IMG/VR virus record: IMGVR_UViG_3300047322_000607
Location: 1-64,000 of that record
Length of the DNA stretch: 64,000 nt
Reading direction: 5' to 3' (one strand)
Source of the DNA: a virus
Below, piece by piece: positions 1-64,000 of this stretch; the first letter of the stretch is position 1, and every line of letters begins with the position of its first letter. Made by a program: the position numbers and the translations under genes. Below the pieces are notes generated by a model. It was not told where the DNA came from. It did not search any database and worked only from the letters and a program-made list of their open reading frames with translations.

Positions 1-54
1 CCACCAGGGCAATCGCTGGGACGAGCACCGGACGCACCAAGAGGGAAGGGGCCG

Positions 55-612
55 ATGGCCAAGCGCCGAGCGAAGAGCAAAGGGGCCGCAGGCTCACCAG
101 GAGCTCCCCAGGCGGCGCCGAGCGAAGAGGCGAAGGCGCGACAGCTCTCCGGCTACGCGAAGCGCCGGCAGCGAAAGCAGCGCGAAGAGGACGAGCGGCG
201 GGCCCGCGGGATCAACGCGGAGAACCGGGCCAAGAAAGCCGGCCCACCCCCCGCCCGCGCAGTGCGGCGCGCGACCTGGGCGACCGGCATCCTCGCCGAC
301 CTCCTTTTCGAGACGATCAGCGACAACACGCTGACCGCGCCGGAAGTTCGCAAGCAGGCGACCGACATCGCATCGCGGCTGCTACGGGACGGCACCCAAA
401 AGGCCATCTACGAGGAGACGATCGCCGACCTCGAGGAGCGCCTCGGGATCCGACCCCCGGAACATGCCGACCCCGCCGACGAACAAGAACCTCCAGAGAC
501 CAGGAGCACGCCTCTCCGCGCTGGTGCAGGCGGCCCAGGCGCGGGACGAGAAGGAAACGATCGACCTCCGGCTGATCTTTCGCCGGAAGAAGACGGGCGA
601 GATCCTTCTTGA
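55..612 (+). CDS. Putative small terminase subunit or packaging-associated protein
   Basis: This 185-aa protein lies directly upstream of the large terminase, where the small subunit is normally found. The first 60 residues are very rich in Lys/Arg, which suits DNA binding. Residues 75-135 look helical and could form an oligomerisation core. No HTH signature is clear, so the role rests on position. The last 149 bases overlap the large terminase gene in another frame, so the C-terminal 50 residues, which are low-complexity, may not be conserved. The 54 bases before it are too short to interpret and may be the end of another gene. Confidence 0.6.
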   Translation: MAKRRAKSKGAAGSPGAPQAAPSEEAKARQLSGYAKRRQRKQREEDERRARGINAENRAKKAGPPPARAVRRATWATGILADLLFETISDNTLTAPEVRKQATDIASRLLRDGTQKAIYEETIADLEERLGIRPPEHADPADEQEPPETRSTPLRAGAGGPGAGREGNDRPPADLSPEEDGRDPS

Positions 613-2080
613 TGTCGGGGGTCGCTGGGAGACCCACGCGAAGTGCTACATCGACACCCCGGCCGATCCGGCGCTCGCCCACATCGTGTGGATCAACGAG
701 GCGCAGCTGCAGGTCGTGGCGCGCTTCCGGATCTGGCTCGAGGCTCGGCTCGCCGGCAAGGTGCGGCGGCTGATCCTGTACGCCGGCGGCAAGCGCGGCG
801 GCGGCAAATCGTGGATCATGACCGCGCTACTCTGCGCGGCGGCGATCGCCATCCCGGGCGCGATCGTCTTCATGGTCTCGCCGAACCTCGACAAGCGCGA
901 CGAGATCGAGCGGTACGTGCGGGTCAGCACCCCGGGACCCTGGCGGACCTACCTCGAGCGGAAGCTTCAATTCACCCTGATCAACGGGTCGATCCTCAAG
1001 AACGTGTCCGGCGACGTGGCGACGGCGGTCAAGCGCGGCGACGCGGAGATCGTCTTCCTGAACGACGCGCAGGACATGAGCAAGACGGTCTACTCGCTGG
1101 GGCTGGGCGCGCTGCGGACCGGCGGCTTCATGCTGGTCGCCGCGAACCCCCCCGAGACGCTGCGCGCCGAGTGGGTCGGCAAGCTGAAGGAGAAGATCGA
1201 GGAGAAGGCGATCGACGGCGACTTCGTCGAGGTCGACCCCGATCAGAACGAGAACGTCGATCAGGTCACGCTCGGTCAGATCGCCGAGGCCATCCGCGCG
1301 ATCGACCCTCGAGCGGCGGCTGCAAATAGTGATGGGCTTTGGCTCCCGGTCGGAGAGCGCGCCTACGACCACTTTTCAAAGCGGAACCTGGTCGAGCTCT
1401 CGGACATCACCCACGCCGACGTGACCGCGGCGTTCATGAAAAAGCGCGCCTACCGGCCTTTCCCGCAGGCCGGCGGCGTCGACTTCAACGGCGCGCCGCA
1501 CCACGCCGGCGTGATCGCGAAGCTCTTCGGGGCGCTCGAGGAGCCGACCGTTCATGTGATCGACGAGGTCTTCGCCGAGCAGGCCTTCGAAGACGACTTT
1601 CTCGACGAGGTCGACGAGCTCGGGTATCGGCCGGAGGATCTGCACTGGACCGGCGACGCCTCGGGTCAGTGGCAGGACGGGAAGCACAGCCATTCCGGCG
1701 GCGGCGCGAGCTTCGACATCTTCAAGCGCCGGCGATGGCGCATCGGCCCACCGGTGGTGAAGAAGACCGAGCGGGGCGAGTTTTCGAAGAACCCGAAGAT
1801 CAACGATCGCCTGGCGCTGGTGAACAAGTTCCTCGGAACCGGCCGGCTGCTGATCGACCCGAAGCGATGCCCCCGGCTCGCCGTGGCGCTGAAGGAGTGT
1901 CCGCTCGCGGTCGGGAAGTTCGACGTCAAGAAGCCCTACGGGGTCTATTCGCACGTTACCGACGCGCTCGGCTACCTGATCTATTACCTGTTTCCGCCGA
2001 AGCGCGGGAACGTCGCACCGCCGAAGCGGGGCGCGCTCGTTGCGGTCGACACCGGGCCGCAGGGGTTGCGGATCCTGTAG
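464..2080 (+). CDS. terL: Large terminase subunit (ATPase-nuclease), Mu gp28-like
   Basis: The 538-aa protein packages DNA into the prohead by ATP hydrolysis and cuts the genome. The Walker A loop is GGKRGGGKS at residues 108-116. The Walker B strand is EIVFLNDAQD near 195-204, which ends in Asn-Asp where Asp-Glu is usual. A C-terminal RNase H-like nuclease is suggested by acidic residues in VDFNG (D340), WTGDASG (D398) and HVTDALGY (D500). Length and order (terminase, portal, protease) match Mu-like phages. It is followed after 15 bases by the portal gene. Confidence 0.9.
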   Translation: MPTPPTNKNLQRPGARLSALVQAAQARDEKETIDLRLIFRRKKTGEILLDVGGRWETHAKCYIDTPADPALAHIVWINEAQLQVVARFRIWLEARLAGKVRRLILYAGGKRGGGKSWIMTALLCAAAIAIPGAIVFMVSPNLDKRDEIERYVRVSTPGPWRTYLERKLQFTLINGSILKNVSGDVATAVKRGDAEIVFLNDAQDMSKTVYSLGLGALRTGGFMLVAANPPETLRAEWVGKLKEKIEEKAIDGDFVEVDPDQNENVDQVTLGQIAEAIRAIDPRAAAANSDGLWLPVGERAYDHFSKRNLVELSDITHADVTAAFMKKRAYRPFPQAGGVDFNGAPHHAGVIAKLFGALEEPTVHVIDEVFAEQAFEDDFLDEVDELGYRPEDLHWTGDASGQWQDGKHSHSGGGASFDIFKRRRWRIGPPVVKKTERGEFSKNPKINDRLALVNKFLGTGRLLIDPKRCPRLAVALKECPLAVGKFDVKKPYGVYSHVTDALGYLIYYLFPPKRGNVAPPKRGALVAVDTGPQGLRIL

Positions 2081-2095
2081 AGAGGTCACCCGTTT

Positions 2096-4912
2096 ATGGC
2101 GAGCTTCACCGAGCGATTCTCGAGTGTGCTCGCCGGCGCGCGCCAGCGCGTCGAGGCGGTCGCGCGCGCGATGCGCGGACCCGAGACTTCGAACGTCGTC
2201 CGGGTCGCCGGTATCCCGCCCTACGCGCTCCCCCCGCCGGACGCGCGCACCCGGCAGATCATGACGTCGTGGGAGGCCTATAGCGGCCGACTCGCTCCGT
2301 CGGCGGGCCCGACCCGCACCCGTTGGGCGCTTTGGCCCGGCGACAACCTCACCCCGGATGCGATCATTTCCGCGCAGCGATCGGCCGTGACCTCCGGCCT
2401 CCCGCTCGAGTGGATGGAGCTGATCGACCAAGTCTATAGCCGCGACGGACACTATTCGTCGGTGACCGACCAGCGCGTCGAGGACGTGATCAAGGGATCA
2501 TGGCGCCTCACTCGCGCGGCGCCGGACGATGCCGGGACCGTGGCGCGCAACTTCGCCGCCGAGGCCTACACCAGCTGCGCGCGCTGGCGCGACGGCCTCG
2601 GGTGGCTGCTGCTCTCGAATCTCTACGGCTACAACGCGGTAGAGGTCGAGTGGGCGATGACCCGGATCACCTTCCCGGGCCCGAAGGGCGAGACGATCGG
2701 GCCGGTGACCGTCGCGCTACCGCGGCGGCTGCACAACGTGCACCCGAAGCATTTCCGGTTCGATCTCGGGTCGGACGATCCGCTCTTCTACATCGGCAAC
2801 AGCTACCAACCGCTCCCGATCGGGAAGTTCATCTTCCTGGACGGCGCCGGCCTGCACCCGATCAAGATCCGCCGCGGCAATTCTTGGCAGTGCGTTTGGT
2901 ACAGCCTTTTCCGCTCGCTGAGCTGGGCGGCCTGGTCGGTGCACGTCGAGCGCTTCTCGCTCCCGGTCCCCCTGATCGAGTACGACGGCGACGTCGCGCA
3001 GTATCAGGAATACAAGGACTCTTACCTCGACATTTTAAATTCGCTGGGGTCGGGCAAGGGCGCGATCATCCCGAAAGAGGGCGCCGAGTTCACGATCAAG
3101 GATCCGCCGCAGGGCGGCCGCAGCAACGATCCGGCCTCGGCTCTTTCCGACGCCTGCGACGCGGGCCAGTCGATCCGGGTGCTCGGCGCGACCCTCACGG
3201 CGAAGATCGGCAACGTCGGCAGCTTCGCGGCCTCGAGCACGCACGCCGAGGTGAAATACGCGAAAGAGGAGAACGACGCCGGCCGGCTGTGGGAGCGGAT
3301 CGACGAGCAGCTGACCGAGCCGATGATCATCTTCAACGCCGAGGCGATCTCGCGCGCGTTGTCGGAGCACGGCTACAACATCACCCCGGAGATGCTGTGT
3401 CGGCGCATCCCGAAGGGGAAACATCGGGTCCCCCGTGAAAGCGACCCGATTACCGAAATGCAGATCGCGGACATCGCGGTCAACAAGCTCTCGCTCCCCC
3501 TCTCCGAGGAAGGGATGCTCGACCGGATCGACTTCCCGCGCGCGACGAGCGTCGAGGATCGCGTGAAGGGCGAGCCGCAACCGATCCCGGCCGGCGGCGC
3601 GCTGATCCCGAACGCGAAAGCCGCAGAAGAGGGCGGCGTCAAGGTCCCGGACAAGCCCCCGGAGGGCGCGGCCGGAAAGGGCTCGGGTGGTGAAGGCGGT
3701 AGCGGCCCAAAAGGGCCGACGCCGGCGGCGCCGGCTAAGCTCGACGCGCTGACCGACGCGATCGCGATCCTGGTCGCCGAGGCGGAGCGCGGCGACGTTG
3801 TCGCGGCGCCGATCGCGATGGACCACGCGACCCAACCGCGCGACGCGAAGGGTCGGTTCGCCGCGGTCGCCGGCGCGAAGGCGACGGTCGCGCAGCACAT
3901 CGCCGCTCACCTCACCTCGCAGGGTCAGCATGCGGAGGCGAAGGGCTCGACGATCCATCTGAAGGGCGGCGGCACCATCGAGATCGGGAACAAGGGCGAT
4001 CGGACGTACAACAGCACCCGGGCGAAGGTGCAGCACGCGGTCGAGCAGCATCTGAAGGAGCACGCCGACAAATCGGTGCGCGACTGGGCGGCGAAGACCC
4101 AACCGGCGCCCCCGCCACCACCAGCGCCGCGGAAGCAGGATCCGAAAAAGGTCGCGGCTCGAGCGGCGAAGCTCGAGGCGAAGGAGAAGGCGCGCGCCGC
4201 TCGCAAGCAGGAGCGGACCGAGCTCGCCGCGACGCGCAAGCAGGCGGCCGCGGAGAAGACGCAGGCGCTCGAGGCGAAGCGCGCCAGCAAGGCGGCCGCG
4301 GTCAAGGCGCTCGGCGCCCCGCTGCACCCGGACGGAAAGATCGACGCGACGAAGGTCCCGGGCGCCCCCGGGACGCGCGGCGGCTACAAGATCGCGACGA
4401 GCTTCGACCCGGAAAACTCCTACAAGGGGCGATCGTTCTTCGCGGCGAGCGTCGCCGACCAGGCGGCGGAGTTCCTCGGGTCCCCGGCGCGCGGCGGCGG
4501 CATCAACGAGCACATCCTGACCGGGACCATGGGCGCCGGCGGCGCGAAGGTCCGGGACACCGGCGGCACGTTCGACGCGGTCAGCGAGAAGTACGGGAAG
4601 CGGGTCGAGACCTTCGAGCAGGCGTTCGAGCTCCTCTCGCGCGGCGACAAGCCGATGCGCAACGGTAAACGCGACTGGCGCGGCTTCGACATCGCGACCC
4701 TTCGGGAATGCCAGGGCTTCGAACGGGTCGAGCTCCCCCAATGGGTGCACGAGGCCGACAACGATCGGAAGGTGCGCGACGAAATGGCCGGCTACTACGC
4801 CGATCAGGACGCCGGCACCCATGAAACCGAGTACACCCCGCCGGAGGGCGAACCGGAATACGGCCACCACCAGGCACACGCCGGCGAGGATGTTTCGGAG
4901 GTCCCCTTCTAA
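2096..4912 (+). CDS. Portal protein, Mu gp29-like (DUF935), with long C-terminal extension
   Basis: Roughly the first 510 of 938 residues resemble the gp29/DUF935 portal family, which forms the dodecameric DNA channel at the head vertex. The remaining 430 residues are unusual. They contain a linker rich in Gly/Pro, a DAKGRFAAVAGAK segment near residue 582 of the kind found as a tag in phage structural proteins, a Lys/Ala-rich coiled coil near 680-745, and an acidic tail. There is no separate gpF-type head morphogenesis gene downstream, so the extension could supply a related or internal-head function; this is inference. Start ATG is 15 bases after the terminase stop. Confidence 0.85.
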   Translation: MASFTERFSSVLAGARQRVEAVARAMRGPETSNVVRVAGIPPYALPPPDARTRQIMTSWEAYSGRLAPSAGPTRTRWALWPGDNLTPDAIISAQRSAVTSGLPLEWMELIDQVYSRDGHYSSVTDQRVEDVIKGSWRLTRAAPDDAGTVARNFAAEAYTSCARWRDGLGWLLLSNLYGYNAVEVEWAMTRITFPGPKGETIGPVTVALPRRLHNVHPKHFRFDLGSDDPLFYIGNSYQPLPIGKFIFLDGAGLHPIKIRRGNSWQCVWYSLFRSLSWAAWSVHVERFSLPVPLIEYDGDVAQYQEYKDSYLDILNSLGSGKGAIIPKEGAEFTIKDPPQGGRSNDPASALSDACDAGQSIRVLGATLTAKIGNVGSFAASSTHAEVKYAKEENDAGRLWERIDEQLTEPMIIFNAEAISRALSEHGYNITPEMLCRRIPKGKHRVPRESDPITEMQIADIAVNKLSLPLSEEGMLDRIDFPRATSVEDRVKGEPQPIPAGGALIPNAKAAEEGGVKVPDKPPEGAAGKGSGGEGGSGPKGPTPAAPAKLDALTDAIAILVAEAERGDVVAAPIAMDHATQPRDAKGRFAAVAGAKATVAQHIAAHLTSQGQHAEAKGSTIHLKGGGTIEIGNKGDRTYNSTRAKVQHAVEQHLKEHADKSVRDWAAKTQPAPPPPPAPRKQDPKKVAARAAKLEAKEKARAARKQERTELAATRKQAAAEKTQALEAKRASKAAAVKALGAPLHPDGKIDATKVPGAPGTRGGYKIATSFDPENSYKGRSFFAASVADQAAEFLGSPARGGGINEHILTGTMGAGGAKVRDTGGTFDAVSEKYGKRVETFEQAFELLSRGDKPMRNGKRDWRGFDIATLRECQGFERVELPQWVHEADNDRKVRDEMAGYYADQDAGTHETEYTPPEGEPEYGHHQAHAGEDVSEVPF

Positions 4913-4914
4913 TT

Positions 4915-4947
4915 TTACTTGCGCTCTTGCACCAACGCGCAGAAGGT
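4915..4947 (+). promoter_or_regulatory. Conserved 19-bp promoter element, site A
   Basis: Bases 4915-4933 read TTACTTGCGCTCTTGCACC, identical in all 19 positions to site E on the other strand at 26837-26855. TTGCGC (4919-4924) would be the -35 box; the sequence 17 bases on, GAAGGT (4942-4947), is a poor -10 box and doubles as a Shine-Dalgarno sequence (GAAGGTGG) for the ATG at 4955. It gives the downstream gene a separate start within the head operon. Confidence 0.6.
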
Positions 4948-4954
4948 GGATCGC

Positions 4955-5983
4955 ATGAGACCGAACCTCAAGCTCTCCCGGGTGACCGCGAACGACCTCG
5001 ACGGCGCCGGCGCTTTCGCGATCGCGATGACCCGCATGCGCGACGAGCTATCGCAGCAGCTGCTCGGAAGCAAGACGGTGCGGCCGTTCCTTTTCGTGAT
5101 CACCCCGGACGATGGCGCCTATGGCGCGCCGGCCTGGACCGACCCGGGCCCCGGAGTGGTCCACATCGCGCGCGACACCCTGGTCGGGCTGCAGCGCGGC
5201 GACCTCTCGGCGATCGCGGCGCTCGGTCACCAACTGATCCATGCGATCGGCGACGGTCCGGCCTTCCCGGACGTCGACGCGCAGTTCCTCGAGGAGGCGA
5301 TCACCGAGACCCTGCTGCAGGCCTTTCTCGCGGCCTTCGCCGAGGCCTTCGACGCGAACCTGCGCGAGGTCGCGGTGCTCGGTCCGCTGCTGCGGCCGCT
5401 CCCGGAGCTCGGCGACCTCGAGGTCGCGCGGATCACTGCGACGTCGGTCAGTGTCGAGCGCTTCGCGCGGATCGCGGCGTGGGTCGGAGGCTTCGACGGC
5501 GAAGCGAGCGCCGACGAGCTCGAGGAGATCGCGATCTGGTGGGCGCTGCGGCTGAAGGTGCTTCATGCGGCCGACCGCTTCGCGGCGCTCGCCGAGGCCG
5601 GCGCCTCGCAGAATACCCGGGTCCCGGAGGAGATCCCGGATGCGGCGCTCTGGCTCGAGAACTACCTCCGCGGCTACATGAAGACCCTAGAGCGGAGCCG
5701 GGTCGGCTTCGCCGGCCTGGAGTACGCCGGCGATCGGGCCTTCGGCGATGAATCGAAGCGACCGGTCCCCCAGGATCGGCCGGCGAGCTCGGCGGACCTG
5801 AAGTTGATCGAGAGCATCGAGGCGGTAACGCTGCGGCCGCTCCCACACCCGGGAGAGGTCAACGCGGCGCTGCAGGCGGCGGAGGCCTCGCCGGCGGTTG
5901 ACGAAGCTGCGCACCGCTCGCTCGACGTCCGCATGCTGCTGTGGGCGGCCCGCACCATCGCGCAGCAACCGCAACACCAGTAG
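4955..5983 (+). CDS. Zincin-like protein with HQxxH in place of HExxH
   Basis: The start is ATG 4955, preceded by GAAGGTGG; a TTG at 4919 lies inside the conserved promoter element and is less likely. The 342-aa protein has GHQLIHAI at residues 91-98 followed by EEAITE at 113-118, spaced like the HExxH...E metal site of gluzincin-type peptidases. The catalytic Glu is Gln93, so peptidase activity is doubtful. It sits between portal and head structural genes but carries its own promoter element, which suggests an independently expressed accessory gene. Function unknown. Confidence 0.75.
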   Translation: MRPNLKLSRVTANDLDGAGAFAIAMTRMRDELSQQLLGSKTVRPFLFVITPDDGAYGAPAWTDPGPGVVHIARDTLVGLQRGDLSAIAALGHQLIHAIGDGPAFPDVDAQFLEEAITETLLQAFLAAFAEAFDANLREVAVLGPLLRPLPELGDLEVARITATSVSVERFARIAAWVGGFDGEASADELEEIAIWWALRLKVLHAADRFAALAEAGASQNTRVPEEIPDAALWLENYLRGYMKTLERSRVGFAGLEYAGDRAFGDESKRPVPQDRPASSADLKLIESIEAVTLRPLPHPGEVNAALQAAEASPAVDEAAHRSLDVRMLLWAARTIAQQPQHQ

Positions 5984-6075
5984 CACCCGACACCACCAGG
6001 AACCGCTACCGGCAGGTCGCCGGGGGCGAAGCAGGAACGACCACGAGCCGCGGCGAGCGGACGAAAGGGATCCCC

Positions 6076-7002
6076 ATGTTCGACAAGCGCAATCAACCGA
6101 TCTTCCGTACCGCCTACGCCTTCGCGGCCGCGATCGTCTCCTCGACCGTTTGCCCGATCGTCGCCGGCGATTGCGGCCTGTGGGAGAACGAAGGGGTCCC
6201 GACCTGGCGCTACGCCGACGGCTCCGACGTCGTGCTCGGCGCGAAGGCCTCGACCGCGTTCTTCGTCGCGATCGCGAAGACCTCGGGTGCGCTCGCCGGC
6301 GCGCCGGTCTATGCCAATGGGACCGCGGGCGTCGGCGCGACCCTCACCAAGGGCACCAACGGCGCGATCGGCGCGATCGGCGGCATCACGCCGACGCTCG
6401 GTCAGATCGTGCTCGTCGATCAGCAGGTCTCGACCTTTCAGAACGGCCTCTATTTCGTCTCCGACGTCGGCGTGAACGGCGGCGGCGGCCGCCCGTGGGT
6501 GCTGACCCGCGTCCCGGGATTCGACGCGGTGATCGTCGACGGTGCGCAGGTCGCGGTACAGCAAGGCACCTTCGCCGATCAGATCTACGATCAGACCGCG
6601 ACCGTCGTCACCATCGGGACCGATGCGGTCGCCTTCGCGCTCGCGGCGACGGCGGTCTCGCTCGCCGCGGTGCAGGCGGCGCTCGCGACCCAGGGGGCGA
6701 TCGCCGACCCGGGCAACGGCGGCGCAATCCCGGTCACCAATTCGGGCGTTTGCAACCTCACCAGCGCCGGCGCCGAGACCCGGACCGTCGCGATCCCGGC
6801 TTTCGACAACGAGGATCTGACGATCTGCTTCGACACCAAGGTCGGCAACATCGTGATCACCGTCGCGTCGGCCTTCGACACCACCCCGCACACGATCATC
6901 ACCATGAGCGCGGCCGGTCAGTACGTCGTGCTGAAGGCCTGCAGGATCGCCGGCGTCAAGGCCTGGCGCCTGGTGGTGAACGGCGGGACGGCGCTCTCCT
7001 AG
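6076..7002 (+). CDS. Virion structural protein with fibre-type repeat domain
   Basis: The ATG at 6076 follows a purine-rich stretch and begins a 308-aa protein. Residues 79-150 (ANGTAGVGATL... to PWVLTRVPGFD) match a domain commonly seen in phage tail and fibre proteins. Residues near 215-245 contain a CNLTSAGAETRT segment known from small phage surface proteins. It lies immediately before the protease/scaffold gene, so a head surface or decoration role is likely. The exact role is not known. Confidence 0.7.
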   Translation: MFDKRNQPIFRTAYAFAAAIVSSTVCPIVAGDCGLWENEGVPTWRYADGSDVVLGAKASTAFFVAIAKTSGALAGAPVYANGTAGVGATLTKGTNGAIGAIGGITPTLGQIVLVDQQVSTFQNGLYFVSDVGVNGGGGRPWVLTRVPGFDAVIVDGAQVAVQQGTFADQIYDQTATVVTIGTDAVAFALAATAVSLAAVQAALATQGAIADPGNGGAIPVTNSGVCNLTSAGAETRTVAIPAFDNEDLTICFDTKVGNIVITVASAFDTTPHTIITMSAAGQYVVLKACRIAGVKAWRLVVNGGTALS

Positions 7003-7005
7003 CCG

Positions 7006-9300
7006 ATGGTCCGCCGGGAATTCGCGGGGCTGCCGGTCGTGGTCGAGAACCCGGCCGGCAGCATCCGCCAATGGCACGATCGCGACGGGCGCGAAAGCGG
7101 CTCGGTCGAGATGCGCCACGACTATGGCTTCCTCGAGGGGCACACCGGCGCCGACGGCGAGGAGGTCGATTGCTACCTCGGGCCCGACGAGACCGCGAAA
7201 TTCGCCCACGTTGTGCACCAGCTCGCCGCGCCGGACTTCAAGCGCTTTGACGAGGATAAGGTGATGCTCGGCTTCGCCGACGAGCAGAGCGCGAAAGCGG
7301 CCTATCTGGCGCACCGCAACGACGGCGATCGGGCCTACGGCGGCATGAGCACGATCCCGCTCGAGGCCTTCACGAAGAAGCTTCGCCGGCGAACCGGCGA
7401 GGGCAAGATCCGACACGAGAGGGACCAACCCATGCCGACCCCGTCGCTCTTCCGGATCGAGCATCGCGGATCGAAGTGGGTCGTCCTTCCCGAGACCGGC
7501 GACCGGGTGCTCGGCGAGCACGACACCGAAGAGGACGCGCAGAAGCAGCTCGCCGCGATCGAGGCCAGCAAGGCGAAGGCGGCGGAGCACGCCGCGGCTT
7601 TCGAGTGGGGCCCGACCGTTCTCTTCGAAGTCTCGCGCGGCTCGGATCAACGGGTGCGATCCGGCGTGTGGGATTTCCTTTGCGTCGAGGGCGCCGACTT
7701 CAAAGACAAGCAGTGGACGGAATTCTCGCCGGAGACCCTCGGCGAGATGATCCGCAACGCGGCGACGCGCGGCGACCCGATCCCCTACGACTGGAATCAC
7801 CAGACCGCCTATAGCGCGATGAACGGGAAGCCGGCGCCGGCGCTGGCCTACGCTGGCGCCTGGGCGTGCGTGTGGGATGGGAAGATCGTCGAGCAGGGAA
7901 CGGCGCGGGGCGTCAAGGTCGCTTCGTATGAAGGGCTCGACCTCTCGCGCAACGGGCTGTGGATCTACCGGAGCGAAGTGACCGACGGGAGCGCCGACTA
8001 CCCGCTCGGTCAGCAGCTGCTACCCGGCTACAAGCTGCTTTCGCCGATGTTCGTCCGCAACGGGACGGACCGCACCGGGAACCCGGTCGGCTACTCGCTG
8101 ATCGCCATCGGCTGCACCAACTCGCCCCACCAGGGCGGCACGGAATTGAACCTCGAGCGGGGGGGCGAGCCTCGCCCCGCTGCTGTACCTCCCCCAGCGA
8201 TTTCACCGGCGCCGCGGGCGCCTTCACCCTCGACCACGGAGAACAAAATGAACCCGAAGATGCTCGCGGCTGCGAAGTTCGTCGGACTGGACGAGAAGGC
8301 GACCCCGGCCGAGATCCGGAAGGCCTTCAAGGCTCGCGCGGTGCAGGGCGCGATCCTGATGGACGTCGGCGCCTCGGCGATGGAAGCCGGCGACAGCGAC
8401 GTGAAGCCCTTCGACTACGAGGGCATGGCGGCGAAGATGGAAGACGCGGCCAAGGTGTACGAGGACGCCCACTTCGAGCCGGACGCCGACGACAAGGGCG
8501 ACGAGCACGTCAAGATGCGCGCCATGGCGGCGAAGTTCCGCCGCATGGCCAAGATGGCGGCCCCGGCGGTCAAGCCGGAGGGCGACGGCGAGATCGCTTC
8601 GATGGAAGCGGCGAAGGCCGACGAGAAGGCGACCAAGGAGATGGCCACCTTCGCCCGCTCGGTCGGGATCGACCCGGGCAACATGAGCCGCGCGCAGATG
8701 TTCGACGCGGTGCGCGCGAGTCACGTCCCGGTCGCGCGGATCCCGGAGCTCGTCGCCGAGACCGTGACCAAGCAGCTCGCCGCGGAGCGCGAGAAGGAGA
8801 GCGCGGCCGCGCGCAAGCAGGCCGGCGCGATCCTGATGTCGTCCGTCCGCAAGGACTACCCGGGCGACCGGGAAGCGCTGGCGCGCGAAGCGGAGCGCGA
8901 CCCGGCCAACGCGGCGAAGCTCGCCGGCCCGTGGCTCGAGAAGACCGCCCCGGCGCACCTCTTCGAGCGCATGAGCTCGCAGGGCGGCGCGGTCGGCGGC
9001 GGCGAGGGCGGCAACGCCCGAAGCTTCGACCAGGTCCCGAAGATCCAGGTCCGCAAGACCCAGGCGGCGACCTTCATCGCGGCCGACGCCGCGATCGCCG
9101 ACAAGGCGAAGGAGCTCGCGACCAGCAAGGATCCGGTGATCATGTCCCGGCTCGACGCGATGCTCCCCACCAAGAGCGATCGCACCAACCCGGCGATGCG
9201 CCTCCTGAAGGCGCAGCAGCTCGCCGCCGAGATGCACCCCGACCTCGCCGCGGCCGCCGAGGATGGCGAGCTCGCGATCTCCATGGGGCGCGGCATCTAG
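7006..9300 (+). CDS. Fusion: pyrophosphatase-like domain, Mu gpI-like prohead protease, scaffold
   Basis: The 764-aa product appears to have three parts. Residues 1-125 resemble the inorganic-pyrophosphatase-like domain found in some phage and mobile-element proteins (VVVENPAGS, HDYGFLEGHTGADGEEVD, DEDKVMLGF). Residues about 205-385 match Mu gpI-type protease, with a conserved His265 in YDWNHQ and the block PGYKLLSPMFVRNG. Residues 415-764 are a helical Ala/Lys/Glu-rich scaffold. In-frame ATGs at 7432 (residue 143) and 8248 (residue 415) could give shorter forms. In Mu the scaffold Z is made from an internal start in gene I, and 8248 is placed equivalently. Confidence 0.85.
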   Translation: MVRREFAGLPVVVENPAGSIRQWHDRDGRESGSVEMRHDYGFLEGHTGADGEEVDCYLGPDETAKFAHVVHQLAAPDFKRFDEDKVMLGFADEQSAKAAYLAHRNDGDRAYGGMSTIPLEAFTKKLRRRTGEGKIRHERDQPMPTPSLFRIEHRGSKWVVLPETGDRVLGEHDTEEDAQKQLAAIEASKAKAAEHAAAFEWGPTVLFEVSRGSDQRVRSGVWDFLCVEGADFKDKQWTEFSPETLGEMIRNAATRGDPIPYDWNHQTAYSAMNGKPAPALAYAGAWACVWDGKIVEQGTARGVKVASYEGLDLSRNGLWIYRSEVTDGSADYPLGQQLLPGYKLLSPMFVRNGTDRTGNPVGYSLIAIGCTNSPHQGGTELNLERGGEPRPAAVPPPAISPAPRAPSPSTTENKMNPKMLAAAKFVGLDEKATPAEIRKAFKARAVQGAILMDVGASAMEAGDSDVKPFDYEGMAAKMEDAAKVYEDAHFEPDADDKGDEHVKMRAMAAKFRRMAKMAAPAVKPEGDGEIASMEAAKADEKATKEMATFARSVGIDPGNMSRAQMFDAVRASHVPVARIPELVAETVTKQLAAEREKESAAARKQAGAILMSSVRKDYPGDREALAREAERDPANAAKLAGPWLEKTAPAHLFERMSSQGGAVGGGEGGNARSFDQVPKIQVRKTQAATFIAADAAIADKAKELATSKDPVIMSRLDAMLPTKSDRTNPAMRLLKAQQLAAEMHPDLAAAAEDGELAISMGRGI
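8248..9300 (+). other. Probable internal in-frame start for the scaffold protein (Mu Z-like)
   Basis: The ATG at 8248 follows CACGGAGAACAAA and sits just after a Pro/Ser/Ala-rich linker that separates the protease from a helical region. Translation from here gives a 350-aa scaffold-like protein. Mu makes scaffold Z from the 3' part of gene I in this manner. The inference depends on the position and on the ribosome-binding sequence. Confidence 0.6.
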
Positions 9301-9400
9301 CACCCGCGCCTCGCCGGACCGCAACACCACCAGCACCCCCGACCACCCGAACGCATTCGATCGGCACCGATGAAGATCGGACGCCGGCAAAGGAGATCTC

Positions 9401-9850
9401 ATGGCCATCGGACTTTTCCCCTTCTACGATCGCGTCACCCGTTCCAAGGCGCGAAACATCAAGACCGGCACCGCGCAGGGGCGCGGCGCGGTGATGATGA
9501 TCGACGGGACCGACCCGGCGGACTGCAAGCAGTCGACCGGCGCCGGCGTGACCGGCCTGCTCGGCGTGGTCGCCGACGCGCAGGGCGACCCGAACAACTC
9601 CGGGATCTTCCCGAACGGCTCGATCGTCAACGTCGCCGAGGAAGGGACCGTTCCGGTGCTCTTCGACGCTGCGACCGTGATCACCCGCGGCGCGACGATC
9701 ATTTCCGGCGCCACCGCCGGGACCGCGAAGGTGCTCGCCGCCGAGGGCAAGCCCTACGACGTGATCGGCTACGCCGAAGAGGCGAAGACGATCGGCGGCT
9801 CGCCCGACACCGCGGCCGTGCGCCTGAGCCTGCACCGCGTCGAGGCGTAG
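9401..9850 (+). CDS. Head decoration protein (DUF2190-like)
   Basis: The 149-aa protein is rich in Gly, Ala and Val and has the short beta-strand pattern of small capsid-cement proteins. It lies between the scaffold and the major capsid gene, the usual place for a decoration protein. The start ATG is preceded by AAAGGAGATCTC, a strong ribosome-binding site. Family membership is judged from size, composition and position rather than a diagnostic motif. Confidence 0.7.
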   Translation: MAIGLFPFYDRVTRSKARNIKTGTAQGRGAVMMIDGTDPADCKQSTGAGVTGLLGVVADAQGDPNNSGIFPNGSIVNVAEEGTVPVLFDAATVITRGATIISGATAGTAKVLAAEGKPYDVIGYAEEAKTIGGSPDTAAVRLSLHRVEA

Positions 9851-9939
9851 CAGCTCGAGCAGCACCCGAAGAGACCCATCACCGGATCCACACCGACGGC
9901 CCGCAATAGGGGTTTGCGCCCCGAAAGGAATGTTCCACT

Positions 9940-10959
9940 ATGCCGCCTCTCTACCACGTCAAGCGCCGCCTCTCCGACGTTTCGACCGCGTTCCCCGCCG
10001 AGTTCGACCCGATCGGCCCGTGGTTCTTCGAAGAGAAGGCCACCGACTTCTTGTCCGATCAGTTCGCCCAGCACAGCAAGGCGAACGAGCTCGGGCTGCA
10101 CGACGCGACCCCGGTCGGCGACGATGATCTGCCGCAGGAAGTGCAGGTCGTGTACGACGCGGATCAGAGCTTCACGATCCCGGTGTACGCGCTGAGCTCG
10201 CCGGGCAAGTGGCAGACCAGCAAGAACAGCGACCCCTCGCTGACCTACGAGCAGGAGCGGACCCTCGTTCTCACCTCGGCGATGCGCGTGCTCCTCGAGT
10301 ACATCCGGGTGAACAAGCGCCTCCGCGACACCACCAAGATGACCACGAACAAGACCCTTCTCGCCGCCGAGCGCTTCGACAACTTCGGCAGCGGGCAGTC
10401 GCTCCCGGTGACCCTGCTGCAGAACTACGCCGACGGGATCGCCGACAACAATCAGGGGCGCCGGCCCAACCGGGCGGCGTGCGCGATCCAGACGGTGCGC
10501 GCGATCGCCGAGTCGGAGCAGTTCACCGACCTGGTCAAGCGGAACGTGATCGTCGACGCGGCCGACATCATGAAGCAACCGAACGGTCAGGTCCGCCTGA
10601 TCGAGCAGCTGATCGGCCTCGCCCCGGGATGCCTCCGGGTGCACGATGCCACCTACAACGCCGGGACCCTGCTCGCCCCCAGCTACAAGAAGTTCATCGG
10701 GTCGGATTTCGTGATGGGCTACGTCGAGCCGCTCGGGATCCGCTCCTGGACGATGTCGGTCGGCTGGAAGTGGACGGGCGTCGGCGGCGACGAGAGCGCG
10801 ATCGTCTCGGTCCCGCAGTTCACCCGCGGCTCGCTCCCGGTCGACGAGCTCCGGATCATCGCCCCGACCGAGCCGCAGATCATCAAGCCGGAGCTCGGCG
10901 TGCTGATCAAGGGCTGTGTCGACGTGAACAACGCCCAGTACGGCGGGAAGCTCGACTAA
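9940..10959 (+). CDS. Major capsid protein
   Basis: The 339-aa protein is the likely shell subunit. Its position (protease/scaffold, decoration protein, this gene, connectors), length and content fit Mu-like and other HK97-fold capsid proteins. It begins with a short helical arm and has an E-loop-like region near residues 70-100. The start ATG is preceded by GAAAGGAATG, and a small GC hairpin (GGGG-TTTGCG-CCCC, 9909-9922) lies in the leader. No internal delta domain is evident; maturation cleavage by the upstream protease cannot be judged. Confidence 0.85.
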   Translation: MPPLYHVKRRLSDVSTAFPAEFDPIGPWFFEEKATDFLSDQFAQHSKANELGLHDATPVGDDDLPQEVQVVYDADQSFTIPVYALSSPGKWQTSKNSDPSLTYEQERTLVLTSAMRVLLEYIRVNKRLRDTTKMTTNKTLLAAERFDNFGSGQSLPVTLLQNYADGIADNNQGRRPNRAACAIQTVRAIAESEQFTDLVKRNVIVDAADIMKQPNGQVRLIEQLIGLAPGCLRVHDATYNAGTLLAPSYKKFIGSDFVMGYVEPLGIRSWTMSVGWKWTGVGGDESAIVSVPQFTRGSLPVDELRIIAPTEPQIIKPELGVLIKGCVDVNNAQYGGKLD

Positions 10960-11019
10960 CCTCGAGCCCCCGCTTCACCCCCGACGCTTCGAAAATCTCT
11001 CTCCCAGGAGAAAACCACC

Positions 11020-11349
11020 ATGGCCGAGACTCGCCCCGTCAAAGACTACAGCACGACCAAAAACACCGTGATCCGGGTCGTTCGTCCCCGGAATCACCTC
11101 GGCGAATCGTTCGCCGGCGATCGAGTGAAGCTCGATCGCTCGGAGCTCGATCACCCGGCGGTCGCGGCCGCGCTGTGGACCGAAGAAGAGGAGAGGGCGG
11201 CCTTCGAAGAGCTCGAGAAGCGTCGGGCGGCGATGTTCCGCGAGCAGGTCTCGCCGATCTCGCGCACGGCCGATCGCCAGCTGGCCCAGGCGGTCGCCGC
11301 GCGCAAGGATCGGGACGAGAAGGAGCGCAAAACCGCGCCGGAGGGCTAG
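11020..11349 (+). CDS. Hypothetical head-region protein
   Basis: This 109-aa, charged, mostly helical protein follows the capsid gene and has a CCCAGGAG ribosome-binding site. Residues 60-105 are rich in Glu, Arg and Ala and could be a coiled coil. I do not recognise a family. The location suggests a head-completion or connector-associated role. Confidence 0.65.
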   Translation: MAETRPVKDYSTTKNTVIRVVRPRNHLGESFAGDRVKLDRSELDHPAVAAALWTEEEERAAFEELEKRRAAMFREQVSPISRTADRQLAQAVAARKDRDEKERKTAPEG

Positions 11350-11352
11350 CCG

Positions 11353-11835
11353 ATGGCGTGGGAAGCGACGCAGGTTGATCTCGAGGAAGCGGTCGGCGGC
11401 GCGAAGCGCCTCCTTCAGCTCGCCGATTTCGACCGGACCGGCAGCATCAACGATGCTGGGGTGCAGGCTCGGATCGCTTTGTGGCTGAGCATCGGCGCGG
11501 GAGTCGTGCGCCGGCGCTCGGCTGTGAAGCACGATCCGGAGGTGCTCGCCAACCTCGACGCCGAGAGCGCGCGCAGTCTCACCGAGGCGAACGCGGCGAT
11601 CTCGGGTCGCGTCGCCTACCAGAAGGGAAGCTCCGGCCTGGCGATGCCGGAGAAGCTCGGCGACTCGGCGAAGCAGGCCGACGAGTTTCTCGCACGCCTC
11701 GCCGAGGGGAAAGAGACCCTCGGAAGAGCGGCCAACGGCTACCGGGCGGCGATCAATCAACCGACCGGGGTCGTTGACTACGATCCCCAGGGTCGCGCGG
11801 TGAGCATTACCGGCCTGAAGGGCGGCTTCCGGTAG
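11353..11835 (+). CDS. Head-tail connector, Mu gp36-like (DUF1320)
   Basis: The 160-aa protein begins with a segment (VDLEEAVGGAKRLLQLADFD) like that of gp36/DUF1320 proteins, which form the ring beneath the portal. The rest is helical, with a short beta C-terminus. Placement right after the capsid block and before a gpG-like gene matches Mu-type order. It starts 3 bases after the previous stop. Confidence 0.75.
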   Translation: MAWEATQVDLEEAVGGAKRLLQLADFDRTGSINDAGVQARIALWLSIGAGVVRRRSAVKHDPEVLANLDAESARSLTEANAAISGRVAYQKGSSGLAMPEKLGDSAKQADEFLARLAEGKETLGRAANGYRAAINQPTGVVDYDPQGRAVSITGLKGGFR

Positions 11836-11836
11836 G

Positions 11837-12565
11837 ATGTTCTCCGTCGTCTGCAACATCGACGGCCTGGTGCGGAAGTTCGACACCCTCGCCGACTCGG
11901 CGGCCGACCTCGAGCGACCGCTGCGGATGTTTGGGAGCTACCTACGGAAGAAAGCGCTCGCGCGGTACAAGGCGCAAGACTTCCCAGGGCTGGCCACCTC
12001 GACGATCGAGAAGCGCGCGCAAAAGGGACTTCGGACCCTCGAGCGCAAGCTGAATCGCGATCTTCGGAAGGCGATCGGCCGGGCGCGGGTCGAGGACGCC
12101 CCGAAGGGGATCCTCGGTCGCCTCTTCGGGCGGAACATCCCCGATCCCGGCGCGCTCGAGACGCGCGGCGTGAAGAGCCGGATCGCCGTGCTCGCCGAGT
12201 TCCAAAAGCGCCACCGACCGCAGGGCGAGCTCGCCGCGCGAACCGGCCTCAAGCCGCTTTCGATCAAGCAACTGGCGAGCCTCGGGAACCGGGAAGATCG
12301 GGCAGTAGCGAAGGCGGTCGGCGGGCCCATTCTCGGGAGGTTGCCGCAGTCGCTGGTCGTCACGGTCGGCGAAGGGTCGGTCACCCTCGAGAGCCGGACC
12401 CACGAGAAGTGGACCGAGGCCCACAACAAGGGCGGCGCGGTCGGACATGGCGCGGTGCTACCGAAACGAGAGACGGTGAAGGTCGACGCGACCGACCTCG
12501 ACGTGCTCGGCGAGATCCTGGTCGAGCATCACCTGTTGCTCGCCTTCACCCCCGAGGCAGCCTAG
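11837..12565 (+). CDS. Mu gpG-like virion morphogenesis / tail completion protein
   Basis: The 242-aa basic protein has the features of the gpG/tail-completion family: an N-terminal helical region with SYLRKKALARYKAQDFPGL, a basic linker, and a C-terminal domain with THEKWTEAHNKGG. Mu gpG acts at the head-tail junction. Neighbours gp36-like and gp37-like support the call. Confidence 0.75.
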   Translation: MFSVVCNIDGLVRKFDTLADSAADLERPLRMFGSYLRKKALARYKAQDFPGLATSTIEKRAQKGLRTLERKLNRDLRKAIGRARVEDAPKGILGRLFGRNIPDPGALETRGVKSRIAVLAEFQKRHRPQGELAARTGLKPLSIKQLASLGNREDRAVAKAVGGPILGRLPQSLVVTVGEGSVTLESRTHEKWTEAHNKGGAVGHGAVLPKRETVKVDATDLDVLGEILVEHHLLLAFTPEAA

Positions 12566-14113
12566 ATGGACATCCGCACCGCGCAGACGGATCTCGAGAA
12601 TGCGCTGCGCGATGCGATCCTGTACGCGCTGGCGATCCGGATCCCGCCGGTCGCCTCGGCGGCCGCGCTGCGGGCGTCGCCGACGCGCGGCGCCGGCTCG
12701 AGCACCCGCTCGGATGATGATCTGATCCAGATCATCCCAGGTCAGAACCTCGCCGCGGGCGATTCCTACCGATGGAGCGCGGTTTCGATCGCGGCCGACG
12801 ATGGGCTGAACGTGATCAAGCCGGACGACGTCACCGGCAACGGGCGATGGCTGCTGTGGACCTCGCCGCTCCGGTTCGTTCCGGTCACCGGTGGGGATTC
12901 GTTCTACCTGCACGAGCTCGGATCGGGCCCGCTGGCCCGGGTCGAGATCCTCGACAAGAACTTCACCGACGAAGAGGTTCTAGCGCTGCTGACCGGGCAG
13001 GTCCCGGCGGTGATCATCGAGGCGACCGACGACGATCCGCAGGATGCGACCGAAAACGTCGGGATGCAGTGGCTCACGGCGTACCACTTCACCATTTCCG
13101 TGATCACCGAAAACTTGCGCGACCGGCGGCAAGCCGCACAGGGCGCCGAGGCCGACGGCGATCCCGACCCGCTCGGCGCGAACACGATCGACGGGATGAT
13201 CAAGAGCCTGCTCGCCGGCTCGAGGCTGCACGCGGTGATCGGCGGCGTGCGCGCGGTGCGCCTGGGGCGCGGCCGCAATTCGATTTCCGACCTGGTCGAA
13301 AGGCGGGTCGTGCGCTCGCGCGAGTACACGATCCAGGTCACCGAAGACAACCCTTCGGCGCCGAACGACACCGGGCGGGCCCAACAGGGCGACTATCAAC
13401 CGCAGATGACCGATCTCCACGATCAAAAGCTCTTCGACCCGCTGAACTTCATCGCCGCGGGTCTGAACGTGGGTCTCGGCGCCGGCCTGGTGAAGACGGT
13501 TGTCGGCGGCTCGGCGTGGGTGAACGGCTCGCTCGTGAATTTCACGGTCGCGCTTCACACCTTCGGGGCGAACCTCGACACCTACCGGGATCTGAACCCG
13601 GACGGGACGATGACCTTCGTCCCGGTCGAGCTCGGCGACACCCCGCCACCGGTGACGGTCGGGGCGCTCCGGATCGGCGTGACAACGACCGACGGGAGTA
13701 GCGTCCGCAGCGATCGCTACATCGCGACCACCAAGGAGAACTACGGGCCGGAGATCGTCGCCTTCACCGGCGGCGACCCGGACAACCGGGTCTATTGGGG
13801 GGTCCACACCGACCCGGGTGTGTACGATCAGACCTTCGTCGAGGTCACGATCGGCGGCCAGGGGTCGGCGGTCGCGACGTCGCGCCAGCGAACGGAATCG
13901 CTGAACGGGACGGCCGGCCTCTTTGATTGGTACTGGATCCCGACCTCCTTCGGGGGGAGCTCGGCGAACTTCGTCGACGAAAACGGGAACCCTCTCGACA
14001 TGATCATCGCCGGAACGGTGTCGCGCGTGGAAGCAGGCGGCGCGACGGTTTCCTACACCGGCTGGCGTTCAACTCAATCCGGCCTCGGCGCCCATTCGAT
14101 GGTCGTCACCTAG
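12566..14113 (+). CDS. Mu gp37-like (DUF1834) protein with added structural domains
   Basis: This 515-aa protein starts directly after the gpG-like stop codon. Residues about 125-265 resemble DUF1834/gp37, a tail-terminator-type domain (PAVIIEATDDDPQDATENVG, YHFTISVITENL, SREYTIQVTEDNP). The Mu protein is much shorter; here about 110 residues precede the domain and 250 residues of beta-rich sequence follow it. The extra part may be a surface or collar domain; its function is not known. Confidence 0.7.
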   Translation: MDIRTAQTDLENALRDAILYALAIRIPPVASAAALRASPTRGAGSSTRSDDDLIQIIPGQNLAAGDSYRWSAVSIAADDGLNVIKPDDVTGNGRWLLWTSPLRFVPVTGGDSFYLHELGSGPLARVEILDKNFTDEEVLALLTGQVPAVIIEATDDDPQDATENVGMQWLTAYHFTISVITENLRDRRQAAQGAEADGDPDPLGANTIDGMIKSLLAGSRLHAVIGGVRAVRLGRGRNSISDLVERRVVRSREYTIQVTEDNPSAPNDTGRAQQGDYQPQMTDLHDQKLFDPLNFIAAGLNVGLGAGLVKTVVGGSAWVNGSLVNFTVALHTFGANLDTYRDLNPDGTMTFVPVELGDTPPPVTVGALRIGVTTTDGSSVRSDRYIATTKENYGPEIVAFTGGDPDNRVYWGVHTDPGVYDQTFVEVTIGGQGSAVATSRQRTESLNGTAGLFDWYWIPTSFGGSSANFVDENGNPLDMIIAGTVSRVEAGGATVSYTGWRSTQSGLGAHSMVVT

Positions 14114-14121
14114 GAGCAACC

Positions 14122-14451
14122 ATGATCGGACTTCCGGCAGCTGGCGAAAAAGTGAAGGTGCACGCGATCCCCGGCCGGCGGGTGATGGTTCAAGGTCGTT
14201 GGCTCGAGATCGACGGCGAGCACGACAAGGACGGTCGAGAGGTCGTGTGGTCGCCGGAGCTCCTCGAGCAGTACCGCGCCGGCGACTTCCTGCTGCACAC
14301 CGCGACGGTCGACCCGGCGGCGGCGGAAGCGGGCGCCAAAGCGGCGGCCGCCGATCAGGAAGAGGCGGCGGCGAAGGCGAAGCTCGAGGCGAAGGCCACC
14401 ACCCCGAAGCCGGCCAAGCCGGCACCCACCCCCGACGCGGCCAAGGTGTAG
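14122..14451 (+). CDS. Mu gp38-like small protein (DUF2635-like)
   Basis: Start ATG 14122 follows TAGGAGCAACC, which contains both the upstream stop and a ribosome-binding site. The first 60 residues (VKVHAIPGRRVMVQGRW, YRAGDFLL) resemble DUF2635 proteins found between gp37 and the sheath in Mu-like phages. The C-terminal half is low-complexity Ala/Lys/Pro. Role in virion assembly is unproven. Confidence 0.65.
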   Translation: MIGLPAAGEKVKVHAIPGRRVMVQGRWLEIDGEHDKDGREVVWSPELLEQYRAGDFLLHTATVDPAAAEAGAKAAAADQEEAAAKAKLEAKATTPKPAKPAPTPDAAKV

Positions 14452-14454
14452 ATC

Positions 14455-16257
14455 ATGCCGAACCCGAACCTCTCCTCTGGTCAGGTCGTTCCCGGCTTTT
14501 TCGGCTATGTCGACTATGACGCGCAGGGCGCCGGCAGCGGCCCCGACAATCGTTGCTTGCTCTTCGGGTATATCAGCGGGAGCGCGCAGCGGACGCCGAA
14601 TCAACCCTTCCTCCCGGCCTCGCAGCAGGAGGCCGACGACGGAGCCGGTCGCGGCTCCGACCTGGCCAACTGGTACGCCGCGGCGGTCTCGCAGCCGGAG
14701 GCGCAGGGCGCCGAGATCTGGCTGCTACCGCTCCCGGCGCCGACCGGGACCGCGGCGACCTACAAGCTCACGATCTTGGGGTCCCCGACCAAAGCGGGCG
14801 TGATCCAGCTGTGGATCCGGTCGCAGAAGGCCCCGGCGGTCTCCTTCGCCACCACCGACACCCAGAGCACCATCGGGACGGCGCTCGCCGCGGCGATCGC
14901 CAGCATGAAGGATCTTCAGGTCACCAGCGCGATCAGCGTTTCGGGGGTGATCACCATCACCTACCTGCACACCGGGACCACCGGCGAGGACTTCCCGATC
15001 CGCGGCAACATCACGCCGACCGGCAGCGGGATCAACCTCTCCCTGGGGAGCCTGGTCTTCGCCACCAACGCGACCGGCGCCGGATCGGTGAAGGTCAGCT
15101 TCGGCGCGCTCTCGGTCTCGACCGCGCTCGCCGGCGCCGAGACTCCCGCGCAGATCGCGACCAAGGTCGTGGCCTCCTTCAACGCCGACACCTACCCGAT
15201 GACCGCGCAGATCGGCGGCACGAGCTCCACGGTCGACCTGCTCATGGCCAACGACTACGACGTCCGGCGGATCTCGGCGTCGATCATCACCACCACCGGG
15301 ACGACCGTCACCCTCACCGGCGGAAGCGCCACGGACGGCACCGGGAGCGCCTCGAGCTTCACCTACAACGGCGCGCAAGGGGTCGGGGCGCCCGTGCTGA
15401 CCTCGGCGCTTACCAACCTGGTCGCGCGCGACTCCTATCGTTCCTGGGCAGCCCCGTGGATGGATGCGGCGACCGTCGGGACCCTGGCGACCTCGATCGA
15501 GCTCCAATCGAATGGATCGCTCACCGGTCAGAAGCAGCAGATCTTGACGCTCTGCGGCTACTCGGCGGCGAGCGTCGACGGGGCGCTCGCCCCGGCCTGC
15601 TCGCCCGACCTCACCCAAACCGGCCCGCGCTACGCGATCTTGAACGCGCAGGATGTTCCGGTCGCCGGGATGGAGATCGCCGCTCGGGTCGCCGCGGCGC
15701 GCGCCGGCACCTGGATCGACAAGCCGAACAAGAATTGGAACGGCTTCAAGATCCAGGGCTCGGTACGCGCCCCGATCCTCCTTCCCCCTTCGAAGACCTC
15801 GATCCTCGCGCAGAATCAGGCGCTCGTGACCTACGCGCTCGCCCCGGTCGTCCGCGGGAAATCGGGCTACATGGAGATCGTCAAGGGGCGCTCGACCTCG
15901 CTCGCGGTCGACAAACGGCTATGGGCGTGGAGCTCGGAGTCGCAAGCCGCTTTCCACATCCTGGATCTGCACAACCGGTATGCGGAGCGGTTCAGCGAAG
16001 CGAGCCTCGTCCGGTTCAGCGAGCCGAAGGCCCCGGGCCTGTTCGACTCCGGCGCGGTCGAGTTCGCCACCATCGAAGCGATGAAGGCGTGGGAGCTCGC
16101 CGGCCACTACGACGGCGCCGACATCCTGGCTCCGGCGGTGAAGACCACCATCGACCCGAACAACCCCTTCCGGTTCAACACCGAGTTCCCGGAATCGCCG
16201 GTGCTCGACCTGGATCAGATCGTTTTCACGTCGCATTTCTCGTCGCCGGGCCAGTAG
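14455..16257 (+). CDS. Contractile tail sheath protein, Mu gpL-like
   Basis: This 600-aa protein polymerises around the tail tube and contracts on infection. It has the gpL-type opening (VPGFFGYVDYDAQGAG, NRCLLFGY), a large variable surface domain in the middle, and a conserved C-terminal half (RDSYRSWAAPWMD, YTLEP-like beta segments and a DLDQIVF end). The tube gene follows 32 bases later, as expected. Confidence 0.9.
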   Translation: MPNPNLSSGQVVPGFFGYVDYDAQGAGSGPDNRCLLFGYISGSAQRTPNQPFLPASQQEADDGAGRGSDLANWYAAAVSQPEAQGAEIWLLPLPAPTGTAATYKLTILGSPTKAGVIQLWIRSQKAPAVSFATTDTQSTIGTALAAAIASMKDLQVTSAISVSGVITITYLHTGTTGEDFPIRGNITPTGSGINLSLGSLVFATNATGAGSVKVSFGALSVSTALAGAETPAQIATKVVASFNADTYPMTAQIGGTSSTVDLLMANDYDVRRISASIITTTGTTVTLTGGSATDGTGSASSFTYNGAQGVGAPVLTSALTNLVARDSYRSWAAPWMDAATVGTLATSIELQSNGSLTGQKQQILTLCGYSAASVDGALAPACSPDLTQTGPRYAILNAQDVPVAGMEIAARVAAARAGTWIDKPNKNWNGFKIQGSVRAPILLPPSKTSILAQNQALVTYALAPVVRGKSGYMEIVKGRSTSLAVDKRLWAWSSESQAAFHILDLHNRYAERFSEASLVRFSEPKAPGLFDSGAVEFATIEAMKAWELAGHYDGADILAPAVKTTIDPNNPFRFNTEFPESPVLDLDQIVFTSHFSSPGQ

Positions 16258-16289
16258 ACGCCCCGTCACCCACACCAGGAGCCTGAACC

Positions 16290-16655
16290 ATGGCGGAGAT
16301 CTTTGGTCTGACCACCGTCCGGATCAACGGGACGTATGAAGTAGACGTCAAAAACGCTCGTTGGGACGTGAAGCGACCGACCCCGCAGTTCAACACTCCG
16401 GGGGGCGTCCGCACCGCGACCGGGCAGGAGATGCCGAGCGGGAGCTTCGACGAAGTGATCCCGAAGCAGGGCGCGCGCGATTGGCGAGCTCTGCGGAATT
16501 TCTCGGTCGAGATCCTCGACCAGGAGACCCGGAAGATCACGGTCTTCGCCGCGCTCCGCTGCAACTGGGGATCGCTCGGCGGCTCGTCCGACCTGCAGGG
16601 CGCCAACACCAGCAAGGCGGTTGCGTGGGTCGGCGAAGAGGTCAGCAAGGTCTAG
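16290..16655 (+). CDS. Tail tube protein, Mu gpM-like
   Basis: The 121-aa protein directly follows the sheath gene and has the size and beta-rich pattern of gpM-type tail tubes (LTTVRINGTYEVDVKNARWD, ALRNFSVEILDQETRK). An AGGAG sequence precedes the ATG. It would form the inner tube through which DNA passes. Confidence 0.85.
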   Translation: MAEIFGLTTVRINGTYEVDVKNARWDVKRPTPQFNTPGGVRTATGQEMPSGSFDEVIPKQGARDWRALRNFSVEILDQETRKITVFAALRCNWGSLGGSSDLQGANTSKAVAWVGEEVSKV

Positions 16656-16730
16656 CACTCCATCGGCGGCGCGCCGAGCTCCCCAAGTTCCCCCGCAGTT
16701 CAACCCCTCGACCCCAGCGAGGCCCACCTG

Positions 16731-17258
16731 ATGCCCATCAAGCTTGGCGATTTCTTCGCCTCGGCGCCGACCGCGCGACCGATCAATCCCAAACCCGTCA
16801 CCTTCACATGCTCGGCGAAGGGCCCCGTCCTTCCCGGAGGGACCGCGAACCCGGGCGGGCGAGCCGTCGGGGCGACCGTGACCGGTGCGCTCGTGTTTCT
16901 CGGCGGCGATGGCGCCGAAGAGTCGCGGATCTACGCTCGCCGGGCGCTGCGGGAGCTGTACGTCGACGAAGAGAAGCGGCCGCTCGAGACCGACGAAGAA
17001 GACCTTCAGATCGAGACCGCCTATCAAGAGGTCTGGCGCTTCCTGTACGAGTGGAACGCCGATGAAAAGAAGGTCGGGGAGCGCCTCTTCGATACCGTCG
17101 ACCTGCTGCGGAAGATGGTGCAGCCGACGGAGATCGGCCGGCTGAAGGCGGCTTATCGCGCCTACGTCGACGACCAGCACCCGGAGGTGGTGCCGGACAA
17201 GCCGTTTCAAGATGCTACAGGCGGAGGCGCGCCAGTGGCTGCAAAGAAATCCCGCTGA
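16731..17258 (+). CDS. Tail assembly chaperone (first frame)
   Basis: The 175-aa acidic, helical protein lies between tube and tape measure, where tail assembly chaperones occur. Its 3' end overlaps the next gene by 47 bases in another frame, an arrangement that often produces a frameshifted long form. Residues 75-160 are mainly helical. The tail is rich in Gly, Ala and Lys. A 14-base sequence, CCCCGCAGTTCAAC, occurs both in the tube gene (near 16382) and in the gap before this gene. Confidence 0.75.
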   Translation: MPIKLGDFFASAPTARPINPKPVTFTCSAKGPVLPGGTANPGGRAVGATVTGALVFLGGDGAEESRIYARRALRELYVDEEKRPLETDEEDLQIETAYQEVWRFLYEWNADEKKVGERLFDTVDLLRKMVQPTEIGRLKAAYRAYVDDQHPEVVPDKPFQDATGGGAPVAAKKSR

Positions 17259-17424
17259 CGGCTGGCGCCTTCGGGCCAGCATGCGAACCAATCCATGGAC
17301 CGGCATCCTCGAGGATGACCTCGAGCGCTTCTTTCTGAGGCCGGCCCACAAGGTGAGTAGCGCCGATATTTGGCGCTGGCGCGCGTGCTGTAACGCGCAG
17401 CGCGAGCTCGACGGGGAGACCTGA
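17212..17424 (+). CDS. Tail assembly chaperone (second frame), possible frameshift partner
   Basis: This 70-aa frame starts inside the previous gene and ends 4 bases before the tape measure. It is shifted by -2/+1 relative to its partner and remains open upstream of its ATG to about 17150. It could therefore be reached by programmed frameshifting; Mu itself uses a -2 shift between its equivalent genes. The sequence is Arg/Trp-rich and helical. Confidence 0.6.
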   Translation: MLQAEARQWLQRNPADGWRLRASMRTNPWTGILEDDLERFFLRPAHKVSSADIWRWRACCNAQRELDGET

Positions 17425-17428
17425 ACCG

Positions 17429-19195
17429 ATGGCCGACGCGAAAGTTACAGTCGGCGCGGATGCGAGCGCCGCGGAACGAGCGGCCGCGGTCGTCAAAGCG
17501 GCGTGGAAAGACGCCGGCGCGGCGATCACTTCGTCGATCGGCAGTGCGGCATCGTCGGTTATCAACGACCTGGCGAACGTCGCGACGGCGGCCGGGAAGG
17601 TCAACTTCTCCTCGCAGCGGGAGCAGGTAAAGGAATTCGAGGGATCGACCGCCCGAATGGCGACCTCCGCCGATCGGGACCTCGAGCAGTTTCGGAGCGG
17701 CCTCGAGCGCACCGGCAAGGAGATCGGCAAGAAGCCGGGCGAGGTCGCGGCCTGGACGTCGGAGGTCGGGAAGCTCACGCACTCCTACGTGGGCGCCGGC
17801 GAGGCGCTGAAGGGGATCTCCGGTCTCGCCGCGTTGACCGGGCGCGGGGTCGACGAATACAAGGGTCTCGCCGCGACCCTCGGAACGGTTGGCCACGTCG
17901 CCGGCGACACCACCCACGCGATCGGCGTACTGACCGCGCAAGCCGATGCGATGGGGGTCCGGGGCGGGATCGATGCCTTCGCCGGCCAGGTCGAGGCGCT
18001 GCAGGACGTGATCGGACGCTTCGCGGTGAAGAGCGAAGCCGACCTCCTGAAGGTCACCGGCGCCGCGGCGATGCTGGGGCGCGGCCTGGGCGGCGCGGCC
18101 GCGCAGCGGGTGCAGCAGCAGGCGCTCGGCGCGGTCGCGAACGACCCGCTCCGCTGGGAGCGCTTTCTCGGGCACTCGATCACCGACGAGCACGGGCAGG
18201 TCGCCGATCCGGCCCAAGTGCTGAAGGAGATCACCGAGAAGACCAAGAAGCGCTACGGCAAGCAGGCGCGGCGCGTGCTCGAGCTGAACTTCGGCGCCGA
18301 GACCGGCGCGGCGCTCTTCGGCGCGGATTTCAACGCGGCAACGGCGGCCGGCGCGCTCCCCCCATCGTCCCGGGCGGCCGACGCGCAAAAGAAGTTTCTC
18401 GCCACCGACGCCGGTCAGCGCGGGGTCGCGGAGGCGGAGCTCGCCACCTCGGCGCGCTCGCTCCTCGGCTCCTCGACCCTACTCGGGAAGGCGGCCGACA
18501 GCCTGCAGAAGTTCAGCGCCTCGAGCCCGATCATCGGGACCCTGATCGCCACCGCGACCGGAAACACGCTCTCTACCTTCATGTCCCGATTCGGCACGAC
18601 CCTTTCCACCCTCATGGGCGGCAAGGGCAACGGCGGCGCGGTCGGCGGCGCGCTCGACGTGGTCGGCAAGGGCAACGGCGGCGCCGGTGCAGCGCTCGGA
18701 AAGGCTGGCCTAGTCGCCGCGGCCGCGCTCGGCGGCTACGAAGCCGGGACCGCGCTCGACGAATGGCTGCACATTTCGGATCGAGCGGTCGGGGTCGGTG
18801 GTCACGGCGGCGCGCGGTCGATCGAAGAGGACAACGCGCAGGCGGACGTCGTTTCGAACCGTACCCTCGCGATGCGCCGGCTCATGCAGCAGCGGGCGAA
18901 CGCGGCGCTCCATGGGGTCGACCTGCAGGGCGCCGAGCGGGGCGCGGCGGTCAACGCGACCCAACGGGTGATCCAGGCGAACAGTGCGCTCGCCGGCGGC
19001 GGCGCGCCGCTGGTCGCCGCGCTGGTCGCCGAGCTCCGCAAGAGCGGGAAAGACCAGGTCGACGCCGACCGGATCGCGAAGGCGGTCGAGCTCGGCTTCA
19101 AGAATGTGAAGCTCACGGTCAGCAACGCCTCGGCGACGCCGGTCGAGGTCGCCGCGCATGGAGCGAAGAGCGCCGCGGCCGGGAGTCAGAAATAA
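17429..19195 (+). CDS. Tape measure protein
   Basis: The 588-aa protein follows the chaperones and precedes gpN-like, as in Mu. It is rich in Ala, Gly and Lys with long helical segments and a central hydrophobic Gly/Ala-rich region (residues about 360-450) typical of tape measures. It sets tail length. At under 600 residues it suggests a fairly short tail. The final TAA is immediately followed by the ATG of the next gene. Confidence 0.8.
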   Translation: MADAKVTVGADASAAERAAAVVKAAWKDAGAAITSSIGSAASSVINDLANVATAAGKVNFSSQREQVKEFEGSTARMATSADRDLEQFRSGLERTGKEIGKKPGEVAAWTSEVGKLTHSYVGAGEALKGISGLAALTGRGVDEYKGLAATLGTVGHVAGDTTHAIGVLTAQADAMGVRGGIDAFAGQVEALQDVIGRFAVKSEADLLKVTGAAAMLGRGLGGAAAQRVQQQALGAVANDPLRWERFLGHSITDEHGQVADPAQVLKEITEKTKKRYGKQARRVLELNFGAETGAALFGADFNAATAAGALPPSSRAADAQKKFLATDAGQRGVAEAELATSARSLLGSSTLLGKAADSLQKFSASSPIIGTLIATATGNTLSTFMSRFGTTLSTLMGGKGNGGAVGGALDVVGKGNGGAGAALGKAGLVAAAALGGYEAGTALDEWLHISDRAVGVGGHGGARSIEEDNAQADVVSNRTLAMRRLMQQRANAALHGVDLQGAERGAAVNATQRVIQANSALAGGGAPLVAALVAELRKSGKDQVDADRIAKAVELGFKNVKLTVSNASATPVEVAAHGAKSAAAGSQK

Positions 19196-20281
19196 ATGGC
19201 CATTCCACCGCCCCCCGATGCCGCGCCGCAGTCCTTCTCTTTCGCCGGGAAGGCCTACGATTCGATCCTGATCCGGTTCTCCGGCCACAACAAGCGCCGG
19301 CTCGTGTCGCAAGAATTCTTGAACCGCGCCGGCGGCCGGGTCGAGGATCGGGAAGCAGCGCAGCGGCGGCTCGACGTCGCGATGGTCTTCACCGGGCCCA
19401 GCTGCGCGACCGACTACGCGACCTTTCGGCAGTCGGTGCGGGACAACCCTCGAGGCCTGCTCACCCACCCGATCGCCGGGCAGTGGGCGGCATTCTGCGA
19501 AGGACCGGACGAAGAAGTAGACTTTTCGCAGGCGCTCGACCGGATCGCGGTGAACGTCGGCTTCCTCGAGGATGAACTAGACGCGCAAGCGTCGATCGTC
19601 GACGTCCCGGATGTCTCTTCGGCGGCCCAAACCGCGACCACCACCAGCAGCAGCATGCAGCAGGCGGTCGCCGAATTCATGGGGGCGATCGCGAAGGCGC
19701 AGGGCGTAGTCGCCGAGGTTCAGAACAAGATCGACGATGCGCTCGCGCAGGTCGCGCTCGTGTCCGCGCCGATCGACTTTCTGCGCGACACCATCCGATC
19801 GGCGGCCGGAGTCGAATCGTCGATCGTCGGGACGATCACCGGGATCGCCACGGCCGGCGACCTGCTCGCGCAGGAGGTCGACGACTACGTGACCAGCGCC
19901 GCGGCGGCCTTCAACGGAAATGACACCGTCGCCGGCTTCTCGACCTCGACGGCATCCAAGCTCGACACCGTCGCGACGACGGCGCTCGCGCTCGAGGAGC
20001 TCCTGATGACGGCCTCGCCGACCCCGGCGGGAAGCGCGGACGCGGTCGGAGGGGTCGAGGAAACCCTCGCGGCCTGCTACGTGCTCGACGCGGCAGTGAA
20101 GGCGGCGAAGCCTCCGCTCGTCGACTTCATCGTTACCCGGGTGATCGACGTGATCAGCTTGGCGACGCAGCTCTACCCGGGCCAGGACCCGCTACCACGC
20201 GCCGCGGAGATCATGGGGCTGAACCGGATCCCGAACCCGGCAGCGATCCGGCCTGGTGTGATCCAGGTCTTCGAAAAGTAG
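19196..20281 (+). CDS. Mu gpN-like tail/DNA circularisation family protein
   Basis: The first 100 residues resemble the N-terminal domain of gpN proteins (annotated as 'DNA circularisation'), with YDSILIRFSGHNKRRLVSQE and YATFRQSVRDNPRGLLTHP. In Mu, gpN belongs to the baseplate/tail hub. Length (361 aa) is a little below Mu's. The C-terminal half is Ala-rich and helical. Start abuts the tape measure stop. Confidence 0.8.
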   Translation: MAIPPPPDAAPQSFSFAGKAYDSILIRFSGHNKRRLVSQEFLNRAGGRVEDREAAQRRLDVAMVFTGPSCATDYATFRQSVRDNPRGLLTHPIAGQWAAFCEGPDEEVDFSQALDRIAVNVGFLEDELDAQASIVDVPDVSSAAQTATTTSSSMQQAVAEFMGAIAKAQGVVAEVQNKIDDALAQVALVSAPIDFLRDTIRSAAGVESSIVGTITGIATAGDLLAQEVDDYVTSAAAAFNGNDTVAGFSTSTASKLDTVATTALALEELLMTASPTPAGSADAVGGVEETLAACYVLDAAVKAAKPPLVDFIVTRVIDVISLATQLYPGQDPLPRAAEIMGLNRIPNPAAIRPGVIQVFEK

Positions 20282-20284
20282 GCC

Positions 20285-21643
20285 ATGGCCAACAGCGACC
20301 CCGCGACCTCGCCGCGCTGCTCAAAAATGCGGCTGAAGGTGCCGTCGTCGGACGGTCAGACCCTCACGATCACCTCGGATCCGAACATCGCGCCGAGCCT
20401 CGCCGGGAACATCTTCCCGGCCAAGGAGTGGGCGATCACCGACGATGTCATGAACGTTTCGGATGCGGCTTCAGTGAGCATCGCCAACGACAACGGCGAA
20501 GTGAGCGGCCTCTTCCAAGATGGTCAGAAGGTGGTGCTCGAGGAATCGGATCCGGACGTCGCGAACGGGCAATGGATCCAGCAATTCACCGGGCGGATCG
20601 TCGGGACCGAGAGCTACAGCGACCAGGCCGGCGGGTCGAACATCATGCTCTCGATGATGGATCTCGGTTGGCACCTCACCAGCTGCGACGCCGAGCCGCT
20701 GAAGCAGATCAAAAATAAGAAGTTCGTCGAGCTCCTCAAGATCTTGATCGATCCAAGCTGGGGACTTGCACCGACCACCCGGATCAACAGCCTGGCGCGC
20801 GCGCTCGGTCTGCCGAACCCGGGAGCGCTCTCGCTCGGCGACGCGCTCGGCGAGGCGATCATCACCAGCAACGATTTGAACCGGCGAATCAAACACGGCC
20901 GGCAAATCATCATGCAGAATTTCAAGCCGCAGCTGGGCGCGGTGCTCCCGTTCATCCAGATCGAGCCGGGTCAGAAGCCGCTCGACATCCTGAAAACCTA
21001 TTGCGCCCGCATGGGCTGGCTGCTGAACGTCGGCGCGCAGGGGGAGATCATCTTCTTCCGGCCCCGGTTCGATACCGACCCGCTCTATACGCTGCACTTC
21101 CATTCGACCAGGGCGGAAGAGCGGACCCGGAACAACATCATCGGGCGGCCGACCATTCGAACGTCGCTCGCCGAGCGCTATTCGGAGGTGCAGACCTGGT
21201 CAACGGTGGTGATCCCGCCGGAGATCCAGAATACGGAGAACCCGAACGAGATGTATCGGCACTCTTCGGTGAAGGCCTCGCCGAACCCGGTCCCGTTCTT
21301 CCGGCGGCACATCGTCAACGACGGCGAAGCGATCAACGACCAACTGCGGAAGAACCGGGCGACGTGGGAGATGCAACTCGGGATGTTCAACGCCGAGACC
21401 TACGAAGCGGAGTTTCCGGCTCACTCGCAGGACGGAGCGAAGTTCGTCTCCGACACGATGATCAGCATGAACGACACGATCCACAAGTGGGAGGGCGCGC
21501 ATTACGTCTCGTCGGTGCACCGCTCCGACACCTTGCGCGACGGCCCGCGATCGCGGCTCACCATCCACCGGCCGGGCCTGCTCAACCCGGAATTGACCGC
21601 GCTCGACGTGGGCGGCGGCGCGCGAAAGGCTCTCGGAAAATGA
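20285..21643 (+). CDS. Baseplate hub protein, Mu gpP-like (gp44)
   Basis: The 452-aa protein occupies the gpP place between gpN and the spike. It has the hub pattern of paired beta domains with a late-protein-D-like fold: KPLDILKTYCARMGWLL near the middle and a conserved C-terminal hub region (KWEGAHYVSSVHRSDT). It connects tube, sheath and spike. Its stop overlaps the next start as ATGA. Confidence 0.8.
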   Translation: MANSDPATSPRCSKMRLKVPSSDGQTLTITSDPNIAPSLAGNIFPAKEWAITDDVMNVSDAASVSIANDNGEVSGLFQDGQKVVLEESDPDVANGQWIQQFTGRIVGTESYSDQAGGSNIMLSMMDLGWHLTSCDAEPLKQIKNKKFVELLKILIDPSWGLAPTTRINSLARALGLPNPGALSLGDALGEAIITSNDLNRRIKHGRQIIMQNFKPQLGAVLPFIQIEPGQKPLDILKTYCARMGWLLNVGAQGEIIFFRPRFDTDPLYTLHFHSTRAEERTRNNIIGRPTIRTSLAERYSEVQTWSTVVIPPEIQNTENPNEMYRHSSVKASPNPVPFFRRHIVNDGEAINDQLRKNRATWEMQLGMFNAETYEAEFPAHSQDGAKFVSDTMISMNDTIHKWEGAHYVSSVHRSDTLRDGPRSRLTIHRPGLLNPELTALDVGGGARKALGK

Positions 21644-22266
21644 ACTTCTCCGCCGAGCTCGCCGACCTTCGGAAGTGGGTCGAAAACAAGCTCACCCTTC
21701 ACACGGCGACGCTCTTCGGCTGGACCCTCACGGCGAAAAGCTCGGAGATGGGCGACACCGACCAGGCGGAGACCGCCGACGGCGAGAAGGGTCAACGCCC
21801 CGTGCGTCGGATCGAGCCGTGGGGGCACCGCGGCCGGGCGCCATCCAAGATCCGGAGTTTCTGGATCCGCCTGGGGTCTTCGAACGTGCTCTTCGTCGGG
21901 ATCGCCCCGTCGAAGGGCTACGGGCCGAACGACCTCGAGGAGGGCGAGACCGCGATCTACTCGGCGAAAAACCCGGAAGTGGTGCGCGCGAAATCGGACG
22001 GTACGACGGCGATCACCTCGAGCAATTCGAAGCCGCTAACCCTGAACGGCGACGGCCACCCGCTCCCGAAATTCGACACCTACGAAGCGGCGGAGAAGAC
22101 CTTTCTAGCCGCGCTCGACACCCTCCTGAATTCCGGGATGGTGGTCGCTGGCGCTGCGGCGTCCTTCTCGCCGGCGAACCTCGCGACCTTCGAAGCGGCG
22201 AAGACCGTTTTCTTCAACGGTCTATCCGGCCACACCTACGAATCGACCGACGTCAAAAACGATTAG
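21640..22266 (+). CDS. Baseplate spike protein, Mu gp45-like
   Basis: The true start is ATG 21640, overlapping the hub stop. The 208-aa protein has the OB-fold and beta-helix pattern of the membrane-piercing spike: IEPWGHRGRAPSKIRS followed by repetitive short strands (AIYSAKNPEVVRAKSDGTTAI). The final 60 residues are helical and are not typical of Mu gp45. Confidence 0.8.
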   Translation: MNFSAELADLRKWVENKLTLHTATLFGWTLTAKSSEMGDTDQAETADGEKGQRPVRRIEPWGHRGRAPSKIRSFWIRLGSSNVLFVGIAPSKGYGPNDLEEGETAIYSAKNPEVVRAKSDGTTAITSSNSKPLTLNGDGHPLPKFDTYEAAEKTFLAALDTLLNSGMVVAGAAASFSPANLATFEAAKTVFFNGLSGHTYESTDVKND

Positions 22267-22275
22267 GGGGCGACG

Positions 22276-22677
22276 ATGGCCGACAACTCCCCGCTTCCAC
22301 CGCCGGGCCCGAAGCTCGACATCACCCTTGGAAACCGCAACCCGGCGACCGGGCGCTTCAACTTCGTGCGCGGCGCGGACGGCGATGTCTCCTTCGATGC
22401 GACGCAGCAGCACGCGGTCGTGACCTCGGCGCTCGAGGACAAAAACGCCTATTGGGCCGACTTCAACCACGGCAGCGACTTGCACACCCTCGAGTCGATC
22501 AACGCGCGCACCGAGTCGCAAGCCGAGGCGATGGTGCTCGACGCGGAAGCGCCGCTCGTACAGGCGAACATCGTCTCGAGCTTGACCGCGACGGCGGTCC
22601 CGGATCGGCAGCATGGGCGACTCGGGATCGACGTCCACTATAAGACGCCGGCGGGCGCGCAGAAGGTGAGCCTCTAG
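22276..22677 (+). CDS. Baseplate wedge protein, Mu gp46-like
   Basis: The 133-aa protein matches the gp46/gpW-type wedge family in size and placement and has the typical central segment (WADFNHGSDLHTLESIN). It is homologous in role to T4 gp25, which nucleates sheath assembly. The gene is flanked by spike and gpJ-like genes. Confidence 0.75.
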   Translation: MADNSPLPPPGPKLDITLGNRNPATGRFNFVRGADGDVSFDATQQHAVVTSALEDKNAYWADFNHGSDLHTLESINARTESQAEAMVLDAEAPLVQANIVSSLTATAVPDRQHGRLGIDVHYKTPAGAQKVSL

Positions 22678-22678
22678 G

Positions 22679-24181
22679 ATGTCGACCCCGACCCGCAGCT
22701 TCGCGCAGATGCTCCGGCGCGGCCTCGCGCACTTTCGGACGTCCTTCCGCGGCTTCCCGATGGGGCTGAAGAACTTTCTCGGGCAGGTCGCGCGGGCGGT
22801 CGTGCTGGTGGTCTTCGGCCTTCAGAAGAGCGTCGAGGACGTCGACCGTAACATCGTGCCTTCGGCCGATTCGGACGATGACACGCTGACCAGCTTCGCC
22901 GAGCTGATCGGTCTCCCGGACGGTCAGGGCGGCCTCGGGCGCCTGAAGCCGACCAAGGCGAGCGGCGGCGTCGCAACGCTGACCGGCGTCATGGGCACCA
23001 TCTACCCGAACGGAGCGACCGCCACCGCCGAGGATGGCGTGACCACGGTCGAGCTCTCCGGGGGGGTCACCATCCCGGGATCGCCCCCAGGATTCGGATC
23101 GGTAGTGGGCAAGTTCGTTGCGGTCACCGCCGGGACGGTCGGGAACCTCGGCGTCGGCTCCTTGCTGACCTGGACGAGCCCACCGGCCGGCGCGGATTCG
23201 ACTTTCCTCCTCACCGAGCCGTTGGAAGGCGCGATCGACCTCGAGAGCAACGCCGACGTTTTCAAGCGGATCGTCGAGCGCCTGCAGGATCCACCGCGGG
23301 GCGGAGTCGACACCGACTATCAGTTTTGGGCCCAGCTCCCGGGGGTCTTCTTCACCTACGTCTATCCGCTGCGCTCCGGGACCGGGTCGGTCGACCTGGT
23401 GATCACCGCGGCCGGTAGCGGGATCGGGAGGGTCCCCTCGAGCGCCGTCAAGGCCGAGGTCGAGGCGGCGATCCTCAAGCTGCGGCCGGTCGCGGCCTCG
23501 GCGGTCAACGTCCTTCTCGCGGTCACCACCTCCGGCCACCTGGTGCGCGTCCGGGTCACGGTGAGCAGCGAGAAGTACGCCTTCGACTGGATCGACACGG
23601 CCGGCGGCCCGTTCACGGTCGACGCCGGCGGCTATGCCGCGGGCCCACCGGCGACCCTCCGGTTGAATACCATCGCCCCGGCATCGCTGAAGGCGGCGAT
23701 CGACGCCTACAAGGCGGCGCCGACGAGCGTGCTCGCTCCGCGGCTCCAAGTGCTCTCGACCGGGTCGGTGATCAACCCCCCGATCCATGCGGTCGACTAC
23801 GTCGACGGCGGCGGGAAAACGACGCTCACCCTCGAGTCCATTCCGGCCGACTGGACGGCGCCGAGCAACGGAAATTCCGTGTACGCCTACGGCCCCGTGG
23901 TCGCGACCATCGCGGCCGGGATCCTGGCGCTCTGCGACGGCCTGGGACCATCGAGGATTTCCGGCTTCGGCGACCTGATCCAGCCGTGGACCGACATCCT
24001 CACGATCGCCGGGATCATCGCCGTTGCTGAGAATGCCAGCGACACCGATGGAACCCGGTTGATCTCGAACGTCCCGGTCGGAGAGGCGACGATCGACGGC
24101 TTCGCGGCCGACGTGCAGGGCGCCGACAACAGCACGGCGCCGGAGCTCCTCTTTCTCTCGCACGTCGCGGTCACTCAGTAG
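22679..24181 (+). CDS. Baseplate J-like protein, Mu gp47-like
   Basis: The 500-aa protein forms the baseplate wedge together with gp46 and gp48. Conserved features are the N-terminal helical region and the segments LESNADVFKRIVERLQDPPRGG and VFFTYVYPL. It is larger than Mu gp47 (381 aa), with extra beta-rich sequence in the last 200 residues. It starts 2 bases after the gp46-like stop. Confidence 0.85.
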   Translation: MSTPTRSFAQMLRRGLAHFRTSFRGFPMGLKNFLGQVARAVVLVVFGLQKSVEDVDRNIVPSADSDDDTLTSFAELIGLPDGQGGLGRLKPTKASGGVATLTGVMGTIYPNGATATAEDGVTTVELSGGVTIPGSPPGFGSVVGKFVAVTAGTVGNLGVGSLLTWTSPPAGADSTFLLTEPLEGAIDLESNADVFKRIVERLQDPPRGGVDTDYQFWAQLPGVFFTYVYPLRSGTGSVDLVITAAGSGIGRVPSSAVKAEVEAAILKLRPVAASAVNVLLAVTTSGHLVRVRVTVSSEKYAFDWIDTAGGPFTVDAGGYAAGPPATLRLNTIAPASLKAAIDAYKAAPTSVLAPRLQVLSTGSVINPPIHAVDYVDGGGKTTLTLESIPADWTAPSNGNSVYAYGPVVATIAAGILALCDGLGPSRISGFGDLIQPWTDILTIAGIIAVAENASDTDGTRLISNVPVGEATIDGFAADVQGADNSTAPELLFLSHVAVTQ

Positions 24182-24184
24182 CCC

Positions 24185-25840
24185 ATGCCCGCGATCTCTC
24201 TTCGCACCTTCGGGCCGGACAACAATCCGGCGGGCGCCTCGCCCTTCGTCGGGATCCCGGTCCCGGTCGGCGTGCGCGACGGCGACGTCGTGCTCGTTGG
24301 GCTCTCGACCCCGACCGGCGTCACCATCACCCCGCCAAGCGATGAATGGACCTTGATCGCGGCGACCGACCCGAACGCGCCGATCGCGATCTCGGTCTAC
24401 TGGGCGACCGCGCTGAATGTGGGCGCGCATTGGATTTTCGCGCTCTCCTCTTCGGTAGAGGCGGCCGGCGCGTGCCTGGTCTATGGGGGCGTCGACCCTT
24501 TCGAGCCGGTCGAGCTCTTCGCCAGCGCGACCACCCCGACCAGCGCGGCGGACGCGCATGTGATCGCCGGCTATTCGACCAGCTTCCCGGGCGACGAGAT
24601 CGCGCTATTCATCGGCGCGCCGAAGGCTGGTGTCTACACCCCCGCGACCGGCTACCTCGCCGCGGTCGCACACTTCCAAACCAACGCGACGATCGAGGCG
24701 CATCACAAATCGCAACCCCAGGCGGCGGCGGTCGCGCCGACGACCGCCACCTTCTCCCCTTCGCCAGCTGCGAACTACGCCGGCGCCTCGATCGTGATCG
24801 CGCTGCGGCCCGGGGTCGGTCTGCTCTCGCTCGAGGAGGTGAAGGATCGGCTCGTCGAGGCCTTCCCGGGCGGCGCGGATCGGGTGTACGACCTCGACCC
24901 GGGCGGCGACTACTACCTCTTTTTCACGGCGATCGCACAGATCCTGAAGATCTACGGCTTCGACCTGGTCGACCTGCTGCGGCTCGAGATCTCGCCGGCG
25001 ACCTGTCGCTACAAGCTCCCCCAATGGGAACGGATCTTCGGCCTCGAGACCACGCGCACGGCGATCGGCGGCACCATCCCGCAGCGGCAGGCGCAGGTTG
25101 TGGCGGCCTGGCGCGCGGCGGCCGGGCAGGGCTCGACGATCCCGACCGTGCAGGCGGTAGTCGGTCCGCTCCTCGGCTACGCCGACCCGTCTCTGCTCGA
25201 GGTGCTCGAGGTCGACCGGACGGCGCTCGACTTGGCGCTGACCTACGAATACGACACGCCGCTATCTATCCTTGGCGGCGGAAACGATGGCGGGACGGTG
25301 GTGGTCCGGGATGTCTCGACGGTCTCGCCGGCTGGTGTCCGGCTGGTCTTCGACAATCCGATCATCAGTGACACCGGCGATCTTCTGATCCGGCTGACCG
25401 CCCCCGACGCATTCCAAGATGGGTGGGAGCTCCCCGTCGAGTTCGCAAACAACGTCGATCCGATGATCCTCCGGCGGCGCTCCTTCGCTGGACATCAGAT
25501 TTACGGAACTTGGATCGTCTCGATCACCTCTTCGGCCGGCAACTTCTCCGCCGACGACTTCAAGCTCCTGGTCGAAGGCGGAGCTCGGGAAGCCGGTCTC
25601 GACGGCTACGGGACCGAGATCTTCCACTGGGCGGTTTTCGTCGATCCGGCGCTGGTCAACGCGGTCACCCCGGAGGACGACGCCGGCGCGCTCTTCGCCA
25701 TTCGGAAGATCCAACAGGCGCACACCTACGGGACCTTGATCAAGCCGTCGGCGACCGTCGACGGCGGCGGCAACCCGATCAGCAACTTCGCGATCCCCGA
25801 TGACCCGAACGCGATCCCGGATCGCTGTATCCCCGCCTAG
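24185..25840 (+). CDS. Mu gp48-like baseplate protein with extra N- and C-terminal domains
   Basis: Residues about 210-330 resemble DUF2313/gp48 (LKIYGFDLVDLLRLEISPAT, LPQWERIFGLE). Mu gp48 is about 190 aa, so this 551-aa protein carries extras. The first 200 residues form a beta-rich domain. Residues about 375-470 resemble the P domain of proprotein convertases in layout (two strands, DGW, then YGTWIVSI...). Such domains may bind host surfaces or fibres; that is inference. Confidence 0.75.
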   Translation: MPAISLRTFGPDNNPAGASPFVGIPVPVGVRDGDVVLVGLSTPTGVTITPPSDEWTLIAATDPNAPIAISVYWATALNVGAHWIFALSSSVEAAGACLVYGGVDPFEPVELFASATTPTSAADAHVIAGYSTSFPGDEIALFIGAPKAGVYTPATGYLAAVAHFQTNATIEAHHKSQPQAAAVAPTTATFSPSPAANYAGASIVIALRPGVGLLSLEEVKDRLVEAFPGGADRVYDLDPGGDYYLFFTAIAQILKIYGFDLVDLLRLEISPATCRYKLPQWERIFGLETTRTAIGGTIPQRQAQVVAAWRAAAGQGSTIPTVQAVVGPLLGYADPSLLEVLEVDRTALDLALTYEYDTPLSILGGGNDGGTVVVRDVSTVSPAGVRLVFDNPIISDTGDLLIRLTAPDAFQDGWELPVEFANNVDPMILRRRSFAGHQIYGTWIVSITSSAGNFSADDFKLLVEGGAREAGLDGYGTEIFHWAVFVDPALVNAVTPEDDAGALFAIRKIQQAHTYGTLIKPSATVDGGGNPISNFAIPDDPNAIPDRCIPA

Positions 25841-25858
25841 GCGGAGCAAGGATCCCGC

Positions 25859-26428
25859 ATGCCCGTTTGGCCTTTTGCACGACTGACGACCTACCTCTCC
25901 GGGTCGCTCCCGGCGATCAAGGCGCTGGATCTGAACGATTTCCAGGACTACATCGTCGGTCTTTTTTCGGGAACGAAATCCATCAAATCGCTTTGGGTTG
26001 ATGGGGTCGGAGATGTTGCTAGCGCCGTCGCAGCTGGGACGGTGCGCGCGCTCCTTGCAGTTCTCGACACCAACGGGAATGGAACGACCGCCCCGACGAC
26101 GTCCTTCCCGCTCGGCACCATGACCAAAGACATGATCCCGATCGGCTGGGCTCACGTCTCCGTAAGTGGTGGTGTCGCGGCGCTGGTGCGGGGCGTGAAC
26201 GTGAACGCGATCGCCTATATCGGAGGCGGGACGACGAACGTCACCTTCAATCCGACGGTGTCCAACGCGACCGACTGTATTTGCTTGGCGAGTACCGCAA
26301 CGCAGGATCGAACCATCTACGCGACCCCGGCAAACTCTGGCGGGAAACTTCAAGTGCAGGTCGTGACTCGAAGCCTCGCTCCGGCGAGCGTCGATACGAC
26401 CTTTTTCGTCGCGGCCTGGGGAAGCTAG
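25859..26428 (+). CDS. Tail-associated structural protein, possible fibre-attachment protein
   Basis: The 189-aa protein closes the baseplate operon. It begins with a helical segment and continues as beta-rich sequence (VSVSGGVAALVRGVNVNAIAYIG). I recognise no family. Its last 4 bases overlap the end of the minus-strand lipoprotein gene, tail to tail. Its codon use is slightly less GC-rich than that of its neighbours. Confidence 0.7.
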   Translation: MPVWPFARLTTYLSGSLPAIKALDLNDFQDYIVGLFSGTKSIKSLWVDGVGDVASAVAAGTVRALLAVLDTNGNGTTAPTTSFPLGTMTKDMIPIGWAHVSVSGGVAALVRGVNVNAIAYIGGGTTNVTFNPTVSNATDCICLASTATQDRTIYATPANSGGKLQVQVVTRSLAPASVDTTFFVAAWGS

Positions 26429-26790
26429 AAGCGAAATTGATCGGCGCAGGCCGTCGGAGGGCTAGGCCAATGAGTCGAGCCGACACGGTCGACGTTGCAC
26501 GAGAAGCCGTCAATCGGAGTGATGCAGTCGTTCGTCGCCGAGGTCACATCACGAATCGACGAGATCGCATCGCAGGAATGGCCGGCGAGGAAGTAGTTCG
26601 ATAGAAATCGCTCGCAATCCGTCGGTGCAGCGCCGGGCCTATCGCATACGCACAACCGCATTTCCGCTGCGAGGAAATCTCGACAGATCGAGACGTCGAG
26701 ATCGTGCGAGCTCGGATCGGCGGGAACCTCGAGCGCTGGGGTTGAACAGGCCGAAAAGAGCAGGATCAGGAAGGCGAGGGCTGCACGCAT
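26425..26790 (-). CDS. Antisense accessory lipoprotein (moron)
   Basis: This is the only minus-strand gene in the virion region. The 121-aa product starts with a lipoprotein signal, MRAALAFLILLFSAC, with the lipobox Cys at residue 15. The mature part has seven further Cys, which fits a small disulfide-rich periplasmic or surface protein. It has its own promoter (26824-26855) and a CCAGGAG ribosome-binding site. Phage lipoproteins encoded as morons often block superinfection or alter the host surface; that role is inferred, not shown. Confidence 0.75.
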   Translation of the reverse strand: MRAALAFLILLFSACSTPALEVPADPSSHDLDVSICRDFLAAEMRLCVCDRPGAAPTDCERFLSNYFLAGHSCDAISSIRDVTSATNDCITPIDGFSCNVDRVGSTHWPSPPTACADQFRF

Positions 26791-26823
26791 CGTGGGCTCC
26801 TGGGGGTTGATGGGGTGCTTTCA

Positions 26824-26855
26824 ACCTACGTCCGAAGGTGCAAGAGCGCAAGTAA
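26824..26855 (-). promoter_or_regulatory. Conserved 19-bp promoter element, site E
   Basis: On the minus strand, 26855-26837 read TTACTTGCGCTCTTGCACC, identical to site A. TTGCGC is at 26851-26846 and GTAGGT, the -10-like box, at 26829-26824 (16-base spacer). A leader of about 25 bases with CCAGGAG leads to the ATG at 26790. The match in reverse orientation, exactly in front of the only minus-strand gene here, is strong evidence that the element is a promoter. Confidence 0.75.
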
Positions 26856-26872
26856 AAAAGAACGGCTCTCGG

Positions 26873-26938
26873 GGCGCCCGCTCCTACTCCTGGGACCGTC
26901 GCAAGACGGAGAGAGACCGGAGCGGGCGCCTCGTTTTT
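26873..26938 (+). terminator. Strong intrinsic terminator after the tail operon
   Basis: A perfect 12-bp stem, GGCGCCCGCTCC (26873-26884) with GGAGCGGGCGCC (26919-26930), is followed by TCGTTTTT. Its 34-base loop contains a second hairpin, CCGTC-GCAA-GACGG, with a GNRA tetraloop. It would end plus-strand transcription from the baseplate genes before the fibre genes. Confidence 0.8.
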
Positions 26939-26966
26939 CCCTTTCCTCGAGAAGGAGCACACCAGC

Positions 26967-27449
26967 ATGGTCACCCATCAGGGACTTGTATTCTTCGGCA
27001 GCGGAACCGGCGCCGGGACCGGGGTAGTCGAGACCCTTCTCTTGAATACCTATGTCGACGCGGCAGCGGCCCATCACTTTCAGATCGGGAGAGGGAAGGC
27101 CGCGGCGCTCGAGGTGCACGGCGAATTCGGCCTTCATTCGAACGTGACGAACTACAAGATCAAGCTCCTGTCGAAGTACACCACCGACGCCGACTTCGGC
27201 GCGAAGCCGCTCTACACCACCGCGCACAACGACAAGGGCGCCGTCGCGGCAACGAGCCCGAACCAGGTTCAAGAGCACGAATACGACAACCCGAACCCGG
27301 GCGGCGGCGGCGCGGCGTCGACCTTCGACGACGTGATCCAGTTCGATTCCGGGATGCTCTCCGACGATCTCTATGTGAGCGTCGAAGCCAACGCCGGCGG
27401 CGCGCTGATCGCCGCCGACAAGGTCAAGATCGCACTGGTCTGGCGATAG
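26967..27449 (+). CDS. Small virion structural protein
   Basis: The 160-aa protein follows the terminator and a GAGAAGGAGCAC ribosome-binding site. It has a Gly-rich start, beta-rich sequence and no export signal, like small fibre or surface proteins of phages. It opens the fibre/accessory block. No promoter of the 19-bp type is seen in front of it, and how this block is transcribed is unclear. Confidence 0.65.
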   Translation: MVTHQGLVFFGSGTGAGTGVVETLLLNTYVDAAAAHHFQIGRGKAAALEVHGEFGLHSNVTNYKIKLLSKYTTDADFGAKPLYTTAHNDKGAVAATSPNQVQEHEYDNPNPGGGGAASTFDDVIQFDSGMLSDDLYVSVEANAGGALIAADKVKIALVWR

Positions 27450-27458
27450 GGGGATCTG

Positions 27459-28442
27459 ATGCGCTATTTCGTTCGAAGCCTCTCCGCGCTGGCGCTGGTG
27501 CTCATGTCGTGCACGAGCTCGCCGGCGCCCGACCTGGTCGACGCTGGTATTCCGCATATCGGGAAGCCGGTGCTCGGCTCCTTCGGGAATTTCCCCCCGA
27601 CTCCGAACCCATCGAGCGGGATCAAGCCGCTGATCGCGCTCCCCAATAGCTCGATCTGCGATTCGACCGGTCAATTTTGCTTCACGACCGTCGGAGGGAT
27701 CGCCGGCTTCACTACCAACGGCGGCGCATCGGCCAATCTCTACACCACCGGGACCGGGCAGACCTGGATCACCACCACCGATTTTTCGCCGAACCCATCG
27801 CGCGGAACCTCGCTCGGCGTGACGCAGCCATTCGGCCCGATCCATGGCGATGTTTTTATCAGCGACCGCGGCAATAGTACCGGCGTCTTCTCCGCCTACG
27901 ATGCCCAGGCGCTGAACATCAGCGGCATTGCGATCATTGGTGGGAGCGGCGGCAACGGGTATATCCGGTTTGGCGATGCGAGCGGAACGAATGACTCGTC
28001 GATCTTCCGCTCGGGTGTCGGCGGCCTCTCGGTCGGGACGGGCGACAACACCGGATCCGGGACCTTCACCGCGTCGCAATTCCTCGGCGCCACCGAGAAG
28101 TATCTATCGGTCTACGATGCGGCGCGAAACTCGACTTCGAACAAGATCCAATCTTGGATCGTCACCTACGCCTCGACATTGGCGGACGCGCAGTTCGTGA
28201 CCTCGGTTGTCGGGGTCGGCGGCGGTAACTATGTCGTCAAGCTCTGTAGCGACGGGACGACCTGCTCGGGTGCAAACCTGAAGGCGACCCTTACGGTCAG
28301 CTGCACCGCAGCGGCGGATACCTCTACATCGCTCACCGTGAATAACGGCGCGATCGCCGCGGCCTCGACTCTCACGCTCACCCCGAGCACGGCCTGCGGT
28401 ACGACGGCGGAGTCCGGGAACTTCGTCTTCCATCTGAAATAG
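27459..28442 (+). CDS. Fibre-like protein with lipoprotein signal peptide
   Basis: The 327-aa protein starts with MRYFVRSLSALALVLMSC, a lipoprotein signal with Cys18 in an LMSC lipobox. The mature part is rich in Gly, Ser, Thr and Asn with short beta repeats, and its last 100 residues (SNKIQSWIVTYASTLADAQ) look like a distal fibre domain. A lipidated, exported fibre-like protein is unexpected. It might be displayed on the infected cell rather than built into virions. Confidence 0.7.
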   Translation: MRYFVRSLSALALVLMSCTSSPAPDLVDAGIPHIGKPVLGSFGNFPPTPNPSSGIKPLIALPNSSICDSTGQFCFTTVGGIAGFTTNGGASANLYTTGTGQTWITTTDFSPNPSRGTSLGVTQPFGPIHGDVFISDRGNSTGVFSAYDAQALNISGIAIIGGSGGNGYIRFGDASGTNDSSIFRSGVGGLSVGTGDNTGSGTFTASQFLGATEKYLSVYDAARNSTSNKIQSWIVTYASTLADAQFVTSVVGVGGGNYVVKLCSDGTTCSGANLKATLTVSCTAAADTSTSLTVNNGAIAAASTLTLTPSTACGTTAESGNFVFHLK

Positions 28443-28455
28443 AGAGGGGAACCGC

Positions 28456-30186
28456 ATGCGCTTCGTTCACACCCTCGTCGCCGCGCTGGTGCTCACCGGC
28501 ACCTCGGCGAGCGCCGACATCCCGATCAATGGGACGATGTTCCCGCGGAACAACGGCTATCCGATCGTCCGGGGTCCGGTTCAGATTCTGGCGCTCGACT
28601 TCGTCAACTTCCCGGCGGCGAGCTCGCTCCCGGCCGGGACGCTGCTCGCGGCAAGCGATCAGAATTTCGCGCTCTACATGAGCAACGGATCGGCGTGGGT
28701 GGTGCAGGCGGCCGGGACGGGATCGGCCTTCGTGGTCTCCCTGTTTGGGGCAACGAGCTTCACCAGCACGGCGGAGCTCCGGCTTCAGACCAACATCGCC
28801 GGCGGGATCGCGTTTCTTCGGGTGCAGCCGAACGACGGCTTCAACGGGTCATGGACCTGCGACTTCGGCGAGGCGAGCAACGTCCCGGCGACTCCCCCGG
28901 TCCCGGACGCGCAAGTAGGGTGCGGGTGGAACAAGAGCAGCAATCCCGACTTCAATCCGGCGCGCGGATCCATGTCGTGGAATATGGAGACCCATTGCGC
29001 GCTTGGCACCGGGTGCGCGGACTTCACCAAACAAGCCGAGTGGTACGACGTTTTTGCACCACCGATCCCCGACTCCACTACTCCATGGCAGGCAAATCAC
29101 GCCTATGTCGGCGGCGACTTCGTCACCAACGACGGCGGGAAGATCTACGTCGCGAACAACGACGGGACGAGCGGCAACGCCGGCGGCCCGACCGGCGGAA
29201 CGACCCTCAACCTCCTAGACGGGTCGGTTCAATGGACCTACTACGCCGGCTTTCGAACGCGCACCTACAACGGGCGACTGCTCGACGGCTATCTGAGCTC
29301 CTCTTACGTCGCGAGCAACGTCGGGATCGGGAACGCGCACGACATCAACGGGCCCTTTGAATTTCAGGCGGTCAACGGGGTCGCCTTCATGATGGGATTC
29401 GATAACGAGAATTCGATCATCGTCCCGAACTTCACCGCCGATCGACAGCCGATCGGGTTTTGGGCCGACGCCAGCTTCATGCACGCGCCGGCGATGGAGC
29501 TCTCGAGCGAACGCGGCGGAGTTGACGGGAATCTAGGGCTAGGGCTCCGCGTCGGGATTCACAGTATCGGCGGCGACGGGACCTTGACCATCGGCACGCC
29601 GACCCTTCGCTTCAAAGACGTCAACGTCACCAAGATCGTGAGCATCGGCAACACCCCGAACGATCCCGGGGCGTGCTCGGCTCAAGGCCTCATGGTCAAC
29701 ACCCCGACCGACTCGGCCACCTATTCGGGTCAGGCGTGGTTTTGCAACAATGGCCCGGTGACCCCGGTCTCCGGCCTCGGCGGCCCGCGCTGGCAATCGC
29801 TTGGCGCCTGGGAAGGCTACGGCGAAGACCGTTTCAACGCGGTCGGGAACGGGACCTTCGACATGGGGCACCCGATCTGCTCGACCTACGCAACCGCCCC
29901 CGGCGGAAGCTTCATGGCGGCTGAAATTTTCGCCGAGGTCTCCGACATCCTCGACGGGGTCTATACCGCGATCAAGGTAGCGACGACCCTGGTAGGGTCG
30001 GCGCTTGGAACATCGACCCTGGTCTACCGGACGACCACCTACGACAGCGGGAACGGAACGAAATTCACGGTCGGTTTTCGCACCGGTGGCGCTGGCAATC
30101 TCTGCTTGATCCCCACGATCACCGTTTCGGATGGTCGCACCTACGGCGGGAAGTGGACGATCACCGCGGTAGCGCACACCGACTAA
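28456..30186 (+). CDS. Large fibre-like protein with Sec signal peptide
   Basis: The 576-aa product begins MRFVHTLVAALVLTGTSASA, a typical Sec signal with an ASA cleavage site after residue 20. The rest is beta-rich, Gly/Asn/Thr-rich, with WQANHAYVGGDFVTNDGGK (carbohydrate-binding-like) and regions like fibre shafts. There are several paired Cys, as in secreted proteins. It is translated just after a similarly exported neighbour. The role, whether adhesin, receptor decoy or virion fibre, is unknown. Confidence 0.7.
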   Translation: MRFVHTLVAALVLTGTSASADIPINGTMFPRNNGYPIVRGPVQILALDFVNFPAASSLPAGTLLAASDQNFALYMSNGSAWVVQAAGTGSAFVVSLFGATSFTSTAELRLQTNIAGGIAFLRVQPNDGFNGSWTCDFGEASNVPATPPVPDAQVGCGWNKSSNPDFNPARGSMSWNMETHCALGTGCADFTKQAEWYDVFAPPIPDSTTPWQANHAYVGGDFVTNDGGKIYVANNDGTSGNAGGPTGGTTLNLLDGSVQWTYYAGFRTRTYNGRLLDGYLSSSYVASNVGIGNAHDINGPFEFQAVNGVAFMMGFDNENSIIVPNFTADRQPIGFWADASFMHAPAMELSSERGGVDGNLGLGLRVGIHSIGGDGTLTIGTPTLRFKDVNVTKIVSIGNTPNDPGACSAQGLMVNTPTDSATYSGQAWFCNNGPVTPVSGLGGPRWQSLGAWEGYGEDRFNAVGNGTFDMGHPICSTYATAPGGSFMAAEIFAEVSDILDGVYTAIKVATTLVGSALGTSTLVYRTTTYDSGNGTKFTVGFRTGGAGNLCLIPTITVSDGRTYGGKWTITAVAHTD

Positions 30187-30209
30187 AAGGCCCGGAGGAA
30201 GGGGTTTAG

Positions 30210-30581
30210 ATGCCACCCGAGCTACTCGCCGCGATCCCTCATGGGGCGTGGTTTCTACTGGTGACCGTGCTGTATGTGCTCCTCGAGAAGGAGCGTAAGG
30301 CGCGGATCGCCGACATCGAGATTGAACGGAAGGCGCGACTCGAGTCCGAGGCGAACGCACGGGTAGAGCGCGACCAGCTGCGCGCCGAGCTCGCCGCCGA
30401 ACGCGCCGCACGCGCCGAGGAAATGGAAGGGCTGATCGACAAGCTGCTCGCCTACTCGCGCGAAGCGCTGGGGGCGACGAAGGAAAACACGCAAGCGACG
30501 AGAGGAGTCGAGGCCGCGGCTACGAGCCTCGGATCGAAGCTCGATCGGTTGATTGAGCTTCGCCACCAGCAAGGAGGGTAG
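30210..30581 (+). CDS. Membrane-anchored coiled-coil protein, possible spanin or lysis protein
   Basis: The 123-aa protein has one N-terminal transmembrane segment (residues 10-25, HGAWFLLVTVLYVLLEK) followed by a long charged coiled coil (27-115). This fits an inner-membrane spanin-like or holin-accessory protein. The endolysin is 6 kb away, so the assignment is only tentative. Confidence 0.6.
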   Translation: MPPELLAAIPHGAWFLLVTVLYVLLEKERKARIADIEIERKARLESEANARVERDQLRAELAAERAARAEEMEGLIDKLLAYSREALGATKENTQATRGVEAAATSLGSKLDRLIELRHQQGG

Positions 30582-30584
30582 TAG

Positions 30585-30800
30585 ATGGTCGCGAAGTCGA
30601 AGCTCGAAGAGCTCGACGCCAATCTCGAGGCGATTCGCCTCGAACATTCCAAATGCAACGAGTCGACGCGCGCGGCGGGTCAGACACTGCAGGAGCGAAA
30701 CGACAAGATCGATCGCCACCTTGAACGGCTCGAGGCCGGCGAACCCGAGCTCACCCCGCCACCCTTCGACCTCGAGGTGATCCGAAAAAACATCCGGTAA
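30585..30800 (+). CDS. Small coiled-coil protein
   Basis: The 71-aa charged helical protein starts 3 bases after the preceding coiled-coil membrane protein with an AAGGAGG site, so the two are probably co-translated and may interact. There is no transmembrane segment and I recognise no family. Confidence 0.6.
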   Translation: MVAKSKLEELDANLEAIRLEHSKCNESTRAAGQTLQERNDKIDRHLERLEAGEPELTPPPFDLEVIRKNIR

Positions 30801-30844
30801 CACCACAACGGCGGGAACCCCGCCAAAAACCCCAGGAGCTCACA

Positions 30845-31870
30845 ATGCGATCTTTCCTCGGTTTTGCCGTAGCGCTCGCCCTTTTTCTCCTCTTCGCCGG
30901 CGACGCGCTGGCGCAAACGCTCGATCCGAACGCCGTCTCCGGCCTGGTGACCGCGATCCAGGCGCACCGCTGGCCCGACGTGGTCGCGACCGGCCTGCTC
31001 TTCCTGGCCTGGATCGTCCGGGTCAAGGCGCCGATGCTGCACTTCTTCCAAACGAAGTGGGGCGCGGTCGTGCTCTCGTTGGTGCCGAGCCTCTTTCTCC
31101 TGGTGTCGCACACCATCATGTCGAGCGGCTTCGCCTGGGCGCCGCTGGTGACCTCGATCGGGGTCTTCCTGGTCGGTCTGCTGGTGACCAGCAACCCGAC
31201 GGCGATCAAAGCGGGAGTTCCCGCGCAGATGATCCGCAAGATCTCGGCGTCCGGTATGACCTCCGGCCCCGGCCTGGTGCTCTTCCTGGTGCTCGGCGGC
31301 TTGGCGCTCTCGAGCTGCACCCCGACCGCCACCTCGGCGTGGAAGAGCATCGGCAACGGGATCAAGGACAAGTGCATCGGGATCGCGCAGGCATCCCAGG
31401 CCTTCAATGACGTGATCGACCAGGTCGAGCAGCCGGGCGCCACCGCGGCGAGCGTCGCCGAGGCGGTCGCGCTGAAGGATGGAGTCGCCGCGGCGATCTG
31501 CGCGGCGGAGCAATTCGTCGCCAACGCCCCCGGCCTCTTCAGCGATGGTAAGAAGCTCTCGAGCTCGGATCAGCTGGCGCTCGACGTCGCGAAATACATC
31601 CTTTCCAAGCGGGAAGGGCTCGCGCGCAAGGTCTCCATGATGTCGGGACCCTCACCGTCGATCCCCTCGCCGTCGATCCAGGCGCGCACGACCATCTATC
31701 AGCGCGTACCGCCCCCGATGGTCCCGGCGCCGATCGCGGCGCGCACCATGGCGCGGATGAACGCGCGGCGCCTCGAGCAGCCGGTGAAGATCGGCCCGAA
31801 GGCGCCCCCGGTCGACGGGCAATTCGACCCGGAGCGCATCGGCACCGGCTACGGCCCGGTGAAGCCGTGA
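30845..31870 (+). CDS. Polytopic membrane protein with an embedded lipoprotein signal
   Basis: The 341-aa protein has a Sec-type N-terminus (residues 1-23, ending ALA), and hydrophobic segments at about 44-59, 73-90 and 99-115. Residues 129-158 then form a complete lipoprotein signal: MIRK, a hydrophobic core LVLFLVLGGLAL, and an LSSC lipobox with Cys158. The in-frame ATG at 31229 could start a separate 213-aa lipoprotein. The C-terminal third is Pro-rich and basic. A lysis-related function (holin plus outer-membrane partner) is possible but unproven. Confidence 0.65.
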   Translation: MRSFLGFAVALALFLLFAGDALAQTLDPNAVSGLVTAIQAHRWPDVVATGLLFLAWIVRVKAPMLHFFQTKWGAVVLSLVPSLFLLVSHTIMSSGFAWAPLVTSIGVFLVGLLVTSNPTAIKAGVPAQMIRKISASGMTSGPGLVLFLVLGGLALSSCTPTATSAWKSIGNGIKDKCIGIAQASQAFNDVIDQVEQPGATAASVAEAVALKDGVAAAICAAEQFVANAPGLFSDGKKLSSSDQLALDVAKYILSKREGLARKVSMMSGPSPSIPSPSIQARTTIYQRVPPPMVPAPIAARTMARMNARRLEQPVKIGPKAPPVDGQFDPERIGTGYGPVKP

Positions 31871-32580
31871 TCGTCGCCTATCAGCGAAGCGAAGCGGCCG
31901 GGATCACCGATCAGGACGTGGTCGACCTGGCGAAGGAGGCGCAAGAATTCGTGACCCGGCGGATCGCGCCGGCGTGGGGCGTCGACGCGCAAGTGATCGC
32001 GCTCCCGCTCGGCGCGCCGCTCGAGCCGCTGGTCTGCGCAATTTCGCTGCTCGACCATGAGACGATCCCCGGGGCGCTCGGCGATCACCGGATCACCGAC
32101 AACCCGGCGGCGCGACCCTTCGGGATCGTCGGCGTGAAGGACGCGGCGGGCGTCGCCGGCGGCTGGCGCCGGACCGCGATGCACGAGCTCGAGCTGCTCG
32201 TCGATCCGCGGTGCAACCGGTCGATCCAGATCGGGCGCTACCTCTTCGCGCTCGAGATCTGCGACGCGGTCGAGGACGATTCGGACGAAGGATCGAATTT
32301 CGTGCTCGAGTCCTACTTCATCCCCGGGAGCGCCGGCCCGTGGGATGCCGACGGTCACCTTCCCGGCCCGATCTCGGAGGACGGCGAGATCGTTCCCCTC
32401 ACCCCGGGCGGCTACATGTCCCGGCTCGACCTGCTCGACCTACGCACCGGTTGGATGCAGGTCAACGCGCGCGGTCAGCGGCTCACCCCGAAGGCCCATA
32501 CCCGCACCGGCCGGCGGCATGCGGATCACGCGCGGCGCCTCGAGCTCGCCGCTGGGCGCGGCGAAGACTGGGCGAAGTAG
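31867..32580 (+). CDS. Phage protein with HExxx motif and PGGY segment, unknown function
   Basis: Start GTG 31867 overlaps the previous stop (GTGA). The 237-aa protein contains AMHELELLVDP at residues 104-114, ICDAVEDD, and an LTPGGYMSRLDL segment. Similar proteins encoded near phage tail genes share these blocks. The HE pair lacks the second His of zincins, so a peptidase role is not supported. Confidence 0.65.
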   Translation: MIVAYQRSEAAGITDQDVVDLAKEAQEFVTRRIAPAWGVDAQVIALPLGAPLEPLVCAISLLDHETIPGALGDHRITDNPAARPFGIVGVKDAAGVAGGWRRTAMHELELLVDPRCNRSIQIGRYLFALEICDAVEDDSDEGSNFVLESYFIPGSAGPWDADGHLPGPISEDGEIVPLTPGGYMSRLDLLDLRTGWMQVNARGQRLTPKAHTRTGRRHADHARRLELAAGRGEDWAK

Positions 32581-32637
32581 CTCCCAGCTCTTCCGCAGCT
32601 TCATTGACGTAACCCGACCGACAAGCGAGGATTGACC

Positions 32638-33054
32638 ATGTCGAACGCGCTCTACGACCTCGGACGTCAGGCCTTCCTCGAGGGCTCGATCGCTTGGCTC
32701 ACCGACAACATCAAGGCGGTGCTCGTTCAGACCGGCGGCGGGCACTACGTGGTGAACCTCGCCAGCGATCAGTACCTCTCGGCGATCGCCGGCGGCGACC
32801 GGATCGCGACCTCGGCGAACCTCGCCAGCAAGACCAGCGCCGGGGGCGTCGCCGATGCTGCCGACGTGGTCTTCGCGGCGGTCGGCGCCGGCGTCGCCGA
32901 TGGCGCGATCGTGCTCTACAAGGACACCGGATCCCCGGCGACCTCGCCGTTGATCGCCTACATCGACACCGCGACCGGTCTCCCCGTCACCCCCGGCGGC
33001 GGCGACATTGACATCACCTGGGACAACGGTTCGAACAAGATCTTCAAGCTCTAG
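32638..33054 (+). CDS. Virion surface protein, unknown
   Basis: The ATG at 32638 follows AAGCGAGGATT; a TTG 6 bases upstream is an alternative. The 138-aa protein (MSNALYDLGRQAFLEGSIAW) belongs to a set of small beta-rich proteins common near phage fibre genes. It probably lies on the virion, but direct evidence is lacking. Confidence 0.7.
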   Translation: MSNALYDLGRQAFLEGSIAWLTDNIKAVLVQTGGGHYVVNLASDQYLSAIAGGDRIATSANLASKTSAGGVADAADVVFAAVGAGVADGAIVLYKDTGSPATSPLIAYIDTATGLPVTPGGGDIDITWDNGSNKIFKL

Positions 33055-33071
33055 GAAGGAGCTGAAAAATC

Positions 33072-33641
33072 ATGGCTACTCAATCGTGGGTCGACATCCT
33101 GGTCGGCGGCCCGATCAACGCGCCGGTGACCGATGGGCCGACCCTCACCGCGGCCGCGGCGGCGAGCTGTATCCCGACGCCGAACAAGATCACCCTTCCG
33201 AATAATTTTTGGTCGATCGGTAAGGTGATGCGGCTCTTCCTCATGGGCCGCATTTCGTGCGCGGTCACCACCCCCGGGACCGCCCGCTTCGACATCCGCA
33301 CCGGCGGCGTGACCGTCTTCGATACGCAGGCGCTGAACCTCAACATCGTCGCGAAGACGAACGTCCCCTTCTGGCTCGAGATCATGCTGACCTGTCGCAC
33401 GGTCGGCGCCGGCACCGCGACGACCCTCTTCGGTCTCGCCAAGTTCACCACCGAGGCGATCGTCGGCGCCCCGGCGAACGGCGCCGGCGGAAACGGCGTG
33501 CTCTGCGCGCCGGTCGGCGCCCCGGCGGTCGGGACCGGCTTCGACAACACCACCGCGAACACGCTCGACGTCTTCTTCACCCAAACGGTCGCGACCGGCT
33601 CGCTCACCGTTCACCAGTACGTGGTAGAGGCGATCGGTTAA
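33072..33641 (+). CDS. Small virion structural protein
   Basis: The 189-aa beta-rich protein has a TAGGAAGGAGCTG ribosome-binding site. Its pattern (FDIRTGGVTVFDTQALNLN, PFWLEIMLTCRTVG) resembles small surface proteins in Mu-like and siphoviral genomes. It overlaps the next ATG by one base. It is likely a fibre or decoration component. Confidence 0.7.
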   Translation: MATQSWVDILVGGPINAPVTDGPTLTAAAAASCIPTPNKITLPNNFWSIGKVMRLFLMGRISCAVTTPGTARFDIRTGGVTVFDTQALNLNIVAKTNVPFWLEIMLTCRTVGAGTATTLFGLAKFTTEAIVGAPANGAGGNGVLCAPVGAPAVGTGFDNTTANTLDVFFTQTVATGSLTVHQYVVEAIG

Positions 33642-33880
33642 TGGCCCCCCCGGAAGGGATGGCCATGTCGGCGCCGGCCCCGGCCCCGGGCGAGCCGACG
33701 ACCGAGAAGTTCAACGTCGCGTGCGGCGAATGCCCGAACCACGGGCCCCGCTGCACGGTGCTTGTCTTCTCCTCGACCGGCGGAACCATGTCGCAGGTCG
33801 CGCACCTGAACGAAGGCGCGGTCGATCGCGTTCACTCGATCCTCGGGCAACGCCGGATCGCTCTCGGCGTGAGGGGTTGA
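33641..33880 (+). CDS. Small Cys-containing protein
   Basis: The 79-aa protein starts at ATG 33641, sharing an A with the previous TAA. It has CGECPNHGPRC at residues 32-42, which could bind metal. It has no recognisable family and lies between two virion-type genes. Confidence 0.55.
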   Translation: MAPPEGMAMSAPAPAPGEPTTEKFNVACGECPNHGPRCTVLVFSSTGGTMSQVAHLNEGAVDRVHSILGQRRIALGVRG

Positions 33881-33881
33881 C

Positions 33882-34235
33882 GTGCCGTCGGCATTCGGCG
33901 GACCGAGCATCGGCGGCGGGATCGGAAGGATGGGCATCCACCCGAACCAGGCCCCGGGAAACAACCCGGGGCAGGTCTTCGTCGCCTCCCCCGGGATCGG
34001 GTCGTATCGCATCGCCGGCGTGACCCGCGATGCCAACGGGAACCCGCTCGCCGGCTGCAGCGTCGCGGTTTTCTACACCGGGACCGACAAGATCTATACG
34101 AAGGTGGTCAGCGACGCGGGCGGCAACTGGACGGCGCTCGTTCCCGACACGACCACCAGGTTCTACGCCGTGACCTACAAAGCAGGATCTCCCGATGTCT
34201 CCGGGACGACCGTAAACACGCTCACCGGAACGTAG
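33882..34235 (+). CDS. Structural protein with carboxypeptidase-regulatory-like (Ig) domain
   Basis: GTG 33882 starts a 117-aa protein. Residues 42-110 (YRIAGVTRDANGNPLAGCSVAVFYTG) match the beta-sandwich carboxypeptidase regulatory-like domain often found on phage surface proteins. The N-terminal 40 residues are Gly/Pro-rich. It probably decorates the virion. Confidence 0.7.
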   Translation: MPSAFGGPSIGGGIGRMGIHPNQAPGNNPGQVFVASPGIGSYRIAGVTRDANGNPLAGCSVAVFYTGTDKIYTKVVSDAGGNWTALVPDTTTRFYAVTYKAGSPDVSGTTVNTLTGT

Positions 34236-34248
34236 GAGGGTCCCCAGG

Positions 34249-35532
34249 GTGGCCGACATCTTCCTACGGCCCGGTGAACCCTCCCCCGCGGATGAGCGGC
34301 TTCTAAGCGACGTCGTTGTCGCGTCCTTCCCGCTGGCGCCGTTCCTGTACCACGCCGAACCACAACCCACCGACATCCGACTGAAGGATCCGCGGCGCGC
34401 GCTGGCGCAAGCCGCGCCGGCGACGATCATCGTCGCGCCGCTCGGCGTCGCTTCGGCGGAGGCTTTCGGGACCACCGCGGCGGCGCTGGTGGTGACCCCC
34501 TCGAGCATCCCGGGCGCCGAGGCCTTCGGCGCGCCGCGGGTCGCGCTAGTGGTCGCGCCGAGCGGGATCGGCTCCGCGGAGGCGCTCGGCGCGCCGCGGC
34601 TCGCGGCGATCATCACGCCGAGCTCCATCGCCTCGGCGGAGGCCTTCGGGACCGCCCGGGTCGCTGTGACCTCGGTTGTCGCACCTACCGGGATCCCCAC
34701 GGCCCAGGCCTTCGGCGTGGCGCGCCTGGCGCTGGTGGTGAGCGCGACCGGGATCGCCTCGAGCGCCGCCTTCGGCGTCCCCAGGGTCGCGGAAGTGGTC
34801 GCGGCGAGCGGGATCCCAAGCGCCGAGGCCTTCGGGACCGCGGCGATCGCCGAGCGGGTCACGGCGGCCGGGATCTCGAGCGCCGAGGCCTTCGGGACCG
34901 CTCGGATCGGGTCGGGCGTCGCGCCGACTGGGATCGCCAGCGCCGAGGCCTTCGGCGCGCCGCGGGTCGACCTCGAGCTCGGCGCCACCGGGATCCCGTC
35001 TTCCGAGGCCTTCGGGACCCTGGAGATCGCCGGCGGCGTGCTGGTCGTTCTCCCGGTCGGGATCCAGTCTGGCGAGGCCTTCGGCGCGCTGGTGGTGGTG
35101 GCGAAGATCCTCCTCGGATCGATGAAGGCGACCAGCTGGGCGACCTGGCAAGGTCGAGCGGCCGATGCGCGCCACGGCGCCGGGACGGCGAAGGCCTCGG
35201 ATCGACCGGCCTACATGATGATCGTCGGAGGGTCCATGTCCTACAACGAGGGCGATCAGATCCACGCTTCGAACGAGATCCGCTCGACCACCGCGCCATA
35301 CGACCGGATCGACCCGACGACCCTGTGCTTCAAGCTGCAGCGACCGGACGGGTCGAGCCGGGTCTACACCTACGGGACCGACGCCGAGATCGTGCGCGAT
35401 AGCAAGGGCGTCTACTACATGCTGATCGACACCACCGGCGCCCCCGGGCGCTACGTCGGGCGCTGGTGGTCGACCGGTGTCGGACAGAGCGCTACCCCGT
35501 GGGAAGCGTGGGTTGCGGCGGCGAACCTGTGA
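34249..35532 (+). CDS. Repeat protein with 11 tandem ~20-aa units, putative fibre shaft
   Basis: GTG 34249 starts a 427-aa protein. Between about residues 60 and 290 a 20-residue unit with the core GIxSAEAFG recurs 11 times (34430-35110). Such regular Gly/Ala/Ser-rich units suggest a beta-solenoid. The C-terminal 130 residues form a separate domain (MSYNEGDQIHASNEIRS, YYMLIDTTGAPGRYVGRW) seen as a phage surface module. It probably forms a virion appendage. Its stop overlaps the phosphatase start. Confidence 0.7.
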   Translation: MADIFLRPGEPSPADERLLSDVVVASFPLAPFLYHAEPQPTDIRLKDPRRALAQAAPATIIVAPLGVASAEAFGTTAAALVVTPSSIPGAEAFGAPRVALVVAPSGIGSAEALGAPRLAAIITPSSIASAEAFGTARVAVTSVVAPTGIPTAQAFGVARLALVVSATGIASSAAFGVPRVAEVVAASGIPSAEAFGTAAIAERVTAAGISSAEAFGTARIGSGVAPTGIASAEAFGAPRVDLELGATGIPSSEAFGTLEIAGGVLVVLPVGIQSGEAFGALVVVAKILLGSMKATSWATWQGRAADARHGAGTAKASDRPAYMMIVGGSMSYNEGDQIHASNEIRSTTAPYDRIDPTTLCFKLQRPDGSSRVYTYGTDAEIVRDSKGVYYMLIDTTGAPGRYVGRWWSTGVGQSATPWEAWVAAANL

Positions 35533-36038
35533 AGGGCGCGCTCCTGCTGCTGATGCTCGCCGGCTGCTCGCCGCTGGTCTACACCCGGGGCGTGCCCAAC
35601 CTTCACCAGGTCGAGCCGGGTCTCTGGCGCGGCGGCGAGCCGACCGCCGAGGGCTGGCGCTACCTGCGCGACGAGCTCGGTGTGTGCGCGACGGTTCAGC
35701 TCGACCAGGACGCCGAGCGGCCCGCCGGCGTCGAGCCCCCGGTCGGGATCGCCGTGATCGCGATCCCCATGCCCCCGGCGACCGGCGTCGACGTCTTCCT
35801 CGCGCGCCAACCTCGCCGCGCCGACCTGGTGCAGGCGGTTTTGACCATGCGCGGCCGCTCGGTGAGCTGCGCGGTCTTCGTTCACTGCTTGCACGGCGAA
35901 GATCGTACCGGGCTGGTGGTGGCGCTCTATCGCTGGTGGGGCGGCTGGACCCGTGAGGCGGCATACGCCGAGGCGATCGCGCTCGGCTTCCATCGCTCGT
36001 TGCTGGGGCTGGTGCTGACCTGGGGGAGCTTTCCATGA
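35529..36038 (+). CDS. Lipoprotein dual-specificity/tyrosine phosphatase
   Basis: GTG 35529 overlaps the previous TGA and gives a 169-aa protein. It begins with a short lipoprotein signal, MKGALLLLMLAGC (Cys13). Residues 119-126 are HCLHGEDR, the Cys-x5-Arg phosphatase loop (Cys120, Arg126). Upstream, VEPGLWRGGEPTAEGW is typical of the dual-specificity family. It would remove phosphate from tyrosine or other phosphoesters in the envelope, outside the cytoplasm. An exported phosphatase is rare in phages. Starting further upstream (35466) would bury the signal. Confidence 0.75.
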   Translation: MKGALLLLMLAGCSPLVYTRGVPNLHQVEPGLWRGGEPTAEGWRYLRDELGVCATVQLDQDAERPAGVEPPVGIAVIAIPMPPATGVDVFLARQPRRADLVQAVLTMRGRSVSCAVFVHCLHGEDRTGLVVALYRWWGGWTREAAYAEAIALGFHRSLLGLVLTWGSFP

Positions 36039-36406
36039 GCGAGGGGCGCGAGAAGCTTCCGGCTTTGGCCTTCGATGACAGCGACAAGGAGACCCCGCCG
36101 GCGCGCCCGATCCCGGGTCGGGTGATCGTCGCCTCGCCGGCGGCGACCTCGACCGACTGGCCCCCGGAGGTAGAGATCACCCCACCGGTCGCGCCAAGTT
36201 TCGGACACGTCGACCCCGAGGCGGCCGATCGCGCGCTCGAGCGGGCGGCGCTCGAGGCGCTCCTCGAGCGGGCGGCGGAATTCGCGCGAGCGATGGCGCG
36301 GCACACCATCGCCGCGAAGGAGCTCCATCACCAGGCGGCGCGGCTGAACGTCGAGGCGGCGGAGCTCGCCGCGGACGTCGCGCGCGTGCTGAAAAAGGCG
36401 CCATGA
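36035..36406 (+). CDS. Hypothetical helical protein
   Basis: The 123-aa protein overlaps the phosphatase stop (ATGA). Its first 60 residues are Pro-rich and disordered-looking; residues 63-120 are Ala/Glu/Arg-rich helices. No family is recognised. Confidence 0.6.
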   Translation: MSEGREKLPALAFDDSDKETPPARPIPGRVIVASPAATSTDWPPEVEITPPVAPSFGHVDPEAADRALERAALEALLERAAEFARAMARHTIAAKELHHQAARLNVEAAELAADVARVLKKAP

Positions 36407-36600
36407 CACCCGGGCAGACCTGTTACGAGGCCTACGGCGCGGCGCTCTGTTGGATGAAGGACGGCTCCCCGATGACCGTATGGCAGCGGCTCCCGGACTG
36501 GGATCGCGAGGCCTGGGAAGCGGTCGGGCGGGCGGGCAAGGCGGCCGCGGCCGCGGCGATGCTACGAAAGCCAAGCGACAGCCAAAGGAGCAACCGATGA
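36403..36600 (+). CDS. Small conserved-type phage protein
   Basis: The 65-aa protein starts with MTPGQTCYEAY and has WQRLPDWDREAWEAVGRAG, a pattern common in small phage proteins of unknown role. It overlaps both neighbours by 4 bases, including the endolysin start. Confidence 0.6.
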   Translation: MTPGQTCYEAYGAALCWMKDGSPMTVWQRLPDWDREAWEAVGRAGKAAAAAAMLRKPSDSQRSNR

Positions 36601-37307
36601 TCCTTCACCCTGGATCCTCCGGCCCCGACGTCGGGAAGCTGCAACAGACCTTGATCGAAGCCGGCTATCCGATCGACCAGGCGGAGGCGGGCGCCTCGAG
36701 CTTCGGCGAGTCGACGCAGGCGGCGGTCGAGGCCTTCCAACACGCGCACGTCGGACCCGATCATCATGCGCTCGGCGAGGACGGGATCGTCGGGCCCTTC
36801 ACCGAGTGGGCGCTCGAGCACCCGGGCGGATCCTCGCCGGGAACGGTCCCGGGCTGGCGCCGCGCGCGGGTCGAGCCGGCCTCGGCGCGGGAGGTGCTCG
36901 CCGCGGCGATCGCCGAGATCGGCGTGCGCGAAGAGCCGGACGGCAGCAACCGCGGCCCACGGGTCGACGTCTACACCGCTCCCCACCTCGGCGAGCCCTG
37001 GTGTGCTGATTTCGTTTCCTGGGCGTGGGGGCGCTACGAGGGCGGCTCGCCTTTCGGCCGGATCCGCGGCGTCTACACCCTCGAGGACTGGGGTCGCTCG
37101 CACGGCCGGATCGTCGACGTTCCGCGGCCGGGCGACGTGTGGCTGATCCTGCGGCCCCCGTCGCACGGTCACACCGGGATCGTGGTCTCGGTCTCCGACG
37201 ATGGGGAGTCGATCAGCACTTGCGAGGGCAACGCGGCGAACGCGGTTCGCGGCCTGGTGCGGCCGGTCGCCGCGATCTCGCTCTTCATCCGTCCGGTCGA
37301 CCCGTAG
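36597..37307 (+). CDS. Endolysin: peptidoglycan-binding domain plus CHAP amidase/peptidase
   Basis: The ATG at 36597 overlaps the previous stop and follows AAAGGAG. The 236-aa enzyme degrades peptidoglycan at lysis. Residues 1-72 are a PG_binding_1-type domain (GSSGPDVGKLQQTLIEAGYP, GPFTEWAL). Residues 100-232 are a CHAP-like domain with Cys136 (PWCADFVSWAW) and His192 (SHGHTGIV). No signal peptide is present, so a holin is needed. Two small membrane proteins lie just beyond it on the opposite strand. Confidence 0.85.
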   Translation: MILHPGSSGPDVGKLQQTLIEAGYPIDQAEAGASSFGESTQAAVEAFQHAHVGPDHHALGEDGIVGPFTEWALEHPGGSSPGTVPGWRRARVEPASAREVLAAAIAEIGVREEPDGSNRGPRVDVYTAPHLGEPWCADFVSWAWGRYEGGSPFGRIRGVYTLEDWGRSHGRIVDVPRPGDVWLILRPPSHGHTGIVVSVSDDGESISTCEGNAANAVRGLVRPVAAISLFIRPVDP

Positions 37308-37316
37308 CGAGCCGTA

Positions 37317-37454
37317 TCAACGCAGGCCGACGGCGATCACCCAAGCGACGTTTGCCAGCGCTGCACCCAGCATCAACCCCGCCCAAAATCCCGCCTTCCA
37401 TTCCCTGACCTGCGAGTCTCGGATCAATCCCGCGATGTCGATCTTTTCGCTCAT
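37317..37454 (-). CDS. Very small membrane protein, holin-accessory candidate
   Basis: A 45-aa frame starts at ATG 37454, overlapping the stop of the upstream minus-strand gene (ATGA). It begins MSEKIDIAGLIRDSQVREW and contains one hydrophobic segment (FWAGLMLGAALANVAWVIAVGL). It ends 9 bases from the endolysin stop, convergent with it. Coupling and the membrane segment support it as a real gene. Confidence 0.6.
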   Translation of the reverse strand: MSEKIDIAGLIRDSQVREWKAGFWAGLMLGAALANVAWVIAVGLR

Positions 37455-37687
37455 TTCAGATGCCCCCGTGAGAGAACGAGCAACACCATCCCAAGCGCGA
37501 TGGCCTGGAAGAACGACCGGTCCAACGCCTTTGCGATCGGCTCATGCGTCAGTAGCTGCGCGATCAGGTTCCCGAAGAGCAGCGATCCCCACATAGCCGC
37601 GAGCGCTCCGAAGCGCCGCTTCAATCTCCCCCTGCGGCGCCCCCGCTTCACCTTCTCGCCCGTCCCGGGCAACCTCTCCCCCGTCAC
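37451..37687 (-). CDS. Small two-segment membrane protein, holin candidate
   Basis: GTG 37687 overlaps the preceding gene's stop. The 78-aa protein has a very basic N-terminus (residues 12-26), a hydrophobic segment at 28-45, a short polar turn, and a second hydrophobic segment at 58-72. This is the layout of small class II holins. It lies next to the endolysin but on the opposite strand. Confidence 0.65.
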   Translation of the reverse strand: MTGERLPGTGEKVKRGRRRGRLKRRFGALAAMWGSLLFGNLIAQLLTHEPIAKALDRSFFQAIALGMVLLVLSRGHLK

Positions 37688-37959
37688 TGTTGCACCCGGA
37701 ATTTTCCCGGGACATCGTCGAAATAGAGACGCGCCCCGTCGGTGATTTCGATGAAATAGCGACCCCCGTCGCTCTTCACCTTCGCGGGATTGATCCGTTC
37801 TCGGTCGATCTCGATCGGCGGCCCGCCGGCGGGATCGGCTTTGTAGATCACCTCTTCGAACGAGACCCCGAAGAGCGTCCGATCAAGGGCAAGGCGCGCG
37901 GCGGTGCGCTCTGCTTTCGATGGGTCGTTGGTCCATTCGATTTCATATTTCTTCGACAT
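37684..37959 (-). CDS. Hypothetical small protein
   Basis: The preferred start is ATG 37959 (MSKKYEIEWTND), preceded by GAAAGGA; an ATG at 37983 is possible but would overlap its neighbour more. The 91-aa protein is mixed alpha/beta with KVKSDGGRYFIEITDGARLY. No family is recognised. It is part of the coupled minus-strand operon. Confidence 0.6.
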   Translation of the reverse strand: MSKKYEIEWTNDPSKAERTAARLALDRTLFGVSFEEVIYKADPAGGPPIEIDRERINPAKVKSDGGRYFIEITDGARLYFDDVPGKFRVQQ

Positions 37960-38188
37960 TGGGTGTGTCGTCCTTTCGTTCATCGCGCACCTGGTCGAGC
38001 ACCCGGACCACCATCGCGTGACCGGCCTGGTCTTCGTCGAGCTTCACCAGTTCGAACAACCCGCGGGCGCCTTCGATGATCGCGAAGGCGAGGGTCTCGA
38101 CCGTCGGCGGATCGGTCAGCGCGGCCGCGGCGCGCAGGAATGCGTCGCGGGCGCGGCCGCGATGGAAGGCGCGATCTCCGGCGCTCAA
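37943..38188 (-). CDS. Hypothetical helical protein
   Basis: A TTG at 38188 overlaps the methyltransferase stop (TTGA), giving 81 residues; a start at 38233 would overlap that gene by 49 bases. The protein is helical, with ETLAFAIIEGARGLFELVKL. No function can be given. Confidence 0.55.
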   Translation of the reverse strand: MSAGDRAFHRGRARDAFLRAAAALTDPPTVETLAFAIIEGARGLFELVKLDEDQAGHAMVVRVLDQVRDERKDDTPNVEEI

Positions 38189-38838
38189 AAATGAGACTTC
38201 CCGCCGCGGAGCTCGTTCCCGTAGCAGGTCCACCCGGCGCGCGGACGGCGCGCGAAATACTCGACGTAGGGCGCGCCGCGGCGACCGCCGGCGAGCGCCT
38301 CGACGAGCTGATAGAACCGCTCCGGCTTTTCCGAGTGCTCGAGCCGCGGCGCGAAGAAGACCGAGCGGACCGACTTGCTCAAGCGCTTTGGTCTACCGCG
38401 GCGGGCGATGATGCAGCGCTCTTCGACGTTGCGCACGCTCCGGCCCATGCCGAAGGCGAGCTTCGTCGAGCCGTGGGTGTGAAAGGTCCGGTCGGACAGC
38501 GGATCGATCACGAATTCCCCCGGCCCCGTCGTCTTCAACCACGTCAATTCGCCGCCCGTCGGCTCGAATTCCCACGCGCGCACCACCTCGCGCGCCTCGT
38601 CGACCATCGACGACAAATACCAAAAAAACAAATAGCAGTCGGTCAGCATCGGCGGAAGGGGGAAGGCCTTCATCTGCGCGATCGTCATGACCGCTTTGTA
38701 GCGCTTGGCGGCTCCGCGGGTCTTCCCGGGAAGCTGGTCGTTGTGTTTCCACGGGTTATCGCTGACCAGCACGCGCGCCGGCGAGCTCGCCGAGACCATC
38801 GGCCAGTCGGCGCGCTCGAGGATCTTCGCGCGGCTCAT
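38185..38838 (-). CDS. MT-A70-family adenine methyltransferase-like protein with DNPW motif
   Basis: The 217-aa protein has the layout of MT-A70 N6-adenine methyltransferases: a catalytic tetrad near residue 27, FFWYLSSMV, HTHGSTKLAFGMGRSVRNVEE and a C-terminal SEKPERFYQLVEAL. The tetrad reads DNPW instead of the usual DPPW, so activity is uncertain. Phage members of this family modify phage DNA against restriction. Its start overlaps the stop of the gene before it. Confidence 0.8.
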   Translation of the reverse strand: MSRAKILERADWPMVSASSPARVLVSDNPWKHNDQLPGKTRGAAKRYKAVMTIAQMKAFPLPPMLTDCYLFFWYLSSMVDEAREVVRAWEFEPTGGELTWLKTTGPGEFVIDPLSDRTFHTHGSTKLAFGMGRSVRNVEERCIIARRGRPKRLSKSVRSVFFAPRLEHSEKPERFYQLVEALAGGRRGAPYVEYFARRPRAGWTCYGNELRGGKSHF

Positions 38839-39134
38839 GAGCGCGCCTCGGCGAGTACCTCGAGCTGAACCCGCAGCACGAGGAGAGTCTCCTTGTTCGT
38901 CGGATCGGCGAGCAGGGATCGAGCAGTGAAGGCGATCTTTTCGAGAAGTTGGCCCCGGCTCTGTTGTCCGGGTTTCACCAGTGCAACGCCCAGTGCGAAC
39001 AGCGCCTCACAGAGAGCGCAGGCGTGATCGCCGCCTTCGTTTTGGATCGAGCCGTTATCGTCGCACCGATGGTGCCGGCAGGCTCGAATCAGGTCCACCA
39101 ACGGCCCACCCTTCGGAGACTCGCCCCCGGTCAA
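38835..39134 (-). CDS. Hypothetical Cys/His-containing protein
   Basis: A TTG at 39134 overlaps the previous stop (TTGA) and gives 99 residues. Residues 16-42 (LIRACRHHRCDDNGSIQNEG...CALC) hold four Cys and two His, suggesting a metal site. The C-terminal half is helical. It precedes the methyltransferase in the operon. Confidence 0.6.
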   Translation of the reverse strand: MTGGESPKGGPLVDLIRACRHHRCDDNGSIQNEGGDHACALCEALFALGVALVKPGQQSRGQLLEKIAFTARSLLADPTNKETLLVLRVQLEVLAEARS

Positions 39135-39298
39135 CCGCCACCCCCGACGCCGAGCTCGGGACAGTCGATCCGGCGGTGCATGTCGCCGCAGATCCCGCAG
39201 CAATGTTGCGGCGCCAACGACATCAACCATTCGGCAAACTCCAACCAAACCCGGCGTCTGATCCGATCGTCGCTGACCTCGGTCCGCTGCTCGCTCAT
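39131..39298 (-). CDS. Small zinc-knuckle protein, first gene of the minus operon
   Basis: The 55-aa frame starts at ATG 39298, only 8 bases after the -10-like box of promoter F, with no ribosome-binding site, so its mRNA may be leaderless. It contains HCCGICGDMHRRIDC, a likely zinc site. Its stop overlaps the next start. Confidence 0.6.
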   Translation of the reverse strand: MSEQRTEVSDDRIRRRVWLEFAEWLMSLAPQHCCGICGDMHRRIDCPELGVGGGG

Positions 39299-39306
39299 GC
39301 TGCGAC

Positions 39307-39338
39307 GAATACGCGAAGCGGTGCAGGAGCGCAAGGAA
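39307..39338 (-). promoter_or_regulatory. Conserved promoter element, site F (minus operon)
   Basis: On the minus strand, 39338-39320 read TTCCTTGCGCTCCTGCACC, differing from site A at two positions. TTGCGC is at 39334-39329 and GTATTC at 39312-39307 (16-base spacer). The ATG of the first gene lies 8 bases further on. It is back to back with the plus-strand promoter at 39343. Confidence 0.7.
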
Positions 39339-39342
39339 AACC

Positions 39343-39371
39343 TTGACGCTCGAGCGCCGACCCGCTGATAG
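39343..39371 (+). promoter_or_regulatory. Sigma70-like promoter for the replication operon
   Basis: TTGACG (39343-39348), a 17-base spacer and TGATAG (39366-39371) form a good sigma70-type promoter. The ATG of the RusA-like gene is 7 bases downstream with no ribosome-binding site, so translation may start at the 5' end. It diverges from site F with 4 bases between the two -35 regions' elements. Confidence 0.65.
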
Positions 39372-39378
39372 TGCGGAC

Positions 39379-39996
39379 ATGGCGAAGCGTCGACACTGGG
39401 GCGATCGGATCCTCGACACATTGGGAATCGAGCATCCCGACTCGCCGGCCGTGGCGCGTTCGAAGGCGCTCCGGCAGCGGCTCGAGCAGGAGCGGCTCGA
39501 GGGCGCGCGCGCCGCGATCGCCGCGGCGGTTCCATCGTCGCCGGCGCCGCAGCAACTGGCGCTCGTCGCGCCGCACCCCCTCGAGATCCTCCTTCCGCTG
39601 CGGATCTTGATCCTCTCGCCGCCGAGGACGAAGAAGACGCACGGCAACTTGATCGACCTCGGCGAGCGCTGCTCGACCTGCGGCCGCGGCAAGCGGTCGA
39701 TCATGGTTCCATCGAGCGAACATCGGAAATGGTTCAACACCGTCAAGCAATCGGTCGAGCTACAGGCGCCGCCGACGCCGATCACCGGCCCGGTCAATGT
39801 CGCGGCGATCTTCTATCGGGAGAAGAACCTCGGCGATCTCGTCGGCTTTATGCAGGCGCTCGCCGACCTGCTCGAGGCGGCGAAAATCCTCGAGAACGAT
39901 CGGCAGATCGTCGGATGGGACCGGACGCGGATGTCGAAGGACGCCGCGAATCCGCGGATCGAGTGCACGATCGAGCGGATGATCGATCGGCCGTGA
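39379..39996 (+). CDS. RusA-like Holliday junction resolvase
   Basis: Start ATG 39379 lies right after the promoter. The 205-aa protein ends with the RusA core: LRILILSPPRTKKTHGNL, then GDLVGFMQALADLLEAAKILENDRQIVGWD with the acidic residues that bind metal. RusA cuts four-way DNA junctions during replication or recombination. The first 65 residues, Arg/Glu/Ala-rich, are additional; CSTCGRGKR may bind zinc. An alternative TTG start at 39343 lies in the promoter. Confidence 0.8.
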   Translation: MAKRRHWGDRILDTLGIEHPDSPAVARSKALRQRLEQERLEGARAAIAAAVPSSPAPQQLALVAPHPLEILLPLRILILSPPRTKKTHGNLIDLGERCSTCGRGKRSIMVPSSEHRKWFNTVKQSVELQAPPTPITGPVNVAAIFYREKNLGDLVGFMQALADLLEAAKILENDRQIVGWDRTRMSKDAANPRIECTIERMIDRP

Positions 39997-39997
39997 G

Positions 39998-40069
39998 AAC
40001 TTTTTTCCGACGGTAGAACCGGGTGCACATGCGAAAAAAGTTGACGACCGTGTGACCGCTCGGTTAGTT
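39998..40069 (+). promoter_or_regulatory. Dyad and promoter before the replication initiator gene
   Basis: A perfect 10-bp inverted repeat, AACTTTTTTC (39998-40007) and GAAAAAAGTT (40033-40042), overlaps TTGACG (40041-40046), which has a 17-base spacer to TTAGTT (40064-40069). The dyad could be an operator on the promoter or a bidirectional hairpin. The A/T tracts stand out in this GC-rich genome. Confidence 0.6.
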
Positions 40070-40075
40070 CTTGCA

Positions 40076-40260
40076 GCACGACGATCGCCAACCCACGGCG
40101 GGTGGGAGATCGCTCGAAAGAGGTAGGCGCCTTTCCGGTAGCAGACGGAGCGCGTCGGGGAAAAAACCGGGGTCGGCTGTAATTCGCCTGCCTCCGGCTC
40201 ACCCCGGCCCGCCAACTCCGCCGCGCTCCACCTGGTGCCGGAAAGGCTTGTCCGCGTCCG
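40076..40260 (+). other. Structured leader before the initiator gene
   Basis: This non-coding stretch would be the 5' leader of the initiator mRNA. It holds nested inverted repeats: GCCTTTCCGG (40129-40138) with CCGGAAAGGC (40238-40247), and CCGGGGT (40167-40173) with ACCCCGG (40201-40207). It may be a regulatory RNA leader or part of a replication origin. No ribosome-binding site is clear at its end. Confidence 0.5.
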
Positions 40261-41232
40261 ATGGCCCGCGCTGGTCTCAAAGTAAATCGGAAATTCATCC
40301 GGCTTGCGACGCAGCTGGGCGCGATCTTCCCGCGAATGGGCGAACTGATCGCCCGGGGCGCTCTTGAGACCATGTGGGATCACGCCTACGAACGGGCCGA
40401 CGAGCATCTAGGCGACGCGGAAGACGTCGAATGCGCCGCTCGCTGGCAAGGCGATCGCGGCGTGCTCCTGGCGATGCTGCTCGGGTGCGGCGGCGAGGGG
40501 CGACCGGGATTCGTCGAGCCGGACCCGGATCGGGGCGGCTACCGAGTTCACGACCTTTGGCAGCATGCCCCCCCATGGGTCCGCCGGAAGCTGGCCTCCG
40601 AGGAACGGCGCCGGATCGCCGGGGTCTCGATTTCCGACCTACGCAGGGAAGCAGGGCGGCAAGGAGCCGCGGCGAAGAAAGCAAACGGGAAGCAAAAGGT
40701 CGACCTTTTCCCGGTGAGAGCAAATGGTTCGCAAGATGCTGCCCAGGGACGGGACGGGATAGGGACGGGACGGGATAGGGACGGGACGGGACGGGTACAG
40801 ACAAGGCCCCCCCAGGTCGCGCCGCTCGAGCTCGCCCCAGGAGCTCCCGACCTGGGCAAGCCGGCGAACGCGAAACAGCGCGCCACGGTCGACCGCTTCC
40901 TGCAGGCGGCGCTCGAGGTGCTCGACCGGCTGAACGTCGAGCGGATGCGGGTGATCCCCGGGACCCGTAAGATCACCCCGTCGTATTCGGCGCTCTCCGG
41001 GATCGCCGGCCGGCTCGAGTCCGGCTTCACGGTCGCCGACTGTCAGCACGTCGTGACCGTCCGCGCCGCCGAGGTCCGCACCGACCCGAGTAGCGCGAAG
41101 TGGTTCGATTCGGTTTCGCCGTGGCGAGAGGAGAACTTTCGCCGCTACCTCGACCGCGTGCCGTCGAGGGCGACCAACGTCATGGACCCGGGATCGGAGT
41201 CGGATCTCGAGGAGAAGATGCGCCATGGATGA
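40261..41232 (+). CDS. Replication initiator-like protein
   Basis: The 323-aa protein precedes a DnaC-like loader, as initiators do in lambda-type phages. The first 130 residues look like a helical/winged-helix region (KFIRLATQLGAIFPRMGELIARG). Residues 162-179 are an Arg/Asp/Gly linker encoded by the GGGAC repeats. Residues about 205-305 resemble the conserved phage replication C-terminal domain (ALEVLDRLN...YSALSGIAGRL...KWFDSVSPWREENFRRYL). It would bind the origin and recruit the loader. Stop overlaps the next start by 8 bases. Confidence 0.75.
   Translation: MARAGLKVNRKFIRLATQLGAIFPRMGELIARGALETMWDHAYERADEHLGDAEDVECAARWQGDRGVLLAMLLGCGGEGRPGFVEPDPDRGGYRVHDLWQHAPPWVRRKLASEERRRIAGVSISDLRREAGRQGAAAKKANGKQKVDLFPVRANGSQDAAQGRDGIGTGRDRDGTGRVQTRPPQVAPLELAPGAPDLGKPANAKQRATVDRFLQAALEVLDRLNVERMRVIPGTRKITPSYSALSGIAGRLESGFTVADCQHVVTVRAAEVRTDPSSAKWFDSVSPWREENFRRYLDRVPSRATNVMDPGSESDLEEKMRHG
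40746..40797 (+). repeat. GGGAC iteron-like array, putative replication origin
   Basis: GGGACGGGACGGGATA occurs twice in tandem (40746-40761, 40762-40777) followed by GGGAC three times and GGGTA (40778-40797), ten G-triplets in 52 bases. The array lies inside the initiator gene, between its two domains, as origin iterons do in lambda-like phages. The G-rich strand could also form a quadruplex. Confidence 0.6.
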
Positions 41233-42076
41233 AGATTTGAAAGCGACGCTCGAGCGGCTGACCGCCGGCGCTACGCAGGGGCCCGCCGAGGCGACGAGCC
41301 GCTGCGGTCTCCCGGCCTGGCTCCTCGAGGACAAGATCCCGACCGGCACCTACTGCGACGGCGGGACCCATATCCGGGTGAGCGGCTCCGACCCGAAGAC
41401 CACCAGGCGCTACGACATCGAGACCGTCGGGCGATGCCCAGCGGCGGTCAGCGACGAGATCGCGAAGCGCTACAGCACCGAGCGGGCCCGGTTGAAAGGC
41501 CCGATCGATAAGCTGGTGAAGCAGGGCGGCGAGGGCTTCGAAGGCTTCGACGCGCGTCGCCACCGGTCCGCGGCGAAAGCGCTCGAGGTGATGCAGGCCT
41601 TCGCCGCCGATCCGGCCGGCGCGAACGTCTTCCTCTTCGGCCCGACGGGTCTCGGGAAAACCCGGCTCATGCTGGCCTCGCACTTCGCGCTCCTGCGGCG
41701 CGGGGTCAACTCGCGTTACGTGACCTCGCCGGAGCTCCGATCGCTCTTCCGGCGGAAGGAGTCGTTCGACGAAGACGCGGCGAAGGAAGCGAACGATGCG
41801 CTCCTCGCGCTGCAGGGCGCGGCGGTGATCCACGCCGACGACCTCGGCGACATCGAGGGCGACGAGCGGAAGAAAGGCGGCTTCGCCGAGGGTCTGAAAG
41901 ACCTTCTCCGGCTGGCGCGCGGGACGTGGGTCTTCTCGACCAACTGCGGCTATGCCGAGCTCAAATCTCACCCGGACATCGGCGCGAAGAACCTCTCCCG
42001 GATGGTCGAAGGCGCAACGCTGGTGCCGATGGAAGGGAAGGATTTCCGAGTTCAGACCGCCAAGGTCGCCAAATGA
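41225..42076 (+). CDS. DnaC-like helicase loader ATPase
   Basis: The 283-aa protein has an AAA+ core: Walker A GPTGLGKT (residues 139-146) and Walker B VIHADD (201-206), followed by FSTNCGYAEL (sensor 1) and a C-terminal SRMVEGATLVPMEGKDFR. DnaC-type loaders place the replicative helicase on DNA. The N-terminal 100 residues would contact the helicase or initiator. No helicase gene is visible in the window, so the host DnaB is probably used. Confidence 0.85.
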   Translation: MDEDLKATLERLTAGATQGPAEATSRCGLPAWLLEDKIPTGTYCDGGTHIRVSGSDPKTTRRYDIETVGRCPAAVSDEIAKRYSTERARLKGPIDKLVKQGGEGFEGFDARRHRSAAKALEVMQAFAADPAGANVFLFGPTGLGKTRLMLASHFALLRRGVNSRYVTSPELRSLFRRKESFDEDAAKEANDALLALQGAAVIHADDLGDIEGDERKKGGFAEGLKDLLRLARGTWVFSTNCGYAELKSHPDIGAKNLSRMVEGATLVPMEGKDFRVQTAKVAK

Positions 42077-42285
42077 AAAAGGGGGAGAAGAAAACGGCTC
42101 TCTCCTACGCGATCGATTCGGCGCGCGCGGTCGGTCGGCTCGAGCAGGCGGCGAAGCGATTCACGTCGATCGACGCGGCGAAGGAGATGGCAGATCACAG
42201 CCGAGTAGGGGCAACGGAAGACCTGATTACCGCAGCGTTTCAGGTCGTGCATGCGGCGGAGAACGGCCACCGGAGGAGCCGGTGA
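42073..42285 (+). CDS. Small helical protein
   Basis: The 70-aa Lys/Ala-rich protein starts at ATG 42073, overlapping the loader stop. It has no recognisable domain. Coupling with the replication genes suggests early expression. Confidence 0.55.
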   Translation: MKKGEKKTALSYAIDSARAVGRLEQAAKRFTSIDAAKEMADHSRVGATEDLITAAFQVVHAAENGHRRSR

Positions 42286-42629
42286 CCGGCGCCGGATCGG
42301 TCGAGCAGATCGCGAAGCTCTTCCGCAAGCAAATGCGCGGCCTCACCCTCGAGGCGGTCGCTCACCAGCTCGCCGGGATGTTCTTCGCCGTCTGCGATCA
42401 GGGCAACCTCGACCCGCGCGAGATCTACCAAGCGCAGCGGAAGAACCCGGCGCGGCGCGCGGCGAAGGTCGCGACCGTGCGCTGCGAGCATCGGGCGGCC
42501 GACCCTGCAGGGGTTGACCCGATCGAATGGCGCCCCCGGTGTCGCCGGCGGACGTCGAGCCCGTCGAGGCTTTGCCACTACCACGAGACCAAGATCGGCA
42601 AGCCGGGAAGCTACGGGAGGCGCCGGTGA
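42282..42629 (+). CDS. Hypothetical protein with C-terminal Cys/His site
   Basis: GTG 42282 overlaps the previous stop. The 115-aa protein has a helical N-terminus and Cys/His residues near the end (RCEHRAAD, RPRC, LCHYH) that may bind zinc. Family unknown. Confidence 0.55.
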   Translation: MTGAGSVEQIAKLFRKQMRGLTLEAVAHQLAGMFFAVCDQGNLDPREIYQAQRKNPARRAAKVATVRCEHRAADPAGVDPIEWRPRCRRRTSSPSRLCHYHETKIGKPGSYGRRR

Positions 42630-42937
42630 CCCTCGAGCAGGCGAAGGCGGAGCTCCGGCTACTCGCCGTGACCGGCGAGGCGCTCGACGGCTGCTTTTGC
42701 AGCCGAGAGACGATCCCGCTCGTCCGGGTGGTGATCGCCAGCGACTGCAAGCGCCACGGCGCCGCGACCGAGATCTACCAGAGCACGCGCGACGACCTGG
42801 TGCGGCGCGCCGGCGATCCGACCCCACCGGTCACAGGGATCGGAACGGAATGGATGCGCGCGCCGGCCGTCGAGCGGGTGCCATGGAAGCGCCCCGACGT
42901 GGTTGTCGCGCTCGACCCGCGCCGGAAGGACGGTTGA
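42626..42937 (+). CDS. Hypothetical small protein
   Basis: GTG 42626 overlaps the stop of its neighbour. The 103-aa protein has LLAVTGEALDGCFCSRETIPLV and a basic C-terminus. No family is recognised. Confidence 0.55.
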   Translation: MTLEQAKAELRLLAVTGEALDGCFCSRETIPLVRVVIASDCKRHGAATEIYQSTRDDLVRRAGDPTPPVTGIGTEWMRAPAVERVPWKRPDVVVALDPRRKDG

Positions 42938-42940
42938 CCG

Positions 42941-43144
42941 ATGGGCGCTCTCTGCTGCAGCGGCCTGCACTACCACCTCGACGAGCGCAGTCGCCGGCGC
43001 TGCTGCAACGGCGAGCGGATCGTCGCGGTCGAGGGTACACACATTCGCTATTTCGAGCCCGCAGGATCGGGCCCGACTTCGACACGTTGGCGGCTCCCGT
43101 CGACGGAGAAAGGACGGAAACACGATGGCACAACGGAAGAATGA
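42941..43144 (+). CDS. Small Cys-rich protein
   Basis: The 67-aa protein begins MGALCCSGLHYHLDERSRRRCC. Its Cys/His pairs may form a zinc knuckle. The last 20 bases overlap the next gene in another frame, so the C-terminal residues are uncertain. Confidence 0.5.
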   Translation: MGALCCSGLHYHLDERSRRRCCNGERIVAVEGTHIRYFEPAGSGPTSTRWRLPSTEKGRKHDGTTEE

Positions 43145-44390
43145 GGCGCCCCGGGTCTTTTGGGACGTCGCCCACCAGGTCGGCGCGCTGAAGGGCGGCC
43201 TCCTCGGATTCAACAAGAGCGGGAAGACGGTGACGGGGAGTCTCCTCGCCTGTGCGGCGCGGGAGGTGCTCGGTCTGAAGGGCCCGATCGGCTTCTATGA
43301 CACCGAAACCGGCTCGATGTACGTCCGCGATCTGATCCTGAAGCTGACCGGCCTCGAGCCGCTGATCAAGCGGAGCCGGTCGTTCGAAGACCTGCTCCGC
43401 TGGGGTCACCAGTGCGTCGAGGAGGGCGCGGCGGCCGGGATCTGCGACAGCATCACGCACCCGTGGCGCGAGCTCTGCGACTCCTACTTGACCGAGCTGA
43501 ACGCGGCGCGCGCGGTGCGGCGCTGGTCGCAGCAGAAGAAGCTCGAGTTTCAGGACTGGAACGTGATCAAACCGAAGTGGGGCCAGTGGACGGATTTCTA
43601 TCTCAACTCCCCGATCTCGATCGTGATCTGCGGTCGCGCCGGCTGGGAGTACGAGATGACCAAGAACGAAGAGACCGAAAAGAAGGAGCTCAACAAGGTC
43701 GGGATCAAGATGAAGACGGAGGGGGAATTCGGTTTCGAGCCGTCGCTGCTGATCCAGATGGAAGCCGAGCAGGAGCTGAAGCAGGGGTCTCCGGTCCCGA
43801 CGATCATCCGCCGCGCGACCGTGCTCGGCGATCGCTTTTCGGTGATCGATGGCCAGTCGACGACCTTCGCTTCGTTCAACTCGCAGAAGATGGCCGAGGT
43901 CAAGCAGGCCTACAAGGCGGTGCTCGACTTCTTCCGTCCGCACCTGTCGCTCCTGGTGAGCGGCGCGCACCCGACCGTCGACCTCACCAGCAAAACGGAA
44001 TTCGGCCTCGGCGAGGACGGCTCGACTAGCTGGCAAGAGGAGAAGCGCCAGCGGGTGATCCTGTGCGAAGAGATTCAAGGGCTCTTTGTCTCGCACATCC
44101 CCGGGCAAGCGGCGGCCGACAAGAAGAAAAAGGCCGACCTCCTCGAGGAGTTCTTTCGCACCCGGTCGTGGACCGCGGTCGAGGGGTTGCGCTCGAGCGT
44201 CCTTCGCGATGGCCTGCTGAAGCTGCGCGGCAAGCTCGCCCCCGGATCGGTCCCGGCCCAGGCGGCGCAACCCCAGGATCCGGACGTCGACTTCGGAGAC
44301 CCGGCGGCGAAGAACGCGCCGGATAGCACGAGCCTTACCGACCAGCCTCCGCCGGAAGAGCCGGCCGGCGAAGGCGAAGCGCAGGCGTAG
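43125..44390 (+). CDS. P-loop ATPase, AAA_24/Sak4-like recombination candidate
   Basis: ATG 43125 follows AAAGGACGGAAAC. The 421-aa protein has a P-loop, LLGFNKSGKT (residues 26-35), then GFYDTETGSMYVRDL, a pattern seen in phage AAA_24/RecA-like ATPases, some of which (Sak4) anneal or exchange DNA strands. It lies near a RusA-like gene and the replication genes, which fits recombination. The C-terminal 60 residues are acidic and disordered-looking. Function by analogy only. Confidence 0.7.
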   Translation: MAQRKNEAPRVFWDVAHQVGALKGGLLGFNKSGKTVTGSLLACAAREVLGLKGPIGFYDTETGSMYVRDLILKLTGLEPLIKRSRSFEDLLRWGHQCVEEGAAAGICDSITHPWRELCDSYLTELNAARAVRRWSQQKKLEFQDWNVIKPKWGQWTDFYLNSPISIVICGRAGWEYEMTKNEETEKKELNKVGIKMKTEGEFGFEPSLLIQMEAEQELKQGSPVPTIIRRATVLGDRFSVIDGQSTTFASFNSQKMAEVKQAYKAVLDFFRPHLSLLVSGAHPTVDLTSKTEFGLGEDGSTSWQEEKRQRVILCEEIQGLFVSHIPGQAAADKKKKADLLEEFFRTRSWTAVEGLRSSVLRDGLLKLRGKLAPGSVPAQAAQPQDPDVDFGDPAAKNAPDSTSLTDQPPPEEPAGEGEAQA

Positions 44391-44396
44391 AGGTTT

Positions 44397-44519
44397 GGAA
44401 GCGGGGCGCGGCGCGCCCGGGGCGTGATGGGGAAGACTGCAAGGCGCCGATCGCGCAATTTTGCGGGACGGTAGAGCCGACGATTCTCGAGTACGACGCG
44501 CCCCCGCTTCCGATTTTTT
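44397..44519 (+). terminator. Terminator with a long loop after the ATPase gene
   Basis: GGAAGCGGGGCGCG (44397-44410) pairs with CGCGCCCCCGCTTCC (44497-44511, one bulged base), followed by GATTTTTTG. The arms are about 86 bases apart and the loop has extra GC-rich hairpin potential. It probably ends the replication operon transcript. Confidence 0.65.
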
Positions 44520-44520
44520 G

Positions 44521-44754
44521 ATGGCGATCCGGTTTCCATACGAGGAGCTCGGCGCGGCCGACCGCTACGGCGGCTATCCCCGGCGGCGGCGCGCACGGCT
44601 CCCCTTCCTGCTGCTCGGCGCGCTGGCGCTGGTGGCGATCGCATGTGGGGTTTTTCAATGGGAGAGAGCAAGATCGAATGGTGCGACTGTGTGTGGAACC
44701 CGACGCGCGGGTGCTCCCTGGTCTCGCCCGGCTGCACCAACTGCTACGCGATGA
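44521..44754 (+). CDS. Doubtful small membrane protein frame
   Basis: An ATG right after the terminator T-run opens a 77-aa frame with one hydrophobic segment (LPFLLLGALALVAIACGVF). There is no ribosome-binding site, and the last 100 bases overlap the DUF5131 gene, where this frame reads like a shadow. It may be real only in its first half, or simply be the leader of the next gene. Confidence 0.3.
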   Translation: MAIRFPYEELGAADRYGGYPRRRRARLPFLLLGALALVAIACGVFQWERARSNGATVCGTRRAGAPWSRPAAPTATR

Positions 44755-45710
44755 AGCAGGCGCATCGCTTCTCCGGCCCGGGGCGCGCCTACGAGGGGTT
44801 GACCAGGTTGCGCGACAAGGGCGGCCCGGTCTGGACCGGGAAGATCGTGCTCGTCCCGGAGGCGCTCGTCGCGCCGCTGACCTGGCGCCGGCCGTCGAGG
44901 GTCTTCGTCAATTCGATGTCCGACCTCTTCCACGAGGGTCTGACCAACGAGCAGATCGCGGCGGTCTTCGGTGTGATGGCTGCTTGCCCGAAACACACCT
45001 TCCAAGTGCTCACCAAACGCGCCGATCGGATGCTGCGTTGGTTCGATTGGGTCGCACGGCAAACGCCGGATCCGTGGACGCATTGTCACTCCGAAGCGCT
45101 GGCGCGCGACAACGAGGAAGCGATCATCCACACCCATAGCAACGAAGTGATCGGGCGCCCGTGGCCTCTCCCGAACGTCTGGATCGGGGTCTCGGTCGAG
45201 GATCAACCGCGCGCCGAGGAGCGGATCCCGCTCCTGCTGAACGTCCCGGCGATGGTGCGCTTCCTCTCGATCGAGCCGCTGCTCGGTCCGGTCGACCTGC
45301 GGAAGTGGTTTCGCCTCTCCCGGTTCAAGCAGGATTACGACGCGCTGATCGGGAAGACCCCGGGCGGCGAGCAAGGGATCCCCGACCATCTACGATGGAA
45401 CGGAGTGCTCCCCCAGTCGCTGCACTGGGCGATCGTCGGCGGCGAGAGCGGCAACGGGGCGCGCTCCTGCGAAATCGGATGGATCCGGGAAGTGGTGAGG
45501 GTGGCGAAGATCTGCGGTGTCCCGGTCTTCGTGAAGCAGTTGGGAGCATGGCCCGAAGAGCACATTCGCCCGACCGGGGCGTCCGACGATGGCGGCGACA
45601 TGATCCCCCTTCGCCTCGAGAGCAAGAAGGGCGGCGACCCGGCGGAGTGGCCGGAGGATCTGCGGGTGCGGGAATTCCCGTTCCCCTATACCGCGAGCTC
45701 GGCGAGCTGA
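44658..45710 (+). CDS. DUF5131 (phage Gp37/Gp68) family protein
   Basis: The 350-aa protein starts with MGESKIEWCDCVWNPTRGC, the usual opening of this family, so ATG 44658 is preferred over 44643. Cys19, Cys26 and Cys29 (GCSLVSPGCTNCYA) form a Cys-rich site like that of radical-SAM or other iron-sulfur proteins. FLSIEPLLGPVDL and PVFVKQLGAWP are further hallmarks. The biochemical role of the family is unknown to me. Its stop overlaps the next start (TGATG). Confidence 0.85.
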   Translation: MGESKIEWCDCVWNPTRGCSLVSPGCTNCYAMKQAHRFSGPGRAYEGLTRLRDKGGPVWTGKIVLVPEALVAPLTWRRPSRVFVNSMSDLFHEGLTNEQIAAVFGVMAACPKHTFQVLTKRADRMLRWFDWVARQTPDPWTHCHSEALARDNEEAIIHTHSNEVIGRPWPLPNVWIGVSVEDQPRAEERIPLLLNVPAMVRFLSIEPLLGPVDLRKWFRLSRFKQDYDALIGKTPGGEQGIPDHLRWNGVLPQSLHWAIVGGESGNGARSCEIGWIREVVRVAKICGVPVFVKQLGAWPEEHIRPTGASDDGGDMIPLRLESKKGGDPAEWPEDLRVREFPFPYTASSAS

Positions 45711-45952
45711 TGGCCGGCCGGTGTACCACGCACGGTTGCGGCCGCTTGCTGCGCGAGGACGGGACTTGTCCCAACCTGTGCGATCGCTTCCGCGGCGGCT
45801 GGCGCAAGCGCGCCACGGTGAAGGCGCAACCGCTCGACGTCGCGATCGGGATCAATCCCCGTGACCTCCCGGCGCTCGACGAGCAGGGCGCCGAGCTCCG
45901 CGCCAAGCAGTCGGCGCGCGCGCGGCGCGGCTGGCGCACGAGGTCGCGGTGA
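45710..45952 (+). CDS. Small zinc-knuckle protein
   Basis: ATG 45710 shares a base with the previous TGA. The 80-aa protein begins MAGRCTTHGCGRLLREDGTC, a Cys/His cluster, and is basic overall. It could bind nucleic acid; no family is recognised. Confidence 0.55.
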   Translation: MAGRCTTHGCGRLLREDGTCPNLCDRFRGGWRKRATVKAQPLDVAIGINPRDLPALDEQGAELRAKQSARARRGWRTRSR

Positions 45953-46227
45953 GCGCCTGCGGCTGCACTCCAATCGCGCCGAGCGGCTACACGATCAACC
46001 CCGATTGCCTGAAGCACGGCGATCGCCGGCGCAACGCGACGCACTTCCGGTGCATCTGCCCCGACTACCTGAACGCCTTCACCTATTGCCCAGTCGCGGC
46101 GGAGAACGCCGAGCGTGGGATCGAAGGGTGCCTTCCGCGCTTCATACCGAAGGCCCCCAAGAAGGCGCCCGTCGAGGGCGAGCCGGTCGAGGCGCCGAAG
46201 CCGAAGAAGCCCCGGAGGAGAGCATGA
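45949..46227 (+). CDS. Cys-rich protein with basic tail
   Basis: GTG 45949 overlaps the previous stop. The 92-aa protein has ACGCTPIAPSG, CLKHGDRRR, CICPDY and CPVAAE, a pattern of paired Cys/His, then a Lys/Pro-rich tail. It probably binds zinc; function unknown. Confidence 0.55.
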   Translation: MSACGCTPIAPSGYTINPDCLKHGDRRRNATHFRCICPDYLNAFTYCPVAAENAERGIEGCLPRFIPKAPKKAPVEGEPVEAPKPKKPRRRA

Positions 46228-46448
46228 GCGTCGACCTCGACGACGTCGCCGACCTGGTCGCCGCGACCGGCGCCGCGCTGCGGCTCGCCGAGCAGATCCA
46301 CGATGAATCTCGGAGCGAAAACAGCAAAGCCGCGGTGAAGGCGGCGATCATCCTCGCCGGCGCCGCGGTCAAGCTGGCGGCCTCGGAGCGCCACCGGCTG
46401 GCGCTCGAGCTCGGTCGCGAGAAGCGCAAAGGGAACGGGTCACCATGA
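46224..46448 (+). CDS. Small helical protein
   Basis: The 74-aa Ala/Leu/Glu-rich protein starts at ATG 46224, overlapping its neighbour. Two helices are likely. No family is recognised. Confidence 0.55.
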   Translation: MSVDLDDVADLVAATGAALRLAEQIHDESRSENSKAAVKAAIILAGAAVKLAASERHRLALELGREKRKGNGSP

Positions 46449-46663
46449 GCCGGAAGAAGATCAGCACGACGGTTTACATCACCCCCGAGCAGGACATCCG
46501 GTTGAAAGAGCTACACGACCGGACGAAGGTCCCGGTCGCCGAGTACATCCGGCAAGGGATCGACCTGGTGCTCCGGCACTACCAGGAGAAGCTACCCGGC
46601 CAGCGCCGGCTATTCGACGCCGGGACCGACCCGCTACCCCGCGGCGATGGCGAGGAGCGCTAG
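46445..46663 (+). CDS. Ribbon-helix-helix DNA-binding protein
   Basis: The 72-aa protein has the RHH pattern: a beta strand KISTTVYIT (residues 5-13), then helices EQDIRLKELHDRT and VAEYIRQGIDLVL. Such proteins dimerise and bind operators. It is a candidate regulator within the early block; its target is unknown. Confidence 0.75.
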   Translation: MSRKKISTTVYITPEQDIRLKELHDRTKVPVAEYIRQGIDLVLRHYQEKLPGQRRLFDAGTDPLPRGDGEER

Positions 46664-46918
46664 ATGCTGACCGCTCACGAGGAAGCGCTACACGAGCTGT
46701 GGAAGTCTCTCGCGACCGATGGCGCCAACGAGGCGAGCCTCGAGGTCGCGCGCGCGGTGATCGAGGGCTACCGGAAAGCCGGCTTCATTACCGACATCGC
46801 GGCGAAGGTCTGGAGCTCCGCGATCGAGAAGTGTCCCGGTCACAACTGCTCGGCGATCTGGTGTGCCTACTGCGGCGATCTCCCGATGGACGAAGACGAT
46901 CCGCGGAGGGACCCATGA
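46664..46918 (+). CDS. Hypothetical protein with Cys cluster
   Basis: The 84-aa protein begins directly after the RHH stop codon. It is helical, then has CPGHNCSAIWCAYCG, a likely zinc site, and an acidic end. No family is recognised. Confidence 0.55.
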   Translation: MLTAHEEALHELWKSLATDGANEASLEVARAVIEGYRKAGFITDIAAKVWSSAIEKCPGHNCSAIWCAYCGDLPMDEDDPRRDP

Positions 46919-47403
46919 GGCGCGTTCGCCTGCGATCGATGTCGAAGAAGCGCGCGGCGGCGCTGAAGGCTCGTCGCGCTCCGGTCGAGGTCAACATCGG
47001 GATCCCGGAGAACCTCACGATCAAGCAGGCGGTCGAGGCCTTCCGGCGGGTCGAGGTGTCCACCGCGCGCCGCGCCGGGACCGCGCCGGCGAAGACCCTC
47101 CCGATGATCTCGAAGACCCTCCGGGTGCACTGGCGCACCCAACTTTGCGCGCACTGCGGGAAGGCACCGGCGATCGAGCCGCAGCACTTCCCCACCACCG
47201 GATCGAACGGGGTCGAGATCGATCTGCTCTCCTACCCGACCTGTCGGAAGTGTCACATCCGGTGCGACATGGCGGAGCGGAACGGCGGCTTCACCCGGGC
47301 GGACAAGGCGCTCGCCTTCCATAGTGCGTGGGAGGCGCTCGCGCGCCGCTATCCGACCGTGCTCCGGCTGGTGCTCGCCGAGCTCGCCGAGTCGGGCCGA
47401 TGA
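46915..47403 (+). CDS. HNH-like nuclease candidate (DUF968/Ref-like)
   Basis: The 162-aa protein has a metal-finger layout: CAHC (Cys78, Cys81), QHF (His91), then CRKCH (Cys110, Cys113, His114). This resembles HNH-related phage recombination proteins such as DUF968/Ref. The first 70 residues are basic and helical. It precedes promoter B. Nuclease activity is inferred from the finger pattern only. Confidence 0.65.
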   Translation: MRRVRLRSMSKKRAAALKARRAPVEVNIGIPENLTIKQAVEAFRRVEVSTARRAGTAPAKTLPMISKTLRVHWRTQLCAHCGKAPAIEPQHFPTTGSNGVEIDLLSYPTCRKCHIRCDMAERNGGFTRADKALAFHSAWEALARRYPTVLRLVLAELAESGR

Positions 47404-47436
47404 TTACTTGCGCAACCGCACCCGGGAGTGGTAGAT
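47404..47436 (+). promoter_or_regulatory. Conserved promoter element, site B
   Basis: Bases 47404-47422 read TTACTTGCGCAACCGCACC. TTGCGC is at 47408-47413 and GTAGAT at 47431-47436 with a 17-base spacer. The ATG of the Fis-like gene is 9 bases further on, without a ribosome-binding site. Confidence 0.7.
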
Positions 47437-47445
47437 CGGTCGTGC

Positions 47446-47775
47446 ATGATCAAGCCGACAAAGCCGGAGCTCCGAAAGCTGGTGAAGCGCCACAAGGGCA
47501 ACACCGCGGCGGCGGCGCGCGAGCTGGGGATCACCCGGCAGGGTCTCGGCTACCACCTGAAGCAGGCCGGTCTCGCCGATCTCTTGACCGAGAAGCGCGA
47601 CGAGCGGCGGCCGACAAAGGCGCAAGTGCTCGAGGCGCTCGCCGCGACGGCCTCCTACGCGCAGGCCTTCAAGCGGCTGAAGATGAAACGGCGGACCTTC
47701 TACAGCCTGGTCGCCGAGTACAAGATCACGGTCGCGTCGGTCGAGAAGCTCCGCGCGAAGTCTCCCCGCCAATAA
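47446..47775 (+). CDS. Tandem Fis-type helix-turn-helix protein, putative phage regulator
   Basis: The 109-aa basic protein has two HTH units: residues 16-43 (HKGNTAAAARELGITRQGLGY...) and 66-93 (AATASYAQAFKRLKMKRRTFY...). Both resemble the Fis/NtrC C-terminal DNA-binding domain. The ATG at 47446 is preferred; a GTG at 47428 lies in the promoter. It sits between sites B and C and may control promoters of that family, including its own. This is inference from position. Confidence 0.7.
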   Translation: MIKPTKPELRKLVKRHKGNTAAAARELGITRQGLGYHLKQAGLADLLTEKRDERRPTKAQVLEALAATASYAQAFKRLKMKRRTFYSLVAEYKITVASVEKLRAKSPRQ

Positions 47776-47808
47776 TTACTTGCGCTCCGGCACCTGCCCC
47801 GCGTAGGG
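47776..47808 (+). promoter_or_regulatory. Conserved promoter element, site C
   Basis: Bases 47776-47794 read TTACTTGCGCTCCGGCACC. TTGCGC is at 47780-47785 and GTAGGG at 47803-47808 (17-base spacer). The next gene's TTG start is 7 bases on; AGGGTGG in between may also serve as a weak ribosome-binding site. Confidence 0.65.
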
Positions 47809-47815
47809 TGGGCGC

Positions 47816-48049
47816 TTGAACTTCCCGATCAAGATCTGTTGCCCGTACTGCGGGATGGTCACGGCCTGCGACGTCGAGGCGCCGCGCGCAGTGGTCGCTC
47901 GGAAGACCGACCACCGATCGCGGCGGATGAAGTGCTGGTCGTGCGGCGCGCACCTGGTCGTGAAGATCACGGTCCGGCGCGCCGGGAAGGCGCCGCGGCG
48001 GTTCGTCTCGACCCGGCAGCGCGAGTTACCGATGAAGGCCCAGCCATGA
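47816..48049 (+). CDS. Small zinc-ribbon protein
   Basis: TTG 47816 starts a 77-aa protein placed right behind promoter C. CCPYCG (residues 8-13) and CWSCG (40-44) form a zinc ribbon; the C-terminal half is basic. It may bind nucleic acid. The TTG start is deduced from promoter distance and the absence of a later start before the first CxxC. Confidence 0.6.
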   Translation: MNFPIKICCPYCGMVTACDVEAPRAVVARKTDHRSRRMKCWSCGAHLVVKITVRRAGKAPRRFVSTRQRELPMKAQP

Positions 48050-48378
48050 GCGACGGGCCCGAAGGAGGACAGATCACGACGATCGCGGCGTGGCCAGATG
48101 ACACGCGCCCGGCGAGCAAGGGATCAGGCGTGGGGGGTCAACCGAGCTCCCCCGTGGATAGTAGCGGCCTTGCCGCGAGCACTACGAGATCCCCGGGTAT
48201 GGTCGACATCATGCGCGAGGCGCGCGGCTTTTCCGACGACGGGAGCGCGTCACCGAGGATACAGCTTGCCGGAGAATCGGGTGCTACAGCCGGGGTAGGA
48301 CCGGCCGATCGTCAGCTTTTCACCGAGCGGGAACGGCTGATCGCCGTGCTCCGCACCAAACACCAGGAGGGATCGGAC
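48046..48378 (+). other. Ambiguous stretch: N-terminal extension or untranslated spacer
   Basis: An ATG at 48046 overlaps the previous stop and stays open in frame with the next gene, which would add 111 residues. However, this stretch uses many codons rare elsewhere in the window (AGA, ATA, ACA, AGT, TCA, GGA), has low-complexity Ser/Gly content, and the strong AGGAGG site lies just before 48379. It may be spacer DNA with regulatory content. No clear promoter of the 19-bp type is seen. Confidence 0.4.
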
Positions 48379-48702
48379 ATGGCCAAAGGGAAGAAGAAGC
48401 GCGGATCGTCGAAGCAGACTCGGATCCCCGGGACCGAGCGCAAAGACGTCAACAAGGAGATCGAGAAGCTCGCCGCGAAGTACGTCGAGATCCGGGACGA
48501 GCGGATGAACCTCACCGAGCACGAGGTCGTCGCGAAGGCGGCGCTCGTCGCGGCGATGGACGCCAACAAGTTGACCACCTACCGGTGCGACGACAACGAT
48601 CTCGCCGTCGAGGTGATCGACGTCCACAACGTGAAGGTGCGCAAGGTCCCCCAGGTCGACGGCGATGCCGGCGAGGACGAGAGCGACGAGGCCGGAGCGT
48701 AG
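48379..48702 (+). CDS. Hypothetical early protein
   Basis: ATG 48379 follows CCAGGAGGGATCGGAC, a strong ribosome-binding site. The 107-aa protein has a basic start (MAKGKKKRGSSKQ), a helical middle (VNKEIEKLAAKYVEIRDERM) and an acidic end. Similar small proteins occur in phage DNA-metabolism regions. A longer form starting at 48046 is possible. Confidence 0.65.
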   Translation: MAKGKKKRGSSKQTRIPGTERKDVNKEIEKLAAKYVEIRDERMNLTEHEVVAKAALVAAMDANKLTTYRCDDNDLAVEVIDVHNVKVRKVPQVDGDAGEDESDEAGA

Positions 48703-48714
48703 GAGGGTCCCCCA

Positions 48715-49059
48715 GTGAAGCCGCACCGAATCGAGGTGATCGACATGACCGAGCGGACCCGGAGCGAACAGGCGGCGGAGTTTCGCGTGCGCCTGCAGGA
48801 GCTCGAGCAGGAGGTCGCCACGGTGCGCGCGGCCTGGCATGCGGCCCCGGCCGGTCCCGGGAAGGACGCCGCAGGCGCTCGGCTCGACCTGTTGAGTCCC
48901 TACGTTGCCGCCCAGCGGGCCCAGCTGGGGCTACTGGAGCGCGCCGCGGCGCTCGAGGCGCACGACGCCGAGAAGACCGCCGACCCCGCGCCGGCCGGCG
49001 CCGAGGAGGCGACCCGCGCCTACCTCGAGCTGAAGGCCGAACGTTGGCCCGAAGGATGA
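48715..49059 (+). CDS. Coiled-coil hypothetical protein
   Basis: GTG 48715 follows GGAGGGTCCCCCA; an ATG at 48745 is an alternative. The 114-aa protein is helical (EFRVRLQELEQEVATVRAAW) with an acidic/Ala-rich end. Family unknown. Confidence 0.55.
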   Translation: MKPHRIEVIDMTERTRSEQAAEFRVRLQELEQEVATVRAAWHAAPAGPGKDAAGARLDLLSPYVAAQRAQLGLLERAAALEAHDAEKTADPAPAGAEEATRAYLELKAERWPEG

Positions 49060-49078
49060 CTTCGCGGGAGGTGCGGCC

Positions 49079-49381
49079 ATGCGGGAGCCGGTGAAAGACC
49101 GGCAGGCGCCGGCGGTCCCCATGACGCCGGCGCTCGTTTCTTCCCTCCGGCGGATCCGTCACGCCTTCGTCCGGATCGGGTGTGACGAGCCCTACCAGAC
49201 CCCCACCTATCGGCACGCCTACGGCTGCAAGAGCTGGTGCGAATGGTGGGAGACCTATCACGACCTGGTCGCACCCGAGATCGCCCGGCTGCTCGAGGAG
49301 GTCACGGCGGCCGCGAAGCCGTGCGCGTTGTGCATCGCCGAGGCGGCCGCCGAGGGCGACGATCTTCGAACGTTCCCCTAA
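49079..49381 (+). CDS. Hypothetical protein with Cys/Trp-rich core
   Basis: ATG 49079 follows GGGAGGTGCGGCC. The 100-aa protein has FVRIGCDEPYQ, YGCKSWCEWWETYH and CALCIAEA, giving five Cys. No family is recognised; metal binding is possible. Confidence 0.55.
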   Translation: MREPVKDRQAPAVPMTPALVSSLRRIRHAFVRIGCDEPYQTPTYRHAYGCKSWCEWWETYHDLVAPEIARLLEEVTAAAKPCALCIAEAAAEGDDLRTFP

Positions 49382-49422
49382 CCCCCCACCACCGGCACAG
49401 GTCTAGCAGGAGCATCGACCCC

Positions 49423-49749
49423 ATGACCACCAAGACCGTATCCCCGATCCGACCGCCCGGGACCCCGCTACAACGCGCCACGGCCGAAGCGGAAGCCGAG
49501 GACGACGAGGACACCCCGGACGGCCCGGGACCGCTCGAGAAGGCCATCGCGCGCGCCGAGCGCACGGTGATCACCGTCTACCTGAAGAAGAACGGCGGCA
49601 ACCTGAGCGCGACGGCTCGAGCGCTGCGCATCGGGCGCCGGACCCTCGACCTCAAGATCGACGCGCTCGGCTTGCGCGAAGAGGCCTCGCAGATGCGCGC
49701 CGAGAGCGGCGCCAAGGGTCGGCGCGCCAGCACCGACCACGCCGGTTGA
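49423..49749 (+). CDS. Fis-type DNA-binding protein, putative regulator
   Basis: ATG 49423 follows AGCAGGAGCATCGACCC. The 108-aa protein has an acidic N-terminus and a single Fis-like HTH at residues 57-84 (NGGNLSATARALRIGRRTLD...). It is followed by the largest repeat-rich intergenic region of this block, which may be its target. Confidence 0.7.
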   Translation: MTTKTVSPIRPPGTPLQRATAEAEAEDDEDTPDGPGPLEKAIARAERTVITVYLKKNGGNLSATARALRIGRRTLDLKIDALGLREEASQMRAESGAKGRRASTDHAG

Positions 49750-49971
49750 TAGCGCAAGTTACTGCGCAACTATTGCGACCCCCGAAAAAAGATTGCGTAG
49801 CAGCATAACCCCGCAGCAGCTGCGCACATAACCGCGCTACTCCCCGAAACACCCCCCGATCGCTCTGCAATCTTTGCGAGGCTGCACCTCTCGACCGCTC
49901 GCCGATCCCCGCGCGCGGCGTAGCGCCGAAAGCTGCGCAATTAGGCACGCCGACTGCAGAGACCCCGGAGC
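49750..49971 (+). promoter_or_regulatory. Repeat-rich intergenic control region
   Basis: These 222 bases contain no gene. TGCGCA or TTGCG units recur (near 49764, 49773, 49792, 49821, 49875, 49934), several in opposing orientation. The minus strand near 49765 reads TAACTTGCGC, close to the core of the 19-bp element, and TTGCGAGGCTGCACC (49874-49888) matches its TTGCG-N5-GCACC skeleton. No convincing -10 box was found. It looks like a multi-site operator region. Confidence 0.5.
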
Positions 49972-50241
49972 ATGGAAACGACGACCACCGCGGAGACTCT
50001 GAAAATCGGCGACCGGTTCACGATCGCCGGCTACGCGACCAAGAAGGTCGATAACGGGACCTTCGAAGTCTGCAACATCCTCGACCTCGACGAATCCCAC
50101 AAGGCGAACCCGGAGCTCCTCTATCTGCGCGTCGTGCGCGGCGCGGTGACCACCGGCCGTAACTCGACTCAGATCCGCGGCGGGCGCCGGTCGTGGCTGG
50201 TGCGCCTCGAGGGCGAAGGCTTCCTCAAGGTGGTGCGCTAG
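49972..50241 (+). CDS. Hypothetical small beta-rich protein
   Basis: The 89-aa protein starts at ATG 49972, after CCCCGGAGC, where the GGAG is too close for ideal ribosome binding. It is beta-rich (LKIGDRFTIAGYATKKVDNG). No family is recognised. It is the first gene of a new coupled run. Confidence 0.6.
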   Translation: METTTTAETLKIGDRFTIAGYATKKVDNGTFEVCNILDLDESHKANPELLYLRVVRGAVTTGRNSTQIRGGRRSWLVRLEGEGFLKVVR

Positions 50242-50522
50242 TGGCCCCCGAGTTCGACACCGCGCAGCGCCGGACCTTCGACCAGCTCGCCGGCCTCGAG
50301 CGGCGCGCGGCGGTTCGCGCGGCGAAGCGGGCGGCGCAGGTCGGCGGGCCCGACCCGCTGGTGAAGCGCGGCGACTACGCGCTCGGCATGGCGCGCCGGC
50401 TCGGCTTCTTCGCCTGCATCGGGCGCTCGCCGATCGCGATGGCCTTCGTCGGTCGCAAGATCCGCGAGAGCTACGCGCGCCGCGACGTCGCTCCGCTCCC
50501 CGCCGACCTGGAGACCCTCTAG
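50241..50522 (+). CDS. Hypothetical protein
   Basis: GTG 50241 shares its G with the previous TAG. The 93-aa basic, helical protein has LVKRGDYALGMARRLGFF. Function unknown. Confidence 0.55.
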   Translation: MAPEFDTAQRRTFDQLAGLERRAAVRAAKRAAQVGGPDPLVKRGDYALGMARRLGFFACIGRSPIAMAFVGRKIRESYARRDVAPLPADLETL

Positions 50523-50525
50523 CCC

Positions 50526-50666
50526 ATGGAAAATCTCGCGACTCTTTTCGGTTGGATCGACCTCTTCAAGTCCACCTGTAGGGATAAAGGAATCTCGATC
50601 TGCTCTCCGTCGGCTGCCATCGCCATCATGCGCCGCGTTGGCGTGCGCCTTCGGGTCGAGTCGTGA
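50526..50666 (+). CDS. Very small coupled protein
   Basis: A 46-aa frame (MENLATLFGWIDLFKSTC...) runs from ATG 50526 to a TGA that overlaps the next GTG (GTGA), the coupling pattern of this block. Its base composition is less GC-rich than its neighbours. It fills what would otherwise be a 140-base gap. Confidence 0.5.
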   Translation: MENLATLFGWIDLFKSTCRDKGISICSPSAAIAIMRRVGVRLRVES

Positions 50667-50923
50667 TCGCCACCCCGCACGGCACGATCGAGATCCTCGG
50701 CTACGAGCGGAGCCGGGACACCGGGCGCTACGTGTGGCGCCTCGAGCGCTGGACCGGAAACGCCGACGGCCGGAAGGTCAACGAGCGGTCCATGTGCACC
50801 GGCAAGGGCGACGCCTCGCCGCGGCGCTCGACCTACCCGACCGGCTACGATTCGAAGTGCAGCGCCTGCTACCTCGGCGCCACGCACACCGAAGACCTGC
50901 ACGCCGCGAAGGTGGCATCGTGA
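50663..50923 (+). CDS. Hypothetical Cys-containing protein
   Basis: GTG 50663 starts an 86-aa protein, beta-rich in the first half, with KCSACYLGATH near the end. It ends in AKVAS, encoded by the first copy of a 20-base repeat. Family unknown. Confidence 0.55.
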   Translation: MIATPHGTIEILGYERSRDTGRYVWRLERWTGNADGRKVNERSMCTGKGDASPRRSTYPTGYDSKCSACYLGATHTEDLHAAKVAS

Positions 50924-50927
50924 CGCA
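50908..50927 (+). repeat. 20-bp direct repeat, left copy
   Basis: GAAGGTGGCATCGTGACGCA recurs exactly at 51123-51142. Each copy carries a ribosome-binding sequence, the stop of one gene and the GTG start of the next. The pair brackets the gene at 50920-51138 and could mark a cassette insertion or duplication boundary. Confidence 0.7.
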
Positions 50928-51138
50928 AACGCCAAAACTGGACGATGACGTGCTGTACATCTGCGACAACGGCGCGTGCTACTGCGGCGCGCACTGCGGC
51001 TCTTCGGCCCGCTACACCGGTCGGGATCTCTCAGGGCAGAAGGTCGCCAAGGTGACCCCGGCCTATACCACCGAGGCGGCGCGGCTCGGTTTCAAGATCA
51101 AGTGCGAGATCCCCTCGTGCGGGAAGGTGGCATCGTGA
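50920..51138 (+). CDS. Small Cys-rich protein between direct repeats
   Basis: GTG 50920 starts a 72-aa protein with YICDNGACYCGAHCGSS, four Cys and a His within 15 residues, and two more Cys near the end. It likely binds zinc. It is bracketed by identical 20-base repeats. Confidence 0.55.
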   Translation: MTQTPKLDDDVLYICDNGACYCGAHCGSSARYTGRDLSGQKVAKVTPAYTTEAARLGFKIKCEIPSCGKVAS

Positions 51139-51142
51139 CGCA
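51123..51142 (+). repeat. 20-bp direct repeat, right copy
   Basis: Second exact copy of the repeat at 50908-50927, 215 bases downstream, at the junction of two coupled genes. Confidence 0.7.
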
Positions 51143-51551
51143 GCTGAATCTCGGGGTCGCGGTAGTCGCGAAGTGGGAGCGCCTGAGCTCGGCCGGTGAC
51201 AAGTGCTCCGCGCACTGGCGCCACGTCTCGGGCTGGGAGGTGAAGCACTGCGGCCACCCGACGGCGAACTACCCGTATCACGGGGTCGACCTCGAGGGAC
51301 GGATGATCGTCGCCACCAACGGGCGCGGCTTCATCAACCTGCAGCAGGCGAAGGACGCGGTCGAGTCGGCTTCGGAGGGTCTCGCCGACGGCTGGCGCTA
51401 CCCCGACGCCGCGACCTACTGCGCGACCTGCGGCAAGCTGGCGAGCTGGACGAGCGCCGAGGACGGCAAGCCGCGGTGCGGCGTGCACAGCGACCAGGCG
51501 ATCGCCAAGCGCGCGGCGAAGGCGGCGGCGCGGAAGGCGAGCGGCAAATGA
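51135..51551 (+). CDS. Hypothetical protein with C-terminal zinc site
   Basis: GTG 51135 starts a 138-aa protein. ATYCATCGKLASW and RCGVHSD (residues 93-118) may bind zinc; the tail is Lys/Ala-rich. Family unknown. Confidence 0.55.
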   Translation: MTQLNLGVAVVAKWERLSSAGDKCSAHWRHVSGWEVKHCGHPTANYPYHGVDLEGRMIVATNGRGFINLQQAKDAVESASEGLADGWRYPDAATYCATCGKLASWTSAEDGKPRCGVHSDQAIAKRAAKAAARKASGK

Positions 51552-51751
51552 AGCGCTTTCAAGCTCGGCGCTCGAGCGGCCGGTTCACTCGCAACACCAC
51601 CGAGAACACCTTCGGCCTATCGATGAACATCCACGGGCGCAAGGCGGACGGCTCATGGTGCGGCGCGCTCAACCCGTCGAAGCTCGGCGAGGAACGGCCG
51701 ACAGTGTGCAACCGTTGCGGCGAGAAGATCACCCCGGAGACCGCCGAATGA
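51548..51751 (+). CDS. Small protein with CxxC motif
   Basis: ATG 51548 overlaps the previous stop. The 67-aa basic protein begins MKRFQARRSSGRFTRNTTEN and has VCNRCGEK near the end. It may bind nucleic acid and zinc. Confidence 0.55.
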   Translation: MKRFQARRSSGRFTRNTTENTFGLSMNIHGRKADGSWCGALNPSKLGEERPTVCNRCGEKITPETAE

Positions 51752-51990
51752 ATTGCGCGGCCTGCGGTCACTCGATCGATCTGCACGGGCGCCGCGGCGC
51801 TGGTGCCTGTCGCCACGGCTCGGCGTCGCCGCTGGCGGTCGCGGTCGAGGTGGTACGGCGGGCGGTCGCCGCCGGCCTGAGCAAAGAGGAGCGGACCGAG
51901 CTCGTCGACCGAGCCTTCAAAGAGGCGCCGGCGCCGTGCAAGTGCAAGCGCTTCCGCAAGACGGCAGCGCAGAAAGCGAGCGGACAGTGA
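51748..51990 (+). CDS. Small Cys/His protein
   Basis: The 80-aa protein begins MNCAACGHSIDLHGRR and later has CKCKRF; these Cys/His residues suggest zinc binding. The middle is helical. Family unknown. Confidence 0.55.
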   Translation: MNCAACGHSIDLHGRRGAGACRHGSASPLAVAVEVVRRAVAAGLSKEERTELVDRAFKEAPAPCKCKRFRKTAAQKASGQ

Positions 51991-52319
51991 GCGAAGACCT
52001 CGACCCCGACACCTGTAGCGCTCCGTTGATGCCGACGGTGACCGAGCTCCCAGGATCGACCCCAGAGCGGCGGATCTACCTGCTCGAGGGCGGCGACCTC
52101 GCCCCGGAGTGGGCGAAGAAAGTTCGCCCCACCGAGGAGGCTTGGTGTCGAATCGTGGTCTACGGAAACGCGATCGGGGTCTACGGCGGCGAAGTGTGGC
52201 CCGCGGCCTGGCCCGATCTCTTCACGGCTGACCCGTCGAACCCGCGCTATCACGGCGGCGCCGGGATGATCGTCACGCCGCTGGGAATGATCCTCCTCGC
52301 CGGCGCGCGGGTCGCCTGA
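51987..52319 (+). CDS. Hypothetical protein
   Basis: GTG 51987 starts a 110-aa protein of mixed alpha/beta pattern (RIYLLEGGDLAPEWAKKVRP, CRIVVYGNAIGVYGGEVW). No family is recognised. Its TGA shares a base with the next ATG. Confidence 0.55.
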   Translation: MSEDLDPDTCSAPLMPTVTELPGSTPERRIYLLEGGDLAPEWAKKVRPTEEAWCRIVVYGNAIGVYGGEVWPAAWPDLFTADPSNPRYHGGAGMIVTPLGMILLAGARVA

Positions 52320-53005
52320 TGTTGTGGATCTGCCCGAAGTGCACCTCCGGCAAGCTCGGACCGTCGCGGATGCGCGGCGACGACGTGCGAGCTTTCTGTT
52401 TCCCCTGCTCGACATCGACCGGGCGGATGGTGAAGAGGATCTCCCCGGCGCGCGAGTCGGCGAAGACCACGAAGGAGGCACGCGCGAAGGTCGCCTCCGA
52501 CAAGCGCGCCGTCGAGCGCCTCGCCGCTCGAGCCCGCGCACGCGACGCAGCGACTGAACGCGCGGCGGCGAAGCAGGCGATCCGCACCGCTCCGATCGTC
52601 GAGGTCGCGAAGCTCTCCGGCGACGTCGCATTCCGGGAAGCGATCGCGCGGTATTGCCTGCTCAAGGCGTGGGAGCAGCCGATCAAGATCCGCGAGTTGG
52701 TGATCCGCTACGGTGATCGACCGTGGACCACGGGGCGCGCGTGGCCCCGGCATGGGCGGATCGCGATCACTTGCGGGAGCAACCTCGCCGACAACCACGC
52801 AACCGCGATCCATGAGATCGCGCACCTCGCGGCGGGCGAGGATCACGGACACGATCACCGCTTCAACGGCTTCCTGCTTCTCGCGGTCAAGGAGCTGACC
52901 GGGATCGAGGTCCGGCCCGCGGCCTGGGACAAGTCGAGCGTTCAAGCAGCGGTGCAGGTTGCCGTCGCGCGCTACCTCTTCGGAGAGAAATCGGAGGTTG
53001 CCTAA
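52319..53005 (+). CDS. Zinc-ribbon protein with HExxH metallopeptidase motif
   Basis: The 228-aa protein has a zinc ribbon at the N-terminus (Cys5, Cys8, Cys27, Cys30), a basic helical linker, and a C-terminal peptidase-like domain with HEIAH at residues 165-169 followed by HGHDHRFNGF. The spacing resembles SprT-like and other gluzincin-type domains. It could cleave host or phage proteins, perhaps on DNA. The combination of a ribbon with a protease core is also seen in SprT/Spartan proteins. Confidence 0.7.
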   Translation: MLWICPKCTSGKLGPSRMRGDDVRAFCFPCSTSTGRMVKRISPARESAKTTKEARAKVASDKRAVERLAARARARDAATERAAAKQAIRTAPIVEVAKLSGDVAFREAIARYCLLKAWEQPIKIRELVIRYGDRPWTTGRAWPRHGRIAITCGSNLADNHATAIHEIAHLAAGEDHGHDHRFNGFLLLAVKELTGIEVRPAAWDKSSVQAAVQVAVARYLFGEKSEVA

Positions 53006-53006
53006 G

Positions 53007-53495
53007 ATGGCCATCACCGAGCAGCAGCAAACGACCCTCCTCGCGCGGCTCGCCGACCTGCAGCTGCGGCTACAAAACGACCTGGTGAACGCCCCGGATC
53101 GGGCGCTCCGCGGGCGCTACCTGCTCGAGCTCCGCGACGTCGAGGTGTGCATTGACGCGGCGATGGAGCTCGAGACGATCCCGGACACGGCGATCACCGC
53201 GGCGGTCGGTCCCCAGGCGGCGATCCACGTCGACGCGGTCGCGGTCGACCGCAACCGCGCCGACCCAGCCGGCGCGCGCGGCTGGAAGCTCGAGCTCGCC
53301 GGCGGGATCGTAGCTCTCCGATGCGTCCCGGCGGCCGGCGGGACGTGGCGCGTCGAGCAGAAGGAGCGCGGCGCCCCGCACTGGCGCGACGTCGGCGCGG
53401 CCGCTTCGCCGATCGACGGGATCCGCAAGCTCATGCGCGGCGGGATGCTCGCCGGCCTCTTCAACATCGTTTTCCATCCCAGGAGGATCGGATGA
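53007..53495 (+). CDS. Hypothetical protein
   Basis: ATG 53007 follows GGAGGTTGCCTAAG. The 162-aa protein has a helical first third (TLLARLADLQLRLQNDLVNA) and a beta-rich end. Family unknown. Confidence 0.55.
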   Translation: MAITEQQQTTLLARLADLQLRLQNDLVNAPDRALRGRYLLELRDVEVCIDAAMELETIPDTAITAAVGPQAAIHVDAVAVDRNRADPAGARGWKLELAGGIVALRCVPAAGGTWRVEQKERGAPHWRDVGAAASPIDGIRKLMRGGMLAGLFNIVFHPRRIG

Positions 53496-53689
53496 AGTTC
53501 AACGCACGGCTGACGGAAGAAGACATCCGCGACGCGATCGGGTGCTACGTGATGAAGAAGCACGCCGGCGTGATCGTCTCGTCCGTGACCTTGCATGTCG
53601 ACCAGGCCGATCGCCCGGGTAGCGGGTCGGTGGTCACGGCCTCGGCGGACTACGAGCTCCACGCCGCGGCCCAGGGTAGCGATTCGTGA
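53492..53689 (+). CDS. Hypothetical small protein
   Basis: ATG 53492 overlaps the previous stop and follows CCAGGAGGATCGG. The 65-aa protein has a helix-strand-strand pattern. The next gene encodes a protein of similar size and pattern. Confidence 0.55.
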   Translation: MKFNARLTEEDIRDAIGCYVMKKHAGVIVSSVTLHVDQADRPGSGSVVTASADYELHAAAQGSDS

Positions 53690-53910
53690 TCGAAGCGACG
53701 GCGAAATTCACGATCGAGATCCCCGTGCGCGAGGTAAGGCGAGAGGGGATCGCCATTGGCACCGTGCGCGACCAGGGCGCGACGGTGCGCGTCGAGGTCT
53801 CCGTCTCGCCGCTCGCCGGAGCGGCCGGGATCGGAAAGGCGAAGGAGTTCTACGAGCTGTGCGAGAACTGGATCAGGGCGAACATTGATCACGACGATGG
53901 GGGAGGCTGA
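53686..53910 (+). CDS. Hypothetical small protein
   Basis: GTG 53686 starts a 74-aa beta-alpha protein (ATVRVEVSVSPLAGAAG, EFYELCENWIRANI). It ends the run before promoter D. Family unknown. Confidence 0.55.
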   Translation: MIEATAKFTIEIPVREVRREGIAIGTVRDQGATVRVEVSVSPLAGAAGIGKAKEFYELCENWIRANIDHDDGGG

Positions 53911-53922
53911 AGCGCAAACAAA

Positions 53923-53955
53923 TTACTTGCGCTCTGGCACCACGTAAGCGTATCT
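53923..53955 (+). promoter_or_regulatory. Conserved promoter element, site D
   Basis: Bases 53923-53941 read TTACTTGCGCTCTGGCACC. TTGCGC is at 53927-53932 and GTATCT at 53950-53955 (17-base spacer). Unlike sites B, C and F it is followed by a leader with a strong AGGAGGAGG ribosome-binding site before ATG 53981. Confidence 0.75.
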
Positions 53956-53980
53956 GTCAAACACCCAGGAGGAGGCGGAG

Positions 53981-54625
53981 ATGACCTATAGCAGCTATTG
54001 GGACTTGTCGGAGAGGGAGCGCGCCGCACTGAACCATGACCAGGTCGAGGGCTTCATTGACGCCGAGTTGATGCGGCTCGGCGTGCTGAAGGTCGAGCCG
54101 CTGAAGCTCGAGGATCCGATCCCGGTCGCCTCGCCGGTCGGGTCGTTCTTCGGTTTCAAGCATGGGGTCTCGTCGCTCGACGTGCTCTTCAACAGCGCGG
54201 ACGATGCGCAGCGGTTTCTCGAGCTCAAGCCGTTGATCATCGGGCGCGACTGGGCGCGGTCGTTCTCCGCGGAGTTCGTCGAGGAGGTGAAGGAGCCGGA
54301 GATCTGCATGCGCCAGCTCTACAGCCGCGCCGAGCGGGATACGCTCCGGGTCACCCTCGATCGCAACATGGCGATCAAAGAGGAGAACGAGAAGCGCACG
54401 CGCGAGCACCGGGTGGCGCTCGACGCGCAGGATCAGGCGCTCGCCGGCATGTGGGCCGACTGGTATCTCTGCAGTACGAAGGCGCGGGAGATGAAGCGGA
54501 TCCTCGACACCCTCGCCGAGTACAACAAGATCACCAGCGATCCGGAGGTCGCGAAGACTTTCCTCGGGAAGGTCTTCACCGCCGACAAGATCGCCGAGGC
54601 GATGACCTGGACGGACGGAGCCTAG
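53981..54625 (+). CDS. Hypothetical early protein, first gene after promoter D
   Basis: The 214-aa protein is mainly helical and acidic/basic-mixed, with DRNMAIKEENEKRTREHR as a coiled coil. Its own promoter and strong ribosome-binding site suggest high early expression. No family is recognised. Confidence 0.65.
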   Translation: MTYSSYWDLSERERAALNHDQVEGFIDAELMRLGVLKVEPLKLEDPIPVASPVGSFFGFKHGVSSLDVLFNSADDAQRFLELKPLIIGRDWARSFSAEFVEEVKEPEICMRQLYSRAERDTLRVTLDRNMAIKEENEKRTREHRVALDAQDQALAGMWADWYLCSTKAREMKRILDTLAEYNKITSDPEVAKTFLGKVFTADKIAEAMTWTDGA

Positions 54626-54628
54626 CCG

Positions 54629-55327
54629 GTGAAGATCCTATCCGTCCGTGGGGTCTACGCGCTCGAGGCAACGCAGGCCCGGGAGGACATCGCGCCCGTG
54701 GCGAAGGCCGGCGCCTTTCGCTTCCACGCCACCGACCGTTGCCCGACCGACTGCCCCGGGTGCGCGGCGCGGGTCCCGGCCGGCTGGTGGTGGTGCGACA
54801 ACGAGGAGGACGTCGCGCGCGCCGCGCACGCCGCGGAACGCCTCGGCGAGGTGCTCGAGATCGGCGACGACCAGCTGCGCGCCAAGGTCGACGAGCTCGT
54901 CGCGGCGCGCAAGGCGCAACCCGAGGAGCTCGAGCGGGTGATCGAGATGAAGGTGCGGGTCAAGCTCGCCCGGGGGTGCGGCGACACCACCGCGCAGGTC
55001 GGCGCGACCGTGGCGAAGCAGCTTCAAAAGGCCTTTCCCGCTTCGCTGAAGAAGACGCTCGAATACGAGAGCCTCGCCGTGCTCGAGCACCGGGAGGTGA
55101 AGCTCCCCGAAGAGTGGGTCTCGATCCGCGGCCTCTTCGGCGCCGACCGAATCCCGGCCGACGTCGCGAAGATCCTCCGGCGAGCGATGGCGAAGGCGGT
55201 CAAGAACGGCGCCACCAAGGGATGGCAGACTCTCGAGCCGATCGCCGCCGACTACCTCGCCGGCCCCGGCGACTCTTCGGACGACGGCGAAGAGGCGCCT
55301 TCGCTCCCCGGCCTGGGGCGCCCGTGA
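54629..55327 (+). CDS. Hypothetical protein with N-terminal Cys cluster
   Basis: GTG 54629 starts a 232-aa protein. Residues 38-56 contain CPTDCPGCAARVPAGWWWC, a zinc or metal site; the rest is helical with a conserved-looking EWVSIRGLFGADRIPADV. Family unknown. Confidence 0.6.
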   Translation: MKILSVRGVYALEATQAREDIAPVAKAGAFRFHATDRCPTDCPGCAARVPAGWWWCDNEEDVARAAHAAERLGEVLEIGDDQLRAKVDELVAARKAQPEELERVIEMKVRVKLARGCGDTTAQVGATVAKQLQKAFPASLKKTLEYESLAVLEHREVKLPEEWVSIRGLFGADRIPADVAKILRRAMAKAVKNGATKGWQTLEPIAADYLAGPGDSSDDGEEAPSLPGLGRP

Positions 55328-55575
55328 GCGAGCCGACAAAGGCGCAACTTTGCGCCTCGAGCACCCGGCGCCCGTGCGGTCGGTGCGTCTTCTGCCTCGC
55401 CTGGGACGAGCGGGAAGAGGAGAACGAGCGGGAGACCAGGCGCCACCGACACGGCGGCGGGACGTTGGAAGCGATCGGGATCCCGCGCAACTGGGAGAAC
55501 ATGACCAGCGGCGAGATCCGCGAGCACATGGATCGGCTCGAGCGGATCGTGCGCGAAGGCGGCGACAAAGGCTAA
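55324..55575 (+). CDS. Small Cys-rich charged protein
   Basis: GTG 55324 starts an 83-aa protein with CGRCVFC at residues 18-24 and a long charged helix. Its stop shares a base with the next ATG. Probably zinc-binding; function unknown. Confidence 0.55.
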   Translation: MSEPTKAQLCASSTRRPCGRCVFCLAWDEREEENERETRRHRHGGGTLEAIGIPRNWENMTSGEIREHMDRLERIVREGGDKG

Positions 55576-55835
55576 TGCGATGCCAGCGCATCCCGGGGCT
55601 AGGTTTCGTCTGCGGCGCTCCGAGGCCGGCGCGGTGCAGCGTCCCGGGATGCACGAAGGAGCACGTCGCGTTGTGCGACTGGAAGCTGAAGGCGCCGGCG
55701 CGCCGCAAGACCTGCAGCGCGAAGTTGTGCGCGGACCACACCACCAAGCCAGCGCCCGACAAAGATCTGTGTCCGGCGCACGTCGAGGCCTGGAAGAGAT
55801 GGAAGGCGGAGCACCCGAAGGAGGGATCCCCATGA
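55575..55835 (+). CDS. Cys-rich zinc-finger-like protein
   Basis: The 86-aa protein has eight Cys and two to three His in a repeating layout (CSVPGCTKEHVALCDW, CSAKLCADH, LCPAHVEAW), consistent with two zinc sites. Family unknown. Confidence 0.6.
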   Translation: MRCQRIPGLGFVCGAPRPARCSVPGCTKEHVALCDWKLKAPARRKTCSAKLCADHTTKPAPDKDLCPAHVEAWKRWKAEHPKEGSP

Positions 55836-56314
55836 GCACCCGGAATGGATTCTTGCGAGCGGCGGAGATGCTCGAGAAGCTCGCCGAGGTCGGCGAGCCG
55901 CTCAACAAGCAGGGGGCGGTCGGTCTCCGGCTCGGCGCGGCGACGATCCGGATGGAAGTCGACGCGATGGACGCGCGGCCGCCGACCGACCAGAGCGACG
56001 AAGAGCTGCTCGAGCTGATCGTGAGCCGGACACACGTTCTCACGGTGAAGGATCACCACGGCGGCACCGGCGGGATCCACATCCGGGACAACGGCGCGCA
56101 GGGCAACCACCGCTATTGGAAGGTCGAGGGCGGCGGCCGCGGCTACCTCGCCGCCGATGGTCGCGGATGGGTTTTGCCGATCAGCCTGGGATCCTTCGGG
56201 ACGAAGAAGACCGAAGACTTCGAAGAGGTCGAGGCCTTGATCCGACCCGACTACACCTTCGCGTCGCCGATCGAGGCGGTGCGGGCGCTCGTCGCGGCCG
56301 GTGAGTGGGAATGA
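55832..56314 (+). CDS. Hypothetical protein
   Basis: ATG 55832 overlaps the previous stop and follows GAAGGAGGGATCCCC. The 160-aa protein is helical at first (LRAAEMLEKLAEVGEPLNKQ), then beta-rich. Family unknown. Confidence 0.6.
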   Translation: MSTRNGFLRAAEMLEKLAEVGEPLNKQGAVGLRLGAATIRMEVDAMDARPPTDQSDEELLELIVSRTHVLTVKDHHGGTGGIHIRDNGAQGNHRYWKVEGGGRGYLAADGRGWVLPISLGSFGTKKTEDFEEVEALIRPDYTFASPIEAVRALVAAGEWE

Positions 56315-56751
56315 GCTACGCCGAGAATACGAAGGTCCCGGTCGAGCGGTCGAAGGCGGAGATCGAGAAGCTGCTCGATCGGTACGGCGCGACCGGCTTC
56401 GGCTATGCGGTCGAGGAGAAGCGCGCCGCGGTCACCTTCAAGACCGCCGACCGCCTGGTGCGCTTCAACCTCCCCCTGCCCAATCGCCCCGAGAGCGGCG
56501 CGCGCGCGAAGCTGGTCACCGAGTACGAGCAGCAGACCCGGGCGAAGTGGCGCGCGCTGGTGCTGGTGATCAAGGCGAAGCTCGAGGGTATCGAGAGCGG
56601 GATCACCACCTTTGACGAGGCCTTCCTCGCCCACATCGTGATCACCAACGGCGAGACCGTCGGCGACTGGGCGCGCGCCGAGCTCGATCAGATCTACAGC
56701 GGCAAGCAGGCGCCGCGGCTCATGCCGCCCGGTGGGAGCACGGTCCGATGA
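56311..56751 (+). CDS. Conserved-type phage protein, unknown function
   Basis: ATG 56311 overlaps the previous TGA. The 146-aa protein contains RYGATGFGYAVEEKRAAVTF and RAKWRALVLVIKAKLEGIES, segments common in a small phage protein family of unknown function found near replication and nucleotide genes. Confidence 0.65.
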   Translation: MSYAENTKVPVERSKAEIEKLLDRYGATGFGYAVEEKRAAVTFKTADRLVRFNLPLPNRPESGARAKLVTEYEQQTRAKWRALVLVIKAKLEGIESGITTFDEAFLAHIVITNGETVGDWARAELDQIYSGKQAPRLMPPGGSTVR

Positions 56752-57641
56752 AGAAGACCGCCACCCCGATCCGCGACGAAGACGAACCGCGCGAGCCCAC
56801 CATGAAGAGCTCGCCGATCATCTTCTCCGCCGAGATGGTCGACGCGATCCTCGAGGGTCGGAAGACGGTCACCCGGCGGATCGTGCTCGACATACCGAAG
56901 GACGCGACGAACGTCCGGGTCGTTGCCGACGTGCTGAAGTGGGGCGGCTACGGCAAGGGCGAGGCCTGGGGTCGCATCCCCTCGCCCTATGGTGATGTCG
57001 GGTGCGAGCTGTGGGTGCGGGAGAACTTTTGGCACTGGGGGCGATGGGGCTGGATCGAAGGGACCACGAAGACCGGCCGGCTCCGGGAGCGCTTCTTCGA
57101 AGAGGGTCGGAAGATCGCCTTCGGGCAGGAGGAGCCGGAGGGCGGCCGCGCGCAGGTCCGGCACCTGGTCGGCTGGCATCGGCGGCCGGCGATCTACCTC
57201 CCCAAGTGGGCGCCGCGGATCCGGCTCGAGGTGGTCTCGCTGCGGGTCGAGCGCCTGCAGGCGATCACCGAAGAGGACGCGCGCGCCGAGGGCGTGCTTC
57301 GGGAATGCGACCCGAACGATCCGGATCTCCAGTTCGAAGGCAACGGCGGCGAGGACGTCGGCGGCGGACACGGCTACACGATGCCCCGCTCCTTCGTCTG
57401 CGGCTTCGCCAATCTGTGGGAGCGGATCAACGGCGATCGCGCCGGATGGGACACCGACCCGTGGGTATGGCGGATCGGCTTCAAGCTGAAGCGGTCGCTC
57501 GATCAGGCCTTCGCTCGAGCGCAAGATGATCACGAGGAGGCGGGCGCCGCTGGCGACGCCGATCTGCCGACCGGGACGCTATTCGATGCGGCAACGGTGA
57601 TGCGATACGAACGGATCGATCCGGAAACGCCGGAAGAATAG
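56748..57641 (+). CDS. ASCH-like domain protein
   Basis: The 297-aa protein has the phage ASCH-like pattern: IIFSAEMVDAILEGRKTVTRR (residues 24-44), CELWVRENFW, then LPKWAPRIRLEVVSLRVERL and WVWRIGFKL. ASCH/YqfB-type domains are thought to bind RNA or modified nucleosides. The last 45 residues are acidic. The role in the phage is unknown. Confidence 0.75.
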   Translation: MKKTATPIRDEDEPREPTMKSSPIIFSAEMVDAILEGRKTVTRRIVLDIPKDATNVRVVADVLKWGGYGKGEAWGRIPSPYGDVGCELWVRENFWHWGRWGWIEGTTKTGRLRERFFEEGRKIAFGQEEPEGGRAQVRHLVGWHRRPAIYLPKWAPRIRLEVVSLRVERLQAITEEDARAEGVLRECDPNDPDLQFEGNGGEDVGGGHGYTMPRSFVCGFANLWERINGDRAGWDTDPWVWRIGFKLKRSLDQAFARAQDDHEEAGAAGDADLPTGTLFDAATVMRYERIDPETPEE

Positions 57642-57648
57642 GAGCCCT

Positions 57649-58326
57649 ATGTACCCCGAGACCATCGAGACCGCGAAGGCCAAGATCGACACCCTGAACG
57701 TCGAGCTCGCCGAGGCGCGCGCCGAGCTCGCCTTTCTGAAGGACGCCCCCGCTCCGACTCCGCCACGGCCTCCCCTGCGGATGCCGCTCTTCTTCTTCTT
57801 CTTCTCGGGCCTGCTGGTGGCGATCCTCGGTCACCAGTACGCCCCCGGGTGGCTGTGCTCCTGCGAGCCGGTGCCGGTGGAATCCGAGCAGACCATGAAG
57901 CTCCGGCACACGGTCGCCGATTGCGTGCTGACCTGCGCGCTCGACCAGCTCGAGCAGGAGGTGAAGGACGCGGCGGCGCCGACCATGGAATGGCACATGG
58001 AGCCGACCCCGAAGACCGCGCCACCGTTGCCAGCGCCAGCGGATGGTCTGGTCTCAGGAAATACGATCGCGTGGTCGCCGACGCCGAGCCACATCCCCCC
58101 GCCGGCCTGGTGGGCGACCGGCGAGCCGACCGCCCGGGACGTCGAAGAGCACGCGGGAGTGGGAGACTACTTCCCGGGGGTCTCCCGTAATTGCTCCTAC
58201 CAGGGCGAGACCTGCACGAAGAACGATCTCTATTGGAACAAGCAGAGCATGGAGTTCTATCACTTCGTGTGCACCGGGAAGGGGCCGCAGTTCTATTTCA
58301 AGTGTCCCCAGGATGATCCCCAGTGA
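57649..58326 (+). CDS. Single-pass membrane protein with Cys-rich exterior
   Basis: The 225-aa protein has an N-terminal coiled coil, a transmembrane segment at residues 45-62 (MPLFFFFFSGLLVAILG) and a long C-terminal part with about 10 Cys, Pro-rich linkers and RNCSYQGETC. Export of the C-terminal part is likely. An envelope or exclusion role is possible. Confidence 0.6.
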   Translation: MYPETIETAKAKIDTLNVELAEARAELAFLKDAPAPTPPRPPLRMPLFFFFFSGLLVAILGHQYAPGWLCSCEPVPVESEQTMKLRHTVADCVLTCALDQLEQEVKDAAAPTMEWHMEPTPKTAPPLPAPADGLVSGNTIAWSPTPSHIPPPAWWATGEPTARDVEEHAGVGDYFPGVSRNCSYQGETCTKNDLYWNKQSMEFYHFVCTGKGPQFYFKCPQDDPQ

Positions 58327-58559
58327 GCGGCGACCTCGAGCGGGTCGAGCGGCTACAGGCGCTGGGACGGGTGCGCGCGAAGGCCGACACCGTCGCGATC
58401 GCCGCGGCTGAGATCGCGCACGGCTGGGATCACCGGCTGACCCCTTCGCAGAAGCAGGCGCTCGCCGAGATCATCGCCGACGCCGCGCAGCAGGAGAGCG
58501 ACGCGCGCCGGGAGGTTGAGGCGCTGATGACCCCACAACCCGGAGGGCTGCAGGGATGA
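58323..58559 (+). CDS. Small helical protein
   Basis: GTG 58323 starts a 78-aa Ala/Glu/Arg-rich helical protein. It overlaps both neighbours by 4 bases. Family unknown. Confidence 0.55.
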   Translation: MSGDLERVERLQALGRVRAKADTVAIAAAEIAHGWDHRLTPSQKQALAEIIADAAQQESDARREVEALMTPQPGGLQG

Positions 58560-58831
58560 CCAACGAGCAACGCGCCGCCGAGCTCCGGCTGAAGGTGATC
58601 GCGCGCGCCGATGACGCCGAGCGGGTGCTGAAGGGGGCGCTCGACGCCGCCGAGGTCCGCGGGGCGACCGAAGTGCTCCGGGTGGTCGAGGAGCACGCCT
58701 ATTCCGGCGAGACCTGCAACGAGCTCGGATGCGACTGGACCAAGATCGACGCCGGCGAAGGCGGCGGCGCGGCCGAGATTGATGCAGCCTGGCGCGCCCA
58801 TGTGATCAAGCTGGCGCTGGGGGCTTCATGA
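58556..58831 (+). CDS. Hypothetical small protein
   Basis: The 91-aa helical protein (LKVIARADDAERVLKGALDA) has one CNELGC pair near residue 54. Coupled on both sides. Family unknown. Confidence 0.55.
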   Translation: MTNEQRAAELRLKVIARADDAERVLKGALDAAEVRGATEVLRVVEEHAYSGETCNELGCDWTKIDAGEGGGAAEIDAAWRAHVIKLALGAS

Positions 58832-59235
58832 ACTGCGAGAAGTGCAATCGCCCGAAGGCGACCGAAGGCGTGGTCGAGCCCATGGCCATTTTGTCGAAGT
58901 GCTCTCTCGTGCTCTGCTGGCGCGAGCTCCGGCCTCAGTCGGCGGTCTTCCGGGATGACTGCGAACGCGCGGCCGATCCTCTACGCGGTCTCTCCGTCGA
59001 ATCGGCGGTCGACCCCGAAGACGACAAGACCGAAAAGGTAGATCATCCTCCCCACTACACCGGCCATCCGTCCGGCGTCGAGTGCATCACCATCGTTGAG
59101 CATTTCGGGTTCAACCTCGGCAACGCGATCAAATACATCTGGCGGGCGGCGCTAAAGGGGGACCTCGTCGAGGATCTCAAAAAGGCCCGTTGGTACATCG
59201 ACCGGGAGATCGGTCGCCTAGAGGCCGGCAAGTGA
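58828..59235 (+). CDS. DUF3310 protein (nucleotide-metabolism type)
   Basis: Residues 71-130 of this 135-aa protein match DUF3310: DHPPHYTGHPSGVECITIVE, then NAIKYIWRAALKG and DLKKARWYIDREI. T7 gp1.7, a nucleotide kinase, contains this domain. The first 60 residues include a CxxC zinc-like pair (CEKC) and are additional. A nucleotide-related role is likely. Confidence 0.8.
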   Translation: MNCEKCNRPKATEGVVEPMAILSKCSLVLCWRELRPQSAVFRDDCERAADPLRGLSVESAVDPEDDKTEKVDHPPHYTGHPSGVECITIVEHFGFNLGNAIKYIWRAALKGDLVEDLKKARWYIDREIGRLEAGK

Positions 59236-59486
59236 TCGCCGGGAAGATCTGCCGGGACTATGGCGACGTTCCGGGATGCCTCGGCGATCCCGACGAGCGC
59301 TTTACGATGCGCTTCGACACCATCGGGCAACCGCCGATCTACTGGTGCGCGCACTGCGGACCGGAGGCCAAGAAGATCGATGAAGCGCTGAAGCGCCTAC
59401 TCGAGTCGGGCGCCCCGGAGGACGTGAAGGCCTTCGAAAGCGCCGTCGACGAAGCGACCGAGAAGATGCGGAGGGAAGCGCATTGA
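59232..59486 (+). CDS. Hypothetical small protein with CxxC
   Basis: GTG 59232 starts an 84-aa protein with WCAHCGPEAKK at residues 38-48 and a helical C-terminus. Family unknown. Confidence 0.55.
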   Translation: MIAGKICRDYGDVPGCLGDPDERFTMRFDTIGQPPIYWCAHCGPEAKKIDEALKRLLESGAPEDVKAFESAVDEATEKMRREAH

Positions 59487-59749
59487 CCACCCGGATCGCC
59501 ATGGCGAAGAAGCTCCATCACCTTTGGTTCCCGGGATGGCACACCACCGAGGAGCGGCGCCGCGGCGCGACCTGCTCACGGTGCGGCCTGAAGGCGTGGC
59601 AGGTCGAGCGGGAGGGGAAGCTCGTTGTCCCCGGCGTCCCGGAGCTCGAGCCGCGCCGCATGCGCGTGCTGATAATCGAGACCCAATGGGGCGACGGCAT
59701 GCGGGTCCCGTCGTTCCTGTTGCCGAACTGCACCGGCGAGGTCGGCTAA
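59483..59749 (+). CDS. Hypothetical small protein with CxxC
   Basis: TTG 59483 overlaps the previous stop (TTGA); ATG 59501 is an alternative. The 88-aa protein has TCSRCGLKAWQVEREG and a beta-rich end. Family unknown. Confidence 0.55.
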   Translation: MTTRIAMAKKLHHLWFPGWHTTEERRRGATCSRCGLKAWQVEREGKLVVPGVPELEPRRMRVLIIETQWGDGMRVPSFLLPNCTGEVG

Positions 59750-60205
59750 ATGTGCACGCTCGATCCGAACCTACCCGACACCGGCGCCGGGATCTGCTGC
59801 ATCGGCGCTGCGGTCTATGGCCCCGGCGGCTGCACTTGCTGGGAGCCGGTCTTTGATCAACCGCAGTCGCAGGAGCTGCAGGAGGGGCCACCGCTGCAGC
59901 GGACGAAAATGTGCTCCGATTGCGCCTTCCGGCCTGGAAGCCCCGAGCGTTCCGGCGATCAGCGCTTCGACCTGAGCGGGCCAGGGGAGATCGAGGATCT
60001 GGTCTACTCCGGGGCGTCATTTGCCTGCCACGTCGGCATGCGCCAGACGGTGCGCCTCGAGCACCCGACCGGCGCGGTAGTCGAAAGCGGCCCCGGAGGC
60101 TACTCCCCAGCGAAGACCGCCACCCGTTCATGGAAGGCGGACGGTAGTCCGGCGGAGCTCTGCGCAGGCCTCGCGCAAGCCCGCGCGAAGTTGGGTCTCC
60201 GATGA
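59750..60205 (+). CDS. Cys-rich hypothetical protein
   Basis: The 151-aa protein has CTL..., ICCIGAAVYG, GCTCWEP, MCSDCAFRPGSPERSGD and ACHVGM. The CSDCAFRPGSPE segment occurs in a small family of phage and bacterial proteins of unknown role. It begins directly after the previous stop. Confidence 0.55.
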   Translation: MCTLDPNLPDTGAGICCIGAAVYGPGGCTCWEPVFDQPQSQELQEGPPLQRTKMCSDCAFRPGSPERSGDQRFDLSGPGEIEDLVYSGASFACHVGMRQTVRLEHPTGAVVESGPGGYSPAKTATRSWKADGSPAELCAGLAQARAKLGLR

Positions 60206-60525
60206 AGCGCCGCAAACGCGCCGACCGAGCCGCGCGCATCTTCAAGGCCTTCGGCTTCTCCGAGGTCAAGCGCCCGGCGGCTCGAGCGCCGGCACCACCA
60301 GCTGAGCAGGTCTCGGAGCTCGAGCCGCTCCGGGACGTGATGACCTCGGCGTGTCTCACGACCCCCCGCGGCCGGCTGGTGGTGGTCTCGGTTCTCTCCC
60401 CCTGTGGCCATTCGATTTGGCGCTATGTGCAGAAGGAGCCGACCCGGCCGGCGAAGCAACGGCGGTGCGTCGCTTGCTGGCTCGACGTGGTCACGCGCCG
60501 ACCCGGGCGAGCGTGGGGACTATGA
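60202..60525 (+). CDS. Hypothetical basic protein
   Basis: The 107-aa protein is Arg/Lys-rich at both ends, with CGHSIWRYVQK and RCVACWLDV near the end. It may bind nucleic acid and zinc. Family unknown. Confidence 0.55.
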   Translation: MKRRKRADRAARIFKAFGFSEVKRPAARAPAPPAEQVSELEPLRDVMTSACLTTPRGRLVVVSVLSPCGHSIWRYVQKEPTRPAKQRRCVACWLDVVTRRPGRAWGL

Positions 60526-60635
60526 AGCCGCGCACCGCGCTTGAACGCGCCGCGGCCCGCTGGGGCTGGGCGAGCGTTTGGTCGAAGCTCGGCGAGTCCC
60601 GGGTGCTCTTCGGCCCGATGTTCGACCCGGCATGA
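60522..60635 (+). CDS. Very small coupled protein
   Basis: ATG 60522 and the stop at 60635 overlap both neighbours by 4 bases. The 37-aa product (MKPRTALERAAARWGWASVW...) is basic and has no recognisable family. Double coupling is the main support. Confidence 0.45.
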   Translation: MKPRTALERAAARWGWASVWSKLGESRVLFGPMFDPA

Positions 60636-60994
60636 TCTGCAACCGCTGCAAGAGGGAAGAGGCGACCGCGCATGCGGAATGCCCGCTCGGCTGCGGATGG
60701 CGGCGCGACCTGTGCGAAAACTGTGAAGAGGTCGGGATCCCGGGGCGCTTCATCGCACGCGCCACCGTCAAGGCGCTGGGCGGTCACATGAATGTCCACA
60801 GCGCGAAGAGGATCCGCCGACCGAGACCTCGGTTCTTCATGCGGATCATCGCCGAGGAGCTCCCGGCCTGGTCGGCGCTCGGATGGAAGGACGACGGCAC
60901 CGGACACCATAGCCCGTCGGTCGGTCCGGTGCTGCTGCTCGAGTGGCGCGGCCGCGGCGCGCCGAAGACCCCCACCACCACGGAGATCCGATGA
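60632..60994 (+). CDS. Zinc-finger-like protein
   Basis: The 120-aa protein begins MICNRCKREEATAHAECPLG and continues with CGWRRDLCENC, about seven Cys and a His in 32 residues, which fits a double zinc site. The remainder is mixed. Family unknown. Confidence 0.55.
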   Translation: MICNRCKREEATAHAECPLGCGWRRDLCENCEEVGIPGRFIARATVKALGGHMNVHSAKRIRRPRPRFFMRIIAEELPAWSALGWKDDGTGHHSPSVGPVLLLEWRGRGAPKTPTTTEIR

Positions 60995-61632
60995 TGTCGA
61001 GAGCTCGAGACGACGCCGACGAAGAGACGGCGCCGGCGGCGAAGAAGCCGCGCAAGGGCCGCAACAAGGCGCGCCGCGAATTCGTCGAGGAGCTCTCGAC
61101 CGGCCTCCGGCGATGGATCGCCGCCGATGTCCGGCGCTGGGCAGACGAAAGCGCGGCGGCCGCGGCCGCTGGTGAACGGGTCCCGGCTGGTCGCGACTCG
61201 GAAGGCGACAAGTTTCGGAGCACTGGCCTCTCCGGCGCCTACTACCGCGTTTGGCTCTACAGCGGGAACGAGCTCGGGAGAACCTTCGGCCCGGCCGGCG
61301 AGGGCTGCATGAAGGTTCGCACCCACGGCGGCGGCGGGCCCGCCCGGGAGACCCTCGAGGAGGACGACCGGCTATCCAAGCTCTACGCCCGGGTGGTCGC
61401 CTCTCTCTCCCAGGTCGATCAGGTGATCCTCGCCTACTGGTCGCTGGCGACCCGCAAGGTCCGCACCGAGTGGTGCGCCTGGGTCGCGGAGAAGCTCGGC
61501 GAGCACGACCTATCGGACGTCAATCACAACGCCAACGGCGGACCGTGGACCGGGCCGGCGGTCGCGATGCGAATCAGCCGGATCAACGAGCGGATCGCGC
61601 TACTGATCCTCGACGCTCAAAAGGACATATAG
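60991..61632 (+). CDS. Hypothetical helical protein
   Basis: The 213-aa protein has a basic N-terminus followed by helical segments (YARVVASLSQVDQVILAYWSL, AMRISRINERIALLILDA). The pattern is like the late-gene regulators of some phages (antiterminator-Q-like), but I see no diagnostic motif. It ends the coupled run. Confidence 0.55.
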   Translation: MMSRARDDADEETAPAAKKPRKGRNKARREFVEELSTGLRRWIAADVRRWADESAAAAAAGERVPAGRDSEGDKFRSTGLSGAYYRVWLYSGNELGRTFGPAGEGCMKVRTHGGGGPARETLEEDDRLSKLYARVVASLSQVDQVILAYWSLATRKVRTEWCAWVAEKLGEHDLSDVNHNANGGPWTGPAVAMRISRINERIALLILDAQKDI

Positions 61633-61644
61633 CGTCAATGGAAG

Positions 61645-61654
61645 TTGATTCTCA
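61645..61654 (+). repeat. Duplicated leader sequence, copy 1
   Basis: TTGATTCTCA occurs here and at 62459-62468, each inside a similar 22-base leader (about 17 of 22 bases match) just upstream of a ribosome-binding site and start codon. The copies flank the MmcB-like nuclease gene. Confidence 0.55.
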
Positions 61655-61666
61655 GGGAGGGCGAAC

Positions 61667-62446
61667 GTGAGCGCTCAGCGAAAGGCAGTAGGTTTGTCGA
61701 CGTCGCAGGTAGAAGCGCTACTCGCCGATCGTTTCGCGGCGCCAGAGTATGCGACGTTGTTCAACGTCAAGAACCGAACCGGCTACGGCAAGGAGCGGTA
61801 TGCCGACGCCCTCAGTATGAACCTCTACCCGTCGCGCGGGCTGGAGTTGTCGGGGTTCGAGATCAAGGTTAGCCGCTCAGACTGGCTGCGCGAGAAGGAC
61901 GATCCGGCGAAGGCGGAGGAGATCCAGCGCTACTGCGATCGATGGTATCTCGTCCTCGGCGCCGCGGAGATCGTGAAGCCCGGCGAGTTGCCGCCGACAT
62001 GGGGCTTGATCGTTCCTGATCGCGGCGCGCTCAAAATCGCAATCGAGGCGCCGAGGCTTTCCCCTCATCCCCTCGATCGCGTGTTCATCGCGGCCATGCT
62101 CCGACGCGCGACCGAGCAGTCCCCTGATGTGATCAAGGCTGCCGAGTTTCGCGGATACGAGCGCGGCCATAAGAAGGGCAGCGAGATGGCAGAAGCCAAG
62201 TCTGCGGCCCTGGCGACGAGGCTCGAACAGCAGCAGGAAACCCACTCGGAGTTGATTCAGAAGGTCCATCGATTCGAGCAAGCCGCCGGGATCTCGATCG
62301 TTGGATATCGCGTCGACGCGAAGATCGGCGAAGCGGTGCGCCTTGTCCTCGCTGGCATGACGGCGGACCTGGAAAAGTACCGCGCACAGATGGCTCACCT
62401 CGTTGAGCGCGTCGACGAATCGATCGCAACGCTGAAGGCCACGTAG
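61667..62446 (+). CDS. MmcB-like PD-(D/E)xK nuclease-fold protein
   Basis: GTG 61667 follows GGGAGGGCGAAC. The first 125 residues of this 259-aa protein resemble MmcB-type DNA repair proteins: ADALSMNLYP (Asp48), FEIKVSRSDW (Glu65, Lys67) and a YLVLGAAEIVKPGELPPTWG segment. These fit a PD-(D/E)xK metal site. The C-terminal half is a coiled coil. Its codon use is less GC-rich than its neighbours and it is bracketed by a duplicated leader, so it may be a recent acquisition. Confidence 0.75.
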   Translation: MSAQRKAVGLSTSQVEALLADRFAAPEYATLFNVKNRTGYGKERYADALSMNLYPSRGLELSGFEIKVSRSDWLREKDDPAKAEEIQRYCDRWYLVLGAAEIVKPGELPPTWGLIVPDRGALKIAIEAPRLSPHPLDRVFIAAMLRRATEQSPDVIKAAEFRGYERGHKKGSEMAEAKSAALATRLEQQQETHSELIQKVHRFEQAAGISIVGYRVDAKIGEAVRLVLAGMTADLEKYRAQMAHLVERVDESIATLKAT

Positions 62447-62458
62447 AGACAATGACGA

Positions 62459-62468
62459 TTGATTCTCA
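62459..62468 (+). repeat. Duplicated leader sequence, copy 2
   Basis: Second copy of TTGATTCTCA, in front of AAAAGGAG and the ATG at 62484; see the copy at 61645. Confidence 0.55.
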
Positions 62469-62483
62469 AAAGGAGATCGCCCG

Positions 62484-63098
62484 ATGAAGAAGACGCCCCC
62501 GAAGAAGCCGAGCCGGGCGACCGCGCCGCTCGTCGAGAAGATGGGGATCCGCCACGTCGCCGCCGACTACAAGCGGATGGACGGCCTCTTCGTCGCACCC
62601 GGCCGGATGGTCGCCTTCGACGAGCCGCTCTTTCTCTTCCCGGGCCAGGAGATCTACGCCCCCCGGACGATCGAAGAGGGTCAATACGTCGTCCGGGTGG
62701 TGGTCGACGGCGTGCTGACCCGCACGGTCCGCGCGCCGCTTCACCCGACCCCGGTCCCGATCGCCGCGCCGGCGCTTCAATCGGTCCCCCTCGAGCCGGC
62801 GCCCGAGGCCACCTTCGCCCCGCAGGCGCTCGAGGCGCCGCCGAGCTCGCCGCCTGTGCGCCTGGTGCGCGTGCAGCAGCCACCGAACGACCTCGCCGAG
62901 CGGCAAGCCTCGGGCGACCTCCTGCGCGCGCTGTGGGCGCTCCTGTGGCCGGTGCTCTGCTACTTCCGGCTGCACGCCTGGCGCACCTACCGGAAGGTGA
63001 TGATCGACCCCAACCCGGGCGAGCTCGGTCCGTCGCAGCTGATCGCCGCGCGCCAGCGCTGCGCGCGCTGCAACAAGGAACGGTCGATCGTCCGATGA
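62484..63098 (+). CDS. Hypothetical protein
   Basis: ATG 62484 follows AAAAGGAGATCGCCCG. The 204-aa protein has a beta-rich first half (YAPRTIEEGQYVVRVVVDGV), a Pro/Ala linker, a hydrophobic helix (LLRALWALLWPVLCYF) and a final RCARCNKERS zinc-like pair. Family unknown. Confidence 0.6.
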   Translation: MKKTPPKKPSRATAPLVEKMGIRHVAADYKRMDGLFVAPGRMVAFDEPLFLFPGQEIYAPRTIEEGQYVVRVVVDGVLTRTVRAPLHPTPVPIAAPALQSVPLEPAPEATFAPQALEAPPSSPPVRLVRVQQPPNDLAERQASGDLLRALWALLWPVLCYFRLHAWRTYRKVMIDPNPGELGPSQLIAARQRCARCNKERSIVR

Positions 63099-63250
63099 AG
63101 CTACCGGACCACTACCCCACCAGCGGCGAATACCTGCTCGAGCCGCTCGAGGGGCCCGACGGCCGGCTCTACTCGATCATCCCCTTGACCTTCGGCCGGG
63201 CGCGGATCGTCGTGGGGCGCGACCGGCTCACCTATGACGACGGGTGGTGA
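63095..63250 (+). CDS. Small protein ended by TGA; N-terminal part of a split gene
   Basis: ATG 63095 overlaps the previous stop. The 51-aa product (MKLPDHYPTSGEYLLEPLEG...) ends ...TYDDGW before TGA 63248-63250. The same frame then stays open for 47 further codons with the codon use and composition of a real protein, so the gene is either disrupted, read through or recoded. See the next entry. Confidence 0.6.
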   Translation: MKLPDHYPTSGEYLLEPLEGPDGRLYSIIPLTFGRARIVVGRDRLTYDDGW

Positions 63251-63394
63251 TACGAGCGCCCCGGCGTAGCGGTCGCTGCGCTCCAAGCCTGGGATCCGAT
63301 GGTGGCGAAGGAACCGGAGGGATGGATCCGGCACCCGGAGACCGGCCGACGGCGCCCCGATGGCGATGCAACAAGGGAATACGTGAGCCGGTGA
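63251..63394 (+). other. In-frame continuation after TGA, with SECIS-like hairpin
   Basis: After the TGA the frame reads YERPGVAVAALQAWDP... and ends with GWIRHPETGRRRPDGD...EYVSR before a TGA that overlaps the next GTG (GTGA), as in a genuine coupled gene. An 8-bp stem (63263-63270 with 63275-63282) with loop GGTC starts 13 bases past the TGA. The UGA-to-loop distance is 20 bases. An ATG at 63299 could alternatively restart translation. Confidence 0.5.
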
Positions 63395-63690
63395 GGCTCG
63401 ACGAGTACCTGCAGGTCCGCGAGGCCTTCGCCCGCGAGCAGGCGCTACGGCTTGCCGCCGAAGCGGTGCGCGGCGAGCTCCTGCAGAGCGTCGCGCGGAT
63501 CAAACTGAAATGGGAGGCAGCCGAGCGGCGCGCCGACGACCACCCTAACGGCAGCTGGGGCGGTCTCTACGCGCAACGCGACGCCTGGCGCACCTTCGGC
63601 CTGCACTGGCGCGAGCAGGCCCGATGGTTGCGAATCGCGCTCGCCGCGGGCCCGCTGCTCGAATGGATGCACTGGAGAAAACCGAGATGA
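63391..63690 (+). CDS. Hypothetical helical protein
   Basis: GTG 63391 overlaps the preceding stop. The 99-aa protein is helical and Arg/Glu/Ala/Trp-rich (RLDEYLQVREAFAREQALRL, WGGLYAQRDAWRTFGLHWRE). A longer reading from 63244 would run through a shadow frame and is rejected. Confidence 0.6.
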   Translation: MRLDEYLQVREAFAREQALRLAAEAVRGELLQSVARIKLKWEAAERRADDHPNGSWGGLYAQRDAWRTFGLHWREQARWLRIALAAGPLLEWMHWRKPR

Positions 63691-64000
63691 AAAAGGCCAC
63701 CCTCTCCGACAAGGGGATCCGGACGCTCGCCGCGCTGGCGCTGGCGCCGATGCCACGGCAGGAGATCAATCCCGGCCTCGCGCGGAAGCTGCTGCTCGAG
63801 GCGCTCGCCGAGGAGATCGTGCTACCGAGCCCATACCGCACGGTCAAGGGCGACGTGCTCTATCTCCGGATCACCGGCGCCGGCCTCGCGCGCTTGCCGA
63901 TCCCGGTCCCCCGCTTCAAGGATGATCGGATCGTCGCCACCCTATCGATGCGCCGGAGCGTTTGGAGCTCGATCGCCGACGGCGGCGATACCCACCTCAC
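63687..64000 (+). CDS. Partial hypothetical protein cut by the window end
   Basis: ATG 63687 overlaps the previous stop. At least 104 residues are seen (MKKATLSDKGIRTLAALALA...), with a helical start resembling a winged-helix region (LARKLLLEALAEEIVLPSPY). The gene continues beyond the window, so no function can be given. Confidence 0.55.
   Translation, partial: MKKATLSDKGIRTLAALALAPMPRQEINPGLARKLLLEALAEEIVLPSPYRTVKGDVLYLRITGAGLARLPIPVPRFKDDRIVATLSMRRSVWSSIADGGDTHL

Follow-up and report, generated by a model that had tools for sequence, protein, structure and literature searches.

An in-frame TGA codon in a small phage gene

The DNA analysed here (the window) is a stretch of 64,000 nucleotides comprising bases 1-64000 of a metagenomic IMG/VR virus record of 68,619 bases, with a GC content of 67%. 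Matches to terminase, portal, tail sheath and baseplate hub proteins assigned it to a tailed, myovirus-like phage. Most of the window proteins tested had no family match, and the phage is a poorly characterised one of high GC content. A strong match to DUF5131 (PF07505, 252 bits) was found at 44643-45710, and a Gp37/Gp68-type phage gene also lies near one of the cysteine homologues described below, on an Acetobacter plasmid (L007). Near the right end of the window, among small overlapping genes, we located the following features:

62484..63098, + strand: upstream gene, 204 aa, function not assigned; overlaps the start of the putative selenoprotein gene (ATGA)
63095..63394, + strand: putative selenoprotein gene, 99 codons (UGA taken as selenocysteine, Sec) plus stop TGA; homologous on both sides of the TGA to more than 100 loci
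63248..63250, + strand: in-frame TGA, probable Sec codon (residue 52); the aligned codon is TGC/TGT in 74 distinct relatives and again TGA in a further 53
63263..63282, + strand: candidate bacterial-type SECIS hairpin, 8-bp stem, -12.3 kcal/mol; recognised by its fold, by covariation in the family and by its absence from Cys relatives
63271..63274, + strand: GGUC apical loop of the candidate SECIS, separated from the UGA by exactly 20 nt; shared at this distance by 20/26 TGA versus 0/74 Cys relatives
63391..63690, + strand: downstream gene with a GTG start; overlaps the stop of the putative selenoprotein gene (GTGA)

The frame that opens at 63095 encodes 51 residues, reaches the TGA at 63248-63250 and continues for 47 sense codons to a final TGA at 63392-63394. 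Its ATG overlaps the stop codon of the upstream gene and its final TGA overlaps the GTG start codon of the downstream gene, both being translational overlaps. Re-reading of the sequence upheld the interruption, the 47 open codons and the terminal GTGA overlap that had been reported in the preliminary description of this DNA, and corrected the length of the full product from the 98 residues given there to 99 aa counting Sec. The predicted product consists of the N-terminal part MKLPDHYPTSGEYLLEPLEGPDGRLYSIIPLTFGRARIVVGRDRLTYDDGW, then U, then YERPGVAVAALQAWDPMVAKEPEGWIRHPETGRRRPDGDATREYVSR. Pfam searches of the upstream and downstream genes returned no match.

The window protein itself had no Pfam family above the cut-off and no sequence match in the PDB. 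The AlphaFold2 model was confident (pLDDT 89.7) and showed a small protein of mixed fold in which residue 52 lies in a strand; fold searches gave no match at E <= 0.001 in the PDB or BFVD, and neither sequence nor fold matched the known selenoprotein families (FdhA, SelD, GPx, Prx, Trx-like and others).

Cysteine or TGA at codon 52 of the relatives

A single-sequence query found no match in IMG/VR, and alignments were needed to recover relatives there. Tblastn searches of phage and plasmid records identified Cys homologues in Caulobacter phages, in Sinorhizobium phage Phosso and on Sphingosinicella, Skermanella and Acetobacter plasmids; all seven that were aligned carry Cys exactly at the TGA position, within the motif D-R-[WY]-C-[YF]. 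Profile-guided scans of IMG/VR together with one bacterial-genome scan brought the collection to more than 100 loci. Counted over distinct sequences, with duplicates and one truncated repeat removed, codon 52 is TGA in 54 (the window included), TGC or TGT in 74, GAC in one and TAT in one. The suggestion of the preliminary description that relatives may have Cys at the TGA position was thereby confirmed for 74 of the 76 distinct non-TGA relatives aligned.

The main searches for relatives used peptide patterns without the TGA site, and a search with an upstream motif that does not touch the TGA (PLTF.R.R) yielded TGA in 29/29 loci. Some of the 54 TGA sequences were found by DNA patterns that contain the TGA, in part also the GCGGTCG motif of the loop; the loop statistic of the full set of 54 is thus biased, and pattern-found members, with the exception of L145, were kept out of a first set of 26 sequences. 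Protein identity of the TGA sequences to the window is approximately 45-65%, and in a tree the 26 form one clade with deep divergence, albeit on a short alignment with modest support. The occurrence of TGA in 54 divergent sequences indicates that this codon has been kept through deep divergence. Close pairs that stay in frame gave dN/dS values of approximately 0.05-0.25 both before and after the TGA, a pattern indicative of purifying selection on both sides of it; L136, which is frame-shifted downstream, was left out of this comparison.

Several individual copies depart from the general picture. L136 (IMGVR 3300023284_003054) is a TGA copy that seems to be frame-shifted after RHLDT relative to four close relatives, through either decay or an assembly error. 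Asp (GAC) replaces Sec or Cys in L013 / L120 (IMGVR 3300036861_000387), which lies beside or inside the Sec clade in the tree, and Tyr is aligned at the same column in L026. Such copies have either diverged or show that the residue can sometimes be dispensed with. Twelve TGA loci have in common a serine recombinase-like upstream gene, and twelve have another conserved small gene approximately 0.75-1 kb upstream; these are possibly integrative phages.

The wider family corresponds to PHROG 24748, a phage family without an assigned function, which was matched by 41/74 aligned members. The window protein alone did not reach the PHROG threshold, but its relatives match the profile and the alignment of the core is clear (motifs D.WC[YF] and EP.GW.RHP..GRRR, the latter lying downstream of the TGA and being the most conserved part of the protein). 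Cys members such as those of Caulobacter phages BL47 and CcrBL9 are homologous over the whole conserved core and lack both the UGA and the SECIS; Sec would appear to replace a near-invariant Cys of this family. The two groups also differ elsewhere: the Cys group conserves Arg50 (44/49) and His78 (45/49), whereas the Sec group has Gly, Val or Ala at 50 and Met or Ile at 78, and gains Arg35 and Arg37. On one reading of this difference, the thiolate of the Cys relatives has to be activated by Arg and His, and Sec, with its low pKa, can do without them. A second conserved Cys, and hence a conserved CxxC redox motif, was absent. We favour a role for residue 52 as a reactive nucleophile or redox residue, as this reading suggests; a structural or metal-ligand role is possible.

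The hairpin downstream of the TGA

The GGTC loop on an 8-bp stem, 20 bases past the TGA, that the preliminary description had reported was recovered at 63263-63282, with the loop at 63271-63274. A U-G wobble forms the fourth pair of the stem from the loop, and the outermost pair is G-U. Folding of this segment was more stable than expected (z = -2.9; 1/200 shuffles as good), whereas a longer stretch around it folds unexceptionally for such GC-rich DNA (z approximately 0). The published bSECIS model specifies a loop of 3-9 nt that has a G within its first two positions, a stem of 4-16 bp, a spacing of 16-37 nt from the UGA and an energy of <= -7.5 kcal/mol (PMC13188914), and the window hairpin, with its GGUC loop, 8 bp, 20 nt and -12.3 kcal/mol, lies within every one of these limits. 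As a measure of chance we took the 351 window frames of at least 60 codons that end in TGA: some hairpin passing the bacterial SECIS model followed 72 of them, and one with a GGUC loop followed only 2. The window hairpin taken alone is thus modest evidence for Sec, and it is the relatives that decide. A scan with Rfam found no SECIS match near the site, only chance hits, and a SECIS covariance model detected no further copy in either the window or the TGA loci.

Across the family the loop is strikingly uniform. GGUC stands at +21 to +24 in 20 of the 26 first-set TGA sequences and in none of the 74 Cys sequences. In the alignment of the 26, 81.1% of the cells of a 7-bp core are paired, against 62.9% in shuffled alignments (0/500 as high); doubly changed cells number 36 against 16.7 expected, and the covariation score is 0.495 against 0.204 in shuffles, a signal that is abolished by sliding the partner strand. 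Columns 21-30, which are the third positions of two codons, include AU, CG, GC, UA, GU and UG pairs, and columns 18-33, also two third positions, include CG, GC, UA and AU pairs. Such compensatory changes in the stem, largely at synonymous positions, point to selection on the RNA and not on the protein alone. The same columns in the Cys relatives served as a control and carried no signal (46.7% paired versus 48.5% shuffled).

The whole bSECIS model was passed by 46/54 TGA and 14/74 Cys sequences, and a pass combined with a GGUC tetraloop at 20 nt was seen in 37/54 TGA and 0/74 Cys sequences, the 54 including pattern-found members in both counts. Eight of the 54 TGA sequences miss the strict energy or loop criteria of the model as implemented here, and in a few the loop is GUU, GUG, CGUG or AGUU. 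The codon that contains the loop is a near-invariant Val (GTC) in the Sec group and encodes Lys and other residues in the Cys relatives; the fixation of this Val suggests that the RNA element dictates part of the protein sequence.

Decoding of the TGA codon and comparison with known systems

We conclude that 63095-63394 is very probably an intact gene by which the phage encodes a small selenoprotein, and in which UGA 52 is read as Sec by means of the SECIS. Selenocysteine insertion was one of three options offered by the preliminary description, and it is the one to which the Cys/TGA column and the covarying hairpin point. In the proposed mechanism, the hairpin, lying inside the coding sequence just past the UGA, would act as a bacterial SECIS and recruit a complex of SelB and Sec-tRNA-Sec, so that codon 52 is decoded as selenocysteine; a phage with no detectable SelB or tRNA-Sec would use those of its host. 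That Sec is actually inserted we infer from the sequence record, namely the frame, the Cys/Sec column, the conservation of the TGA, the covarying SECIS and the Sec machinery in the genome bin of one copy.

Searches of 25 TGA phage records, most of which may be incomplete, found neither SelB nor tRNA-Sec above the cut-off in any of them, the tRNA-Sec search returning only sub-threshold ordinary tRNAs; the host machinery is therefore presumably used. An 81-kb contig with matches to a phage tape-measure protein and a DnaB-like helicase carries one TGA copy (L084), and this contig is binned in a Planctomycetota genome (a single metagenomic bin, in which binning errors are possible). The bin contains SelA (488 bits), SelB (363), SelD (326) and a tRNA-Sec (71 bits) whose anticodon is UCA according to ARAGORN. 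Its selD gene (L209) itself has an in-frame TGA, at the motif PAGG-U-ARK, which we take to be the known Sec site of SelD, and the organism represented by the bin thus appears to make selenoproteins of its own. These genes are what Sec decoding by the host would predict. The host genes selA, selB and selC, to which the preliminary description had looked, were all found in the bin that holds another TGA copy; the host of the window phage probably also decodes Sec. A survey of Planctomycetota found the gene in 1/392 sampled genomes, namely this bin, and no close relative of the window terminase in the sampled Planctomycetota.

Programmed readthrough, with a near-cognate tRNA inserting an ordinary residue under stimulation by the hairpin and with both a short and a long product being made, is a very improbable account of these data. 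Readthrough is known to be stimulated by some downstream hairpins, and the TGA is invariably followed by T, though this T also belongs to a conserved Tyr codon; readthrough does not, however, predict that relatives have Cys at exactly the TGA column, nor that a G-rich tetraloop matching a SelB-type SECIS lies at 20 nt, nor that the hairpin covaries in the TGA group only, and its truncated product of 51 residues would be without EP.GW.RHP..GRRR. Plain readthrough was rejected on these grounds. We give next to no credence to a nonsense mutation, or a sequencing or assembly error, in a gene encoding Cys or Trp at this position: TGA is a single base away from TGC, TGT and TGG and the contig comes from a metagenome, but a plain mutation or read error is ruled out by the recurrence of TGA at one codon in 54 distinct sequences, 26 of them in a deeply divergent clade, and both the apparent purifying selection past the TGA and the confinement of the covarying hairpin to the TGA group argue against it. 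Phages with reassigned stop codons exist, but a code in which these phages or their hosts read UGA as Cys or Trp, or a phage suppressor tRNA, is just as hard to credit, since TGA is common as a stop (28/63 window ORFs of at least 100 aa, as the preliminary description had said of the window in general terms, 147/264 long ORFs in the TGA loci and 34/54 of these genes themselves) and the phage loci that were scanned yielded no tRNA with a UCA anticodon; a local read-through comparison likewise gave no other convincing Cys/TGA gene among the matches listed.

Selenoproteins have been catalogued in bacteria, archaea, eukaryotes and a few eukaryotic viruses. Our search of the open full-text literature (subscription papers and preprints being outside its scope) found no phage selenoprotein, and a 2026 review of prokaryotic selenoproteomes does not mention phage or virus. 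The sequences strongly support a new phage selenoprotein family, whose priority as such is likely, though short of certain. It is probably the first bacteriophage selenoprotein family to be described, widespread in tailed phages and dependent on host Sec machinery, with a new fold and with Sec in place of a conserved reactive Cys, and the gene would be fully expressed only in Sec-decoding bacteria. A gene that annotation would call truncated thus recurs across tailed phages, and the expression of a phage gene would depend on a host trait that only some bacteria possess, which could provide a marker for host prediction. The family also offers a naturally occurring collection of covarying SECIS elements and suggests that phage selenoproteins are hidden by standard gene calling.

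Bacterial selenoprotein genes with a bSECIS, of the E. coli fdhF type (PMC13188914), resemble the phage gene in having the UGA aligned to the Cys of relatives and a hairpin directly 3' of the UGA in the coding sequence, with a small loop that begins with G; here the spacing is 20 nt and the stem 8 bp. Unlike them, the present gene is phage-borne, belongs to an uncharacterised protein family with no known oxidoreductase fold, and has an unusually uniform SECIS, with a GGUC loop at a fixed distance. Among viruses, selenoproteins have been reported for eukaryotic viruses, and the established case is that of the poxvirus glutathione peroxidases of molluscum contagiosum and fowlpox (PMC8310308), which are likewise encoded by the virus and decoded by the host, as is presumed here. 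The poxvirus genes, however, belong to eukaryotic viruses, derive from cellular GPx and use a eukaryotic SECIS (PMC8310308), whereas the gene described here has a bacterial-type SECIS and belongs to a protein family that is nearly confined to phage and plasmid sequences.
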